Shown piece by piece: positions 1 through 49,967 of a stretch of 49,967 nucleotides of DNA; positions within the stretch are counted from its first letter, which is position 1; every line of letters starts with the position of its first letter. The position numbers and the translations under genes are program-made. The notes below the pieces were generated by a model. The model did no database searches and was not told the DNA's origin. It was given only the letters and a program-made list of their open reading frames with translations. This DNA comes from Bacteroidota bacterium (GTDB lineage Bacteria > Bacteroidota > Bacteroidia > NS11-12g > UBA955): the NCBI GenBank assembly GCA_947496065.1, contig CANMBF010000020.1, forward strand, positions 1 to 49,967. The letters are read 5' to 3'.

Positions 1-22
1 TTAATTTTAAAAATTAAAACAA

Positions 23-832
23 TTACTTTGTAATCGCAAACTCTATATCTATAACAAATCCTGCCTTCACAGCATGGCCATTTTGCATCCCTGGTTTGTA
101 TTTAGGTTGTATAGAAATAACACGCAATGCCTCTTCATCGAGCAATTGATTGCCAGAAGATTTTACGATTTTAACATGGTCGACACTACCATCTTGATTA
201 ACCACAAAATAAACGCGTGCGATGCCTTCTATTTTTTTTCTTTCGGCTTCTAAAGGGTAGTCTTGGTTATCGAATAGAAATTGGGCAAATGCGTCTTCGC
301 CTCCAATAAATTGGGGTGATTTTTCTACACGGCTCCATACCTTGCCTTCGCCCATTGTGCCATTACTAGCATTGTCTTTATTGGCTTGCGAATTGACTTT
401 ATCAATGGAGTCTTTTTTTATTGCTGCAATTTCTTTCTCTGTCAATTGTTTAACAGTAGGACTTGGGGGTTCGTTAACTAGCTCTTTTTTGGCTGCTTCT
501 AATTCCAAAAATTTTTCAGTTGGCCGTTTTACCTCATCTAATTTTGGTGCTGGCGGTTTAATGGGTTGTAGCGGATTAATAGAAGGAGGTGCTGCTAACA
601 CATAGGTGCGTGTTTCAATGATCAATGGAACTTCTTTTTGGAAGAGATGAAAATAGCTAAGCAGTGCTGGTCCGGCTGTAAAAAAAAGGAACAGACCGAA
701 TGTAAAATAAAATGCTCTTTTGAGATTTTTTCGATAAAGTTGTCGCAAATAAAAAGCACCATAGTCCTTGTTTTTATTTTCAAAAACTATTTCATTCATT
801 GAAAGATTGAAATAATTTGGTTTGCGCTCCAT
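23..832 (-). CDS. TonB family energy-transducing protein
   Basis: A 269-residue inner-membrane protein that probably couples the proton-motive force to outer-membrane TonB-dependent receptors. A cytoplasmic N-terminus of about 39 residues contains MNEIVFENKNKDYGAFYLR, a stretch common in Bacteroidota TonB proteins. One membrane helix follows (about 40-61), then a Pro/Lys/Glu-rich periplasmic linker (about 75-165). The C-terminal TonB domain (about 170-269) contains FIGGEDAFAQFL, a GIARVYFVVNQDGSVDHVKI strand pair and a YKPGMQNGHAVKAGF stretch. The gene stands alone with its own promoter-like element. Its partner receptor is unknown; the receptor at 10.3-12.4 kb is a candidate only by proximity. 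Family assignment is firm, substrate is not. Confidence 0.9.
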   Translation of the reverse strand: MERKPNYFNLSMNEIVFENKNKDYGAFYLRQLYRKNLKRAFYFTFGLFLFFTAGPALLSYFHLFQKEVPLIIETRTYVLAAPPSINPLQPIKPPAPKLDEVKRPTEKFLELEAAKKELVNEPPSPTVKQLTEKEIAAIKKDSIDKVNSQANKDNASNGTMGEGKVWSRVEKSPQFIGGEDAFAQFLFDNQDYPLEAERKKIEGIARVYFVVNQDGSVDHVKIVKSSGNQLLDEEALRVISIQPKYKPGMQNGHAVKAGFVIDIEFAITK

Positions 833-866
833 GGTTAGGTGATGTAATTAAATACGAATTCAAGGC

Positions 867-874
867 CAAAGGTA
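867..874 (-). promoter_or_regulatory. Bacteroidota -7 promoter element for the tonB-like gene
   Basis: TACCTTTG on the minus strand matches the Bacteroidota TAnnTTTG element exactly and lies 34 bases upstream of the ATG at 832. A TTG that could serve as the -33 element lies 24 bases further upstream, slightly farther than usual. Assigned from consensus only. Confidence 0.5.
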
Positions 875-1050
875 AAGGATATTTTAAATATGTATTGCCA
901 AATATCCTTAAAACAAGACATAGAGGTTTAAATAATGTTAGAACGTTAATTTGAAATAATTGTTACTTATTGTTCTCAGAATCCTTTTTTTTGTATTTAA
1001 AAAGCTTTTGATTGATGTATTTAAATTGGATATTAATTTAGTCTAGCAAT

Positions 1051-1086
1051 AAAAAAGCCCTGTGGATTGTATCCACAGGGCCTTTT
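1051..1086 (-). terminator. Intrinsic terminator downstream of secDF
   Basis: A perfect 11-bp GC-rich stem (1057-1067 with 1071-1081) and a 3-base loop are followed on the minus strand by six T (1051-1056). It sits 24 bases after the secDF stop codon. The other side carries five T (1082-1086), so it could also work in the plus direction, but no plus-strand gene reads into it. Confidence 0.9.
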
Positions 1087-1104
1087 TAAATTTATATAGA
1101 ATGA

Positions 1105-4077
1105 TTAGCTAATCATTGATTTGTCTTTTTTGAACAAGTCTAATACAATTGGACAAGCAATAAAGATAGTTGAGTAACTACCGCTTATAACACCTATTAA
1201 TAAAGCTAAAGAGAAGCCTTTCAATGCTAAACCTCCAAATAAGAACAATACCAATACAACAACAAATACTGTTACTGAAGTCATAATGGTTCTACTCATG
1301 GTTTGATTGATCGCGCTGTTAATGATTTTACCTTTGTCGTGCTCAGATTTGAACTCGTTTAAGTTCTCTCTAATTCTATCAAAAATTACCACCGTATCGT
1401 TAATAGAATAACCAATAATCGTTAGCACCGCACCGATAAAGTTTTGATCCATTTCTAAGGCGAAAGGTACAAAATCCTCTAATAAGGCAAAGATGGCAAA
1501 TACCATCAGCACGTCGTGTAACAAAGCAATAATTGCACCTACTGCGAATCCAATGTTTTTGAAACGGATGATGATATAAATAAAGATCGCAATGATTGAA
1601 ACAATTACAACCCACATTGATTTGGTTCTGATATCAGATGCTACAGTTGGACCAACTTCAGAACTACTTAAGATGCTATCTTTCGTTGCTTTAAAAGGCG
1701 CAAGGGCTTTGATTACATCTTCCTCAATAATATCTGCATTTACACTAGCCTCATTAATTTTGTAGGTCGTAACAATTTTATAACGACCCTCAGTACCAAT
1801 GGTTTTTACTTCGTTGCTACTGTTTGGTAAACCTTTGTCTAAGGCAGCTTTAACATTTTCTGCTTGTAAACCGGTTTCCAATTGCATAACGTATCCATAT
1901 CCACCTTTGAAATCGATACCTGCGCTTAAGCCACCTTTTTTAATTAAGACAGCAAAACCAATGACTATAATAATGGTTGAGATAGCGTAGAACCGTTTTC
2001 TTTTTCCAATGAAATCAAAATTAGCATTCAACATTAAGTCTTTTGTAAAACTATTAGAGAAGGATACATCTTTACCTTTTTCAGTTCTTCTTTCAATTAA
2101 AATTCTAGTGATAAAGATTGAAGTAAACAATGAGGTTAAGATACCGATGATCAAGATAATGGCGAAACCATAGACTGGACCCGCACCTACGAAGGTCATG
2201 ATAATGGCTGCAATTAAGGTGGTTAAGTTACCATCGATGATGGAAGAGAAGGCCGCAGAGAAACCTTGAGAAACAGATAGCTTCATGCTTCTTCCGTTTC
2301 TTAATTCTTCTTTAATCCTTTCATAAATTAATACGTTAGCATCTACCGCCATACCAATGGTTAACACGATACCTGCAATACCTGGTAAAGTTAATGCTGC
2401 ACCATAAGAAGCTAATATGCCAATGATAAAAAATATGTTGGCAAATACAGCAATGGTTGCAATTAAACCACCGCGCTTGTAGTACAATAACATTAACACC
2501 AACACGGCACCAAAGCCAATGATGAAAGAGTTAAGACCTTTTTTAATTGATTCTGCTCCCAAGGTTGGACCAACCACGTCTTCTGCAATAATAGTAGCAG
2601 GCGCAGGCAATTTACCAGCTTTTAATACGTTAGCTAAGTCAGTTGCTTCTTCAACAGAGAAACTTCCACTGATAGATGAATTACCGTTTGGTATTTCGCC
2701 ATTCACACGTGGTGCTGAGAATACTTTATTATCTAATACAATGGCAATAAAGTCACTGTTAGTCGCTGCTTTTTTAGTAATGTTTTTCCAAAGTTTAGAA
2801 GCTTGCTGGGTCATGCTCATGCTCACTTCAACTTCGCCAGTGTTGGCGCTGTTGGTAGCAAATGCATCGGCTATAATATTTTCTTCACCACTTCCTAAAG
2901 CTGATTTGCCGTCTTTGGTTGCACGCAATGCATATAATTGGTATACTTCTATTTCTTCGCTTTCTGGTTTGGCACTCCAAGCAAATCTTACATCTTTCGG
3001 AATCGCATTTAATACAATTGGATCTTCCAACATTTTGTTAATTTTGGTCATTAACTCTTTTGGAGCGCGGGCCAAAATACTACTTTCAACAATACTGCCT
3101 TTTTGATCCAATAAAGGAACAAGACCGGCCTCAGCAAATGGATATTTAGAAGAATCTTTGGCATTTTGCGCTTTTACAAAAGCTTTCTGAGCGCTGTCTC
3201 TAGCTGTAGAATCAGCCATCGCAGCAATTTCTTTTAATTTAGCAGAATCGTCTGTTGAAGCACCTTTGGTTAATCTCAATTTTTGAGCATAGGCTGCATT
3301 CATTGGCTCGTATACTTTTTTATAGCCTTCGAATTGGTTCTTAGGATTGTTGCCATATACTTCCCAGAACTCAAGTCTTGCACTTTGTTCTAATAAGGCT
3401 CTGATACGTTTCGGATTGTCTACACCAGGCAGTTCTACAGAAATTCTACCACCATCTAATTGTTGGATGTTTGGTTGAGAAATGTTACCTGAGTTTAAAC
3501 GGGCTTCAATAACCTGGCGGGTATTATCTGCTTTGCTTTTTAATTCTCTTTTTAGGTAAGCAATGATATCACTTTCTGATGAATTTGATTTTAATTGAGG
3601 GTTATCTCTGTTAACAAATAAGCTACTAAGGGTTGTGTTAGGCGCATCTGCCTTAAGGTTATTAACTACTAGGTCAACAAAATCGCCACCACCTTTTTGA
3701 TAGTCTTGTTCAGATTTTGCAATAGCAGAAATAAGCGCAGGATTTTTTTGCGCTTGGCCAGCTAAGGTTTTAACTACCTCGCCTTTAGAAACCTCCAAAA
3801 TAACGTTCATGCCGCCTTGTAAATCGAGACCAAGTTTTAACTCGGCATCTTTACACTGGAAATAATCCTTTTTGGTGATGCCTATGTCTAGCAATGGCTT
3901 TCTTCCTAGAGAGTCCAAGTAAGTGCGGTATTTTTCACCGTCGTATACTCCGCCTTTGGTAGCGAATGCTTTGGCTTTGGCTTCGAAGCTACGAGCCTTC
4001 CATGTAAAAGACAATTGATAGATGCAAGTGAGCGCTAAAACAATTGTAATAAAAATTACTAAACCTTTATTTTTCAT
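1105..4077 (-). CDS. secDF: Protein translocase subunit SecDF (fused SecD-SecF)
   Basis: A 990-residue fusion of SecD and SecF, the RND-type accessory proteins that use the proton gradient to pull proteins through SecYEG. One N-terminal helix (about 5-24) precedes the SecD motif LGLDLQGGMNVILEV (about 83-97) and a large periplasmic P1 region. The first membrane bundle begins after DVVGPTLGAESIKKGL and contains GMAVDANVLIYERIKEELR. The SecF half is marked by GIDFKGGYGYVMQL and a second bundle with YSINDTVVIFDRIREN. Fusion and length are normal for Bacteroidota. The gene is monocistronic, with a terminator behind it and a 281-bp upstream region containing inverted repeats. Confidence 0.97.
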   Translation of the reverse strand: MKNKGLVIFITIVLALTCIYQLSFTWKARSFEAKAKAFATKGGVYDGEKYRTYLDSLGRKPLLDIGITKKDYFQCKDAELKLGLDLQGGMNVILEVSKGEVVKTLAGQAQKNPALISAIAKSEQDYQKGGGDFVDLVVNNLKADAPNTTLSSLFVNRDNPQLKSNSSESDIIAYLKRELKSKADNTRQVIEARLNSGNISQPNIQQLDGGRISVELPGVDNPKRIRALLEQSARLEFWEVYGNNPKNQFEGYKKVYEPMNAAYAQKLRLTKGASTDDSAKLKEIAAMADSTARDSAQKAFVKAQNAKDSSKYPFAEAGLVPLLDQKGSIVESSILARAPKELMTKINKMLEDPIVLNAIPKDVRFAWSAKPESEEIEVYQLYALRATKDGKSALGSGEENIIADAFATNSANTGEVEVSMSMTQQASKLWKNITKKAATNSDFIAIVLDNKVFSAPRVNGEIPNGNSSISGSFSVEEATDLANVLKAGKLPAPATIIAEDVVGPTLGAESIKKGLNSFIIGFGAVLVLMLLYYKRGGLIATIAVFANIFFIIGILASYGAALTLPGIAGIVLTIGMAVDANVLIYERIKEELRNGRSMKLSVSQGFSAAFSSIIDGNLTTLIAAIIMTFVGAGPVYGFAIILIIGILTSLFTSIFITRILIERRTEKGKDVSFSNSFTKDLMLNANFDFIGKRKRFYAISTIIIVIGFAVLIKKGGLSAGIDFKGGYGYVMQLETGLQAENVKAALDKGLPNSSNEVKTIGTEGRYKIVTTYKINEASVNADIIEEDVIKALAPFKATKDSILSSSEVGPTVASDIRTKSMWVVIVSIIAIFIYIIIRFKNIGFAVGAIIALLHDVLMVFAIFALLEDFVPFALEMDQNFIGAVLTIIGYSINDTVVIFDRIRENLNEFKSEHDKGKIINSAINQTMSRTIMTSVTVFVVVLVLFLFGGLALKGFSLALLIGVISGSYSTIFIACPIVLDLFKKDKSMIS

Positions 4078-4176
4078 TTTGTTACGTTAAATCAGATTTT
4101 ATTTAAGGGTGCGAAAATAACACTTTAAACCTTTGTTTCAAATTAAGAATGAAAAATAATGGATTTATTGACATTC

Positions 4177-4194
4177 CACAGACTTTTGTCTGTG
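4177..4194. repeat. Short perfect hairpin in the secDF upstream region
   Basis: CACAGAC and GTCTGTG form a perfect 7-bp stem around a TTTT loop. No T-tract follows, so it is not a typical terminator. It lies 100 bases upstream of the secDF start in the divergent region and may be regulatory; function unknown. Confidence 0.5.
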
Positions 4195-4198
4195 TATT

Positions 4199-4252
4199 AT
4201 AATGGTTAGTTAATTATGAGGGCTATATTTTTTCAATTATATTAACCATTAT
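4199..4252. repeat. Perfect 10-bp inverted repeat, secDF / transglycosylase intergenic region
   Basis: ATAATGGTTA at 4199-4208 is repeated exactly in inverse at 4243-4252, with a 34-base A/T-rich spacer. It sits between the divergent secDF and transglycosylase genes, just after the smaller hairpin at 4177. A regulator site or a stem-loop in an upstream transcript are both possible; neither can be chosen from sequence. Confidence 0.5.
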
Positions 4253-4333
4253 GAAAGAAGCCTTAATGACTTGCACGAGCGTTTTAAAATCTGCACAGAT
4301 TGCTAACAAGCCCCAATTGTCATAATAAAATGT

Positions 4334-4341
4334 TAATTTTG
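4334..4341 (+). promoter_or_regulatory. -7 promoter element for the lytic transglycosylase gene
   Basis: TAATTTTG matches TAnnTTTG and lies 17 bases before the ATG at 4359. The closest upstream TTG (4317-4319) is only 14 bases away, short for a -33 element, so the assignment rests mainly on the -7 match. Confidence 0.45.
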
Positions 4342-4358
4342 GAGTTTCTATTTAAGTT

Positions 4359-5624
4359 ATGATGAAGCGGTTTTTTCTTTGGTTTGTTTTTGTATTTAAT
4401 GTAGGTGCAGCGCTTGCCGATCCTACAGATTCAAGCTTTGTTAAAGATCCGTATTTTCAAAAACTACTCAAAACAAATTCACAAGTACCCGTTTTTTACA
4501 ACGAAAATGTAAGAAAGCAAATTGTGGTTTATATTAAAAACTTAAACAATTCAACGGCTATTTTAATTGGTAAAACGCAATACTATTATAATTTGAATGC
4601 ACAGTTGTTCGAACAAAATGGGGTGCCTAAACAATTGTTCTTGGCTTGCGCAGCCAATAGTGAAAGCAATCCTACTTTTGTAGATATGGATGGCGCTAGT
4701 GGCATGTGGGCCTTAACGTATGCCATGGCTAAAAAGTATGATTTAACCACCAACAGTTATGTGGATGAAAGAAGAAATGCCAACAAAAGTTCGAAAGTAG
4801 CGGCTACTTATTTCAAAGATTTAAACCTAATTTATCAAGATTGGTTAAAGAGTTTGGTGGCATTCAGATGTGGCCCAATTAACATGAACATGGCCATACA
4901 CAAGGCCAATAATTCTTTGGATTACAGCGTGGTACACAATAAATTGCAACCAGAGTTTCAAAATACGGCAGTCAATTATTTTGCTTTTTGGTACATCTGG
5001 AATTATTATGCAGAACACCGCATATTACCTGTAAAGTATAAATTGCCCGATACTGATACCGTGCAAGTGCAGCGCGAAATTAGTCTGTCTTCGATTTCAT
5101 ATCAACTCAATATTTCTGAAGAGGTTTTAAAACAATGTAATTCAGAATTGCGTATCTCCATAGCGCCCACCAGTTATAATGTAATAGGGTTAAAACTACC
5201 AAAGGATAAAATTGGAGAATACCATACCAAGCTAAGCACACTTTTTCCGCCTGCCTTTGTTTTTTCTGATACCTTATTGAAAGATTCATTGAATTTGGGT
5301 GAACGAATTCTTATAAAGCCACCCATTGAACAGCCTGTGGTCGAATCGGACGATACTGAAGAAGAACCAGCAAAGCCCAAGGCCGTTGATAAATCAAAGG
5401 TCACCATTACCTATGTGGTAAAGAAGGGTGATGGCTTATTGCTCATTGCAGATTTATTTGATTGCAGAACCAGCGATTTAAAAAAATGGAACGGTATGAA
5501 ACGCGAAGCCATTTTTAAAGGGCAGAAATTAAAGATTCAAGTGCCCAAAGCAAAGGTGACGCAATACAAGAAAATTAATACGTTAAGTTTGGTGCAAAAA
5601 AAGAAATTGGCCAAGCGGAGCTAA
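4359..5624 (+). CDS. LysM-containing lytic murein transglycosylase (MltD-like)
   Basis: A 421-residue exported protein with a signal peptide (about 1-20). The transglycosylase region (about 80-240) carries the catalytic-Glu segment ANSESNPTFVDMDGASGMWA, with Glu about residue 102. It is followed by AVNYFAFWYIWNYY, typical of the MltD branch. A single clear LysM peptidoglycan-binding domain lies near the C-terminus (about 348-394: VVKKGDGLLLIADLF ... GQKLKIQVP); a degenerate one may precede it. The usual GLWQFMP motif is GMWALTY here, so the active-site cleft is divergent although the Glu remains. Likely role: cleaving glycan strands during wall turnover. Family confident, activity inferred. 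Confidence 0.85.
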   Translation: MMKRFFLWFVFVFNVGAALADPTDSSFVKDPYFQKLLKTNSQVPVFYNENVRKQIVVYIKNLNNSTAILIGKTQYYYNLNAQLFEQNGVPKQLFLACAANSESNPTFVDMDGASGMWALTYAMAKKYDLTTNSYVDERRNANKSSKVAATYFKDLNLIYQDWLKSLVAFRCGPINMNMAIHKANNSLDYSVVHNKLQPEFQNTAVNYFAFWYIWNYYAEHRILPVKYKLPDTDTVQVQREISLSSISYQLNISEEVLKQCNSELRISIAPTSYNVIGLKLPKDKIGEYHTKLSTLFPPAFVFSDTLLKDSLNLGERILIKPPIEQPVVESDDTEEEPAKPKAVDKSKVTITYVVKKGDGLLLIADLFDCRTSDLKKWNGMKREAIFKGQKLKIQVPKAKVTQYKKINTLSLVQKKKLAKRS

Positions 5625-5717
5625 GAAATTTGGCACTTATTTTTTTATAGCAATGGCAACTTGCCATTTGTTTCGTTTCTGCGTATTATTGTGCTATTAT
5701 TTTTAATTAATAAATTA

Positions 5718-6389
5718 ATGCAAACCAATTTTAAGTGGTTATTTGTAGGACTTGTAATCTCAATCGGCACTGCTTGTAATAATGGGGTGAGTATCGAAGC
5801 TAACCAACAAGCTGAAAATGATAGTTTGGGAACAATGTCCGAAAAGGAATCCGCCAAGCCATCCTTTTCGTCCTACACCGAAGCTATTTTGGCTATGCGA
5901 CAGCACAAAGATGAAACGATGCTGAACAATGGCATTATAGAGAAAACGCATATCGCAGATTTTGATGGGCTCCAATACTTTGCGCCTGATAGCACTTATA
6001 TTTTTAAGGCGAATTTACAATTATTGAAACCAGAAAAGGTTGTTTTTAAAACCACCGATACCCGTGCGCCTGAATACTTTAAATTTTGTAAATTAAATTT
6101 CAATAAAGATGGTAAGTCCTACTTTCTATATGCTTACGTAGAGAATATTAATCAACCTGAAAGTTTATTTATTCCTTTTAAGGATGCTACTTCAAATAAA
6201 TTATCATATGGTGGCGGTAGGTATATCGATCTAGATTACCATGGCGAGAAAACTATGCTGTTATTAGATTTTAATTATGCTTACAATCCCTATTGCCATT
6301 ATAACCATGGTTACAGTTGTCCCTTGGTGCCGCAAGAGAATGTATTAGGAATTCCGATATCTGCAGGAGAAAAAAAATTATATGAATAA
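5718..6389 (+). CDS. DUF1684 family lipoprotein
   Basis: About 223 residues from the ATG at 5718. I prefer this start to 5661 because it begins directly with a lipoprotein-type signal (MQTNFKWLFVGLVISIGTAC), putting the acylated Cys at residue 20. The lipobox GTAC is relaxed. The C-terminal half carries the DUF1684 hallmarks: a GGGRYIDLDY segment, LLLDFNYAYNPYCHYN, SCPLVPQENVLGIPI and the terminal AGEK. The biochemical role of DUF1684 proteins is unknown to me. It overlaps the next gene by 8 bases, suggesting co-transcription with the small exported protein and the PNGase F-like protein. Confidence 0.85.
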   Translation: MQTNFKWLFVGLVISIGTACNNGVSIEANQQAENDSLGTMSEKESAKPSFSSYTEAILAMRQHKDETMLNNGIIEKTHIADFDGLQYFAPDSTYIFKANLQLLKPEKVVFKTTDTRAPEYFKFCKLNFNKDGKSYFLYAYVENINQPESLFIPFKDATSNKLSYGGGRYIDLDYHGEKTMLLLDFNYAYNPYCHYNHGYSCPLVPQENVLGIPISAGEKKLYE

Positions 6390-6825
6390 ATTAAAAATTT
6401 TTAGTTGTTGTGTGCTTATGGTTTGGGCAATAAGTTGTTCTGCACAAAAATCAAATAAGTTTCTTCAAATTCAATTGAACGATTACCAATCGTTTGTTGT
6501 TAATAATTATGGCCGCATGACATTTAAAACGGGGACTACCGAGGCCATTAAATCAAAAATATTTATAGTTAATGACAGTCAGTTTTTATTGCTAAACAGC
6601 TTTAATGAATTAAGTGAAGACACTTTAAATATTAAAGATATTTCTGCGGTAAAAGTAAAATTGGGTGGGCAATTGTCTAATATGGATCCTGCATTAACTG
6701 CAGCGGCCGTTATATTGCTATGGCCTATAGCCATACCAATCCTGATTTATAAATTAATTGCCAACGATACAAAAAAATGGGTAAAGCGCGATGGCTTTAC
6801 CATTGCCATCTACAATAACCAATAA
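6382..6825 (+). CDS. Small exported protein with a central membrane helix, function unknown
   Basis: A 147-residue protein not assigned to a family. The N-terminus is a signal sequence ending in a lipoprotein-like AISCSAQ (Cys about 19). A soluble stretch follows, then a strongly hydrophobic segment, about residues 112-130, rich in Ala, Leu, Ile and Pro (ALTAAAVILLWPIAIPILI), and a short basic C-terminus. The start overlaps the upstream DUF1684 gene by 8 bases and the next gene begins 14 bases after its stop, so it sits in the middle of a three-gene unit. It is probably envelope-located. Confidence 0.7.
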   Translation: MNKLKIFSCCVLMVWAISCSAQKSNKFLQIQLNDYQSFVVNNYGRMTFKTGTTEAIKSKIFIVNDSQFLLLNSFNELSEDTLNIKDISAVKVKLGGQLSNMDPALTAAAVILLWPIAIPILIYKLIANDTKKWVKRDGFTIAIYNNQ

Positions 6826-6839
6826 TCAAAATATACCCA

Positions 6840-8801
6840 ATGATAAAAAAAATTACACTTACTGTTTTCTCATTCATTTTATTTGCAACAGCCTTTGCTG
6901 TTAATGGTGATACTGCGAGAATTATCACCCATAGCAAAGTTGTTATTAAAACAAATCCTTCTGTTGGCTCTACCACTTATCCAGCATGGGGAGTGTTTCC
7001 TGCTGATAGTGTGAAGTACCGCAAGGTGTATTTATACATGGAATTTGGTTGTGCGCCTGGTCTAAACTGTGGCGAATGGGATTATATCAATAGCATTTAT
7101 TTGGGTAGAAAAGGTGGCCTTAAAGGCGATAGTTTGTATTACGAGTTAAGCCGTTTTATTACGCCTTATGGCAATGCATGGAATGCGGCCAGTGGTTGGA
7201 AACACGGTTGGTATTACGACTTAACCGACTATGCCTATTTATTACATGATTCATTGGAAATTATTTACAAGCACACAGGCTACGAAGGCAATAAAGATAG
7301 AGGTTGGACCGTAACGCTCGATTTCAAATGCATTGAAGGTACACCAGTGTTGGAGCCTAAAGGGTTCAATAAGTTTTATGAAGTATCTGCCCCTTATGGC
7401 AACGTTAACGCTCCTTTTAAAAATGCTTTTACTGATAAAATATTCACTGTAAAAGCCGGTGCAGATATGGTGCGTTTCAAAACCATTCAAACAGGGCATG
7501 GCTTTAATACGACCGAAAATTGTTCGGAGTTTTGTGATAAAGTGCGAACCATTAGTATAGACAATACACCAAAGGATAGCAAACATGTTTGGAGAAACGA
7601 TTGTGGTTTAAATTCATTGTATCCGCAAGCAGGTACATGGTTGTATGATCGCGCAGGTTGGTGCCCAGGCTCAACCGTTAAACCAGCTGATTTTGATTTA
7701 AAACTTGCAGAAAACACACAGCATACTTATTCATTAAACATGGAGGATTACACCAACACTGCTGGTAGCAGTGCTAACTATTATATCAGTGCCTATGCTA
7801 TCCATTTTAAGGACAACAGAAAAACAATCGATGCAGCAATCGATGATATCTTAGCGCCTTCTTCGCATTTAGATTATTTGCGTTTAAATCCTGAATGTGG
7901 TGCGCCTATTGTTCGCGTAAAAAATTTAGGAAAAGACACCATCAAGAAGGTCTATTTTGAGTATGGTAAATTGGGTGGTAAAATACAGTATGTAGAGGTG
8001 CAATGCAATATTGGCAGCATGCAAGACAGTGCAGTAAATCTTGAATCAATTTATGATTGGAGTGGCGCAGGGAATACATTTTATGCAAAGGTGCTGAAGG
8101 TAAATAACCAAGCAGATGAGAATGCTGAGAACAATATTATGTATTCTAAAATCGCGTATACGCCTACGTGGCCTAATAAAATAATTGTAGTCCTTTCTAC
8201 TAACAAAGCCGCTAGCGAAAATTATTATAAAATTACCGATTCAAAAGGAAATGTTATAAAGTATAAAAACAATTTAGAGAACAGTAAAGTATACCGCGAT
8301 ACTGTGCAGTTAGACAATAATATTTGTTACAAATTCGAATTGTTTGATGATGGTCCAGGCCCAGTCAACAACCCCTTGAACAAAGATGGTTTGAATTGGT
8401 GGGCCAATCCTGATGATGGTGCAGGAACCATCGTAATTAGAAATGGTTTGACCAATGCCGTATTGAAAAATTTCGGAACCGACTTTGGTACTAAAATTAT
8501 GCATAATTTCTATACCACTTTTTCAATGGATGTACCAACTTTATTCCCAGATGTAAATGCCCCGATACAAATCAATGTGTATCCAAATCCTTCTGATGCG
8601 GTGACCAATTTTGCGATTGATTTTTCAGAGAACAGCGCGGCACAAATTGAAGTGTTTGATGTAACAGGAAAGCAAGTGTATAGTAAAAATGTGAGTGCCT
8701 TATTTGCGGCCTTTGATTTGGAGCAATTATCAGCTGGTATGTATACCGTAATTGTTACCCAAGGTAGCAAGGTAAATGCACAGAAATTTATTGTAAGATA
8801 G
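6840..8801 (+). CDS. PNGase F-like glycosidase-family protein with T9SS sorting domain
   Basis: A 653-residue secreted protein with a signal peptide (about 1-20). The body (about 25-330) resembles the two jelly-roll domains of peptide-N-glycosidase F and relatives: LNCGEWDYINSIYL, GYEGNKDRGWTVTLDF, QTGHGFNTTENCSEFC and the tail WLYDRAGWCPG. The final ~75 residues are a type A T9SS sorting domain (YPNPSDAVTNF, then LSAGMYTVIV and a basic end), so it should be exported through the type IX system and anchored or released at the surface. PNGase F removes N-glycans from glycoproteins. I infer glycan removal but cannot confirm the catalytic residues. It is the last gene of a plus-strand unit. Confidence 0.8.
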   Translation: MIKKITLTVFSFILFATAFAVNGDTARIITHSKVVIKTNPSVGSTTYPAWGVFPADSVKYRKVYLYMEFGCAPGLNCGEWDYINSIYLGRKGGLKGDSLYYELSRFITPYGNAWNAASGWKHGWYYDLTDYAYLLHDSLEIIYKHTGYEGNKDRGWTVTLDFKCIEGTPVLEPKGFNKFYEVSAPYGNVNAPFKNAFTDKIFTVKAGADMVRFKTIQTGHGFNTTENCSEFCDKVRTISIDNTPKDSKHVWRNDCGLNSLYPQAGTWLYDRAGWCPGSTVKPADFDLKLAENTQHTYSLNMEDYTNTAGSSANYYISAYAIHFKDNRKTIDAAIDDILAPSSHLDYLRLNPECGAPIVRVKNLGKDTIKKVYFEYGKLGGKIQYVEVQCNIGSMQDSAVNLESIYDWSGAGNTFYAKVLKVNNQADENAENNIMYSKIAYTPTWPNKIIVVLSTNKAASENYYKITDSKGNVIKYKNNLENSKVYRDTVQLDNNICYKFELFDDGPGPVNNPLNKDGLNWWANPDDGAGTIVIRNGLTNAVLKNFGTDFGTKIMHNFYTTFSMDVPTLFPDVNAPIQINVYPNPSDAVTNFAIDFSENSAAQIEVFDVTGKQVYSKNVSALFAAFDLEQLSAGMYTVIVTQGSKVNAQKFIVR

Positions 8802-8803
8802 TT

Positions 8804-9283
8804 TTAAGCGTTGGTGAGCTGTTCTAGAATGTGTTGAACAGCAGGGCAAACGCTCGCATTGGTAAGTGTTAAGTTTTTTCGTTTGATGAATACATCTTCA
8901 TCGGTGTAAGGAAAGCGCGCGCAATCGGAAGGTCGTACCTCATATATTTTGCATGTATTATCAGCATTTAAAAAAGTACAAGGCGATTGTTTTAATACAA
9001 AATCATTGTCTTCATCGAGTTTGAGATACTGTCCAATTAAATCGGTTTCTTTGATTCTAAGGTGTTTGCTGATGCGCTTTAGGTCGGTGCTTTTAAAAGT
9101 AGGACTGTGATTTTTGCAACAGTTGGCACAATCCAAACAATCTATTTTCGAAAAGGCCTCATCGTGTAAGGCGGGTAATTTTTTGATGAGTTCTGCAGGT
9201 TTTACCGCATTCAAAAAGCGCTGATAGGTTTTCTTTTTTTCTTTGGCTTTTGTTTGCCAAGTGGTATTGAGGGTCCAATCCAT
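8804..9283 (-). CDS. YkgJ-family cysteine-cluster (putative metal-binding) protein
   Basis: A 159-residue cytoplasmic protein with the YkgJ-type pattern CLDCANCC (about 49-56), then CTFLNADNTCKIYEVRPSDCARFP and a late VCP. The regularly placed cysteines suggest a metal or Fe-S site; the biological role of this family is not established. It converges with the PNGase-like gene, the two stops being separated by 2 bases, and lies 27 bases after the HmuY-like lipoprotein gene on the same strand. It could therefore be the last gene of the haem operon, though its family is common outside such operons. Confidence 0.85.
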   Translation of the reverse strand: MDWTLNTTWQTKAKEKKKTYQRFLNAVKPAELIKKLPALHDEAFSKIDCLDCANCCKNHSPTFKSTDLKRISKHLRIKETDLIGQYLKLDEDNDFVLKQSPCTFLNADNTCKIYEVRPSDCARFPYTDEDVFIKRKNLTLTNASVCPAVQHILEQLTNA

Positions 9284-9310
9284 TAATTAAAGTAGGCTGT
9301 GTTAATGGAA

Positions 9311-10342
9311 TTATTTAATGCGAATGAATTCGAATTTCGGATTGCCGGTTCTATCTTGCTTATCGTAGTAGTCGAGAAATCTTAGTTTATAATATTTATT
9401 ATCGGTGTCTCGAATGATATAGGTTAATTCAGGGTGCACAGTATATCGGCCTTTAGTGCCATTGATATAATCGAAGGTTTTCCAGTTGTCATAACCGATT
9501 GCATCGCGATCGGAATTCAAGGTGATATTATTAATGATATTGCCATCAATATCATCGAATTTCAACTTTTTTCCCATGTAAATAGCCACATTATTGGGAT
9601 TGCTTAAAACCCCTACTAATGTATATAATATGGTAGTTGGTGGGTTTGGAATGGTAGTTCTATATTTTGTAAAAACAATGTCCCATTCACCTTTTGTAGG
9701 TTCTGCAAAATCAACCACTTTGCCATTATTTTTAAAACTATAGTAAGTAAAATTTTGCAACTTGTTTTTATAAATTTTGATGATTGGTCCATCATTATCA
9801 TCGAGCTTGCAAATTTTAAGCTCATAAAATGAATCATTAACATTTAGAATCTGCACTTTTCTGAATCTATCTCTACCTGAAATATAGCCAAGTTCAATAA
9901 AATAAATACCGTGAATGGTATCGCCAGTGCCGGACGGTTTTTTATACGTTTTCCAATCACCCATAGCGGTTTGTGCAGGATTGCCATTACTTGCGTCTAC
10001 CACTTCATCTTGTTTTAGTATATAATTGGTATCGCTTGTTAGTTTTTCATTTAAGTTATAGAGTTCGGCTTTTCTTATGGTAATGGTGTTGCCCCCATTA
10101 ATAAAGATACCATAGCCATTGTCAGCAGATTGAAAACAAATATCCCAGTCTTGCAATTGTTTTTCATAAAAGGTGTTTGTACTTAAGTCGAAGTACATTT
10201 GTTTAGAATAATGATCGGCATCGGTACCCATAAAACAGGTGCTAATTTCAGTATATCCAGGAGGCAACTTTACCGCATCGTCTTTCTTAAAGCACGAGGT
10301 GCCTAAGAGAATGAGCAATGATATACCAATATACTGTTTCAT
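9311..10342 (-). CDS. HmuY-like haem-binding lipoprotein
   Basis: A 343-residue lipoprotein with lipobox LLGTSC (Cys about 17). The body shows the HmuY pattern of short aromatic strands around a buried pocket: YFDLSTNTFYEKQLQDWDICF near the start, then GEWDIVFTKYRTT, LYTLVGVLSNPNNVAIYMG and, at the end, YIIRDTDNKYYKLRFLDYY. HmuY proteins capture haem at the cell surface and pass it to a TonB-dependent receptor; that receptor gene lies 3 bases upstream. Axial haem ligands cannot be fixed from sequence alone. Its central and C-terminal motifs parallel those of the T9SS protein at 12368-13627. Confidence 0.75.
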   Translation of the reverse strand: MKQYIGISLLILLGTSCFKKDDAVKLPPGYTEISTCFMGTDADHYSKQMYFDLSTNTFYEKQLQDWDICFQSADNGYGIFINGGNTITIRKAELYNLNEKLTSDTNYILKQDEVVDASNGNPAQTAMGDWKTYKKPSGTGDTIHGIYFIELGYISGRDRFRKVQILNVNDSFYELKICKLDDNDGPIIKIYKNKLQNFTYYSFKNNGKVVDFAEPTKGEWDIVFTKYRTTIPNPPTTILYTLVGVLSNPNNVAIYMGKKLKFDDIDGNIINNITLNSDRDAIGYDNWKTFDYINGTKGRYTVHPELTYIIRDTDNKYYKLRFLDYYDKQDRTGNPKFEFIRIK

Positions 10343-10345
10343 ATT

Positions 10346-12361
10346 TTACAATGTAAAGTTGAGTTGACAAAATAATGAACGACCTACCGAAACGGGCATT
10401 GAGCTCGATCCTGTTGAGTGAAAAGTTAAACTGCCTGTTGAATTGATATTTCTAACATTGAAAATGTTTTTACAACCAACAGTTAAATTTAATTTCTTTT
10501 TATGCATTGGACGGTTGATGGTAAAATCGAGCATAGAATAATCTTGAATTTTTATTTGCACCACTTCACGTGTATCGCTCAAAGAATAACCGATGCGATT
10601 ACCATTGTATTTATAGAAAAGCGATAAGGTTGTTTTTGATTTCTTTTTGCCCATGGCATAAGATACCTGTGAGCGACCTTCTGGTGAGTAGTTGTATTTA
10701 TATTCGTTGATGGCTTTAAAGGCATTGTTGTAAATGCCAGTAATAGCGTAGCCAGCAGAAATATTGAATTGCTTGTACTGCAATGAAAGGTTTAAATTAC
10801 TGCCTATTGATTTGAAATTATCGATGTTCATGTAGGTATATTCATTGATATTGGCATTCAATGAAACCAATGAAATTTGATTGTAGATATGGTTGTAGAA
10901 ATTGCCGTTGTCTAAAAACAATTGTACCTTTTTGTTCAATTTAAATTTGTATCTAAAAGTTAGATTGTGGTTATTAGAAACCTCTGATTTTAATTGACCG
11001 TTGCCTTGTATATTGTGGTTGTAGTCTACAAAGTTCAAATACAACTCTTTTAAAGAAGGCGCTCTAAACCCTTTGCCATAAGAATAGCGAATGGTTAAGT
11101 TTTTAATGCCTGCAAATTGCACTTGAATAGATGGTATGAAAGGGGCAGGGTATCGCGAATTATAAGAGGCTCTTACACCTGGTTTAATATTAAAGTTCTT
11201 AAGGTGCTTAATCTCTACACATGCAAATGCTGCGAAGTCATTCATTTTGCCTTTATCACTTTCGATACGTGTGCCAAACGCACTGTTAAGATTGATATCG
11301 AATCCATACTGGTAGTTGAAATTGGGATTGTATTGCTTGTTGTAACTGCCTCTTGTCATAAAATTCAAAAAGTAATTTCTACTTTGTGATTCTCTGTTAT
11401 CGACAAGGGTAGGTGGGAGATTAGGATCTACTAAATCTTTTAGATAAGTGATCATGTCTCGGTTGTAGTAACTAAACGAGGTTAATAGATTTTCATAGGT
11501 GCTAGAATCCCTTTTATAATCTAAACTCAAGGAACTTGTTAAACGGTTGGTAATGTAATATTGATCTTTCGCATAAGCTTCCACATGGTTAATCACTGGT
11601 TCTCCTTTATTCTCGATTTTTTCATTGAAAATATCTGTTTTAAAACGAATGCGCAATTTGCCTTTTTCGTTGAGAATGCTAAAGTTACCGAATACTTGTT
11701 GTTTGGGTTTCCATACCATGGTACGACTCGTATTATCGGGATTATATCCAGAGAAGAAATTCCGGCTCACATTGGCCGAAAAATCCATCAGTTTGTTCAC
11801 GTTCACTACGCCACCACCCCCAATATTATATTGGCCAATGGATTCGTAATAAGAGTTGCCAGTAAGTTGCGCGGGTTTGTCTCTGTTGAGTACTGCTTTT
11901 TTAGATATAAGATTGATAACACCTCCCAAAGCATCGGTGCCATAGATAACAGATAATGGTCCCTCAATAATTTCAATGCGGTCGATGTTGGTGAGGTTAA
12001 TTTGACTGAGGTCGATGTTGCCGTTTTCGCGACCAATCATTGGTACGCCATCTAAAAGAATTTTTACATTTTGACCGCTTATACCTTGTAAACTCATTGA
12101 GCTACCAAGAATATTGTCGTTGTTGATGCGAATGTTTAATTCCTTAATCAGCACATCTTTGAGGTTAAAAGCCCCTTGTCTTTCAATGTTTTTGAATGTA
12201 ATTATTTTTACATTCTGAACTGTTTTGGAAGAGGTAGTAGGCGCAATTTCACCTGTATGTACATAGGTTTGCAATACTGCAGTATCATCAATCTGCGCTT
12301 TTACATTGCCGAAATATAGCAATGTAAAAGACAGAAAAAGATATGTAATAATGCGTTTCAA
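10346..12361 (-). CDS. TonB-dependent outer-membrane receptor, HmuR-like
   Basis: A 671-residue receptor with a signal peptide (about 1-22). The plug domain contains VKILLDGVPMIGRENGNIDL, DRIEIIEGPLSVIYGTDAL and GGVINLISK. The 22-stranded barrel ends with an aromatic-rich SLFCQLNFTL. In the barrel lies a FRAP box (SYGKGFRAPSLKELY), then a His (YNHNIQGN) and a degenerate NPNL box (NGQLKSE), the arrangement described for haem and haemoprotein receptors. It lies between two HmuY-like genes with gaps of 3 and 6 bases, so the three are one operon. Role: TonB-driven uptake of haem; ligand inferred from motifs and neighbours. Confidence 0.85.
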   Translation of the reverse strand: MKRIITYLFLSFTLLYFGNVKAQIDDTAVLQTYVHTGEIAPTTSSKTVQNVKIITFKNIERQGAFNLKDVLIKELNIRINNDNILGSSMSLQGISGQNVKILLDGVPMIGRENGNIDLSQINLTNIDRIEIIEGPLSVIYGTDALGGVINLISKKAVLNRDKPAQLTGNSYYESIGQYNIGGGGVVNVNKLMDFSANVSRNFFSGYNPDNTSRTMVWKPKQQVFGNFSILNEKGKLRIRFKTDIFNEKIENKGEPVINHVEAYAKDQYYITNRLTSSLSLDYKRDSSTYENLLTSFSYYNRDMITYLKDLVDPNLPPTLVDNRESQSRNYFLNFMTRGSYNKQYNPNFNYQYGFDINLNSAFGTRIESDKGKMNDFAAFACVEIKHLKNFNIKPGVRASYNSRYPAPFIPSIQVQFAGIKNLTIRYSYGKGFRAPSLKELYLNFVDYNHNIQGNGQLKSEVSNNHNLTFRYKFKLNKKVQLFLDNGNFYNHIYNQISLVSLNANINEYTYMNIDNFKSIGSNLNLSLQYKQFNISAGYAITGIYNNAFKAINEYKYNYSPEGRSQVSYAMGKKKSKTTLSLFYKYNGNRIGYSLSDTREVVQIKIQDYSMLDFTINRPMHKKKLNLTVGCKNIFNVRNINSTGSLTFHSTGSSSMPVSVGRSLFCQLNFTL

Positions 12362-12367
12362 AGGTCA

Positions 12368-13627
12368 CTAAGCTTTAACCAATTTGTGGCTATAGATGCC
12401 AGATTTAGTTTGAATGTTTAACATGTAGATACCGCTCGATAAATTTGAAATGTCGATGGTGTTGTTGTTCATGATTAAATTCGATTTACTACCCGTCACA
12501 TCAATTAATTCGATGTTAAGAATGGTTTCTTCACTATTGATTTTTAAAAGACCACTTGTTGGGTTAGGGTAGATGCTGGTTGTATTTAAATCAATTTTGT
12601 TTAAAGAGGCACTTACTTGGTTAACAGAAAAATAAGTTTTACCAGTAGCAGAACCACCAAATTTATTAAATGATAATTTGTAGTATTTGGTTGGGCTGTT
12701 TTTTACAAAAAAGACAAAGGTATCAACCATAACGAAAGCACCAGGGCCTTGAGGTGGAATTTTCCAATCCCAGCCGATATTGTTTGTGTTTTGAAGAAAA
12801 GGCGCAGTAACACTTGTTAACCAAACTTCATTACATTTTTTGCCCATGTTTTTTGCAATGGTATCGCTCTTGTTGGCGAGGATACCAGTTAATGGGTAAG
12901 CACCCGTAACGTTGAACTGGGTTACTACATCTTTGTAGCGGGTCCATACCAAATCCCAAGCACTTCTTGCAGGCTCTCTGTCGTTCAATTGTTTGTTCAC
13001 CGCATCATAATATACAAACAGACGGTCTGGGAATTTGCCTTTGCTAAAAATAAGATTGGTAGAATCGCTGTTATCGATGTTTGAAATGATAACATTCCAA
13101 AGGGAGTCAAAACCCAATGATTTAATAAATACTTTTTTGTAAATACCTGCAGTTTTGTTATAAAGCACAAATACATTGTTGCCTTCAACATTTTTGGTAG
13201 TGCTATTATAAGCGCCCCAAATAAAGTTAAATGGTGCTTTGGTGTAATTATAACCTTTGTTAAAAGCACCGAAGTCCCATGTTTTAAATGAATCTAGGCG
13301 TTCTGGTAAAGTGTATAAACCGGTGGTGTCTATCTTTCTCCAATTGGCAGCATTGGCTCCGTTTAGTTTTACCAATACATTACCTTTAACACTGTTCACT
13401 CTAATCGATACACCCGTTTCAGGATGCTGAGGAAATTTGCTGCCTTGTACTGAGAAAGCCATGTGCCAATTGCTGTTTGGAACGGTTTTAACTGTACCGT
13501 TTTGGAATGAGTAAAATACATCGTTGGTATAGCCAGGACCCATGTTGGTGCTATCGGAAGTCGCGCATTGAGAGAAAAGTTGAGTAGAGAAAGCGAGAAG
13601 GAGAATTAGAAATATTTTTTGTTTCAT
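12368..13627 (-). CDS. HmuY-like protein with T9SS C-terminal sorting domain
   Basis: A 419-residue secreted protein with a signal peptide (about 1-19). It contains two HmuY-like sections: one with SIRVNSVKGNVLVKL, and one with DRLFVYYDAVNKQLND, SAWDLVWTRYKDVV and AYPLTGILANKSDTIAKNMG. These run in the same order as in the lipoprotein at 9311-10342. After KYYKLSFNKFGG comes a type A T9SS domain (SIYPNPTSGLLKIN ... LSSGIYMLNIQ, basic end). It should therefore reach the surface through T9SS rather than as a lipoprotein. It is the first gene of the haem operon. Haem binding is inferred. Confidence 0.75.
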   Translation of the reverse strand: MKQKIFLILLLAFSTQLFSQCATSDSTNMGPGYTNDVFYSFQNGTVKTVPNSNWHMAFSVQGSKFPQHPETGVSIRVNSVKGNVLVKLNGANAANWRKIDTTGLYTLPERLDSFKTWDFGAFNKGYNYTKAPFNFIWGAYNSTTKNVEGNNVFVLYNKTAGIYKKVFIKSLGFDSLWNVIISNIDNSDSTNLIFSKGKFPDRLFVYYDAVNKQLNDREPARSAWDLVWTRYKDVVTQFNVTGAYPLTGILANKSDTIAKNMGKKCNEVWLTSVTAPFLQNTNNIGWDWKIPPQGPGAFVMVDTFVFFVKNSPTKYYKLSFNKFGGSATGKTYFSVNQVSASLNKIDLNTTSIYPNPTSGLLKINSEETILNIELIDVTGSKSNLIMNNNTIDISNLSSGIYMLNIQTKSGIYSHKLVKA

Positions 13628-13650
13628 TTTTGTGGAATTTTAAAGTGCAG

Positions 13651-13703
13651 CAAAATTACGTTTAAACTATAAGATTGATAAATTTCATGTCTTAGTATGA
13701 CAT
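13651..13703 (-). promoter_or_regulatory. Promoter and candidate operator of the haem operon
   Basis: On the minus strand TAATTTTG (13651-13658) matches the Bacteroidota -7 element 23 bases upstream of the HmuY-T9SS start. Further upstream, ATGTC (13687-13691) and GACAT (13699-13703) form an inverted repeat with a 7-base spacer, about where a regulator would sit. The gene just upstream encodes an OmpR-type regulator, which could be the ligand; that link is inference. Confidence 0.4.
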
Positions 13704-13735
13704 AAAAATGACAATAATTAACAGAATTATTTTAA

Positions 13736-14431
13736 TTAAATTTCAAAGCGGTAACCAACCCCACGAATCGCATTAATATATTGCGGATTTTTAGGATCAG
13801 ACTCAAAGTATTTTCTAAAAGACAATATGAAATTATCGATGGTTCTGGTAGAAGGGTATACGGCATAGCCCCATACAGTTTGCAATATCTTCTCGCGACT
13901 CACCACTTCGTTTTTATGTTCGATTAATAGTTTCAATAACAAGGCTTCCTTTTTTGTCAAGGTAAACTTGCCGTTTTGTGTTCTGGCTTCATACGTTTCG
14001 AAGTTCACGTAATTGGCACCAAACGTAAAGTCTTTGATCGAGTGGCTCACCGTTGCAGCAGCATTGCCTTTGCGGGCCAATAAATTTTGCACGCGCAATT
14101 GCAGTTCTTCTAAATTAAATGGCTTGGTTAAATAATCATCTGCGCCTTTTTTTAAGCCTGCAATTCTGTCTTCTGCAGAATTTTTAGCAGATAGAAATAG
14201 GATAGGTACTTCAGTGTTTTTTAAACGGATGTTTTCACAAACATTTAAACCGTCAATACCTGGTATCATAATATCGAGAACGACCAAATCGAATTGTTCG
14301 TCCTTGAAGCGTTTAATGGCTTCAATACCATCTTTCACCCCCACTACTTTATTGCCATCTAGTTCAAGGTTTAGTTTTACTAAATCTAATAAACTAGGTT
14401 CGTCTTCTACTAATAATATTCTTTTAATCAT
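13736..14431 (-). CDS. OmpR-family response regulator
   Basis: A 231-residue two-component regulator. The receiver domain (about 1-120) has the acidic pair in LLVEDEPSLLDL, the phospho-acceptor Asp in VVLDIMIPGIDGL (about residue 52), the switch Ser in LFLSAKN and the Lys of LTKPFNLEEL. The winged-helix domain (about 135-231) ends with TRTIDNFILSFRKYFE and INAIRGVGYRFEI, the classic DNA-recognition helix and wing. The kinase gene lies 5 bases upstream, so the pair is an operon. The next gene on the strand is the haem operon 108 bases away, a plausible target. Resembles Bacteroides RprY, but I do not assign that name. Confidence 0.93.
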   Translation of the reverse strand: MIKRILLVEDEPSLLDLVKLNLELDGNKVVGVKDGIEAIKRFKDEQFDLVVLDIMIPGIDGLNVCENIRLKNTEVPILFLSAKNSAEDRIAGLKKGADDYLTKPFNLEELQLRVQNLLARKGNAAATVSHSIKDFTFGANYVNFETYEARTQNGKFTLTKKEALLLKLLIEHKNEVVSREKILQTVWGYAVYPSTRTIDNFILSFRKYFESDPKNPQYINAIRGVGYRFEI

Positions 14432-14436
14432 AATAA

Positions 14437-15579
14437 TTATGTTGTTTTAAATGTGATAATAAATTTTGCGCCTTTAGGTAAATTGTTTTCGACAGAAATT
14501 TTTGCATCGTGCACCAGCAGAATTTGTTTAACTAAGAAAAGGCCTAATCCAGTGCCCTTTGTTTGGCGGGTGTTTTCATCGCCTATTCTGTAGAACTTCG
14601 AAAATATTTTTGATTTTTCCTTATCAGAAACGCCAGGGCCATCATCGGATATGGTGACAATTAATTTCTTCTTTTCGTTGGTAAATCCAATATTCAGTGC
14701 TGTGTTTTCGCCAGCATACTTAATGGCATTTTGAAACAAGTTGCTAAATACCAAATTTAAGGACACATGGTCGCCTTTGATCAAATGCTCTTCATTGGGT
14801 AAATTGAAGGTACCGTTAAAATAGGGTGGATTCAAAATTTGTTCAGCAGCATGATCAATAACAGAGACAATATCGATGGTTTCAAAATTATAGCGATAAC
14901 TTTTGCCATCAATTTTAGTGGCCAACAGAACATTGTCTATGAGGTCGTTTAAACGATCGGCATTTAGAATGGTTTGATTGATAACTTGGGGTTGAATGGA
15001 TTCATTTAATTTTCTCTGCGAGAGCGTTTGTGCACTTAATTTAATAGCGGCCAATGGTGTTTTTAATTCATGGGTTACCGATAATAAGAAATTGTTCTGC
15101 ATACGGTTCAGATTCAGCAGCGATTCTAAACGAGAGAAAACCCACAGTACACCAAGTATTACCGCCAATGTAAACACAATAGCTTCCGAGTAAAAAGCTC
15201 TTAATTTTGTTTCATAGCGCTTGTCTATTTTAATAAATTCTCTGCGGTTGGGTGCAATGGTTAGCAGGTCGCTAAAATTATTTTTACCAGCATTAATGGT
15301 CAAATCAACTTCACATTTTTGCTCTTTTTTAAGTCTATTTAATACCTGCGTGAATTCTTTTTTGTTGGCTTCAAAGGTCATGAAATAACCAATCTCTGAA
15401 TTTTCTTTTGTATATAAAAAATTAACAAGGGCTTCTTTTATGTGAGCTGATTTATATTGCAGAGAATTAATTTCATAGGCATGTTCTTTTTTTGTAAAAT
15501 CAATTAATGAATATAACCACCAGCCAAAGGCAGCTAGTATATAAAGAATCACCATGACAAGAAATAATCGTATTTTCAA
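14437..15579 (-). CDS. Membrane sensor histidine kinase
   Basis: A 380-residue kinase paired with the regulator that follows. Two membrane helices (about 5-27 and 132-150) enclose a periplasmic sensor of about 105 residues with no recognised fold. The dimerisation domain carries SVTHELKTPLAAIK with an intact His. The ATPase domain has the N box NLFQNAIKYAG, the G1 box DDGPGVSDKEK and the G2 box GTGLGLFLVKQI. All catalytic elements are present, in contrast with the second kinase of this window at 18123. The signal sensed is unknown; proximity to the haem locus makes haem or envelope state possible. Confidence 0.93.
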   Translation of the reverse strand: MKIRLFLVMVILYILAAFGWWLYSLIDFTKKEHAYEINSLQYKSAHIKEALVNFLYTKENSEIGYFMTFEANKKEFTQVLNRLKKEQKCEVDLTINAGKNNFSDLLTIAPNRREFIKIDKRYETKLRAFYSEAIVFTLAVILGVLWVFSRLESLLNLNRMQNNFLLSVTHELKTPLAAIKLSAQTLSQRKLNESIQPQVINQTILNADRLNDLIDNVLLATKIDGKSYRYNFETIDIVSVIDHAAEQILNPPYFNGTFNLPNEEHLIKGDHVSLNLVFSNLFQNAIKYAGENTALNIGFTNEKKKLIVTISDDGPGVSDKEKSKIFSKFYRIGDENTRQTKGTGLGLFLVKQILLVHDAKISVENNLPKGAKFIITFKTT

Positions 15580-15598
15580 TAAATATAAATTGGTAGTT

Positions 15599-15606
15599 CA
15601 AATATA
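15599..15606 (-). promoter_or_regulatory. -7 promoter element for the kinase/regulator operon
   Basis: TATATTTG on the minus strand matches TAnnTTTG and ends 19 bases before the kinase ATG at 15579. No clear TTG stands at the expected distance, so this is a consensus-only assignment. Confidence 0.4.
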
Positions 15607-15625
15607 ATTCAATTTATTTGATGTT

Positions 15626-15865
15626 ATGGATTTGCCCCGCTTTACTTTACAACAACTCGCCTTAAGAAATGGACAAGATAAACCTGAAATTTGGATTGCC
15701 TTTAAAGGAACTATATACGATGTAACAGATAGTCGTTTGTGGCGTGGGGGTAAGCATTATGAGCATTGGGCCGGTCAGGATTTAACCGCTGAACTAAGCA
15801 AGGCTCCCCATACAAAATCGGTCTTTGAACGCTTTAAAGCAGTAGGGGTTCTAAAGGAAATTTGA
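15626..15865 (+). CDS. Cytochrome b5-like haem/steroid-binding domain protein
   Basis: A 79-residue, single-domain soluble protein. It matches the cytochrome b5 fold: the initial FTLQQLALRNGQ, the core strands IWIAFKGTIYDVTDS, the loop WRGGKHYEHWAGQDLTAEL and the second His-bearing segment KAPHTKSVFERF. The His of KHYEHWAG and of APHTKS are candidate haem ligands. The canonical HPGG motif is absent, as is common in short bacterial members, so ligand identity is uncertain. It is a single gene, divergent from the kinase operon and convergent with rpiB. Its electron partner is not indicated by neighbours. Confidence 0.8.
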   Translation: MDLPRFTLQQLALRNGQDKPEIWIAFKGTIYDVTDSRLWRGGKHYEHWAGQDLTAELSKAPHTKSVFERFKAVGVLKEI

Positions 15866-15873
15866 CAATCTTT

Positions 15874-16317
15874 TTACAAATCTATTTTCTCTACACGCTT
15901 CTCATGGCGACCGCCTTCGAAGCTTGCATTTAAATAGGCTGAAACAATTTCTGTTGCAGTTGTATTGTTAATGTAACGCGCAGGTAAACAAAGTATGTTG
16001 GCGTTGTTGTGTTGTCTAGCGAGTGCACCTAGTTCTGGTAGCCAGCATAAGGCAGCTCTAATACCCGCATGTTTATTAGCGGTTAAGCATACACCATTGC
16101 CACTTCCACATAGCAAAATGCCAAGTGTGTTAGGCTTTTCTAAAACAGCGCTGGCCACTTTATGAGCATAGTCGGGATAATCTACAGAGTCGTTACTAAA
16201 GGGGCCAAAATCTGTAACGGTATAACCCAATGACTCTAAAAAGGTTTTGACTGTTTCTTTTTGTTCAACGCCAGCGTGATCGCTGCCAATAAATATATTA
16301 GGTAAATTGTTGTTCAT
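15874..16317 (-). CDS. rpiB: Ribose-5-phosphate isomerase B
   Basis: About 147 residues, interconverting ribulose 5-phosphate and ribose 5-phosphate in the pentose phosphate pathway. The RpiB/LacAB fold is shown by IFIGSDHAGVEQKE at the N-terminus, the His-bearing DYPDYAHKVA, the catalytic Cys of LLCGSGNGVCLTANK and the GIRAALCW segment. I chose the ATG at 16317 because the upstream alternative at 16338 is a TTG deep inside tatC. Even so the gene overlaps the tatC end by 20 bases, so it is translationally linked to tatC and is the last gene of fabG-tatC-rpiB. Confidence 0.93.
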   Translation of the reverse strand: MNNNLPNIFIGSDHAGVEQKETVKTFLESLGYTVTDFGPFSNDSVDYPDYAHKVASAVLEKPNTLGILLCGSGNGVCLTANKHAGIRAALCWLPELGALARQHNNANILCLPARYINNTTATEIVSAYLNASFEGGRHEKRVEKIDL

Positions 16318-17152
16318 CTTGCTTTTTTTGTTTTTCAACGCGTTTGGTAATTATGACACCCATTTCGAATAAAGTATAAAGCGGTATTGTTAAAATGACT
16401 TGGCTTACGATGTCGGGAGGTGTTACAATGGCTGCAATTATTAAGATTACAATAAAAGCATATTTGCGGTATTTTTTGAGAAATTCTGAGGAGATAATGC
16501 CAATTCTTGCTAGAAAGTACATAAGCACGGGCAATTCAAATATTAAACCGGTGCCTAAAACCAACACACTCATAAAAGAGACAATGCTTTGAATATTGAT
16601 TTCGTTTTTAACCAATGTGCTTAGGGAATAACGCGCAAAGAAATTGATGGAGATAGGGCAGAGGATAAAATAACCAAAGGCTACACCAGTAAGAAAAAGT
16701 CCAGTTGTATAGACTACAAATCCTCTGGTGTTTTTAACTTCTTTGTTACTGAGGGCCGGTTTAATGAAGCGCCAAATTTGCCAAAGTATAAATGGCATGG
16801 CCATAATTATACCAACTAAAAACGCCAACTTGAAGGACATCATAAATTGTCCAGCCATTTCGGTATTTTGTAAAGAAATCTCAAAATCCTTCACACAGAG
16901 TTGGTCGTTGTGATAATAGGCTTGCGACCATTCACATAATTTGCGGTAAGTAAAGAAGTCTTTATGAAGTGGACCTAAAATTATATCGTGAAATATATAA
17001 TCGATGTATGCGAATGCAATAATGGTAAAAAATACAATGCCTAAAGCGGCTCTTAATAAATGTTTGCGCAACTCATCGACATGGTCGAAGAAAGACATTT
17101 CTTTCTCTTCGCCCACATTTTCCACATCTATATCTGTTTGATCTAATGACAT
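16298..17152 (-). CDS. tatC: Twin-arginine translocase subunit TatC
   Basis: A 284-residue inner-membrane protein with six predicted helices that receives folded twin-arginine substrates. The cytoplasmic N-terminus has the conserved SFFDHVDELRKHLLRAALG. The first periplasmic loop is enlarged by about 30 residues (HKDFFTYRKLCEWSQAYYHN and beyond), as in other Bacteroidota TatC proteins. The loop-adjacent Glu lies in LQNTEMAGQFMMSF, and a KNTRGFVVYTTGLFLTGVAF helix follows. No tatA or tatB is in the window. It starts 2 bases after the fabG stop and overlaps rpiB. Confidence 0.95.
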   Translation of the reverse strand: MSLDQTDIDVENVGEEKEMSFFDHVDELRKHLLRAALGIVFFTIIAFAYIDYIFHDIILGPLHKDFFTYRKLCEWSQAYYHNDQLCVKDFEISLQNTEMAGQFMMSFKLAFLVGIIMAMPFILWQIWRFIKPALSNKEVKNTRGFVVYTTGLFLTGVAFGYFILCPISINFFARYSLSTLVKNEINIQSIVSFMSVLVLGTGLIFELPVLMYFLARIGIISSEFLKKYRKYAFIVILIIAAIVTPPDIVSQVILTIPLYTLFEMGVIITKRVEKQKKQDEQQFT

Positions 17153-17154
17153 GC

Positions 17155-17898
17155 TTACATTACCATGCCACCACAGATATTAATGGTTTGTCCTGTGATA
17201 TAAGTACTCATATCACTCGCCAAGAACAAACATACATTGGCAACGTCTTCAGTCGTTCCGCCTCTTTTTAATGGAATGGTTGCTATCCATTCGGTGCGAA
17301 CTTCAGCCTTCAATTCAGCCGTCATCTCGGTTTCAATGAAACCAGGTGCAATCGCATTGCATCTTATATTTCTGCTGCCTAATTCTTTGGCGATAGATTT
17401 AGTAAACCCAATTAAACCAGCTTTACTTGCTGCGTAATTGGCTTGACCGGCATTGCCCGTAATTCCTACAATTGAAGTCATATTAATGATACTGCCTGCT
17501 TTATTCTTAAGAAATACTTTTAAACATGCTTTGGTTAGGTTAAAAGCAGATTTTAAATTGGTATACATTACCTCATCCCATTGGTCTTCACTCATGCGCA
17601 TCAGCAAAGTGTCGCGCGTAATGCCAGCATTATTAATAAGCACATCGATGGTGCCAAAATCTGCCGTCACTTGATCTGCTAATGCTTGCGCTGCATTAAA
17701 ATCTGCTGCATTGCTTTGATACCCTATGGCTTTGATGCCATACTTTTCAGTCAATTCAGCTTCAAAAGCTTTTGCTTTTTCTACCGAACTAGCATAGGTG
17801 AAGGCGATGTTAGATCCGTTTTTTGCGAAAGCTTCAGCAATGCCTTTACCAATACCTCTGCTAGCACCTGTGATAAGAGTTGTTTTCCCTTTTAGCAT
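17155..17898 (-). CDS. fabG: 3-oxoacyl-[acyl-carrier-protein] reductase FabG
   Basis: A 247-residue short-chain dehydrogenase performing the NADPH-dependent ketoreduction step of type II fatty-acid synthesis. It has the cofactor motif TGASRGIGKGIAEAFA, the NNAG motif in DVLINNAGITRDTLLMRM (the RDTLLMRM continuation is typical of FabG), the catalytic Ser in IINMTSIVGITGNAGQANYA and the Tyr/Lys pair in YAASKAGLIGFTKSIAKEL. The end, TYITGQTINICGGMVM, is the standard FabG C-terminus. It leads the fabG-tatC-rpiB operon and has a promoter element 15 bases before its ATG. Confidence 0.95.
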   Translation of the reverse strand: MLKGKTTLITGASRGIGKGIAEAFAKNGSNIAFTYASSVEKAKAFEAELTEKYGIKAIGYQSNAADFNAAQALADQVTADFGTIDVLINNAGITRDTLLMRMSEDQWDEVMYTNLKSAFNLTKACLKVFLKNKAGSIINMTSIVGITGNAGQANYAASKAGLIGFTKSIAKELGSRNIRCNAIAPGFIETEMTAELKAEVRTEWIATIPLKRGGTTEDVANVCLFLASDMSTYITGQTINICGGMVM

Positions 17899-17912
17899 AA
17901 TTATTAAAGTCG

Positions 17913-17920
17913 CAAAATTA
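17913..17920 (-). promoter_or_regulatory. -7 promoter element for fabG-tatC-rpiB
   Basis: TAATTTTG on the minus strand fits TAnnTTTG and stands 14 bases before the fabG ATG, implying a very short 5' leader. A TTG lies 15 bases upstream, closer than the usual -33 spacing. Confidence 0.45.
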
Positions 17921-17974
17921 GGTAAAATTTAGATTCAATGAATTAAATAATAAATTTAGAATATGGAATTTGAT

Positions 17975-18136
17975 TTAATCTTCAGAAAGGCCATGTTTTA
18001 TTGCATAGTTGGACGCGGTTTTTAGTATTCAACTACTGCATTTATTTTCCCGCGATAGCAATGCTTTTTGACAGAGGTTTCTTTTGAGCAGCATTGATAG
18101 AGGATGGTCGGCAATGCCAATATCAATAATTTTCAT
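17975..18136 (-). pseudogene. Eroded NarL/LuxR-family response regulator
   Basis: A 54-codon remnant in a single frame. It opens with ATG and MKIIDIGIADHPLSMLLK, the standard start of a NarL-type receiver apart from one missing Asp of the usual ADDHPL. After 35 codons there is a TGA (18029-18031). The same frame then resumes as ILKTASNYAIKHGLSED and stops, which is the usual C-terminus of a LuxR-type helix-turn-helix domain. A full regulator has about 210 residues, so roughly three quarters, including phospho-acceptor and DNA-recognition helix, are gone. Its ATG overlaps the kinase stop by 14 bases, the normal coupling of such pairs. Not functional as a regulator. Confidence 0.7.
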
Positions 18137-18926
18137 TTTCAAAATCTTTTATGAGCGTTGCACGTGTGCCATTGCCTCCACTCGTAAATGTAATACTACA
18201 ATTAATATACTTTGCTTTATTTTCTAAAGCCTGGAGTCCACTACCATCTTTAAATTGTCGATTTTTTAATATTTTTGTTTTATCAAAACCTTTGCCATCA
18301 TCTTTCACTGAAATGGTGACTTTTTCGGCAATGTATGCAAGCTTAATATAAATATTTTCACATTCACTGTGTTTAATGGCATTGTTCATTAATTCTTGAA
18401 CCATTCTAAACAAAACCAGCTCGATACGCGGATTAAAATGCTTTTGATGACCTTCAATTTTTAAGTCGATTTTGATAAAACCAATTCTATTAATACGCTC
18501 AGCTTGGTAGTTAATAGAATTCCATAATCCGAAATTTGCTATGTCTTGAGGTGATATACTTTGAGAAATATGTCTGACTTGCTCCTTAATATCCATTACC
18601 AAAGCTTTGGTGTCTTCAATATGTCTTTGCAGATCAGGCTGTCCTCTGTCGCCCAATACTTTAATGTGTAGAATTGCCGAGCTTAAAAGTTGACTAACAT
18701 GGTCTTGTAATTCATCGGATACCTCTCTTAAGGTTTGGGCTTGCACTTCGATTTGTGAATTAAGAATAGCGCTGTCGTATTCATGTTTTATTTTAATTAA
18801 ACTTTCGCCATATTTAAAACTGCGTTTCTGCGTGATGTACAAAAATATGACTACCAATGTGATTAATAAAACAGCAAACAAAGCACTTGCCAATACCAGA
18901 TAAATATTATTTAATTCAGTCGGCAT
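18123..18926 (-). CDS. Degenerate NarL-type sensor histidine kinase lacking the phospho-acceptor His
   Basis: A 267-residue protein with one membrane helix (about 8-31), a coiled segment, a dimerisation region and an ATPase domain. Related Bacteroidota kinases read ...SxEIHDNxGQxLS; this protein reads REVSDELQDHVSQLLS, so the His is Gln (about residue 74, codon CAA) and a different His occurs two residues later. The ATPase domain looks intact: VQELMNNAIKHS (N box), KDDGKGFD (G1) and GSGLQALENKAKYI (G2). Its response-regulator partner just downstream is reduced to a fragment. The kinase is therefore probably decaying or retained for another use. No promoter is evident. Confidence 0.8.
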   Translation of the reverse strand: MPTELNNIYLVLASALFAVLLITLVVIFLYITQKRSFKYGESLIKIKHEYDSAILNSQIEVQAQTLREVSDELQDHVSQLLSSAILHIKVLGDRGQPDLQRHIEDTKALVMDIKEQVRHISQSISPQDIANFGLWNSINYQAERINRIGFIKIDLKIEGHQKHFNPRIELVLFRMVQELMNNAIKHSECENIYIKLAYIAEKVTISVKDDGKGFDKTKILKNRQFKDGSGLQALENKAKYINCSITFTSGGNGTRATLIKDFENENY

Positions 18927-18950
18927 TAAAAGGATCGTTTAAATAAAAAA

Positions 18951-19049
18951 ATGGTGGATGAATTAACAAATGAGTTAAAAACACTAAGCGTTGAAATTGC
19001 AATTAAAATGATTAAAAAGGTCATGTTTACGCCTAATCAAAAATATTAG
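18951..19049 (+). CDS. Possible 32-residue helical micro-protein
   Basis: A short ATG-initiated frame in the gene-poor region, predicted to encode a Lys/Glu-rich amphipathic helix (VDELTNELKTLSVEIAIKMI and a short tail). Nothing in it is recognised and no promoter element is apparent. Composition is compatible with a real peptide or the stub of a lost gene. Chance occurrence in A/T-rich DNA is equally plausible. Confidence 0.2.
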   Translation: MVDELTNELKTLSVEIAIKMIKKVMFTPNQKY

Positions 19050-19240
19050 ATTGATAATCTATAATTGGAACAAGGTACAATGCATTCAGATTGATTTAAA
19101 AAGGCATCAATAACAACTTCTCCCCAAAAATGGGATTTCACTTCGCTAGGGCTATTATTTCTGCAATGGGTGGTCCATTGAATGGCTTGCGACAGTGAAA
19201 TTGTTCTCCGAGTGTTTGCTGATATATTTGGGTTTGGCAT
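19046..19240 (-). pseudogene. Truncated fragment of a Bacteroidota-specific hypothetical family
   Basis: Sixty-four codons from the ATG at 19240. The stretch TISLSQAIQWTTHCRNNSPS, then KSHFWGEVVIDAFLNQSECI, resembles from memory the N-terminal half of small cytoplasmic Bacteroidota proteins (pattern ISLxxAxxWTxxxRxxxP ... GxxxIDxxLxQxGC). Those continue with a strand of the type GIRxYYA, but here the frame degenerates into PCSNYRLSI and stops. I see no continuation in the other frames. It lies next to other decayed sequence, supporting a remnant, but the family match is by eye. Confidence 0.35.
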
Positions 19241-19343
19241 ATATTTAGTTATTATATTCCTCAAAAATAAGAATATTAAAAGTGTCTTCCATTTATTTTT
19301 TGGTCATTAAGTATCTTGTTAATATTTTTAAAATCAGGGAAAT

Positions 19344-19501
19344 GCAAAAAGTGTCCACTTTTGCGTACGTGGCATGGCGTAAATTTTTGCCTGATTCTAC
19401 CCTTTTTTAAATGAAAAAAGTAGCCTTCCTTTGTATTGCTGTATGTTGGACTTTGAGAAGGCGGGCCCATTTGAAAACACGGGCCATCTTTTCGCCTTCT
19501 C
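19344..19501. other. Three consecutive hairpins in a gene-poor region; possible structured RNA or repeat element
   Basis: Three inverted repeats lie within 158 bases. (1) GCAAAAAGTG 19344-19353 with CACTTTTGC 19356-19364 (one bulged A). (2) CTAC and a T-run 19397-19408 with an A-run and GTAG 19414-19423 (two-base bulge). (3) A long GC-rich stem: GAGAAGGCG 19455-19463 plus GGCCC 19464-19468, pairing with GGGCC 19481-19485 and CGCCTTCTC 19493-19501, with a 7-base bulge. The local GC is above its surroundings. Open frames across it on both strands look non-coding. Candidates are a small structured RNA or a MITE/REP-like element. The rest of 18927-19629 holds only the two weak frames listed separately. 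Confidence 0.45.
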
Positions 19502-19603
19502 GGTCTAGCCCTTTTGGGTATTTTGAATTGAAAGCAATAAAATCGCAAACGAACCTCAAATGAATGGAAGTTTTTGTTTACACAAGCTTTCTATAGAATG
19601 TAC

Positions 19604-19611
19604 TATGTTTG
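19604..19611 (+). promoter_or_regulatory. -7 promoter element for the 161-residue hypothetical gene
   Basis: TATGTTTG fits TAnnTTTG and lies 18 bases before the ATG at 19630. A TTTTTG run at 19571-19576 could be the -33 element, but the 27-base spacing is long. Confidence 0.4.
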
Positions 19612-19629
19612 CAATGCACTTATCAAGCT

Positions 19630-20115
19630 ATGCAAACTACTTCACTTTCAGGATTGAAAAAGGAATTACAAACCTTGCCACAAGAACAATTGGTGGAATT
19701 ATGTGCGCGTCTTGCTAAATATAAAAAGGAAAACAAGGAATTGCTGCATTACTTATTGTTTGAAAGCATGGATGAAGAACTTTTTAAGGAAACAATTAAA
19801 TCGGAAGTGGAATTGTTATTCTCTGAGATTACTACACGTAATTTTTATTTGGCCAAGAAGAGTATTCGAAAAATTTTGAGACTGGTAACCAAGTACATTA
19901 AGTATTCTGGTAAACCTGAAACTGGCATAGAATTGTTGATTCATTTTTGCACGCAATTAAACGGACTTGGACTAGATTATCATGGCAGCACTGCGTTAAT
20001 GAATATTTATGATGTGCAGTTAAAGAAAATAAAAAAGGCCATTGAAAGTTTGCATGAAGATTTGCAATATGATTATCGAAAAATGTTAGAACAGCAATTG
20101 CAAATTGAATTGTAA
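19630..20115 (+). CDS. Conserved-looking helical cytoplasmic protein, function unknown
   Basis: About 161 residues from the ATG at 19630; an upstream in-frame TTG at 19609 is less likely because it falls inside the promoter element. The protein appears entirely alpha-helical and charged, without signal peptide or membrane segment. It begins SLSGLKKELQTLPQEQLVEL, followed by a repeat-like basic helix (KKSIRKILRLVTKYIKYSGK) and an amphipathic C-terminal helix. I do not recognise a named domain, though the layout suggests a Bacteroidota-restricted conserved protein. It converges on ftsZ with a terminator between them. Confidence 0.7.
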   Translation: MQTTSLSGLKKELQTLPQEQLVELCARLAKYKKENKELLHYLLFESMDEELFKETIKSEVELLFSEITTRNFYLAKKSIRKILRLVTKYIKYSGKPETGIELLIHFCTQLNGLGLDYHGSTALMNIYDVQLKKIKKAIESLHEDLQYDYRKMLEQQLQIEL

Positions 20116-20148
20116 AAAAAAGTCCACCATGCGATAGACTTTTTACAA
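20112..20148. terminator. Bidirectional terminator between the hypothetical gene and ftsZ
   Basis: AAAAAGTC (20117-20124) and GACTTTTT (20137-20144) form a stem extended by flanking TGTA/TACA, with a 12-base loop. The A- and T-runs serve as the U-tract in either direction. It lies immediately after the plus-strand stop, 55 bases beyond the ftsZ stop. The stem is A/T rich, so confidence is moderate. Confidence 0.55.
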
Positions 20149-20202
20149 AATATTATTCATAGATCTATATAAAGTTCACTTTCATAGAACTATCTGAATT
20201 GG

Positions 20203-21543
20203 CTAATCTACATTGTCATGTAAATATTTGTTGCCGCCATCTTTGAACCTAGCAGATTTATTTTCCTTTTCTTCTTCTAAAAATAATTTTGACATTTCTA
20301 TGCCCTGCTCTGCTTCATCAAAGACAACATTGTGTCTCAGGTAAGCGGGTATTTCCATGTTGTTAATTTGATCTTTAAACTTGTTTTCAACTGGAGCACT
20401 TGGTGTTTCCCTTTGGGTGCGCATTTTGTTTAATTCTAAAAACAATAATTGTTCTTCTTTTACAGGCTCAATTGTTTTAATGTCTTCAACGGGCAATAAA
20501 ATGGCAGCTGTTGTATCTAAATTAATTTCTAGCATCCCACTGTTCTCATTATTTGCTATTTTTTTATGACCTATTTCAGAGTTTTCAAAACCTGTAGCTA
20601 CTACAGTAATTGCAATTTCTTTGTCGAGTGAATCGTTATAAGTTAGTCCAAATTTCAAGTTGGCATTTTGACCAGCTTGTTGTTGGAAGAAACCTGTGAT
20701 CATATCAATTTCGTTGGTATAAGGCTCATCGTTTCCAAAGCTAATGTTCACTAAAATATGTTTTGATCCTTCTATACTATTTTCGTCTAATAATGGCGAA
20801 TCCAATGCTTTTTGTGAAGCATTGATAGCTCTGTCATCACCAGTAGCAACACCTGTCCCCATGATGGCGCGTCCACTGTTTTCTAAGGCTGTTTTAACAT
20901 CTCTGAAATCGACATTCATATATCCTTCGACGGTTATAATTTCGGCTATGCCTTTAGCAGCGGTGAATAAAATATCATCTGCTTGGCTCAGAGCTTCGCG
21001 GTATCTTAAATTCGAAAACATTTGTAATATACGCTCGTTGCTTATCACTAATAATGCATCGACATGTGGTTTTAAATCTTCAATTCCTTTATCAGCTTTT
21101 TCTGACTTATGTGGCCCTTCATTTTTAAATGGACGGGTCACAATCCCAACGGTTAAGATCCCCATTTGTCTTGCTTTTTGCGCGATAATAGGAGCGGCAC
21201 CTGTACCAGTGCCACCACCCATGCCAGCCGTAATGAACAGCATTTTAGTATTGTGTCGAAGCGCATCTTCAATTTTGTCGATGCTTTCCATGGCACATCG
21301 CTTACCAAATTCAGGATCGCCACCAGCGCCTAAGCCTTCGGTTAAATTGCTTCCCAATTGAATTTTGTTAAGCACTGGACTTCTTTCTAAATGCTGAGCA
21401 TCGGTATTGCAAAGAAAAAAGTCGACACCAACGATACCTCTTTGAAACATATAGTTTACTGCGTTGCTTCCACCACCACCTACACCCATTACTTTAATAA
21501 TGGAAGATTGTGATTTGGGTAATTCTACTTTAAAATAATTCAT
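20203..21543 (-). CDS. ftsZ: Cell division GTPase FtsZ
   Basis: A 446-residue tubulin homologue that forms the cytokinetic ring. The GTP-binding half shows IKVMGVGGGGSNAVNYMF, CNTDAQ and the tubulin signature AGMGGGTGTGAAPIIA. The T7 loop that completes GTP hydrolysis in the neighbouring subunit reads MNVDFRDVKTAL. A variable, acidic linker (about 330-405) follows. A C-terminal conserved peptide resembling the FtsA-binding tail (IPAYLRHNVVFD) is then followed by a further ~40-residue charged extension, the usual Bacteroidota arrangement. It is the last gene of the dcw cluster, 35 bases after ftsA. Confidence 0.98.
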   Translation of the reverse strand: MNYFKVELPKSQSSIIKVMGVGGGGSNAVNYMFQRGIVGVDFFLCNTDAQHLERSPVLNKIQLGSNLTEGLGAGGDPEFGKRCAMESIDKIEDALRHNTKMLFITAGMGGGTGTGAAPIIAQKARQMGILTVGIVTRPFKNEGPHKSEKADKGIEDLKPHVDALLVISNERILQMFSNLRYREALSQADDILFTAAKGIAEIITVEGYMNVDFRDVKTALENSGRAIMGTGVATGDDRAINASQKALDSPLLDENSIEGSKHILVNISFGNDEPYTNEIDMITGFFQQQAGQNANLKFGLTYNDSLDKEIAITVVATGFENSEIGHKKIANNENSGMLEINLDTTAAILLPVEDIKTIEPVKEEQLLFLELNKMRTQRETPSAPVENKFKDQINNMEIPAYLRHNVVFDEAEQGIEMSKLFLEEEKENKSARFKDGGNKYLHDNVD

Positions 21544-21578
21544 TTTAATTTCTTTTTATTTGGTTACAATAACTTTTT

Positions 21579-22877
21579 TTATTTAAAATCATCCATCGAT
21601 TGGTCATCATCAATCCATTTTCTAAAACTGCCTAAGAAGCCCCTGAACATGCCACTTTCGCTACTTGGTTTTGATTTAGTAGTTTTTTTAATGTTGTTGC
21701 TTTTGTCTTCCGTTTCAAATTCTTTGAGGCCTTCGAAACCTTGCAAAACTAAACCAATGCAGGTCGCATACATAGGACTTCTTACTTCCTCTACCAAACC
21801 TTTTCCTAAATGTGGGTCAGGTAAGCCAATTTTAACTTCGCAATGAGTGGTATATTCTACCAAGTGTGACAAGTCTTTTAATTGAGCGCCACCACCTGTT
21901 AATACAATGCCTAAGTTAAGTTTATTTTTGTATCCAGAAATTTCAATTTCTTCGTTTACCATTTCCATGATTTCTTTCACACGTGCATGAATCACATGCG
22001 CCAAATTGCGAACTAATATTTCTTTTGCTTTTCTTTCTTTAATACCAGGAACACTTATGAACTCATTGCTTTTAGTGCCTTCCACTAAAGCATGGCCATA
22101 TTTAACTTTTATCATTTCGGCTTGCTTCGGCAAAATGCCAAAAGCATCGGCTATATCTGCAGTAATAATTTCGCCACCAAACGGAATAACTGCGGTATGT
22201 CTGATTTTTCCATCATAGAAAATGGCCAAGTCAGTAGTACCACCGCCAATGTCTAAAATGGCAATGCCTGCTTGTAATTCTTCTTCGCTTAATACGGCGT
22301 GAGCAGAAGCAATTGGTTCTACAATTACATCGCTTGCTTGTAAGCCTGCATTTTCAACACATTTAACAATGGTTTTGGCAGCACTAACTCTACCAGTGAT
22401 AATATGGTATTTGCATTCTAATTTAGTGCCGGGCATACCAATTGGTTCTTTGGTTGGGATACGAGAATCTATGATGTATTCTTGTGGTAATGCATGCAAA
22501 ATTTTTGAACCAGGTTCAACGGCAATTCTATATTGCTCGTGGTTCATTTCCTCTAATTCTTCTTTTGTGATTTCTGATTCAGAATTTTCTCTGATTCGAA
22601 CACCTGTTTGCTGAAAACTTTTAATGTGTTCGCCAGCAATACCAACGTTTACAGCATTGATTTCCACATTCGATATTTTTGAAGCTTTTGCAATCGCCTC
22701 TTTAATGGCATCAACTGTTTTAGAGATATTGGTGACTTCTCCTCTCATAACACCACCGAGCGAAGGTGCTGATCCAACACCCAAAATATTGATTTTGCCG
22801 TTTTCGTTTTTTTGTCCTACAATGGCACAAACTTTTGTAGTTCCGATATCTAAACCAACAATTAATTTATTCGACAT
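21579..22877 (-). CDS. ftsA: Cell division protein FtsA
   Basis: A 432-residue actin-like ATPase that anchors FtsZ filaments to the membrane. The phosphate-1 motif is VGLDIGTTKVCAIVG at the N-terminus; the 1C domain follows (VNAVNVGIAGEHIKSFQQTG). The phosphate-2 motif is ILDIGGGTTDLAIFYDG and the adenosine motif LGIVLTGGGAQLKDL. The C-terminal amphipathic membrane-targeting helix is GMFRGFLGSFRKWIDD (about 408-423). It is followed directly by ftsZ and preceded by ftsQ, 34 bases apart. Confidence 0.97.
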   Translation of the reverse strand: MSNKLIVGLDIGTTKVCAIVGQKNENGKINILGVGSAPSLGGVMRGEVTNISKTVDAIKEAIAKASKISNVEINAVNVGIAGEHIKSFQQTGVRIRENSESEITKEELEEMNHEQYRIAVEPGSKILHALPQEYIIDSRIPTKEPIGMPGTKLECKYHIITGRVSAAKTIVKCVENAGLQASDVIVEPIASAHAVLSEEELQAGIAILDIGGGTTDLAIFYDGKIRHTAVIPFGGEIITADIADAFGILPKQAEMIKVKYGHALVEGTKSNEFISVPGIKERKAKEILVRNLAHVIHARVKEIMEMVNEEIEISGYKNKLNLGIVLTGGGAQLKDLSHLVEYTTHCEVKIGLPDPHLGKGLVEEVRSPMYATCIGLVLQGFEGLKEFETEDKSNNIKKTTKSKPSSESGMFRGFLGSFRKWIDDDQSMDDFK

Positions 22878-22911
22878 ATCTTTTTTGAAAATTACTTTTA
22901 TTTTTTTTAAT

Positions 22912-23736
22912 TTATTTTGCGGTATCTGTAGAGTTTATAAAAAAACCATTTTTTTCAGCGATTATCTGGTTATCATATTTTACATTGATTGATTTGTATT
23001 TATTCCAACCGATATTGTTTAGTCCTTTGAAATAAAATGTTTTCAGTCTAGTAAATTTATCCTCTAAGCCTTCTGCAGAACCGAATACAATAGTATGATT
23101 TCCTACCTTAGGAATCAACAAAATGTCATTATAATTATCTACATACAATTGTTCAATTTGTGTATCCCAAAATTTATCCTTGCTACAATACAATGCAATG
23201 CGGTATAAATCGTTCAATACTTTGCTCTTCGCAAAGCTACTGTCAGCAAGGCTTTCGGCTATATTTCCATTCGCTGCTACGACCCTTGCAGTATAGGCTT
23301 CATTGCATGGAATTTTAAATCCATTTTTTGATACATAGTAACTTTGTCCTTTGATGTTGAATACATGTAACACCGGACTGCGTTGTAAAACTTTAATGCG
23401 CATCCGACCGCCAAGGTCAACTGAAATATCAGCTTCTTCCACAAAAGGATTGGATTCGAGATTGGCTTCCATCTCGTCTATTTTAATATTTTCTAGTCGC
23501 GCACCTACAATAAGCATATTGGGTTCTAAGCCTTTTATGACATCGATAATGGCATTGCTATCTAAGAAACTAAGTTCTGATTCAGGTAAAATGACAACAC
23601 TTATTTTTTTAATCCTTAAGCTATTCTCTTTTTCATTGATTATGAAAAGTGATACAACTAAAAACAAAGCAATAAGGCTCCATAGAACAATGTTCCATTT
23701 TTTATTCTGTTTAAAAAAGGCAACAATTTTACGCAT
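22912..23736 (-). CDS. ftsQ: Cell division protein FtsQ/DivIB
   Basis: A 274-residue bitopic protein of the division complex. A basic cytoplasmic start (MRKIVAFFKQNKKWN) precedes one membrane helix (about 16-33). The periplasmic part begins with a POTRA-like segment in which LPESELSFLDSNAIIDVIKG and LENIKIDEMEANLESNPFVE fit the FtsQ pattern. A beta domain follows (GNHTIVFGSAEGLEDKFTRL). Sequence similarity to model FtsQ proteins is weak, as usual. The assignment relies on the location between murC and ftsA, the topology and these motifs. It overlaps the murC end by 8 bases. Confidence 0.88.
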   Translation of the reverse strand: MRKIVAFFKQNKKWNIVLWSLIALFLVVSLFIINEKENSLRIKKISVVILPESELSFLDSNAIIDVIKGLEPNMLIVGARLENIKIDEMEANLESNPFVEEADISVDLGGRMRIKVLQRSPVLHVFNIKGQSYYVSKNGFKIPCNEAYTARVVAANGNIAESLADSSFAKSKVLNDLYRIALYCSKDKFWDTQIEQLYVDNYNDILLIPKVGNHTIVFGSAEGLEDKFTRLKTFYFKGLNNIGWNKYKSINVKYDNQIIAEKNGFFINSTDTAK

Positions 23737-25102
23737 ACAATGCTTGAATTGGTTTTACAAGTTTGTCGATATCGCCAGCGCCTAATATTACAAGGAGTTC
23801 GGGCTTTTGTTCTGCAATAGATTTTAGAATCCCATTGCTACTGACGAGTTTGACATTAGTCGTCATTTTAAGTGCTAAAAATTCTGAACTTATGCCGGGT
23901 ATTGGTTGCTCACGAGCAGGGTAAATATCCATTAACCAACACTCATCTAATAGCTCCAACGCGGTTGCAAAATTATCTGCAAAATCGCGTGTACGCGAAA
24001 ATAAATGGGGTTGAAAAATACCTGTTAATTTTTTGTTGGGGTACAATTCCTTGATTGAATTAATCGCTGCTGTAAGTTCTGTAGGGTGATGGGCATAGTC
24101 ATCTATCACGACATAATTGGGTGTATTTACAACATATTCGAATCTGCGTTTTACGCCTTTAAAATTGGCCATGGCTTTCCTTAAGTCGTATTCATTTACG
24201 CCAATGCGAATGCATGCTGCTAATGCTGCCGTTGCGTTTTCAACATTGTGAAATCCCGGAATGCCATTGGTTATATGGAGTTCTATTTTACGGTATGAAA
24301 ACTCGAAATTAAACTTGAATTGCTCAATGTTAATATGGTCGTATCTTGCTTCGGATTTTCGGGCTTTGCCATAATGAAGCGTTTCGCCTAGAAATGTTAA
24401 GTCTAATTTTTCTCTGATAATTGCGGTACCATCCAATTGCATGCAATTAATAAATGCTTGGAAGGATTTTTTAACTTCATTCGCTTGGCCGTATATATCT
24501 AAATGGTCGGCATCTGTCGAAGTTACAATGGCAATATTCGGTGAAAGGGTTAAAAAAGACCGGTCGAATTCATCTGCTTCGACAACGGTAATGGCTTGAT
24601 CGAAGATATTTCTTCCATCTGTTTTTTGCCAATAGTTACTGTTAAAATTGGAGCTAATGCCTCCCAAAAAAGCAGTGAAATTAATGCCACATTCATTTAG
24701 TAAATGCGCGATCATACTGCTAGTAGTCGTTTTTCCATGGGTGCCCGCCACAGCAATTGTAAAGGCATTTTTCGAAATCAAACCTAATATTTCAGATCGC
24801 TTATAGAGTTTTATTTTTTTTTCTTTTAAGTAGATTAATTCTTTATGATCTGAGGGAATTGCAGGCGTGTAAATAACAATTGATTCTTTTGGGGTATTGA
24901 TAATTTCTTTTGGAATGTTTTGCACATCCTCATAAAAGCGAATATTAAATCCTTCTGAAATCAATTGCGAAGTAAAGTCGTTTTGCGATCTATCATAACC
25001 GTGAACGACAATTCCTAGCGATTTGAAGTAGCGGGCAATGGCGCTCATGCCAATGCCACCAATACCAATGAAATAAGCTGTTTTTATGTCCTTTATATTC
25101 AT
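23729..25102 (-). CDS. murC: UDP-N-acetylmuramate--L-alanine ligase MurC
   Basis: A 457-residue cytoplasmic ATP-dependent ligase adding L-Ala to UDP-MurNAc. The N-terminal Rossmann domain shows YFIGIGGIGMSAIARYF, characteristic of MurC. The P-loop is IAVAGTHGKTTTSSMIAHLL (about residue 115), followed by the VVEADEFDRSF segment that binds Mg and substrate and the conserved DDYAHHPTE (about residue 337). The C-terminal domain includes FQPHLFSRTRDFADNF. Length is standard. It lies 4 bases after murG and overlaps ftsQ. Confidence 0.97.
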   Translation of the reverse strand: MNIKDIKTAYFIGIGGIGMSAIARYFKSLGIVVHGYDRSQNDFTSQLISEGFNIRFYEDVQNIPKEIINTPKESIVIYTPAIPSDHKELIYLKEKKIKLYKRSEILGLISKNAFTIAVAGTHGKTTTSSMIAHLLNECGINFTAFLGGISSNFNSNYWQKTDGRNIFDQAITVVEADEFDRSFLTLSPNIAIVTSTDADHLDIYGQANEVKKSFQAFINCMQLDGTAIIREKLDLTFLGETLHYGKARKSEARYDHINIEQFKFNFEFSYRKIELHITNGIPGFHNVENATAALAACIRIGVNEYDLRKAMANFKGVKRRFEYVVNTPNYVVIDDYAHHPTELTAAINSIKELYPNKKLTGIFQPHLFSRTRDFADNFATALELLDECWLMDIYPAREQPIPGISSEFLALKMTTNVKLVSSNGILKSIAEQKPELLVILGAGDIDKLVKPIQALYA

Positions 25103-25106
25103 AATA

Positions 25107-26192
25107 CTACCGCGTTAGTTTTTTAATTTGGTCAACTATGTTGACTAATGCGTTGGGTTGCGAAAATTGTTTGATGTTCGCAGAAAGTTCATGTTTTAAG
25201 AGATCGTTTTTAAGAAGTGCAATGGCTGAACTTACGAGTTGCAAATTAGCTTCGCTATCTTTAACAATCAAGGCTGCATTTTTATTTACCAAGGCCATGG
25301 CATTAGCTGTTTGGTGATCTTCTGCCGCACTTGGTAACGGCACTAATACACAAGGTTTCCCGAGCAAAGACAATTCGCTAATGGACGTAGCGCCTGCGCG
25401 AGAAATGACGACATCAGCCGCGGCATATGCGGTGGCCATATCGCTTATAAATGGCAATGCTTGAATGCCATTAATTAAATGGATATTAGGTGCAAATGTT
25501 TTTCCGGTCTGCCATAAAAGTTGGCAATTGTTTTTACTAAAATAGTCAAGGTTAACTTGAATGCTATTGTTAATGGTACGAGCTCCTTGACTACCGCCAA
25601 TTACCAATATCAAAGGCAGTTCGCCATCAAATTTTAATTTTATTTTGGCCTCTTTTTGATTGATTTTTGAAGCATCTGCAATATCTGAACGCACTGGATT
25701 GCCAGTGATTATTATTTTTTCTATGGGAAAGAATTTCTCCATGTTCTGATAAGCAACACAAATGGTGTTGACCCTTTTACTCAACCATTTATTGGTTAAA
25801 CCAGCGTATGAATTTTGCTCTTGTATAAGGCAAGGTATTTTTTTAATAGAAGCTGCATAAAGCACAGCAGCACTTGCATATCCACCAACACCAATGACAA
25901 TATCGGGATGGAATTCACGAATGATTTTCTTAGCTTTAAAAATGCTAGAAAGTAATTTGAAAGGCACCAATAAATTCAAAAAGGTAAGGCGTCTTTGTAT
26001 GCCTGCTATTGGCAACCCAATGATATTGAAACCAGCCGCAGGTACTTTTTCCATTTCCATGCGACCCAAAGCACCAATAAATAATATTTCAATCGAAGGA
26101 AATTGTTTTTTCAATTCATTGCCTATGGCAACTGCCGGAAAAATATGTCCCCCCGTTCCTCCACCTGATATGATAACTTTATGCAGTGGCAA
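25107..26192 (-). CDS. murG: Undecaprenyl-PP-MurNAc-pentapeptide GlcNAc transferase MurG
   Basis: About 361 residues if it starts at the TTG at 26192. The glycosyltransferase B fold is shown by KVIISGGGTGGHIFPAVAIG, GVGGYASAAVL, LIQEQNSYAGLTNKWL and VISRAGATSISELSLLGKP. MurG converts lipid I to lipid II at the inner face of the membrane. There is no ATG at the expected start. The TTG gives MPLHKVIISGGGTGG, exactly the family length, and is preceded by a full AGGAGG with a 5-base spacer. A GTG at 26243 would add 17 Lys-rich residues and is less likely. Overlaps the ftsW end by 14 bases. Confidence 0.95.
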   Translation of the reverse strand: MPLHKVIISGGGTGGHIFPAVAIGNELKKQFPSIEILFIGALGRMEMEKVPAAGFNIIGLPIAGIQRRLTFLNLLVPFKLLSSIFKAKKIIREFHPDIVIGVGGYASAAVLYAASIKKIPCLIQEQNSYAGLTNKWLSKRVNTICVAYQNMEKFFPIEKIIITGNPVRSDIADASKINQKEAKIKLKFDGELPLILVIGGSQGARTINNSIQVNLDYFSKNNCQLLWQTGKTFAPNIHLINGIQALPFISDMATAYAAADVVISRAGATSISELSLLGKPCVLVPLPSAAEDHQTANAMALVNKNAALIVKDSEANLQLVSSAIALLKNDLLKHELSANIKQFSQPNALVNIVDQIKKLTR

Positions 26193-27342
26193 CGTGGCCT
26201 CCTTTCTCTTTTTCTTCTTGCTCTTCAACTGAACGACTAACACTTAGTATAACACCAAAAGCAGCGCTTGTAAATATGATACTTGTACCTCCCATGCTTA
26301 TCAATGGTAATGTTAAACCGGTTAATGGAAAGAAACTTGTGGCAACCGCCATGTGTATGAAAGCTTGTAGGACTAAGCTGAAAGCCAATCCAACTGCTAA
26401 TAACGCACCAAAAGCCTTTGGGCTTTTTAGCACAATTCGGATCGTGCGATATAGAATTAGTAGGTATAGACCGGCGACCACTAAGCCTCCAAAAATTAAT
26501 CCATATTCTTCGATAATAACGGCAAAAATAAAATCTGAATAGGCTTCTGGCAAATAAGCACTTTGTTCGCCTTTGCCAGGCCCCTTGCCAGTTAAACCAC
26601 CTGAGGCAACAGCGATTTTAGCTTGTATGGTTTGGTATTCTTCGACCGTGTCTTTACCTGTAAAATTTTCTAAACGGGCTTTCCAAGTTGAAGCCCTTCC
26701 AGGCAAAATGCTTTCTGGCGATTTTAATAATACGGTGAATCCAATTAAAGCAATGATTGCAAAAGAGGCGGTTAATAAAAGTAAATGTTTAATTCGTGCA
26801 TTGCCTATGAATAGCAGCATGCAGCAAGTAAAAAACAGAACCAATGAAGTACTTAAATTTTCGGGCATAATTAAAATACAAATACCGCATATCCATGCTA
26901 AAATAATGATAAAACCACGCAATGAATTCATCTCCTCTTGGTTCTTTGAGAGATAGCGCGCTATGAACATTATTAAAGTAAATTTTGCAAAATCACTGGC
27001 TTGAAATGTGATACCAAAAATAGTAATGGTTCGTTTTGCATCATTCACATCGTTGCCAAATATTAAGGTTGCTATCAGCAGTAAAATGGCAACCACTACA
27101 GCCATCTGCGATAGTCTTGAAAAATATTTGTAATCTAGTAAATGGAAAAAATACATGAGGAAAAAGCCACCGAAAAGGAAGAGTGCATGCTTGAATAAAA
27201 AGTATTCAGTATTGCCATCTTGCTTTCTAAATGCCAATGATCCAGTAGCGCTATAGACCGCCAATAGCCCTATAAGCGATAAACAAATTATCGCAAACCA
27301 AATATAGGCATCGCCTCTGAATGTTAATTTTCCTATTTTCAT
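26179..27342 (-). CDS. ftsW: Lipid II polymerase FtsW (SEDS family)
   Basis: A 387-residue membrane protein with about ten helices, the glycan polymerase of the division complex. SEDS features: the second-helix region AVYSATGSLAF, KHALFLFGGFFLMYF, the large periplasmic loop with GKGPGKGEQSAYLPEAYSDF (the PEAYSDFIFAVIIEE region is diagnostic for FtsW/RodA) and the late PLTGLTLPLISMGGTSIIF. The cytoplasmic tail is short, charged and Glu/Lys-rich. FtsW acts with the class B penicillin-binding protein encoded upstream at 31484. It starts 59 bases after murD. Confidence 0.96.
   Translation of the reverse strand: MKIGKLTFRGDAYIWFAIICLSLIGLLAVYSATGSLAFRKQDGNTEYFLFKHALFLFGGFFLMYFFHLLDYKYFSRLSQMAVVVAILLLIATLIFGNDVNDAKRTITIFGITFQASDFAKFTLIMFIARYLSKNQEEMNSLRGFIIILAWICGICILIMPENLSTSLVLFFTCCMLLFIGNARIKHLLLLTASFAIIALIGFTVLLKSPESILPGRASTWKARLENFTGKDTVEEYQTIQAKIAVASGGLTGKGPGKGEQSAYLPEAYSDFIFAVIIEEYGLIFGGLVVAGLYLLILYRTIRIVLKSPKAFGALLAVGLAFSLVLQAFIHMAVATSFFPLTGLTLPLISMGGTSIIFTSAAFGVILSVSRSVEEQEEKEKGGHVATA
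26190..26203 (-). promoter_or_regulatory. murG: Strong Shine-Dalgarno that sets the murG TTG start
   Basis: AGGAGG (26198-26203 on the minus strand) lies 5 bases before the TTG (26190-26192). It is inside the last codons of ftsW. A perfect purine box is unusual for this phylum, where initiation generally depends little on Shine-Dalgarno pairing; here it may compensate for the weak start codon. Confidence 0.6.
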
Positions 27343-27401
27343 ATAGCTTCGCTAAATGATTCATACTAAATGAATCAAATTGCTTTATATTATTCTTTAG
27401 T

Positions 27402-28763
27402 TTACAGATTTTTTACTGCTGCTTTGTATTGCCAGCCTCTGTCTTCGTAGTTAGTAAATAAATCGAAACTAGCACATGCAGGCGAAAGCAATACAACATC
27501 GCCTTTTGCAGCAAAACGTTTTGCAACTTTCACAGCTTCTTCGGCACTGCTAGTGTTTAACATGATATCGACATGTTTGCCAAATGCAGCGTGAATTTTA
27601 GTATTTTCAAGACCTAAGCATACAATTACTTTTACTTTTTCTTTTACCATCGGTAATAGCGATTCGTAATCGTTGCCTTTATCTACACCACCTACAATCC
27701 ATACAATTGGTTTTTCCATGCTTTCTAAAGCATACCAAGTAGAATTGACGTTGGTGGCTTTGCTATCGTTGATGTATTCTACACCGCCAATAGTGGCTAC
27801 ATATTCCAAACGGTGCTCAACATTTTGAAAATCGGTTAAACTCTCGCGAATGTTTTCTTTGCTAATGTTTAGAACATTGGCGGCAATGGCAGCGGCCATA
27901 CCGTTGTAGCTGTTGTGGATGCCTTTTAAGGCGAAATCATTAATAAACATGGTTAAATAGTGGTTGTTGTTATTGGTTGAATTGTTGTTGTTGTCTAATA
28001 AATTAAATTCTTTGTCGAGCACATAGGCGCCCTTTTCTAATTTCTTGTTATACGTAAAAGGCAATTTTTGCGCATCAATTTTATGTGTTGAAAGATTTTC
28101 AACAGTGATTTGATCATCGGCACAATAGATGAAATAGTCATCTTTGGTTTGGTTCATGGCGATGCGAAACTTCGAATCGATGTAATTCTGAAATTCGTAG
28201 TTATAGCGATCTAAATGATCGGGTGTGATATTGCAAAGAATCGCAATGTTAGGACGAAAAGTATACGTGTTGTCAAGTTGAAAACTACTCAATTCTAAAA
28301 CATAATATTCGAAGTTGTTTTCGGCTACTTGACGCGCGTAGCTTTTGCCAATATTGCCACCCAAACCAACATTGAATCCAGCTTTTTGAAGTATGTGGTA
28401 ACAAAGCAGGGTAGTGGTTGTTTTGCCATTGGTGCCTGTAATGCCAACATGTTTAGCATTGGTGTATCTGCTAGCAAATTCAATTTCAGAAATAATCGCA
28501 ATGTTTTTTGCTTTAGCTTTAACAATAATCTCGGCTGTATCTGGAATGCCTGGACTCTTTATAATCTCATCGGCATTTAAAATTAAATCTTCGTTGTGTT
28601 GATTTTGTTCAAAAGCAGCACCTATTTTTTCTAACTCATTCGCATAGTTAGCTTTGATTTCACCCTTGTCAGAAACGAACACATCATACCCCTTCTGCAA
28701 TGCCAATATAGCACATCCAGTTCCACTTTCTCCAGCACCTAATATGACGATTCTTTTGCTCAC
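27402..28763 (-). CDS. murD: UDP-N-acetylmuramoyl-L-alanine--D-glutamate ligase MurD
   Basis: A 453-residue cytoplasmic ligase adding D-Glu. The N-terminal domain starts RIVILGAGESGTGCAILALQ. The P-loop is [20 protein letters not shown] (about residue 107). The Mg-binding ELSSFQLD, CNITPDHLDRYN, and the C-terminal EYINDSKATNVNSTWYALES and SPACASFDLFTNYEDRG segments are all present. Oddly, a central loop contains a run of Asn (LLDNNNNSTNNNNHYL, near residue 260), encoded by a GTT-like repeat on the opposite strand. It is flanked by normal sequence and should be surface-exposed. The gene lies 2 bases after mraY. Confidence 0.96.
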   Translation of the reverse strand: MSKRIVILGAGESGTGCAILALQKGYDVFVSDKGEIKANYANELEKIGAAFEQNQHNEDLILNADEIIKSPGIPDTAEIIVKAKAKNIAIISEIEFASRYTNAKHVGITGTNGKTTTTLLCYHILQKAGFNVGLGGNIGKSYARQVAENNFEYYVLELSSFQLDNTYTFRPNIAILCNITPDHLDRYNYEFQNYIDSKFRIAMNQTKDDYFIYCADDQITVENLSTHKIDAQKLPFTYNKKLEKGAYVLDKEFNLLDNNNNSTNNNNHYLTMFINDFALKGIHNSYNGMAAAIAANVLNISKENIRESLTDFQNVEHRLEYVATIGGVEYINDSKATNVNSTWYALESMEKPIVWIVGGVDKGNDYESLLPMVKEKVKVIVCLGLENTKIHAAFGKHVDIMLNTSSAEEAVKVAKRFAAKGDVVLLSPACASFDLFTNYEDRGWQYKAAVKNL

Positions 28764-28765
28764 GC

Positions 28766-30022
28766 TTATCTAATTTTTAATGTGATGATAGTTAATACAG
28801 CGAGTACGATACCTATGATCCAAAATCTGGTAACAATTTTAGCTTCGTGAAATCCTTTTTTCTGATAATGGTGATGAATAGGCGACATCAGAAAAACTCT
28901 GCGTCCTTCGCCATATTTCTTCTTGGTGTATTTGAAATACGCTACCTGTATCATAACACTTAAATTCTCTACTAAGAATATACCACACATGATAGGTATT
29001 AATAATTCTTTGCGAACGATAATGGCGAGGGCTGCTATAATACCACCGATGGTTAAGCTACCCGTGTCGCCCATGAATACTTGTGCTGGGTAGCTGTTGT
29101 ACCAAAGAAAACCAATACAAGCACCAACAAATGCACCAGCAAATACAAACAGTTCACCTAAGAAAGGGATGTACATAATGTTAAGGTATTTAGCAATAAT
29201 CACGTTGCCCGATACAAATGCAAACACACCTAGCGTAATACCTATGATGCCCGAAGTGCCTGCGGCTAAACCATCGATACCATCGGTAATATTGGCGCCA
29301 TTTGATACGGCGGTGATAATAAAAATAACAATGAGCACATAGACAATCCAACAGTATTTAGAAGCGCCATCACCAAAAATAGAGGTGATGCTACAATAAT
29401 CGAATTCACTGTTTTTAAAGAATGGAATGGTTGTTTCGGTCGACTTAATATTTTGCATAAAAAGACGTTCGCCAGCAATTGTTTTTCCTGTTAATTTAGT
29501 GGTGTCAAGATTTAATGCTATTACTTCTTTAACCGTGTAATGATTTGTAACGACTACTGCTTTGTTAAAGTATAAGGTCAAGCCAACCACTAGTCCTACT
29601 ATGATTTGTCCTAAGATTTTATATCGACCCGCAAGTCCCGCTTTATCTTTTTTAAATACTTTAATATAGTCATCAATGAAACCAATTAAACCACATAAAA
29701 TAGTCACCGCAATCATCAATAAAACATACACATTGGTAAGTCGAGCCAATAGGAGGGTAGGAATCAAAATAGCACCTATGATAATCAAGCCACCCATGGT
29801 AGGGGTGCCTCTTTTTTTCTCTTCACCCTGTAATCCTAAATCGCGTATGGTTTCTGAAACCTGCATGCGGTGTAAAGCATTAATCAAACGTTTGCCAAAT
29901 ACTGCAGAAATCAATAATGAAAAGATAACGGCCAAAGCCATACGGAAGGTTAAGTATTGCCAAACTCCTAAACCACTGATATGGTATTTTTGATGTAGAT
30001 ATGTAAATAAATGGTATAGCAT
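28766..30022 (-). CDS. mraY: Phospho-MurNAc-pentapeptide transferase MraY
   Basis: A 418-residue integral membrane enzyme producing lipid I from UDP-MurNAc-pentapeptide and undecaprenyl phosphate. Motifs: [14 protein letters not shown], the DDY-type Mg site in [50 protein letters not shown] and the His-rich [13 protein letters not shown]. It is longer than the ~360-residue enterobacterial enzyme because of an insertion (about residues 170-230: [19 protein letters not shown] and onward) between helices, seen in other Bacteroidota MraY proteins. It starts 1 base after the murE stop. Confidence 0.97.
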
Positions 30023-30023
30023 T

Positions 30024-31484
30024 TTATTTCATTTGATTAAAAATATCTGTTAATACAATTCTGTCATCAAAGGGTGTTTTAATACCTTTAATTTCTTGAT
30101 AAGTTTCATGGCCTTTGCCAGCTATTAGAATGATGTCTTTTGAATTGCTCAGCATAACAGCTGTTCTAATGGCTTCTTTTCTATCAGTGATTTTCAATGT
30201 CTTTTTATAGTCAATTGCCTCTACACCATCCATCATTTCATCAATAATGGTAGAAGCATCCTCATTTCTCGGATTGTCGCTTGTAAAAATGACTTTATCA
30301 CTTAATTGTGTAACTACTTTTCCCATAATAGGACGTTTGGTTTTATCTCTATTGCCGCCGCAGCCTACCACCGTTATTAACTGTTCGTTTTTCGTTCTTA
30401 CATCGTTAATGGTATCCAGAACATTTTTTAAGGCATCTGGTGTATGCGCGTAATCTACAATGCCAACAATTCCTTTGTCACTTCTGTATACTTCGAAACG
30501 GCCATTGACGCGTGTTTGAAGCGAGAGCTTAGTGATGATTTCTTCTTGTGTTATACCTAACAAGAAGGCAGTTGAATAAACTGCTAATAAATTATAAGCA
30601 TTGAATTTTCCAACCAAGTTGAACCATGCTTCGATGGTATCAATTTTTAATAACAAACCATTAAAATCGCTTTCAATAATTTTGCAATTAAAGTCGGCAG
30701 CCGATTTCAAAGCATACGTGTATTTAGCAGCTTTGCTATTTTGTAACATGATACTGCCATTGCGATCATCTTTGTTGGTTAATGCAAAGGCATCGGAAGA
30801 AAGATTGTCAAAGAATTGTTTTTTTGCTTTGATATAATTTTCAAACGTGCCATGGTAATCTAAATGGTCGTGGGTGATATTGGTAAAAATGCCGCCATCG
30901 AATTGCAAGCCATTGATGCGGCCTTGCACCACTGCATGCGAGCTTACTTCCATAAAGCAATAAGTGCAATTGGCCTCTACCATTTCGGCAATTAATGCGT
31001 TTAAGCGAATTGGATTGGGTGTTGTGTGTGTACTGGTATAAGTTGTTTTACCAATGATGTATTCAACAGTACTGATTAAGCCACAAGCATTTTCCAAGGC
31101 AGTAAACAATTGATACAACATGGTAGTAGTTGTTGTTTTACCATTGGTACCTGTTACGCCAATTAATTTTATTTTTTCAGAAGGATGATTGTAAAAAGCA
31201 GAAGCGATATAGCCAACACTTAACTGAACATCTTTTACAAGAATGTAAGTTACATGCTCGGTAATTTCTTTTGGCATTTCGCTGCAAACAATTGCAACAG
31301 CACCTTTTTCAATAACTTGCGGAATGTACTGATGCGCATCTGTTACAGTACCTTTAACAGTAAAGAATAAAGTTCCGTTCACAACTTGTCTTGAATCCAA
31401 TTCAAGTTTTGAAATTGCAATCTTCAAGTCACCGATCGTTTGAATGATTTCAACTTGGGTCAATATGTCTTTAAGTTGTTTCAT
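30024..31484 (-). CDS. murE: UDP-MurNAc-L-Ala-D-Glu:meso-diaminopimelate ligase MurE
   Basis: A 486-residue ligase adding the third residue of the stem peptide. The P-loop is [20 protein letters not shown], substrate and Mg segments include [19 protein letters not shown] and [18 protein letters not shown], and the Lys-containing [15 protein letters not shown] is conserved. The substrate-selecting motif is DNPR in [13 protein letters not shown], which marks meso-diaminopimelate rather than L-lysine specificity. It overlaps the ftsI stop by one base (TGATG), indicating coupled translation. Confidence 0.97.
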
Positions 31485-33589
31485 CAGGTGCCTAATTTTA
31501 TTACGATATAAGTCCCTCGAATGACTTTACTGCCGGCTATAATAGATTGGTATTTTACCGCGCCATACCCTTCGGTAATCACTTTTAACCCCCGGTTCTC
31601 TAAAAGATAAATGGCGTCTCTTAAACCCATGCCTTTCACATCTGGAACCAAATGTATATCGGTTTGTAATTCTTTTAAATCGATGGATTGGACATCAACA
31701 CCAGTTTTTACCCACTCTGTTTCGGCGGTGCCTTTGATTTGGTGGTTGCTAATCATTAGACGATCGAGCACATATTTAATATCATCTCTTTTGCCATTTT
31801 TAACGCTTGGCATAGCAGGATGATCTACTTTTTTAAGGGGCGCGTGTAAACTGGTATTGGTGCTATAGACTTTATCTGCAATTTCTTTAAATACAGGGCC
31901 TGCAACAGCGCCACCATAATAAACTTTGCTATCAGGCGTGTTAATTACAACAATGCAACTGTATTGCGGATTATCTGCTGGGAAATATCCAACAAAAGAA
32001 GCCTTGTGAGAACTATTGTCGTAGCCACTAGAATTTAAGGCAACCTGAGCAGTGCCAGTTTTGCCTGCTACTTTATAGCCTAATCCTTTTAAATTTTTGG
32101 CGGTGCCGTTTTCAACCACCCCTTCTAATAAAAGTTTCAGTTGACGAATGGTTTCGTCGCTGCATATTTTTTTGTTTAAAGTAACGGTTTCGTTTTTCTG
32201 AATGGTTTTGCCAAATTCTTTAATTTCTTTTACTAAGTATGGCTTAACCATTACACCATTGTTCGCTACTGCATTGTATACCGTTAGTATTTGTAGGGCA
32301 CTTAATTGCATTTCATAACCAATGCTCATCCATGGCAATGATGTGTTGCTCCAGCTGCGTGCTTTTGTATTTTTTACATTTGGTTTGTTAGGCGTTTTAA
32401 TATCAAAAGTCAATGGATTATTTAAGCCTAAACTGAAGATATGGTCGATGAATTTTGAAGGTTGATTTTTGTAATTTTTTACAATTGTTTTTGCAATCCC
32501 GACATTACTTGAGTTTTCGAAAACATATTGAAACGAAGCATTTCTGAAGGTTGAAACATGTGCATCTTCCATCTTTTCTTTTCCGAATTGTGTTTTGCCA
32601 AATTCGATATCGATGGTATCAGTAGGTTTTACTAATTTGTCTTCTAACAATGCCATTGCGCTCACCAGTTTAAATGTTGAACCTGGATCGGTAAATTCAT
32701 TCACGGCATAATTTTCTGATTCTTCAAAAGTCGCATCGCCTGTTTTTTTCAAATTGGCAATGGCGCGTATGGCACCAGTTTTAACTTCCATTAATACTGC
32801 ACAACCATGGTCGGCATGATTATTAATAAGGCATTGCTTTAAAGCATTTTCTGCAACGTCTTGAATATTGATATCGAGGGTTGTGTAAACATCAAAACCA
32901 TTGTGGGGTTCTAATTCGTCTTTGTCTAATACGGGTTTCCAAACGCCGCCATAAATTCTTTGTTCTAAACGTTTGCCACTGCTGCCAGTAAGAAATGAAT
33001 CATAAGCACCTTCTAAGCCAATTTTAGTGCCTGTTAAGTTGGTGTAGCCAATAGTCCTTGCAGCCAATTGGCCGAAAGGTATTTCTCTTTTGTTTTTTTC
33101 AATTTTAATGAAACCGCCTTTGTATTTTCCTAAATTAAAAATAGGCCAGGTCTCCATTTGTTTGGCAACGACATAATCAACATCTCTTCTTAGCAATAAG
33201 TAACGTTCTGAGTTTGCTCTTGCGTCGTTTAAATACAGGCTCCATTCAATAGCTGTTTTGTCATTAAAGACATTTGACAAATACCATCCTAAACTATCCA
33301 CATGGGCTTTGAAATAAGCATTGGTGATGGTCTCCACTTTGGTGTCCATGCGTATTTCGTATTTAGGAATACTGGTGGCTAATAGGCTGCCATCGTCAGC
33401 ATAAATATTGCCGCGCGATGCTTGTATCTCTCTCCACTTAGTGCTTTGTTCTCTGCTAATGGCGAGGTACTTTTCTTTTTGAGTAAATTGTAGGGTAATC
33501 ACCTGCCAAATAACACCACCTGCCAATATCAATACCATGATAAAGGAAACCCAAACACGCAGCAATATGGCTTTTTTTAGATTACTCAT
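31484..33589 (-). CDS. ftsI: Class B penicillin-binding protein FtsI with a PASTA domain
   Basis: A 701-residue division transpeptidase. One N-terminal membrane helix (about 9-31) is followed by the pedestal domain (WREIQASRGNIYADDGSLLA, GLEGAYDSFLTGSSGKRLEQ). The penicillin-binding domain has the catalytic SxxK in DPGSTFKLVSAM, SxN in ENSSNVGIAKTI and the KTG motif in KVAGKTGTAQVAL. The C-terminus (about 640-701) is a PASTA domain, starting VPDVKGMGLRDAIYLLENRG. It cross-links new septal peptidoglycan and pairs with FtsW. Overlaps ftsL by 4 bases (ATGA) and murE by one. Confidence 0.96.
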   Translation of the reverse strand: MSNLKKAILLRVWVSFIMVLILAGGVIWQVITLQFTQKEKYLAISREQSTKWREIQASRGNIYADDGSLLATSIPKYEIRMDTKVETITNAYFKAHVDSLGWYLSNVFNDKTAIEWSLYLNDARANSERYLLLRRDVDYVVAKQMETWPIFNLGKYKGGFIKIEKNKREIPFGQLAARTIGYTNLTGTKIGLEGAYDSFLTGSSGKRLEQRIYGGVWKPVLDKDELEPHNGFDVYTTLDINIQDVAENALKQCLINNHADHGCAVLMEVKTGAIRAIANLKKTGDATFEESENYAVNEFTDPGSTFKLVSAMALLEDKLVKPTDTIDIEFGKTQFGKEKMEDAHVSTFRNASFQYVFENSSNVGIAKTIVKNYKNQPSKFIDHIFSLGLNNPLTFDIKTPNKPNVKNTKARSWSNTSLPWMSIGYEMQLSALQILTVYNAVANNGVMVKPYLVKEIKEFGKTIQKNETVTLNKKICSDETIRQLKLLLEGVVENGTAKNLKGLGYKVAGKTGTAQVALNSSGYDNSSHKASFVGYFPADNPQYSCIVVINTPDSKVYYGGAVAGPVFKEIADKVYSTNTSLHAPLKKVDHPAMPSVKNGKRDDIKYVLDRLMISNHQIKGTAETEWVKTGVDVQSIDLKELQTDIHLVPDVKGMGLRDAIYLLENRGLKVITEGYGAVKYQSIIAGSKVIRGTYIVIKLGT

Positions 33590-33969
33590 TTCTTTTCGTC
33601 TTTCTCAATAATATTTGGAGGCGTTCTTAATTCTTTGATGCCTTCGGTTTCAAGTTCTTTTGCCACTTCACTCTGATTGCTTTTTTTCATTAAGCTACTT
33701 TTTACTGTAATGTATTCCGAGCGCAGTTCATTCAATTCTTTTTTCAATTCTTCCTTTTGTTTCAAACTCTTTACATGGTAATGCGAAAGCGATATGTAAA
33801 CAATGGCCACACATACACCCATGATAATGGCAGGCAAGGTTTTGCCGATGTTATCTTTGTCGATAAAGAAGCTGAACTCACTTGCTTTTTTTAGTGCATC
33901 ATCAGCGCCAGTATTCACAGCCGTTTTCACTTCATTGTCGTTGGCGATATGGCTTTTAAATTGGTTCAA
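33586..33969 (-). CDS. ftsL: FtsL-like cell division protein
   Basis: A 127-residue bitopic protein. A cytoplasmic segment (about 1-43) precedes one membrane helix (about 44-62: LPAIIMGVCVAIVYISL). A periplasmic coiled coil rich in Lys/Glu/Leu follows (VKSLKQKEELKKELNELRSE), with a charged tail. FtsL forms a complex with FtsQ and FtsB in model bacteria and has little conserved sequence. The identification rests on topology and position between rsmH and ftsI, the normal slot. Both ends overlap the neighbours by 4 bases. Confidence 0.85.
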   Translation of the reverse strand: MNQFKSHIANDNEVKTAVNTGADDALKKASEFSFFIDKDNIGKTLPAIIMGVCVAIVYISLSHYHVKSLKQKEELKKELNELRSEYITVKSSLMKKSNQSEVAKELETEGIKELRTPPNIIEKDEKK

Positions 33970-34880
33970 CGTTTTTCTGCAATTCTTAATTTGGCACTTC
34001 TTACACGTTTGTTTTCTAATATTTCTTGTTCGGTAGGCACCATTGGCTTTTTGGTAATGGCTTTAAAAGGGATGTTGGTCTGGCCGAAAAAATCTTTCTC
34101 CACTTCGCCTTCTACATTGCCCGAGTTAATAAAGTTTTTTACGATACGGTCTTCTAAAGAATGGTAACTTAATACCACTAAGCGTCCGCCTTTTTTAAGT
34201 AATTGGTTAGAGGCTGTCAGCATGGTTTCAAGCGCTTTCATTTCTTCGTTCACTTGTATTCTTAAAGCTTGAAATACTTGTGATAAGTATTTGCTTTCTT
34301 CTCTCGGTGGCGTGCAATTTTTAATGGCCGTTTTAAAATCTGCGATGGTAATAATTGGAGATGTTTTGCGCACTTCAATAATGGTTTGAACCAATTTGTA
34401 AGCATTATTGATTTCGCCATAGGTTCTAAACACTTTTAGCAATTGTGCTTCGGTATAAGTGTTCACGACATCGCTGGCGGATAGCGTTGCATTTTTATCC
34501 ATGCGCATATCTAAATTGCCTTCTAAGCGGTGAGCAAATCCTTTTTCACCTTCGTTGATTTGATAAGAAGAGATACCCAAATCAGCCATGATGCCATCTA
34601 CAGGTATTGCATTTAAATAGGCTAAGAATTGCGAAATGTATTTGAAGTTATGGTTAATAAAAACAAGGCGTTCATCATCTGGTAAATTCTGCACAGCATC
34701 ATTGTCTTGATCGAACGCATAGAGCTTGCCTTTCGGCCCTAATGCCTTAAGGATAGCTTTCGAATGACCGCCACCACCAAAGGTTACATCAACGTAGATA
34801 CCATCCCCTTTAATGTTAAGTCCTGCGATACATTCAGACAACATAGCCGGTATGTGGTATGCTTCAATTGGTTTTACCAT
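33966..34880 (-). CDS. rsmH: 16S rRNA (cytosine(1402)-N4)-methyltransferase RsmH
   Basis: A 304-residue SAM-dependent methyltransferase (formerly MraW). The SAM-binding motif is GIYVDVTFGGGGHSKAIL (about 26-43). The motif IV region is DGIMADLGISSYQIN, followed by GFAHRLEGNLDMRMD. The C-terminal VFQALRIQVNEEMKALETML and GGRLVVLSYHSLEDRIVKNF are highly diagnostic. It modifies the ribosomal P site; its place in the dcw cluster is nearly universal. It overlaps mraZ by 17 bases and ftsL by 4. Confidence 0.97.
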   Translation of the reverse strand: MVKPIEAYHIPAMLSECIAGLNIKGDGIYVDVTFGGGGHSKAILKALGPKGKLYAFDQDNDAVQNLPDDERLVFINHNFKYISQFLAYLNAIPVDGIMADLGISSYQINEGEKGFAHRLEGNLDMRMDKNATLSASDVVNTYTEAQLLKVFRTYGEINNAYKLVQTIIEVRKTSPIITIADFKTAIKNCTPPREESKYLSQVFQALRIQVNEEMKALETMLTASNQLLKKGGRLVVLSYHSLEDRIVKNFINSGNVEGEVEKDFFGQTNIPFKAITKKPMVPTEQEILENKRVRSAKLRIAEKR

Positions 34881-35352
34881 CGGCTTCAGGTCCTTTTGTT
34901 TGATTGTTAGTATTGCCCATTAATTCTTCTGCCATGCGCGAGAATTCTTGATCGTCGAATTTCAATTCTTCTTCGAAGTGGGCTTTGTTCCAGATTTCTA
35001 TTTTGTGGTTGTAGCACGAAATAATAATATCGTCTTTTAGTGAAGCGTATTCAGCTAAACTGTTCGGTATGTTAATACGGTTTGATGCATCAATAGGAAC
35101 GATGTTAGCACCGTTGTTAAACTGACGTATGAACTTCCTTGCATCTCTTCTAAAATCATTTAACACGGTTAGTTTTTCGGTCTCCATGTTCCAATCCGCA
35201 TTGGTATAAAGCACTAAACATTTTTCGAATCCGCGGTTAATCACCATGGCCTTAGCATCCTTGTCAGGAATCTGCGCGCGCAACTTGGCCGGCAGGATAA
35301 TGCGACCCTTGTTGTCAATTTTACACTCAAATTCTCCGATAAACCTAGCCAT
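34864..35352 (-). CDS. mraZ: Transcriptional regulator MraZ
   Basis: A 162-residue DNA-binding protein of the AbrB/MraZ swapped-hairpin fold. There are two tandem domains: the first begins FIGEFECKIDNKGRIILPAK and the second is GANIVPIDASNRINIPNSLA. A charged tail with an acidic, Asn-rich end extends slightly beyond the usual 145-150 residues. In other bacteria MraZ binds repeats in its own promoter and controls the dcw operon. A matching set of repeats lies 30-70 bases upstream (listed separately), supporting autoregulation here. First gene of the cluster. Confidence 0.96.
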   Translation of the reverse strand: MARFIGEFECKIDNKGRIILPAKLRAQIPDKDAKAMVINRGFEKCLVLYTNADWNMETEKLTVLNDFRRDARKFIRQFNNGANIVPIDASNRINIPNSLAEYASLKDDIIISCYNHKIEIWNKAHFEEELKFDDQEFSRMAEELMGNTNNQTKGPEADGKTN

Positions 35353-35374
35353 TCCGATTTAAAATAATTTTCGG

Positions 35375-35420
35375 TAAAGGTAAATCCAAAAAATCCACTT
35401 TTCTCCACTTTCCCCCACTT
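35375..35420 (-). promoter_or_regulatory. mraZ promoter with MraZ-box operator (three AAAGTGG units, 10-bp period)
   Basis: On the minus strand AAAGTGG occurs three times at exact 10-base steps (GTGG at 35415-35418, 35405-35408 and 35395-35398). A degenerate fourth unit, TTTTGGA, lies one further step downstream. This matches MraZ boxes known from other bacteria, which are direct repeats with 10-bp period and a GTGG/TGGG core. Next to it TACCTTTA (35375-35382) is one base off the -7 consensus. Binding here would overlap RNA polymerase and repress the dcw operon. Confidence 0.75.
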
Positions 35421-35530
35421 TGTGGAAAAATATAGTTCAAAAATTTATAATCAATTGAAATACAGGTATTTGCAATGGTCTAAAAAAGGGGTCTGTTTTT
35501 TTAATTCACATTTATAACCGTAAAAACAGC

Positions 35531-35538
35531 TAATTTTG
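35531..35538 (+). promoter_or_regulatory. -7 promoter element for the outer-membrane protein gene
   Basis: TAATTTTG fits TAnnTTTG and ends only 5 bases before the ATG at 35544. If real, transcription would start at or next to the A of the ATG, giving a leaderless mRNA. No -33 TTG is seen at the expected place. Confidence 0.4.
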
Positions 35539-35543
35539 AAGGA

Positions 35544-36500
35544 ATGAAAGCTACTTTTTTGAATAAAACGATGGTGTTTTTAATATCACTTATATTGTTT
35601 CTGAATGTGCGAAATCCATTGCTATCGCAAGGTTGTAGCGATGCAGGCGTGTGCAGTATTGGTAATCATGGCAAAATGGAGAAAGGAAGTTTTACCTTAA
35701 GTACCCAGGTTGGGGTGGGTGAGCAGAACGTTCAGTATTTCACCAACCAAATAGAAGGTGTGCTGCGATTGAATTCAAAATACACCCTTCAATTAAAACT
35801 ACCTTATACATTTATCAATGGTAATTTGGGTAGCAATAATGGTCTTGGCGATATCATTTTATTTGGTAATAGAAAGCTCTATGATAAGAATGACAAGAAA
35901 ATGAGTTTGGGTTTAGGGGTTAGAGTGGGCGTGAATAATGCCAATAAATATTCTACTTTATGGTTGGAAAATGGCATTAATACATTGCCCATGCCCTATC
36001 AAACCAGTTTAGGTACCCACGATTTGTTGTTAGGGGCAGACTTAGAATACAAAGAAAAATGGCGCTTATCCTTGGGCGTTCAAATACCCATTCTTCAGTT
36101 CAATAAAAATGGATTTGATACCGCACGTATTGCTCCAGGTTCAGATTATGGTGATAGGGCCAAACAATATTTTTCATCTTACCATTTAAAACGCAGACCC
36201 GACATCGTGCTAAGAGTCGACCGCACTTTTAAAATTACTAAAAAATTAAAATTCACTGCAGGTATTTTGCCCATTTACCATTTGCTGCACGATAGGGCTA
36301 CTGATATCAATGGTGTTGAACGCGCCATCCATGGTTCCAAAGGTTTAACCTTAAATATACCTGTTGCTGCTGCATACAAATTCAATAGCAAATGGACGCT
36401 TACCGGGCGTTTTGCAAGTCCTGTGATTGTGCGCAAGGTGCGCCCCGATGGCTTGACCAGACATTTTATTACGAGTATAGAGCTTAAATATTCCTTCTAA
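35544..36500 (+). CDS. Predicted outer-membrane beta-barrel protein, function unknown
   Basis: A 318-residue exported protein with a signal peptide (about 1-29, ending near LLSQG). The mature start contains GCSDAGVCSIG, a paired-Cys motif that I associate with an uncharacterised Bacteroidota group. The rest is built of alternating amphipathic strands (FTLSTQVGVGEQNVQYF, YTLQLKLPYTFINGN, MSLGLGVRVGV, WRLSLGVQIPILQF), and ends in an aromatic residue (LKYSF), the signal for barrel assembly. A channel or substrate-uptake role is possible; no evidence singles out a ligand. The gene is monocistronic and divergent from the dcw cluster. Confidence 0.65.
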   Translation: MKATFLNKTMVFLISLILFLNVRNPLLSQGCSDAGVCSIGNHGKMEKGSFTLSTQVGVGEQNVQYFTNQIEGVLRLNSKYTLQLKLPYTFINGNLGSNNGLGDIILFGNRKLYDKNDKKMSLGLGVRVGVNNANKYSTLWLENGINTLPMPYQTSLGTHDLLLGADLEYKEKWRLSLGVQIPILQFNKNGFDTARIAPGSDYGDRAKQYFSSYHLKRRPDIVLRVDRTFKITKKLKFTAGILPIYHLLHDRATDINGVERAIHGSKGLTLNIPVAAAYKFNSKWTLTGRFASPVIVRKVRPDGLTRHFITSIELKYSF

Positions 36501-36510
36501 TTAATCCAAT

Positions 36511-36553
36511 AAAAGGGGCATTTATAAATTTGTAATTAAACAAAATGCCTTTT
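36511..36553. terminator. Bidirectional terminator-like hairpin between convergent genes
   Basis: AAAAGG-CATTT (36511-36523, two bulged G) can pair with AAATGCCTTTT (36543-36553), with a 19-base loop. It lies between the convergent outer-membrane gene and the acyltransferase, 10 and 6 bases from their stops. The imperfect stem and A/T richness keep confidence modest. Confidence 0.4.
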
Positions 36554-36558
36554 ACTTT

Positions 36559-37692
36559 TCAATATTGTTCGAATCTCTTTTTTAGTTTTAGAATTGGTTG
36601 TTCAAAAAAGTTATAGGATAGGTATGCAATTGAAATCAATAAGACAAAGTTCAGCCAAATAGGAAAATGATAAGTTGGAAATGCCTTGGTATAAGGCACA
36701 AAATTATTACAAGTAAACATCATATTGAAAATATAAATACTATAAGACATTACGCCAAGCGTGTTCATTAATTTTGAGTTAAGTAATTTAAAAATCTTAT
36801 CATTTGATGTTGTTAAATTAGAGATTAACAAAATTGAAATAATAATAGCACACAAGGTTGTTTTGAATCCAAATAACAGGCGGACTAAAAAATAAGGCAA
36901 ATGTGATTCAAAAATAATAATTAATAGGGGCACACAAACCATGTGTAGTAATAATTTGTATTTTGTAAAGAAGGAAAAATTAATTAAATTTTTGAAAATC
37001 AATATTGCTAATAAAGAACCAATAATGATCCCATCAAAATAATTGATGCATTCGTTGTATAGTAAAAAATGCTTAAGCTCTGGGCTAAAAAAATAAAATC
37101 TTCCAAAAGTCTTGAGCAATAAAATTATGGATAAAAAGCAAATGAGAAAGCAGATATAAACCTTGTAATTTGCTTTCAATAAAAATGGAAACAAAATATA
37201 GAATTGTTCCTCAACAGATAATGACCAATAATGACCGGCTAACCATGTGCCATGATGAAAGTAATCGTAATTCATCAGAAATAACGCAGCTCCAATAAAT
37301 TCTCTACTGCTGATACTTACCTTAAAGATTAGGCAAAGCATAAACAAAATAATTAAATAGAGATACGCCACTGGCATAATTCTTATGAACCTTCGCAGAT
37401 AAAATTTCTTTAGTGATATTTTGCCATACGTAATTTTTTCTTTTAGTAAGAGGGTTGTAATTAAGAATCCACTAATCACAAAAAATACGTAAACACCCAG
37501 TCGCCCAAAGCCGAATACATAGTTCATGTATTTGTTTTGAATGCAAAAACCAAAATGAGCGCCTAATACATATAGGATTGAAAATGCACGAAGTCCATTT
37601 AAAGAAGGCAAGTGTTTGACTTGTAAAATATCAGGAATTTGGGTAATGTCCTCTAATAAAAAGTTAAGTTTATTTTTAAAATACTTTAACAT
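36559..37692 (-). CDS. Acyltransferase 3 (OafA/YrhL-like) membrane protein
   Basis: A 377-residue membrane protein with about ten helices. The family signature comes early: SLNGLRAFSILYVLGAHFGF, whose Arg and His are the conserved pair. It is followed by FGRLGVYVFFVISGFLITTL and the typical HYWSLSVEEQFYILFPFLL (about residue 165). Members O-acylate sugars in lipopolysaccharide, peptidoglycan or secreted polymers; the acceptor here is unknown. Codon use appears more A/T-rich than in neighbours, and the gene stands alone between plus-strand genes, compatible with acquisition, but this is not proof. C-terminus is short and basic. Confidence 0.9.
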   Translation of the reverse strand: MLKYFKNKLNFLLEDITQIPDILQVKHLPSLNGLRAFSILYVLGAHFGFCIQNKYMNYVFGFGRLGVYVFFVISGFLITTLLLKEKITYGKISLKKFYLRRFIRIMPVAYLYLIILFMLCLIFKVSISSREFIGAALFLMNYDYFHHGTWLAGHYWSLSVEEQFYILFPFLLKANYKVYICFLICFLSIILLLKTFGRFYFFSPELKHFLLYNECINYFDGIIIGSLLAILIFKNLINFSFFTKYKLLLHMVCVPLLIIIFESHLPYFLVRLLFGFKTTLCAIIISILLISNLTTSNDKIFKLLNSKLMNTLGVMSYSIYIFNMMFTCNNFVPYTKAFPTYHFPIWLNFVLLISIAYLSYNFFEQPILKLKKRFEQY

Positions 37693-37724
37693 TAATTGCT
37701 TTGAGTCTAGTATAAGTTATACGT

Positions 37725-37732
37725 CAAAGATA
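37725..37732 (-). promoter_or_regulatory. -7 promoter element for the acyltransferase gene
   Basis: TATCTTTG on the minus strand fits TAnnTTTG, 32 bases upstream of the ATG at 37692. No clear -33 element. The rest of 37693-37883 shows nothing else beyond the plus-strand element at 37872. Confidence 0.4.
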
Positions 37733-37871
37733 AATAACATTTGTTGGCTTGCTAAATTTACATCACTTAATTCTTGGTAGGATTTGAAGGCTAAGTGTTT
37801 TAGAATAGACTTTGTTTTAAATTAAACTGACAAACCTCAATGTGGGTATTTAAGTTTTATCAATCAGTGCT

Positions 37872-37879
37872 TACCTTTG
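37872..37879 (+). promoter_or_regulatory. -7 promoter element for the reductase-crcB unit
   Basis: TACCTTTG is an exact TAnnTTTG and ends 4 bases before the ATG at 37884, implying a leaderless or nearly leaderless transcript. No purine-rich ribosome-binding site precedes the ATG. Confidence 0.5.
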
Positions 37880-37883
37880 TACA

Positions 37884-38798
37884 ATGGCGAATAAGAAAAT
37901 TTTAATTACAGGCGCAAATGGCTTATTAGGACAAAAACTCATTGATTTATATTTAACCAAACCCGATAAAACCCTTATTGCTACTGCCAAAGGCGATTGC
38001 CGCTACCCGCACCGCAACAATTTTATTTATGCCTCGCTCGATATTACCAATCAACAAGAAGTAGAAGAGGTCATCAATCGCTTTCAACCGGATTGTGTAA
38101 TAAATACTGCGGCCATGACCAATGTCGATGCTTGCGAAACTGAAAAAGAAGCTTGTGACGCATTGAATGTAGAATCTGTTAAATATTTAGCCGAGGCTTG
38201 TAAAAAAGTAAATGCGCACTTTATCCATATCTCTACCGATTTTATTTTCGATGGTGAAAATGGTCCTTATAGTGAAGAAGCTGAAGCCTTGCCATTGAGT
38301 TATTATGGCTGGTCGAAATTAAAAGGCGAAGACATGGTGAAAACCCATGCCGATAGCTGGGCTATTTTAAGAACTGTTTTGGTATATGGTGTGGTGCACG
38401 ATATGAGTCGCAGCAATATTGTATTGTGGGCTAAGGGTGCCTTAGAAAAAGGACAAACCATTAATGTGGTAGATGATCAATTCAGAACCCCAACCTTAGC
38501 AGAAGATTTAGCCATGGGTTGTTTCTTGGCCGAGGATCAAAAGGCGCAAGGCATCTACAATATTTCGGGTAAAGACTTCATGAATATTTTTGAATTGGTA
38601 AATGCTATTGCCCATTACTACGAGCTGGATGCTACCTTAATTAATCGTTCAAGTTCTAACAATTTAAATCAGCCCGCCAAACGTCCACCGATTACAGGAT
38701 TCAAATTAGACAAAGCCATGCGTGAATTGAATTACCAACCCCACAGTTTTGCCGAAGGTCTCGAAATAGTAAAGCAACAATTAGCAGGACATCAATAA
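37884..38798 (+). CDS. RfbD-like sugar-nucleotide reductase (short-chain dehydrogenase family)
   Basis: A 304-residue extended short-chain dehydrogenase resembling dTDP-4-dehydrorhamnose reductase. The cofactor motif is ITGANGLLGQKLIDLY at the N-terminus. NTAAMTNVDACETEKEAC is typical of RfbD; the catalytic Tyr/Lys lies in YYGWSKLKGE after HISTDFIFDGENGPYSE. A substrate loop with VDDQFRTPTLAEDLA follows. It is not beside other dTDP-rhamnose genes, so the true substrate may differ. Its stop overlaps the crcB start (TAATG), so it is translated together with the fluoride exporter. Confidence 0.8.
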   Translation: MANKKILITGANGLLGQKLIDLYLTKPDKTLIATAKGDCRYPHRNNFIYASLDITNQQEVEEVINRFQPDCVINTAAMTNVDACETEKEACDALNVESVKYLAEACKKVNAHFIHISTDFIFDGENGPYSEEAEALPLSYYGWSKLKGEDMVKTHADSWAILRTVLVYGVVHDMSRSNIVLWAKGALEKGQTINVVDDQFRTPTLAEDLAMGCFLAEDQKAQGIYNISGKDFMNIFELVNAIAHYYELDATLINRSSSNNLNQPAKRPPITGFKLDKAMRELNYQPHSFAEGLEIVKQQLAGHQ

Positions 38799-39163
38799 TG
38801 AAAGCATTCTTGTTTGTATTTTTAGGCGGTGGCTTAGGCTCCAGTTTAAGATATATCATGAGTCTTGTATTAGGAAAATCGGATGGTCTACATTTTCCTA
38901 CAAGTTCATTTATTGTGAATGTATTAGGCTGTTTTTGTATAGGTTTAGTGGCAGGATTAATGAGCAAATACAAGGTCAACGAAATTTATGCCTTGCTATT
39001 AATCACCGGTATTTTAGGGGGCTTTACTACTTTTTCATCTTTCGCTTTAGAATTCGTTCAACTTTGGAAAAATAATCAAACGACTTTGGCGTTATTATAT
39101 GTATTATTTACTAACTTTGTTGGTATAGCCTTTGCAGCATTTGGTTTGTATTGTATTAAATAA
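38798..39163 (+). CDS. crcB: Fluoride ion exporter CrcB/Fluc
   Basis: A 121-residue channel subunit with four helices, forming an inverted dimer that lets fluoride leave the cell. Conserved elements: GGGLGSSLRYIMSLV in helix 1, FIVNVLGCFCIGLVAG with the channel Asn in helix 2, TGILGGFTTFSSFALE with the Phe/Thr/Ser fluoride track in helix 3, and the last helix NFVGIAFAAFGL. It shares one base with the reductase stop and one with the following start (TAATG twice). There is no fluoride riboswitch, since the upstream sequence is coding. Confidence 0.95.
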   Translation: MKAFLFVFLGGGLGSSLRYIMSLVLGKSDGLHFPTSSFIVNVLGCFCIGLVAGLMSKYKVNEIYALLLITGILGGFTTFSSFALEFVQLWKNNQTTLALLYVLFTNFVGIAFAAFGLYCIK

Positions 39164-40428
39164 TGAAGTCTAAATTAAAAGTCCTATTTTTATTGCTGAT
39201 AACTTTGAGTAGTTATAGGGCCAGCGCCTTGCATATTTTAATTGGCATGGACGAGCATCAAAAAGACCATTTGAAATCGTATGGCATTGCCTATTGGATT
39301 TTACAAAAAGGTGGTGAGGTCGATTGGCTTTTAAATTACAGTGGTGGTAGTTTTATGTTCCCTTTCGAGGTAGAATACGAAAACGAATGCAAGATAAGAG
39401 GCGTTAGTTACGATGTGATTACCGAAGCGAAGGCCAATTCTATCATGGCCGAAATTAGCAATCCAGAGGTGAACATGGAAAGTGTGAAATTATTGAAGGC
39501 ACCTAAGATTGCGGTTTATACACCAAAGAACAAACAACCTTGGGATGATGCCGTAACCATGGTATTAGAATATGCGGAGATACCTTACGAAAAAGTATTT
39601 GACGATGATGTGTTAAGTGATAAGTTGGCCCAATACGATTGGTTGCATTTGCACCACGAAGATTTTACGGGGCAATATGGCAAGTTCTGGGTAAGTTACC
39701 GAAACACGCCGTGGTACATGGAAGATGTAAAAGAAAACGAAGCTTGTGCGGCCCGCAATGGGTTTGCTAAAGTATCGCAAATGAAATTGGCTGTGGCTAA
39801 AAAAATAAGAGATTTTTGTTTAGGTGGTGGATTCTTATTTGCCATGTGCAGTGCAACCGATACCTATGATATTGCTTTAGCGGCCGATGGAACCGATATA
39901 TGTGAAGCCATGTTCGATGGCGATGGCTCCGATCCCGATGCACAAAGTAAATTGAATTACGACAACTGTTTTGCTTTTAGAGATTTTCTTTTAGAACGCA
40001 GTCCATATGCCTACGAACATGCCAGTATTGATAATACCCAACAGCGAATGGTAGAAGAAAAGGATGATTATTTTACCTTATTCGATTACAGTGCCAAGTG
40101 GGATGTCATACCTACCATGTTATGTCAAAACCATACCCAAACCATCAAAGGGTTTATGGGTCAAACAACCGCCTTCAGAAAAGAATTTATTAAAAGCGAA
40201 GTATTGATATTAGGAGAGAACAAAGCGGCTGATGAGGCCCGTTATATACATGGCAACATGGGTAAAGGTACTTGGACCTTTTTTAGTGGGCACGATCCAG
40301 AAGACTACCAACACATGGTAGGTGAGCCACCAACCAATTTGGCTTTGTTCCCTAACAGTGCTGGGTACAGATTAATTTTGAATAACATCTTGTTCCCAAG
40401 TGCTAAGAAGAAAAAACTAAAAACTTAA
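39163..40428 (+). CDS. Exported GATase1/ThuA-like fold protein (often labelled asparagine synthetase B)
   Basis: A 421-residue protein with a signal peptide (about 1-22, ending RASA). The first conserved block is LIGMDEHQKDHLKSYGIAYW; next come DWLHLHHEDFTGQYGKFW and the nucleophile-elbow-like LGGGFLFAMCSATDTYDIAL. It ends with GKGTWTFFSGHDPEDY and an NNILF helix, an arrangement resembling ThuA/class I glutamine amidotransferase-like folds. From memory, relatives carry the name asparagine synthetase B, but it lacks the N-terminal Cys of class II glutaminases and any ATP-pyrophosphatase SGGxDS motif. It is predicted periplasmic, so that name does not fit. Function unknown. Last gene of the TAATG-coupled unit. 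Confidence 0.75.
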   Translation: MKSKLKVLFLLLITLSSYRASALHILIGMDEHQKDHLKSYGIAYWILQKGGEVDWLLNYSGGSFMFPFEVEYENECKIRGVSYDVITEAKANSIMAEISNPEVNMESVKLLKAPKIAVYTPKNKQPWDDAVTMVLEYAEIPYEKVFDDDVLSDKLAQYDWLHLHHEDFTGQYGKFWVSYRNTPWYMEDVKENEACAARNGFAKVSQMKLAVAKKIRDFCLGGGFLFAMCSATDTYDIALAADGTDICEAMFDGDGSDPDAQSKLNYDNCFAFRDFLLERSPYAYEHASIDNTQQRMVEEKDDYFTLFDYSAKWDVIPTMLCQNHTQTIKGFMGQTTAFRKEFIKSEVLILGENKAADEARYIHGNMGKGTWTFFSGHDPEDYQHMVGEPPTNLALFPNSAGYRLILNNILFPSAKKKKLKT

Positions 40429-40436
40429 AAATTTAT

Positions 40437-40817
40437 TTAAAGGTATTTAGGATCGAACTTGCGATTAGGCGAAATACCATACATCATAATTACCCTCGCG
40501 TATCTGAAAAAGAATGGTGTGAATAATAAGGCCATGCCGATAATGGTAATCAGGATATTCATAAAGGTCCAATCGTTATTGATGGCCAATACACCAAATA
40601 CAATCATTAAACCTGAGCTAAAACTATAGCTAATGTACATGGCGCCCCAAAAGAATCCAGTTTCATGTTCATATTTAAGATGGCAGTGTGGGCAGTTATC
40701 GTAGGCTTTACTGAAATGAATAATATCATAAGTAGGATATCTAAACATATGACCAGTTCTGCAGCGTGGGCATTTACATGCTGTCATGCTGCTGAATTTT
40801 GATGGTATCTTAGCCAT
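40437..40817 (-). CDS. DUF983 family membrane protein with zinc-ribbon-like cysteines
   Basis: About 126 residues from the ATG at 40817; an upstream start at 40913 lies in the previous gene and is disfavoured. The N-terminal part has CKCPRCRTGHMF and DNCPHCHLKYEHETGFFWGA, a two-CxxC metal-ribbon pattern diagnostic of DUF983. Two or three membrane helices follow. DUF983 genes commonly lie near haem-copper oxidase genes, as here, and a role in oxidase assembly is suspected but not shown. Overlaps the small CPMC gene by 8 bases and is the last gene of the cox operon. Confidence 0.88.
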   Translation of the reverse strand: MAKIPSKFSSMTACKCPRCRTGHMFRYPTYDIIHFSKAYDNCPHCHLKYEHETGFFWGAMYISYSFSSGLMIVFGVLAINNDWTFMNILITIIGMALLFTPFFFRYARVIMMYGISPNRKFDPKYL

Positions 40818-41049
40818 TGGTAGGTAGTGAACGTTTGTAGTTTCTGTACCACAGAATACCAACGGTAATAACAATGATATAAACTGAAGAAAGGAGGAGC
40901 AATATGCCAACATTTAAACCCATGCCTACACTCTTTCCACCCATATTTTGGCTGCTTTCTACGCTGGCCTTACACATTGGACACTGAGCTGATAGGTCGG
41001 ATAAAAAACAAACAATTGTTAAAACGAAAAAGACTATTTTTTTAACCAT
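40810..41049 (-). CDS. Small exported/membrane CPMC protein, cox-operon associated
   Basis: A 79-residue protein with a signal peptide (about 1-21, ending LSAQ), a CPMC motif immediately after it (QCPMCKASVESSQ) and one membrane helix (about 45-67), ending basic. The CxxC directly at the mature N-terminus suggests metal or redox activity, perhaps copper handling for the oxidase; that is inference from context. Similar short genes sit between the DUF420 and DUF983 genes in other Bacteroidota oxidase loci, as far as I recall. Confidence 0.65.
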   Translation of the reverse strand: MVKKIVFFVLTIVCFLSDLSAQCPMCKASVESSQNMGGKSVGMGLNVGILLLLSSVYIIVITVGILWYRNYKRSLPTNG

Positions 41050-41105
41050 GGGGCAAAGATACTATTTAGTTAATTGTAATAATTAGCAATGATAAAAATC
41101 AGGGC

Positions 41106-41639
41106 CTAATAAAAGGGGGAAATCATAAAGTAAACCACCACACCAGTTACAGAAACATAAAACCATATAGGCCATACATAACGGGTAAGTTTTTTATGGC
41201 GATCGTATTCGCCAGTTAATCCTCTGTAAACAGCAAATAAAATAAATGGAAGAATAATGCCTGCTAAACTAATATGTGTTAAAAGGATGAAGTAGTATAG
41301 GCCTTTTGCAAATCCTTCGCCACCATATTTTGTTTCAACAGTTGTGAAATGATAAAGGACATATGTTACCAAAAATAGGATAGAACATACGACCGCACCT
41401 AACATTAATTTTTTGTGTAATTCTAGGTTGCGTTGTTTTACAGCGATAAGTCCTGCAATTAATAAAATGGCAACGATAGAATTCAACGTGGCACTTAATT
41501 GAGGGAAAATATGGGTATCAAATCCAAAGCCTAAATCAATTTTAACTGTTCGCATTAGCACCACAAGCGCAAACACGACAATTGAAAGTGTAAGAATGAT
41601 GATGTTGGCGAGTTTATCGTTTTTCTGTATGGTTTTCAT
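41106..41639 (-). CDS. DUF420 family membrane protein
   Basis: A 177-residue protein with five predicted helices. The DUF420 pattern includes FPQLSATLNSIVAILLIAGL, the helix start NLELHKKLMLGAVVCSILFL with its conserved His, YYFILLTHISLAGIILP with another His, and DRHKKLTRYVWPIWFYVSVT. DUF420 proteins (CtaM in Bacillus-group bacteria) are needed for aa3-type oxidase assembly, perhaps haem or copper insertion. The gene overlaps the SCO gene by 26 bases, so the two are translationally linked. Confidence 0.9.
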   Translation of the reverse strand: MKTIQKNDKLANIIILTLSIVVFALVVLMRTVKIDLGFGFDTHIFPQLSATLNSIVAILLIAGLIAVKQRNLELHKKLMLGAVVCSILFLVTYVLYHFTTVETKYGGEGFAKGLYYFILLTHISLAGIILPFILFAVYRGLTGEYDRHKKLTRYVWPIWFYVSVTGVVVYFMISPFY

Positions 41640-42303
41640 TTTTCTTATATTCTAATTTAAGGTTTCTAACGGCATCGATGATACCACTCTTATCTAATTG
41701 CCCCCCTGTTTCGAAGACTCCTCGTATTCTTAATTTTTTATCTATGAGTACCATTTGATTGCTGTGAAACATTCCTTGGTGAGCACTTTGAGCCCCTGGT
41801 ATTAGAAAACTAGTAGCAGCGAGATCGTAGATGCGTTTTCGGCTGCCGGTAATAAATTGCCAATTAGGGAATTTGGCACCGAATTTTTCAGCATATTTTA
41901 AAAGCACTGCAGCACTGTCGTGCTCGGGATCAACAGTAAAGCTTAAAAATTGTATGCTATTGTCTTTTGCAAATTCGCGGTAAATATGTTGACTGATAAA
42001 ATCATTCATCTTAGGACAAACTGTTTCGCAGTTTGTAAAAAAGAAGCTCACGAGCATAATTTTGTCTTTGTAAGTCTCTAAAGTAACACTATCTCCGTTC
42101 TGATTAACCAACCGGAAGTTGGCGATGGTGTGGTAGATGGTATCGCCATTAGGGGCTACTTCTCTTTCTCCCAGGTATGGAAGTGGCTTTGAATAGTGCA
42201 CCCCTGTCTTATTGAGCATGATCCATAAGACTGGTAAAACAAATACTAAAAACAAAACGCCCATAACTTTAAAGCTAGGGCGTTTCTTAATTTCTTGACT
42301 CAT
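41614..42303 (-). CDS. SCO1/SenC copper-delivery protein
   Basis: A 229-residue membrane-anchored thioredoxin-fold protein (helix about 11-28). The copper-binding CxxxC is in VSFFFTNCETVCPKMNDFIS, and the distal His ligand is in HQGMFHSNQMVLIDKK. FLSFTVDPEHDSAAVLLKYA is typical of SCO. It delivers copper to the CuA site of subunit II, encoded at the operon start. An N-terminal beta-hairpin has GDTIYHTIANFRLVNQNGD before the core fold. Overlaps the DUF420 gene. Confidence 0.94.
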   Translation of the reverse strand: MSQEIKKRPSFKVMGVLFLVFVLPVLWIMLNKTGVHYSKPLPYLGEREVAPNGDTIYHTIANFRLVNQNGDSVTLETYKDKIMLVSFFFTNCETVCPKMNDFISQHIYREFAKDNSIQFLSFTVDPEHDSAAVLLKYAEKFGAKFPNWQFITGSRKRIYDLAATSFLIPGAQSAHQGMFHSNQMVLIDKKLRIRGVFETGGQLDKSGIIDAVRNLKLEYKKNENHTEKR

Positions 42304-42309
42304 TGATTT

Positions 42310-42657
42310 TTAATAGGTACTAACAAAACTGCCTTCCAAAAGGAGTAACCATGCAAGGTAGGAAATAAAGACAGCCGCAGGCAAAGCAATCATCCATCTA
42401 AGGAATTTGGCTTCATAATTTAAGTGCATAAATATACCGACAATTAGAACTGCTTTCACTAAACCTAGCGCTACGAAAACAATGTTTCTACCTAAGCCAG
42501 CAGGTGCGATAAAGTATATCGCAAAGTCGATAACGGTAATAAATAATAGAATGAAGAATACTTTCCACAAGGTTTTGGTACCATGTGTTTCCGGATGAGG
42601 AATATAGGTTTCCGGAATATATTCGCCTTCCGCTGCGTGATGATGTTCGTTGCTCAT
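42310..42657 (-). CDS. Cytochrome c oxidase subunit IV-like protein
   Basis: A 115-residue protein with a His-rich cytoplasmic start (SNEHHHAAEGEYIPE), followed by three helices (about 32-52, 57-78 and 90-110). The second helix region, VALGLVKAVLIVGIFMHLNY, carries the MHL motif typical of prokaryotic subunit IV. This small subunit packs against subunit I and aids CuB assembly in related oxidases. It sits 24 bases after the subunit III gene and 6 bases before the SCO gene. Confidence 0.88.
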   Translation of the reverse strand: MSNEHHHAAEGEYIPETYIPHPETHGTKTLWKVFFILLFITVIDFAIYFIAPAGLGRNIVFVALGLVKAVLIVGIFMHLNYEAKFLRWMIALPAAVFISYLAWLLLLEGSFVSTY

Positions 42658-42681
42658 GATTATAAAGGTGTTTTAATGAAA

Positions 42682-43434
42682 TTAGATTAGATAATAGAAA
42701 GTGAAAACGAACACCCATACTAGATCCACAAAGTGCCAGTATAAGCCAACTTTTTCAACCATTTCGTAATGGCCTCTGCGCTCGTAAGTGCCGTAGAGAA
42801 CGTTTAACCATATGATGATATTGATAACAACTCCACTTAATACGTGGAATCCGTGGAATCCAGTAACGATAAAGAACAAGGAAGCAAATGGCACTGGACC
42901 TGGCTGACGGTCGCCCGCCATCCACTCAAAGTGGTTGCCGAATTTACCCGCTTCATGTAAATGCGTATAACCTTGTGCAGTGATACCGAAGTTATTCGTA
43001 TCCAATCTGCCACCTTCATGGATGAATTGAGACCATTCCCAAGCTTGGCAACCTAAGAAAGCGGCACCCCCTATGATGGTTAATATCATGTATTTCGAAA
43101 CTTCTGATTTGGATTTTCTGTGACCAGCTTCAACGGCTAATACCATGGTAACTGAAGAACCAATTAAAATGAAAGTCATTAAACTTACAAATAATAATGG
43201 CAAATATTGCCCATGGAAACCAGGGAAGTGGTTGAAAATTGCAGATGGATCAGGCCAAGGTGTCGAAGAGCCTGAATAGCTGAAACGAATTGCTCCGTAA
43301 CCTACGAGTAAAGATGAAAATGTGAAGGCATCTGATAATAAGAAAACCCACATCATCAATTTACCATAACTTACATTGAAAGGGGAACGGCCACCGGCCC
43401 ATGTTTTTGGAGATACTGTTGCTGAATTAGACAT
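42682..43434 (-). CDS. Cytochrome c oxidase subunit III (longer copy)
   Basis: A 250-residue membrane protein with seven predicted helices. It shows VSYGKLMMWVFLLSDAFTFS at the first helix, GSSVTMVLAVEAGHRKSKSE, QAWEWSQFIHEGG, and late FFIVTGFHGFHVLSGVVINI and VEKVGLYWHFVDLVWVFVFT, the standard subunit III signatures. Compared with classical subunit III, a loop of about 35 residues (RLDTNNFGITAQGYTHLHEA and onward) is inserted before FIVTGFHG, as in other Bacteroidota. Subunit III supports proton uptake and stability. A second, shorter subunit III gene lies directly upstream. Confidence 0.93.
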   Translation of the reverse strand: MSNSATVSPKTWAGGRSPFNVSYGKLMMWVFLLSDAFTFSSLLVGYGAIRFSYSGSSTPWPDPSAIFNHFPGFHGQYLPLLFVSLMTFILIGSSVTMVLAVEAGHRKSKSEVSKYMILTIIGGAAFLGCQAWEWSQFIHEGGRLDTNNFGITAQGYTHLHEAGKFGNHFEWMAGDRQPGPVPFASLFFIVTGFHGFHVLSGVVINIIIWLNVLYGTYERRGHYEMVEKVGLYWHFVDLVWVFVFTFYYLI

Positions 43435-43455
43435 TACTGTTTTAGCTGATAATAA

Positions 43456-44046
43456 TTATGCGAAATAAAGAAATAATAACAACAAAATCCATAGTATTCC
43501 TAAAAAATGCCAATATGTTTTGCAAATATTTATAAACACCATATTTTTTTTATGGATTTGTAGTCTAGAAGCTCTTGTAATACCAACGGTTAATAGAATT
43601 AATCCGCCAATAATATGTACAAAGTGCGCTGCGCTAATAACATAAACAAATGAAGCAGAAATCTCTGCTGGTTCCTTATTAGAGAAGAATAATCCGCGGT
43701 CCATAAGATTCAGCCAACCATAAAACTGCGAAATACAAAAGGCAATTCCGCAAATTAATGTGATAGTTAACAACGATGGGATTTTGTAAATATCATCGCG
43801 CTGAGCAGCACGTTGTGCCAGCTGCATAAAGACACTCGAAATAATAACAACGACAGCGCTTATCCAAAATTCAAAAGGCAAATCGAATTTTAACCAAGCA
43901 TTATTTCTTATACCATCACCTTGATGGACAAAGTAAGCACTGCAAAAAGCTAAGAATAGCATGGTACTAGCGACGATAAAGAGCCATATTACAAAGGTTT
44001 TCGGACTAAACTCTTTTGGAGTATTATTGATAGTTGATGTGGGCAT
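43456..44046 (-). CDS. Cytochrome c oxidase subunit III-like protein (shorter copy)
   Basis: A 196-residue membrane protein with five predicted helices, related to haem-copper oxidase subunit III. Signatures: the KTFVIWLFIVASTMLFLAFC helix, AVVVIISSVFMQLAQRAA, FVYVISAAHFVHIIGGLILL and CKTYWHFLGILWILLLLFL. It is shorter than the neighbouring subunit III and divergent from it. Paired subunit III genes of unequal length are usual in Bacteroidota aa3 operons; whether both occur in one enzyme is not known from sequence. Confidence 0.9.
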   Translation of the reverse strand: MPTSTINNTPKEFSPKTFVIWLFIVASTMLFLAFCSAYFVHQGDGIRNNAWLKFDLPFEFWISAVVVIISSVFMQLAQRAAQRDDIYKIPSLLTITLICGIAFCISQFYGWLNLMDRGLFFSNKEPAEISASFVYVISAAHFVHIIGGLILLTVGITRASRLQIHKKNMVFINICKTYWHFLGILWILLLLFLYFA

Positions 44047-44052
44047 AAATTT

Positions 44053-44967
44053 TTAATTAAATAAATAGCTGAGTAAAACAGAAGGCATATAAATTAAAGT
44101 GGCAAACATTAAGGAACGCGCACTTGCTATGGTCATTTTTTGGTAAAGCATAATGGCCCTGTAAAGCAAATAAATACCAATTGGCAGGATTACAAATAGA
44201 GAATAGGTGCTTGTAAAGTCTAACAATATTGGATACATGCTAATCAGAATGAGAATGATTGAATACCAAACAGTTTGAAGGGCATTTCGTTTGGTTCTAC
44301 CGGCGTAATTTGGCAAAAGGGTATAGCCAGCTTTGCGATAGTCATCTTCTAAAATCCAAGCGATGGCCCAAAAGTGAGGAAACTGCCAAAAAAATTGAAT
44401 TACAAATAACAGTCCAGCAATCATATCGAAATGACCGGTCACCGCTACCCATCCAATGGCAGGCGGCAAAGCACCCGGTATAGCACCAACAAAAACCGCC
44501 AAAGGGGTATTCTTTTTCATTGGCGTATAACACAAGGTGTAAGTAAATATTGAAATCAAGCCCAATAACGCACAAGCAGCATTGGTATAATAAGCCAACA
44601 TCAGCAATCCTAATCCGCCTAAAACTGAGCTAAATACCAAGGCATCGTTCACAGACATGCGGCCATTAGCAACTGGTCTGTCTTGTGTACGTGTCATGCG
44701 TTTATCTTCCTCCTTTTCATATACTTGATTGAAGCCATTCGCTGCGGCTGTAACAAACATGCCACCAACTGTTAAACCAAAAACCACCATCCAATCGATA
44801 CTAATACCTAATTTATAAATACATAGGAAATAAGCAATCAATGTGGTGCCAACAACAGTTGTACTCAAACGAAATTTACTGAGTTGCAAATAATCCTTAA
44901 AATAAGCCTTGCTGAGAGGCTCTGGTTTAATGATATTTTCTATTGGATTATCCAAGGTTTGGGTCAT
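44053..44967 (-). CDS. ctaB: Protohaem IX farnesyltransferase (haem O synthase) CtaB
   Basis: About 304 residues from the ATG at 44967, preferred over 45015 because it starts the standard MTQTLDNPIENIIKPEPLSK. Nine helices; UbiA prenyltransferase motifs are NGFNQVYEKEEDKRMTRTQD and the DDYRKAGYTLLP segment, the two Asp-rich sites for farnesyl diphosphate. It converts haem B to haem O, the first step to haem A. It overlaps ctaA by 20 bases, ordering the two synthesis steps in one message. Confidence 0.95.
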   Translation of the reverse strand: MTQTLDNPIENIIKPEPLSKAYFKDYLQLSKFRLSTTVVGTTLIAYFLCIYKLGISIDWMVVFGLTVGGMFVTAAANGFNQVYEKEEDKRMTRTQDRPVANGRMSVNDALVFSSVLGGLGLLMLAYYTNAACALLGLISIFTYTLCYTPMKKNTPLAVFVGAIPGALPPAIGWVAVTGHFDMIAGLLFVIQFFWQFPHFWAIAWILEDDYRKAGYTLLPNYAGRTKRNALQTVWYSIILILISMYPILLDFTSTYSLFVILPIGIYLLYRAIMLYQKMTIASARSLMFATLIYMPSVLLSYLFN

Positions 44968-45994
44968 TTTTTGGGGACGAAAAATTAGAGATGCAAATAT
45001 ACAACGAAAGACCAAAAATTACGCCAGCAAAAAAAATATGTGACACCTGAGGAATTAAAGGAAAATTGTATCTTAAATTCAATACGCCACTAAGGTATTG
45101 AACACTAAATGTTAGAGGAATTGCGATAATGATGTTGCGCCATTTTTTACTTAAAATTTTTCTAAAATTAATAGCAGGTATTGCACTTAAAATAATTAAA
45201 AGTATGGCAAATATGCGGTGCCATGAAAAAACAACCCCAAGTGTTTCAAGATTTACCTGACCATTGGTATATAATTTACCAATTTTCAAATTAAAATCAC
45301 TTATCTGTCGCAACTGCGTGCCGTAGCTAATTTGAATTAGGCTAAACACAATAAGAAACACATAAAATAATTTATACTTCAAGAGGGCTTGTTGCGATTG
45401 GTTGCCATCGGCCTCAAATACACTAATCATAAAAAATGCTAAGGCTGCATAAGCCAATAAATAGTGAATGGTAACAATGATTGGAAATAGATTGGTTGCT
45501 ACTACAATACTACCCAACCAACCATTGAAAAGCATCAGAACAAATCCAACAATGCCTGTCCAAAATTTAATTTTATTACTTGCATAGCGCGCCTTAAAAA
45601 GGGTAATAAAAAAAACCAAAGAGAATAAGCCTGAAAGCACACCAATAAGCCGGTTGATATATTCGGTCCATGCTTTGCGGGTATTAAAATCTTCGGGCAT
45701 ATAGAGCACAGGATCGCTTAATAACATGTCAGCTTCTTTATTAAAACCTACTTTTCGCATTAAGCCAGCAAATTTAAATGTCTTCTTAACGCGTTTTTCT
45801 ACATAAGCATCGCGGTAATTAGTTGGTAGTTGATTGAGGTTGGTTGGCGGTGTATAGCCATCAAAACATTTTGGCCAATCTGGACAACCCATACCACTGC
45901 CTGTACTGCGCACAACACCGCCCGCTATTAGTAATAAAAAAACCGAAGAGATGGTTAAAAGGCCAAATCTTCGGTTTAATTTTTTAAAGTTCAT
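44948..45994 (-). CDS. ctaA: Haem A synthase CtaA
   Basis: A 348-residue membrane protein with eight helices oxidising the haem O methyl group to give haem A. The start, VVRSTGSGMGCPDWPKCFDG, contains the paired cysteines of the extracellular loop. EYINRLIGVLSGLF carries the first haem-ligating His region, TIHYLLAYAALAFF the second, and VFSWHRIFAILLII and IPQVSHIFFAGVIFG the later pair. The first extracellular loop is enlarged (about 85 residues), as in Cox15-like Bacteroidota enzymes. It is 50 bases from ctaD. Confidence 0.94.
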   Translation of the reverse strand: MNFKKLNRRFGLLTISSVFLLLIAGGVVRSTGSGMGCPDWPKCFDGYTPPTNLNQLPTNYRDAYVEKRVKKTFKFAGLMRKVGFNKEADMLLSDPVLYMPEDFNTRKAWTEYINRLIGVLSGLFSLVFFITLFKARYASNKIKFWTGIVGFVLMLFNGWLGSIVVATNLFPIIVTIHYLLAYAALAFFMISVFEADGNQSQQALLKYKLFYVFLIVFSLIQISYGTQLRQISDFNLKIGKLYTNGQVNLETLGVVFSWHRIFAILLIILSAIPAINFRKILSKKWRNIIIAIPLTFSVQYLSGVLNLRYNFPLIPQVSHIFFAGVIFGLSLYICISNFSSPKNDPNLG

Positions 45995-46044
45995 TATAAT
46001 TTTAGTTTAATGGCGCTGTTTAAACAACAGTACCTATACTAAAT

Positions 46045-47952
46045 TTATGCTTTTCTCAACATAAATAAATGGGCGAAAGATGAAAAGAATACTTTAGAAG
46101 CACTGTCTTTGTTATCTGTCGCATAGGTTGTTTGAACCTCAGCTGGAGCTTCATAATGTGCAGGCTCACCATTGCCAATTTCGTGTTGAGGGAAGTAATC
46201 CAATTCTCTATCAGGACGGCTATACTCATGAGGGCCTCTGTAAACGGCAGGGATAGCGCCAGGCCAGTTGCCGTGCAAATGTTTAACAGGTGTGCTCCAT
46301 TCGATGGTATTTGACTCCCAAGGATTTTGAGTAGCAGGTTTTCCTTTGAATATACTTCTAAAGAAATTGTATAAGAATAAAATTTGAGCAACTCCACCTA
46401 AAATAGCAGCCACTGTTATGAAAATATTGACATTCATCCAAATACCAAATTCAGGTATTAAAGAGAATTGGTAGTAACGTCGAGGAACACCCGCTAATCC
46501 CATAAAGTGCATTGGAAAGAATACCATATAAGCAGAAGCAAATGTCAACCAAAAGTGAATACTACCTAAAGTGTTGTTCATCATTCTACCAAACATTTTC
46601 GGGAACCAATGGTAAATCCCACTGAACATACCGAAGATAGCTGCACTACCCATTACTAAGTGGAAGTGAGCAACTACAAAATAACTATCATGTAATTGCA
46701 CATCAAGTGCGGCATTTCCTAAATATATACCAGTTAAACCACCAGAGATAAAAAATGATACCAAGCCAATAGCGAACATCATGGCTGGTGTAAATCTGAT
46801 ATTACCTTTCCATAAAGTGGCTAGGTAGTTAAATGTTTTAACGGCAGAAGGAACCGCGATAATAAGCGTTACGTACATAAACACCGTTCCTAAGAATGGA
46901 TTCATGCCTGTAATGAACATATGATGGCCCCATACGATGAATGATAATACGGCGATACTCAATAAGGAAATGACCATGGCGCTGTAACCAAAGATTGGTT
47001 TACGTGCATTGGTAGCAATTACCTCTGAAGTTATACCTAAAGCAGGTAATAAAATGATATAAACCTCAGGGTGACCTAAGAACCAAAATAAGTGTTGGTA
47101 CATTACTGGGCTTCCACCACTATTTGTTAATGCGCCTATGCCATTTAAATAAATATCACTTAAATAGAAACTGGTTCCAAAACTTCTGTCGAAAATCAAG
47201 AATAAACCAGCGCCTAATAATACAGGGAAAGAAAGCAAACCTAAACAAGCTGTTAGAAGGAAAGCCCAAATAGTTAAAGGCAATCTGTTCATAGACATGC
47301 CTTTGGTACGCATATTTAATACAGTTACTATATAGTTAATTCCACCTAATAAAGCAGAAACAATAAATAAAATAATAGCCACTAACCACAAGGTGGTGCC
47401 TAAGCCAGAACCTGGCATTGCTTTTTGAAGCGCACTTAGAGGAGGATATACTGTCCAACCTGAAGAGGCAGGGCCAGTTTCAACCGCAAATGAAGATAAT
47501 AATACAACAGAAGATAAAAAGAAGAACCAATACGAAAGCATATTCATAAATGGAGAAGCCATATCTCTTGCGCCTACTTGTAAAGGGATTAATAAATTAC
47601 TAAAAGTACCACTTAAGCCGGCAGTTAGTACATAGAATACCATGATAGTACCGTGAATGGTCACTAAAGCCATGTAGTAATTCGGGTCAATTTTGCCGTC
47701 TTTTGCCCATCTACCTAATAAGGTTTCAAGAAATCCAAAAGATTCATCAGGCCAAGCCAATTGAATTCTAAACAATAATGACATTAACATTCCTAAACAA
47801 CCCATAATGATACCGGTGATTAAGAATTGTTTTGAAATCATTTTATGATCGGTACTAAATACGTACTTTCTGATAAAAGATGGCTCATGATGCTCATGGT
47901 GAGCGTGCTCATCATGATGTGTGTGTGTGGCGGTTAACGTTTCTGTACTCAT
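46045..47952 (-). CDS. ctaD: Cytochrome c oxidase subunit I
   Basis: A 635-residue catalytic subunit with 12 or more helices and a His-rich N-terminus (THTHHDEHAHHEHHEPS). Haem and copper ligands: the low-spin haem His in TIHGTIMVFYV, the CuB His and cross-linked Tyr in WFLGHPEVYIILLPA, the two CuB His of VWGHHMFITGMNPF, and HDSYFVVAHFHLVMG with the haem a3 and haem a His. The Glu of GHPEVY and the Tyr pattern mark the A-type (proton-pumping) family. The extra C-terminal tail (about 60 residues) is typical of Bacteroidota. It lies 55 bases after coxB. Confidence 0.97.
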   Translation of the reverse strand: MSTETLTATHTHHDEHAHHEHHEPSFIRKYVFSTDHKMISKQFLITGIIMGCLGMLMSLLFRIQLAWPDESFGFLETLLGRWAKDGKIDPNYYMALVTIHGTIMVFYVLTAGLSGTFSNLLIPLQVGARDMASPFMNMLSYWFFFLSSVVLLSSFAVETGPASSGWTVYPPLSALQKAMPGSGLGTTLWLVAIILFIVSALLGGINYIVTVLNMRTKGMSMNRLPLTIWAFLLTACLGLLSFPVLLGAGLFLIFDRSFGTSFYLSDIYLNGIGALTNSGGSPVMYQHLFWFLGHPEVYIILLPALGITSEVIATNARKPIFGYSAMVISLLSIAVLSFIVWGHHMFITGMNPFLGTVFMYVTLIIAVPSAVKTFNYLATLWKGNIRFTPAMMFAIGLVSFFISGGLTGIYLGNAALDVQLHDSYFVVAHFHLVMGSAAIFGMFSGIYHWFPKMFGRMMNNTLGSIHFWLTFASAYMVFFPMHFMGLAGVPRRYYQFSLIPEFGIWMNVNIFITVAAILGGVAQILFLYNFFRSIFKGKPATQNPWESNTIEWSTPVKHLHGNWPGAIPAVYRGPHEYSRPDRELDYFPQHEIGNGEPAHYEAPAEVQTTYATDNKDSASKVFFSSFAHLFMLRKA

Positions 47953-48007
47953 TTTTGTGGATATATACTGTTCGTTATTATTTTAACAATTAATGATAGG
48001 TTTTGAT

Positions 48008-49543
48008 TTATTTTAAAGCAAGTTTTTTAGCTGTTTTGTCCTTAGTGCTTGTAGCTGAATCAGGTACAATTTCTACAGCTGGCGTAGCCGCGGGTGTTGG
48101 CATCGCTTTGAAAGCCATTTGTTGTGTTTTTAACCAGGCATCTACTTCTTCTTGTGTTTCAATGACTACTTTCATTTTCATGTTGTAGTGAGAGGTTCCA
48201 CAAATTTTATTGCAATATAAATAATATTCAAATGCTTCGCCATTTTCTGCTTTAGCCTCCTTGGTTGTTTTAGTAGGAATGAAAGTAAATCTGGTTGGCA
48301 TACCTGGTACCACGTTCATTTGAACACGGAAATGCGGCATCCAAGCACTGTGAATAATATCTCTTGATCTGTATTTAAACGTCACCAATTTGTCTTTAAC
48401 AAGGTGCAACTCTTGGGTAATAATATCATCCTCTTCAGCTTTGGTAAAATAACTTGCAAATACTTTAGGGTCTTTCTTTATTGCTTCAATACGCTCTATT
48501 TGTTTTGTTTTTCTATTAACAGAAGCTTCCAAATCATCCATGCGATCACCACAATTAATTTCTTCTATCTCTTTTGTGATGGAAGTCATGGCTTCATTAT
48601 TTTGCATGTCTTTAGCAGCTTGCCAATCTATTTGCAATTGGGCTAATGTTTGAGGCATGGCCTTAATCGCTGCTTGATCGGAGATAATAGCTGTTTTTAA
48701 TTCAACTAATAAAGAGTCAACCTCCGAAGCATTGGCCAAACCTAATTTGTTTTTACCTGAAATAAATTTATAATCAGCCACACCCAATATGCCATCATCA
48801 CCAGCGTATCTTGCATTCCAACCAAATTGAAAAGCAAATATTTCGATGTTCGTTGATTTTGTACCATCAACATCCGCATAAACAATTGAACGCCAAGTTT
48901 GGTGACCTCTAAGCACCAATAGGGTTAAAACAATAGCAGGTATTAATGTCCAAAAAATCTCTAAACGATTGTTATGGGCATAATACAACGCTTTTTGACC
49001 ATCTTTTTTTGAATATCTAAATGAAAAATAAAACAATAAAACTTGTGTAATAACAAACACAATGGTCGTTAGGATCAGAGTAATTGTAAACATGCTATCT
49101 AACGTTACGCCATGTTCACTGGATGCGTTGCCTAATAAAACATGTTTTCCATGTGCAGAAAATTCCCAAGCGACAGCCATTAATCCAACAATCATGAAAA
49201 TAAGCATTAACCATTTGTTGACATTGTTGCCATTAATCACCTGTTTACCTGTTAATCTTGCGGTTAAAGCACTGATGTCAAAAGCATTTGCGATCACCAT
49301 GATTAAAATAATTACAAACAATAGTAATGACCACTTTACTTTTGTGGCGACAGCATCATTGGCTGATAATTCTTTTGGCGCTTCATACTGGTACTCATCG
49401 ATACCAAACATTGGTTTTGAAGCAGAATAATTTTCAATGCTTAGTTGATGAATATCTACAGATTTAGAAATAAGAGAAGCAGCAAAGAAGATAATTCCTG
49501 CCACTAATGCTAGTTTGAAAATGTTTTTTGTTGTTGTGTTCAT
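48008..49543 (-). CDS. coxB: Cytochrome c oxidase subunit II with a coiled-coil insertion
   Basis: About 511 residues from the ATG at 49543 (MNTTTKNIFKLALVAGII); an alternative start at 49663 would add 40 non-conserved residues. There are about five N-terminal helices instead of two. The CuA domain has FAFQFGWNARY, RDIIHSAWMPHF with the first His, and the CuA ligands CNKICGTSHYNM (CxxxCxxxHxxM, complete). An insertion at residues about 271-373 (48425-48733) splits the domain: it is Glu/Lys/Gln-rich, looks like a helical hairpin or coiled coil, and carries one Cys. The C-terminal tail is Ala/Thr/Lys-rich. First gene of the oxidase operon. Confidence 0.95.
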   Translation of the reverse strand: MNTTTKNIFKLALVAGIIFFAASLISKSVDIHQLSIENYSASKPMFGIDEYQYEAPKELSANDAVATKVKWSLLLFVIILIMVIANAFDISALTARLTGKQVINGNNVNKWLMLIFMIVGLMAVAWEFSAHGKHVLLGNASSEHGVTLDSMFTITLILTTIVFVITQVLLFYFSFRYSKKDGQKALYYAHNNRLEIFWTLIPAIVLTLLVLRGHQTWRSIVYADVDGTKSTNIEIFAFQFGWNARYAGDDGILGVADYKFISGKNKLGLANASEVDSLLVELKTAIISDQAAIKAMPQTLAQLQIDWQAAKDMQNNEAMTSITKEIEEINCGDRMDDLEASVNRKTKQIERIEAIKKDPKVFASYFTKAEEDDIITQELHLVKDKLVTFKYRSRDIIHSAWMPHFRVQMNVVPGMPTRFTFIPTKTTKEAKAENGEAFEYYLYCNKICGTSHYNMKMKVVIETQEEVDAWLKTQQMAFKAMPTPAATPAVEIVPDSATSTKDKTAKKLALK

Positions 49544-49584
49544 TCTTGGGTAAAAACTTGAAATGGTCTTTTTTAAGTTGTGCG

Positions 49585-49592
49585 CAAATTTA
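49585..49592 (-). promoter_or_regulatory. -7 promoter element for the cytochrome c oxidase operon
   Basis: TAAATTTG on the minus strand fits TAnnTTTG, 41 bases before the coxB ATG at 49543. The region is very A/T-rich, so the match is only suggestive. Confidence 0.4.
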
Positions 49593-49675
49593 TTGTTATT
49601 TTTGATGAATTGTAAAAAAAAAAATACAATTTTTCCCCATTGTACTAATTTAGAACAATTCAATGTAAAGTTGAA

Positions 49676-49967
49676 CTATCTTAAACGGTCGGCAGACCCA
49701 ATTAAATCTATATCTCTTTTGATTCCACGGTAGGCCATAAAATTAAAAATGAGCGTCAAAAGGCTCAAATATAAGCCGATTGAATAATGTTGCTCTGAAA
49801 TGCTATCAAATTCAATGGTAGCTTGATGGAATTATTAATAAATAGCTGAAATAAGCACAATGATTAATAAATAGTTTGTTCGGGTAAAAATCAATTGTTG
49901 TTTCAAATTTTTATAGAAAAATATTACTAGAAAGGCATACAGAGCAAGCGCCGAAAATGGAATAATT
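49676..49967 (-). pseudogene. DUF4293 family membrane protein gene, 3' part, with two in-frame stops
   Basis: The window ends within this gene. On the minus strand one frame reads FSALALYAFLVIFFYKNLKQ, a basic loop and another helix (NYLLIIVLISAIY), then two TAA codons at 49835-49837 and 49832-49834. It continues in the same frame with FHQATIEFDSISEQHYSIGL, a helix (LYLSLLTLIFNFMAYRGIKR) and DIDLIGSADRLR, the typical end of DUF4293 proteins (KRDxxLxxSADRLR). The stops fall in the loop before the last helix. Either the gene is broken, or sequence error altered the loop. Its 5' part is outside the window. Confidence 0.65.

Follow-up and report, generated by a model that had tools for sequence, protein, structure and literature searches.

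The question raised by this locus is whether a sensor kinase frame that has lost its phospho-acceptor histidine is the trace of a recent death or a protein retained for another job. The window, i.e., the whole stretch of 49,967 nucleotides analyzed here from a Bacteroidota genome, had been read in a preliminary description as carrying a decaying pair of kinase and regulator. The decay is supported, but its extent had been put too small, because deletions and substitutions have hit not only the regulator but also two genes upstream of the kinase (A and B) and an inverted repeat in front of them; the decay is operon-wide. Our preferred explanation, held with a confidence slightly above even, is a stepwise loss of a four-gene operon, of which the kinase would be the last, kinase-dead remnant, its own loss being recent.

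Remains of a four-gene operon

Among 17 genomes of the same genus (own included), the kinase was found at E 1e-40 or better in four, namely, the window's, G006 (85%), G004 (71%), and G014 (65%), and the four loci have the flanks ftsZ and fabG in common. The operon order in these relatives is A-B-kinase-regulator, where gene A encodes 106 aa and gene B, which overlaps the kinase start by 16 bases, encodes a membrane protein of 210–228 aa. The orthologous operon is present in 3 of the 16 other same-genus genomes, and from this count the operon at the ftsZ-fabG locus is apparently dispensable; some of the absences may be gaps, because 7 of the 17 genomes are outside the class of ≥90% completeness and ≤5% contamination. 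The search of public named genomes for orthologues gave one record only, that of G006, and records near the window's genome may be omitted there. In the window (Table 1), a net 1147 bases are missing between the start of gene A and the end of the regulator, and the kinase is the sole operon component without an indel or a stop. By pseudogene criteria, the regulator and gene B are disabled, gene A is relaxed, and the kinase frame is uninterrupted, with neutrality over its whole branch rejected.

Table 1. Positions of the operon components, upstream elements, and module loci
Feature	Position	Strand	Basis
NarL-type response regulator remnant: first 11 codons, 72 bases not securely placeable, last ~20 codons with an 8-base deletion	17975..18136	(-)	frame reading and alignment to relatives
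Kinase frame, DesK/NarX-type sensor, 267 aa, no internal stop	18123..18926	(-)	motifs, Pfam, and orthologue alignment
Kinase codon 74: Gln; His in 3/3 orthologues	18705..18707	(-)	aligned with DesK His, PDB profile alignment
Gene B tail, last 59 bases; remainder deleted	18911..18969	(-)	alignment to relatives
Gene A remnant: 54 aligned codons with many changes and a short tail, net -42 codons, 64-aa frame uninterrupted	19046..19240	(-)	alignment to relatives
Promoter-like element before gene A: TATTTTTG (19269-19262) kept; TTGA of G006 reads TGGA at 19291-19288	19262..19291	(-)	alignment
12-bp inverted repeat upstream of gene A	19368..19401	(-)	comparison of four sequences
Module loci with genes A and B	L002:523-1516; L058, L061, L062, L063, L065, L068		

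The second frame, from 18136, reads MKIIDIGIADHPLSMLLKRNLCQKALLSRENKCSS, a stop, ILKTASNYAIKHGLSED, and another stop; it begins with MKIIDIGIADHPLSM, continues for 20 codons to the stop, and closes with ASNYAIKHGLSED. It overlaps the kinase by 14 bases, and the same overlap is found in G006, G004, and G014. All three of these loci carry an uninterrupted 214-aa regulator at the matching position (Response_reg and GerE are over cut-off in that of G006, the only copy scanned), and both ends of the remnant, 18136-18103 and 18031-17975, align with it; the previous reading of this frame as the two ends of a NarL-type regulator is thus borne out, and its rejection for want of similarity to such regulators did not come about. 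The missing part, put beforehand at about 150 codons, was counted as 161: the window has 162 bases vs. 645 in the G006 regulator, and 483 bases have gone, the frame having been broken at least twice, by a large deletion that follows codon 11 and by an 8-base deletion close to the end. With its frame interrupted, the remnant falls outside the NarL-type regulators as defined by a receiver domain with Asp and GerE.

An assembly or sequencing error could have made such lesions in a draft genome of 79 contigs, where single-base errors are possible in one assembly. This explanation was already disfavored and is most improbable, because three genes have lost stretches of between a hundred-odd and several hundred bases, with gene order and flanks undisturbed, because dozens of substitutions occur at normal divergence, and because the kinase differs from that of G006 at ~20% of its bases without an indel.

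The inverted repeat, positioned ~130–160 bases before gene A, is perfect in G006, G004, and G014 (12/12 pairs each, 36/36 cells) with compensatory differences, and 6 of its 12 pairs are broken in the window. Both-sided changes occur at three pairs over the four sequences; with this number of sequences the covariation is weak, its score being equaled in 5 of 500 shuffles. The repeat may act as an operator or form an RNA hairpin. By the Bacteroidota promoter consensus, the promoter-like element in Table 1 would be a putative promoter.

Separately, the block 19385-19575 (minus-strand sense) has a distribution in the genus that coincides with that of the operon (4/17 genomes). It folds as a strong hairpin around GAGAAGGC/GCCTTCTC (z -3.4, 1 of 200 shuffles as good), with both-sided changes at two pairs and an unfavorable covariation term for the whole alignment (+2.75). 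Rfam gave nothing at gathering scores on the window and one chance-level match (19.4 bits vs. a gathering score of 60) on the upstream conserved block. Kept despite the decay of the operon behind it, the block is a possible candidate for an unannotated RNA.

The same module recurs in the genus. It is complete at G002:C3, G009, G012, and G011 (gene B of G011 being identified from its location and length); in G013 and G015 it is spread across two contigs, and in G003 a contig end truncates it. Gene A, which encodes a small protein with CP..C at its end, was traced further by a profile, with matches in 34 of the 108 genomes of the order (window remnant included). Searched with the G006 copies of genes A and B, Pfam gave no family over its cut-off, and NCBIfam gave no model at E 0.01.

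Several copies of the module are broken or divergent. At L059 (G002:C26), gene A (G002:C26:37336-37626) contains stops, 2 TAA or 4 TAA in two readings, and gene B, the kinase (with His), and the regulator are uninterrupted despite it; therefore, gene A can be lost first. In the second such operon of G004 (L068, G004:C106, 2017-2208), the kinase frame runs for 49 codons to a stop that lies 42 bases from the end of the contig; this is either a broken kinase or a contig-end error. At L067 (G011:C16, 1993-3364), the kinase H-box is LHDYLAV vs. LHDxxGQ/P, and the downstream regulator looks divergent.

The kinase frame and its acceptor position

Residues 72-81 of the kinase, ELQDHVSQLL, lie at the expected dimerization motif, where the kinases of G006, G004, and G014 have ELHDN[VI]GQ (3/3), so that the reported Gln for His stands. 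The ancestral state predicted from the window, i.e., the acceptor His together with an intact regulator of roughly 210 codons, was found at 3/3 orthologous loci with their ftsZ/fabG flanks, and the possibility that relatives have the same Gln found no case (0/3). A profile made from the four kinases (window and orthologues) aligns the orthologue His with the DesK His. His is at the acceptor position in 11 of the 11 readable kinases of A-B-kinase-regulator operons in the genus (three orthologues included), which were gathered by gene A or kinase similarity without selection on the acceptor residue; left out of this count are the G004:C106 kinase, whose frame ends after 49 codons and before the motif, and a piece on G013:C131 that ends before the motif, its remainder on G013:C56 (recognized by sequence overlap) being counted. 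When 26 other kinases of the same kind were compared, H74 alone was invariant among the window-changed positions checked (residues 51-267), and G78, which is Ser in the window, was conserved in 23; the value of 26/26 for His is partly built in, because these kinases were picked by a motif of which one alternative demands His or Gln at the acceptor and the other demands His.

The ATPase domain is intact, as had been stated: HATPase_c scores 43.9 bits, over the Pfam cut-off, and the ATP-binding N, G1, and G2 boxes are present (E178, N182, D209, G211, G213, G228, and G230 retained). HisKA_3 scores 14.2 bits, under its cut-off of 24, whereas the three orthologues reach 29.4, 32.2, and 34.6 bits; having Gln74 at the phospho-acceptor position, the window frame departs in this trait from the HisKA_3 (DesK/NarX-type) histidine kinases. 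Lacking the phospho-acceptor, it would by known chemistry undergo no autophosphorylation and no phosphate transfer, and would be catalytically dead as a kinase. In DivL, the position of the His is taken by Tyr. Structure prediction for the window kinase (with one relative) and the G006 gene A product gave mean pLDDT of 38.5 and 41.5 and no usable model.

Such a frame may have been retained as a pseudokinase, i.e., as a His-less protein kept as a phosphatase or as a heterodimer partner on another NarL-type pair, and we regard this as a serious possibility with a chance somewhat below even. The frame has 0 stops and 0 indels in 267 codons at ~20% of bases different from G006, and it stands between three heavily deleted genes; the DxxxQ phosphatase motif (D75, Q79) is retained along with the N and G boxes. 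The window genome assembly (96.6% complete) has one other HisKA_3 kinase (C1:26002) and, adjoining it, one other two-domain regulator (C1:26657), and the retained motifs together with this pair make a kinase-dead phosphatase or dimer partner acting on it mechanistically possible. On the other side, the cognate regulator is gone, the next best match to it elsewhere in the window genome being 29% identical. The more specific proposal, that the kinase outlived its regulator, its sensor partners, and the operator-like repeat, and that selection keeps its ATPase domain and DxxxQ motif so that it can restrain the one remaining NarL-type pair of the genome, by phosphatase action or by heterodimer formation, we regard as rather unlikely.

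Rates of change on the window branch

For the rate analysis, G004 and G014 served as outgroups, and the window branch was compared with the G006 branch. Nonsynonymous and synonymous changes in the kinase number 34 and 45 on the window branch, compared with 12 and 47 on that of G006 (p 0.006); in six control genes (fabG, tatC, ftsZ, ftsA, ftsQ, and the kinase 14437-15579) they number 82 and 274 vs. 46 and 283 (p 0.002), which suggests that the window lineage may be under generally weaker selection. The excess of the kinase over the controls was not significant (z 1.03, p 0.30), nor was that of its dimerization half (z 1.34, p 0.18), where the counts are 17 nonsynonymous to 14 synonymous on the window branch vs. 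8 to 27 on the G006 branch; the window-to-G006 ratio of residue changes is 25:6 in the kinase vs. 51:19 in the controls (p 0.46). Because these tests were not significant, we do not claim a kinase-specific relaxation. The raised ratio in the dimerization half, G78S included, speaks against the retained pseudokinase, as does the lack of a significant excess over the control genes.

The dN/dS comparison that the preliminary description had proposed for the kinase frame gave a rejection, by the codon model, of neutrality over the whole window branch (2dlnL 18.55), with which a recent death remains compatible. On the same branch, the gene A remnant has 20 nonsynonymous to 10 synonymous changes. 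In a two-phase model, the neutral share of the window branch was 0.18 (about 0.07–0.4) for the gene A remnant and 0.002, its lower bound, in common for the kinase; by part, it was ~0.06 for membrane plus dimerization and at most ~0.02 for the ATPase domain, all these fractions depending on the fitted window branch length, with ranges taken from a coarse profile, synonymous sites near saturation for the outgroups, and the G014 branch at its bound. The regulator remnants are too short for dating. A model of branch-specific omega separates gene A from the kinase (2dlnL 10.84) and, within the kinase, the ATPase domain from the other parts (2dlnL 7.88), and no window-branch omega, for the kinase or any of its partitions, is above 1. 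Purifying selection acted on the kinase for longer than on gene A. When neutral drift was simulated, the chance of no stop in the kinase frame was 0.43 at a neutral fraction f of 0.02, 0.10 at 0.05, and 0.02 at 0.1, and the low values at the two larger fractions, which apply if constraint was lost as early as in gene A, favor the retained pseudokinase. From the rates and the intact frame together, the kinase did not lose its constraint at the same time as gene A; the constraint was lost later and recently, or not at all.

The window-specific residue changes are unevenly spread over the kinase, at 8/44 eligible sites in the membrane part, 13/74 in the dimerization part, and 4/90 in the ATPase part. 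The ATPase domain appears free of detectable drift, and would have been neutral for at most ~2% of the branch. The comparison of 4/90 with 21/118 for the rest gives p 0.0043 by Fisher's test and p 0.03 by permutation with a free boundary, the latter being the value to be set against the former because the domain split was fixed after the data had been seen. The G004 and G014 lineages have no such bias between parts (p 0.25 to 1.0); on the G006 branch, 5 of 6 polarized changes lie before residue 150 (5/102 vs. 1/87 eligible sites, p 0.22), which are too few. The neighboring kinase 14437-15579 has no bias either, with window-specific changes at 4/176 sites before and 6/94 in the ATPase part. This spread and the constraint on the ATPase domain are suggestive of a functional pseudokinase.

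A kinase half repurposed by adaptive membrane and dimerization changes for a new partner, with the loss of His selected, is another reading; in its favor, 21 of the 25 polarized window-specific residues are within residues 1-150 and the relaxation multiplier is ~2 for this half vs. 0.56 for the ATPase domain, the boundary at residue 150 having been chosen after the positions of the changes were seen. We regard this as very unlikely, since none of the omega values exceeds 1 and since, besides H74 and G78, the changed positions checked (51-267) vary in other kinases, as under drift.

We favor the stepwise loss with a recently dead kinase, at little more than an even chance, over the retained pseudokinase. 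The starting point would be a module of small protein A, membrane protein B, a DesK-type kinase, and a NarL-type regulator, in which the input side (A and B) would have failed first; this failure would next have relaxed the membrane and dimerization half of the kinase, the regulator and His74 would have been lost later, and the kinase would have lost its function recently, in roughly the last 1–2% of the branch. The kinase frame would then be uninterrupted because its loss of function is recent and not because of another job. Stepwise loss is supported by the intact syntenic operons at 3/3 orthologous loci, by the neutral fraction of gene A (0.18) vs. that of the kinase (0.002), by the breaking of other copies (gene A of G002:C26 and the kinase of G004:C106), by the general relaxation of the window lineage, beyond which the kinase does not go significantly, and by the dispensability of the operon. 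Two observations count against a fresh death: the regulator has at least two deletions and the 801-base kinase none, and changes are sparser in the ATPase domain than expected if evenly distributed, with f of at most ~0.02 there, where a freshly dead kinase should drift evenly.

Known systems and meaning of the locus

The operons of the relatives resemble DesK/DesR and NarX/NarL in having the HisKA_3 H-box, HATPase_c, DxxxQ, and a NarL-type regulator, and the profile of the four kinases finds DesK structures and likewise VraS structures; the best NCBIfam matches are MctS and UhpB, all under their cut-offs. Unlike those systems, the window has Gln for the His and a deleted regulator, and the kinase is short, at 267 aa, and in relatives preceded by genes A and B. 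A literature search on NarX H399Q with phosphatase found no paper, and a narrow query on kinase pseudogenes in Bacteroidetes found none.

For the retained pseudokinase, several precedents can be referred to. The DesK residue that matches Q79, a Gln located one helical turn beyond the His, positions the catalytic water for dephosphorylation (PMC5231405). An inactivated kinase of Corynebacterium glutamicum, ChrS_CA-fs, still affects signaling via a paralogous pair, and heterodimers of the native forms have been reported in that study (PMC9491836). In that variant, a product of laboratory evolution, it is the ATPase domain that has been knocked out, by a frameshift, and the effect does not involve the His; the window kinase, by contrast, has lost its His and retained its ATPase domain. 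DivL and RocA are histidine-kinase-like proteins without kinase activity, the former sensing the phosphorylation state of a regulator (PMC4211667) and the latter interacting with CovS (PMC7028121); their roles are demonstrated, whereas any role of the window kinase is putative.

Losses of two-component systems are usually visible as absences only. With the intact ancestor to hand in a sister species and the operon components datable relative to one another on one branch, the order of loss becomes testable here, and it likewise becomes possible to test whether a histidine kinase that is dead as a kinase is a passing relic or a new functional protein. The locus also exposes a recurrent A-B-kinase-regulator module; for genes A and B, as judged from the G006 copies, there is no Pfam match over the cut-off and no NCBIfam match. 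If the kinase has indeed outlived its regulator in a brake role, a natural transition from kinase to pseudokinase would have been caught between an intact sister species and the derived state. Pseudogenes of two-component systems are commonplace; what is uncommon here is that the order of loss can be partly resolved and that the ATPase domain shows constraint.
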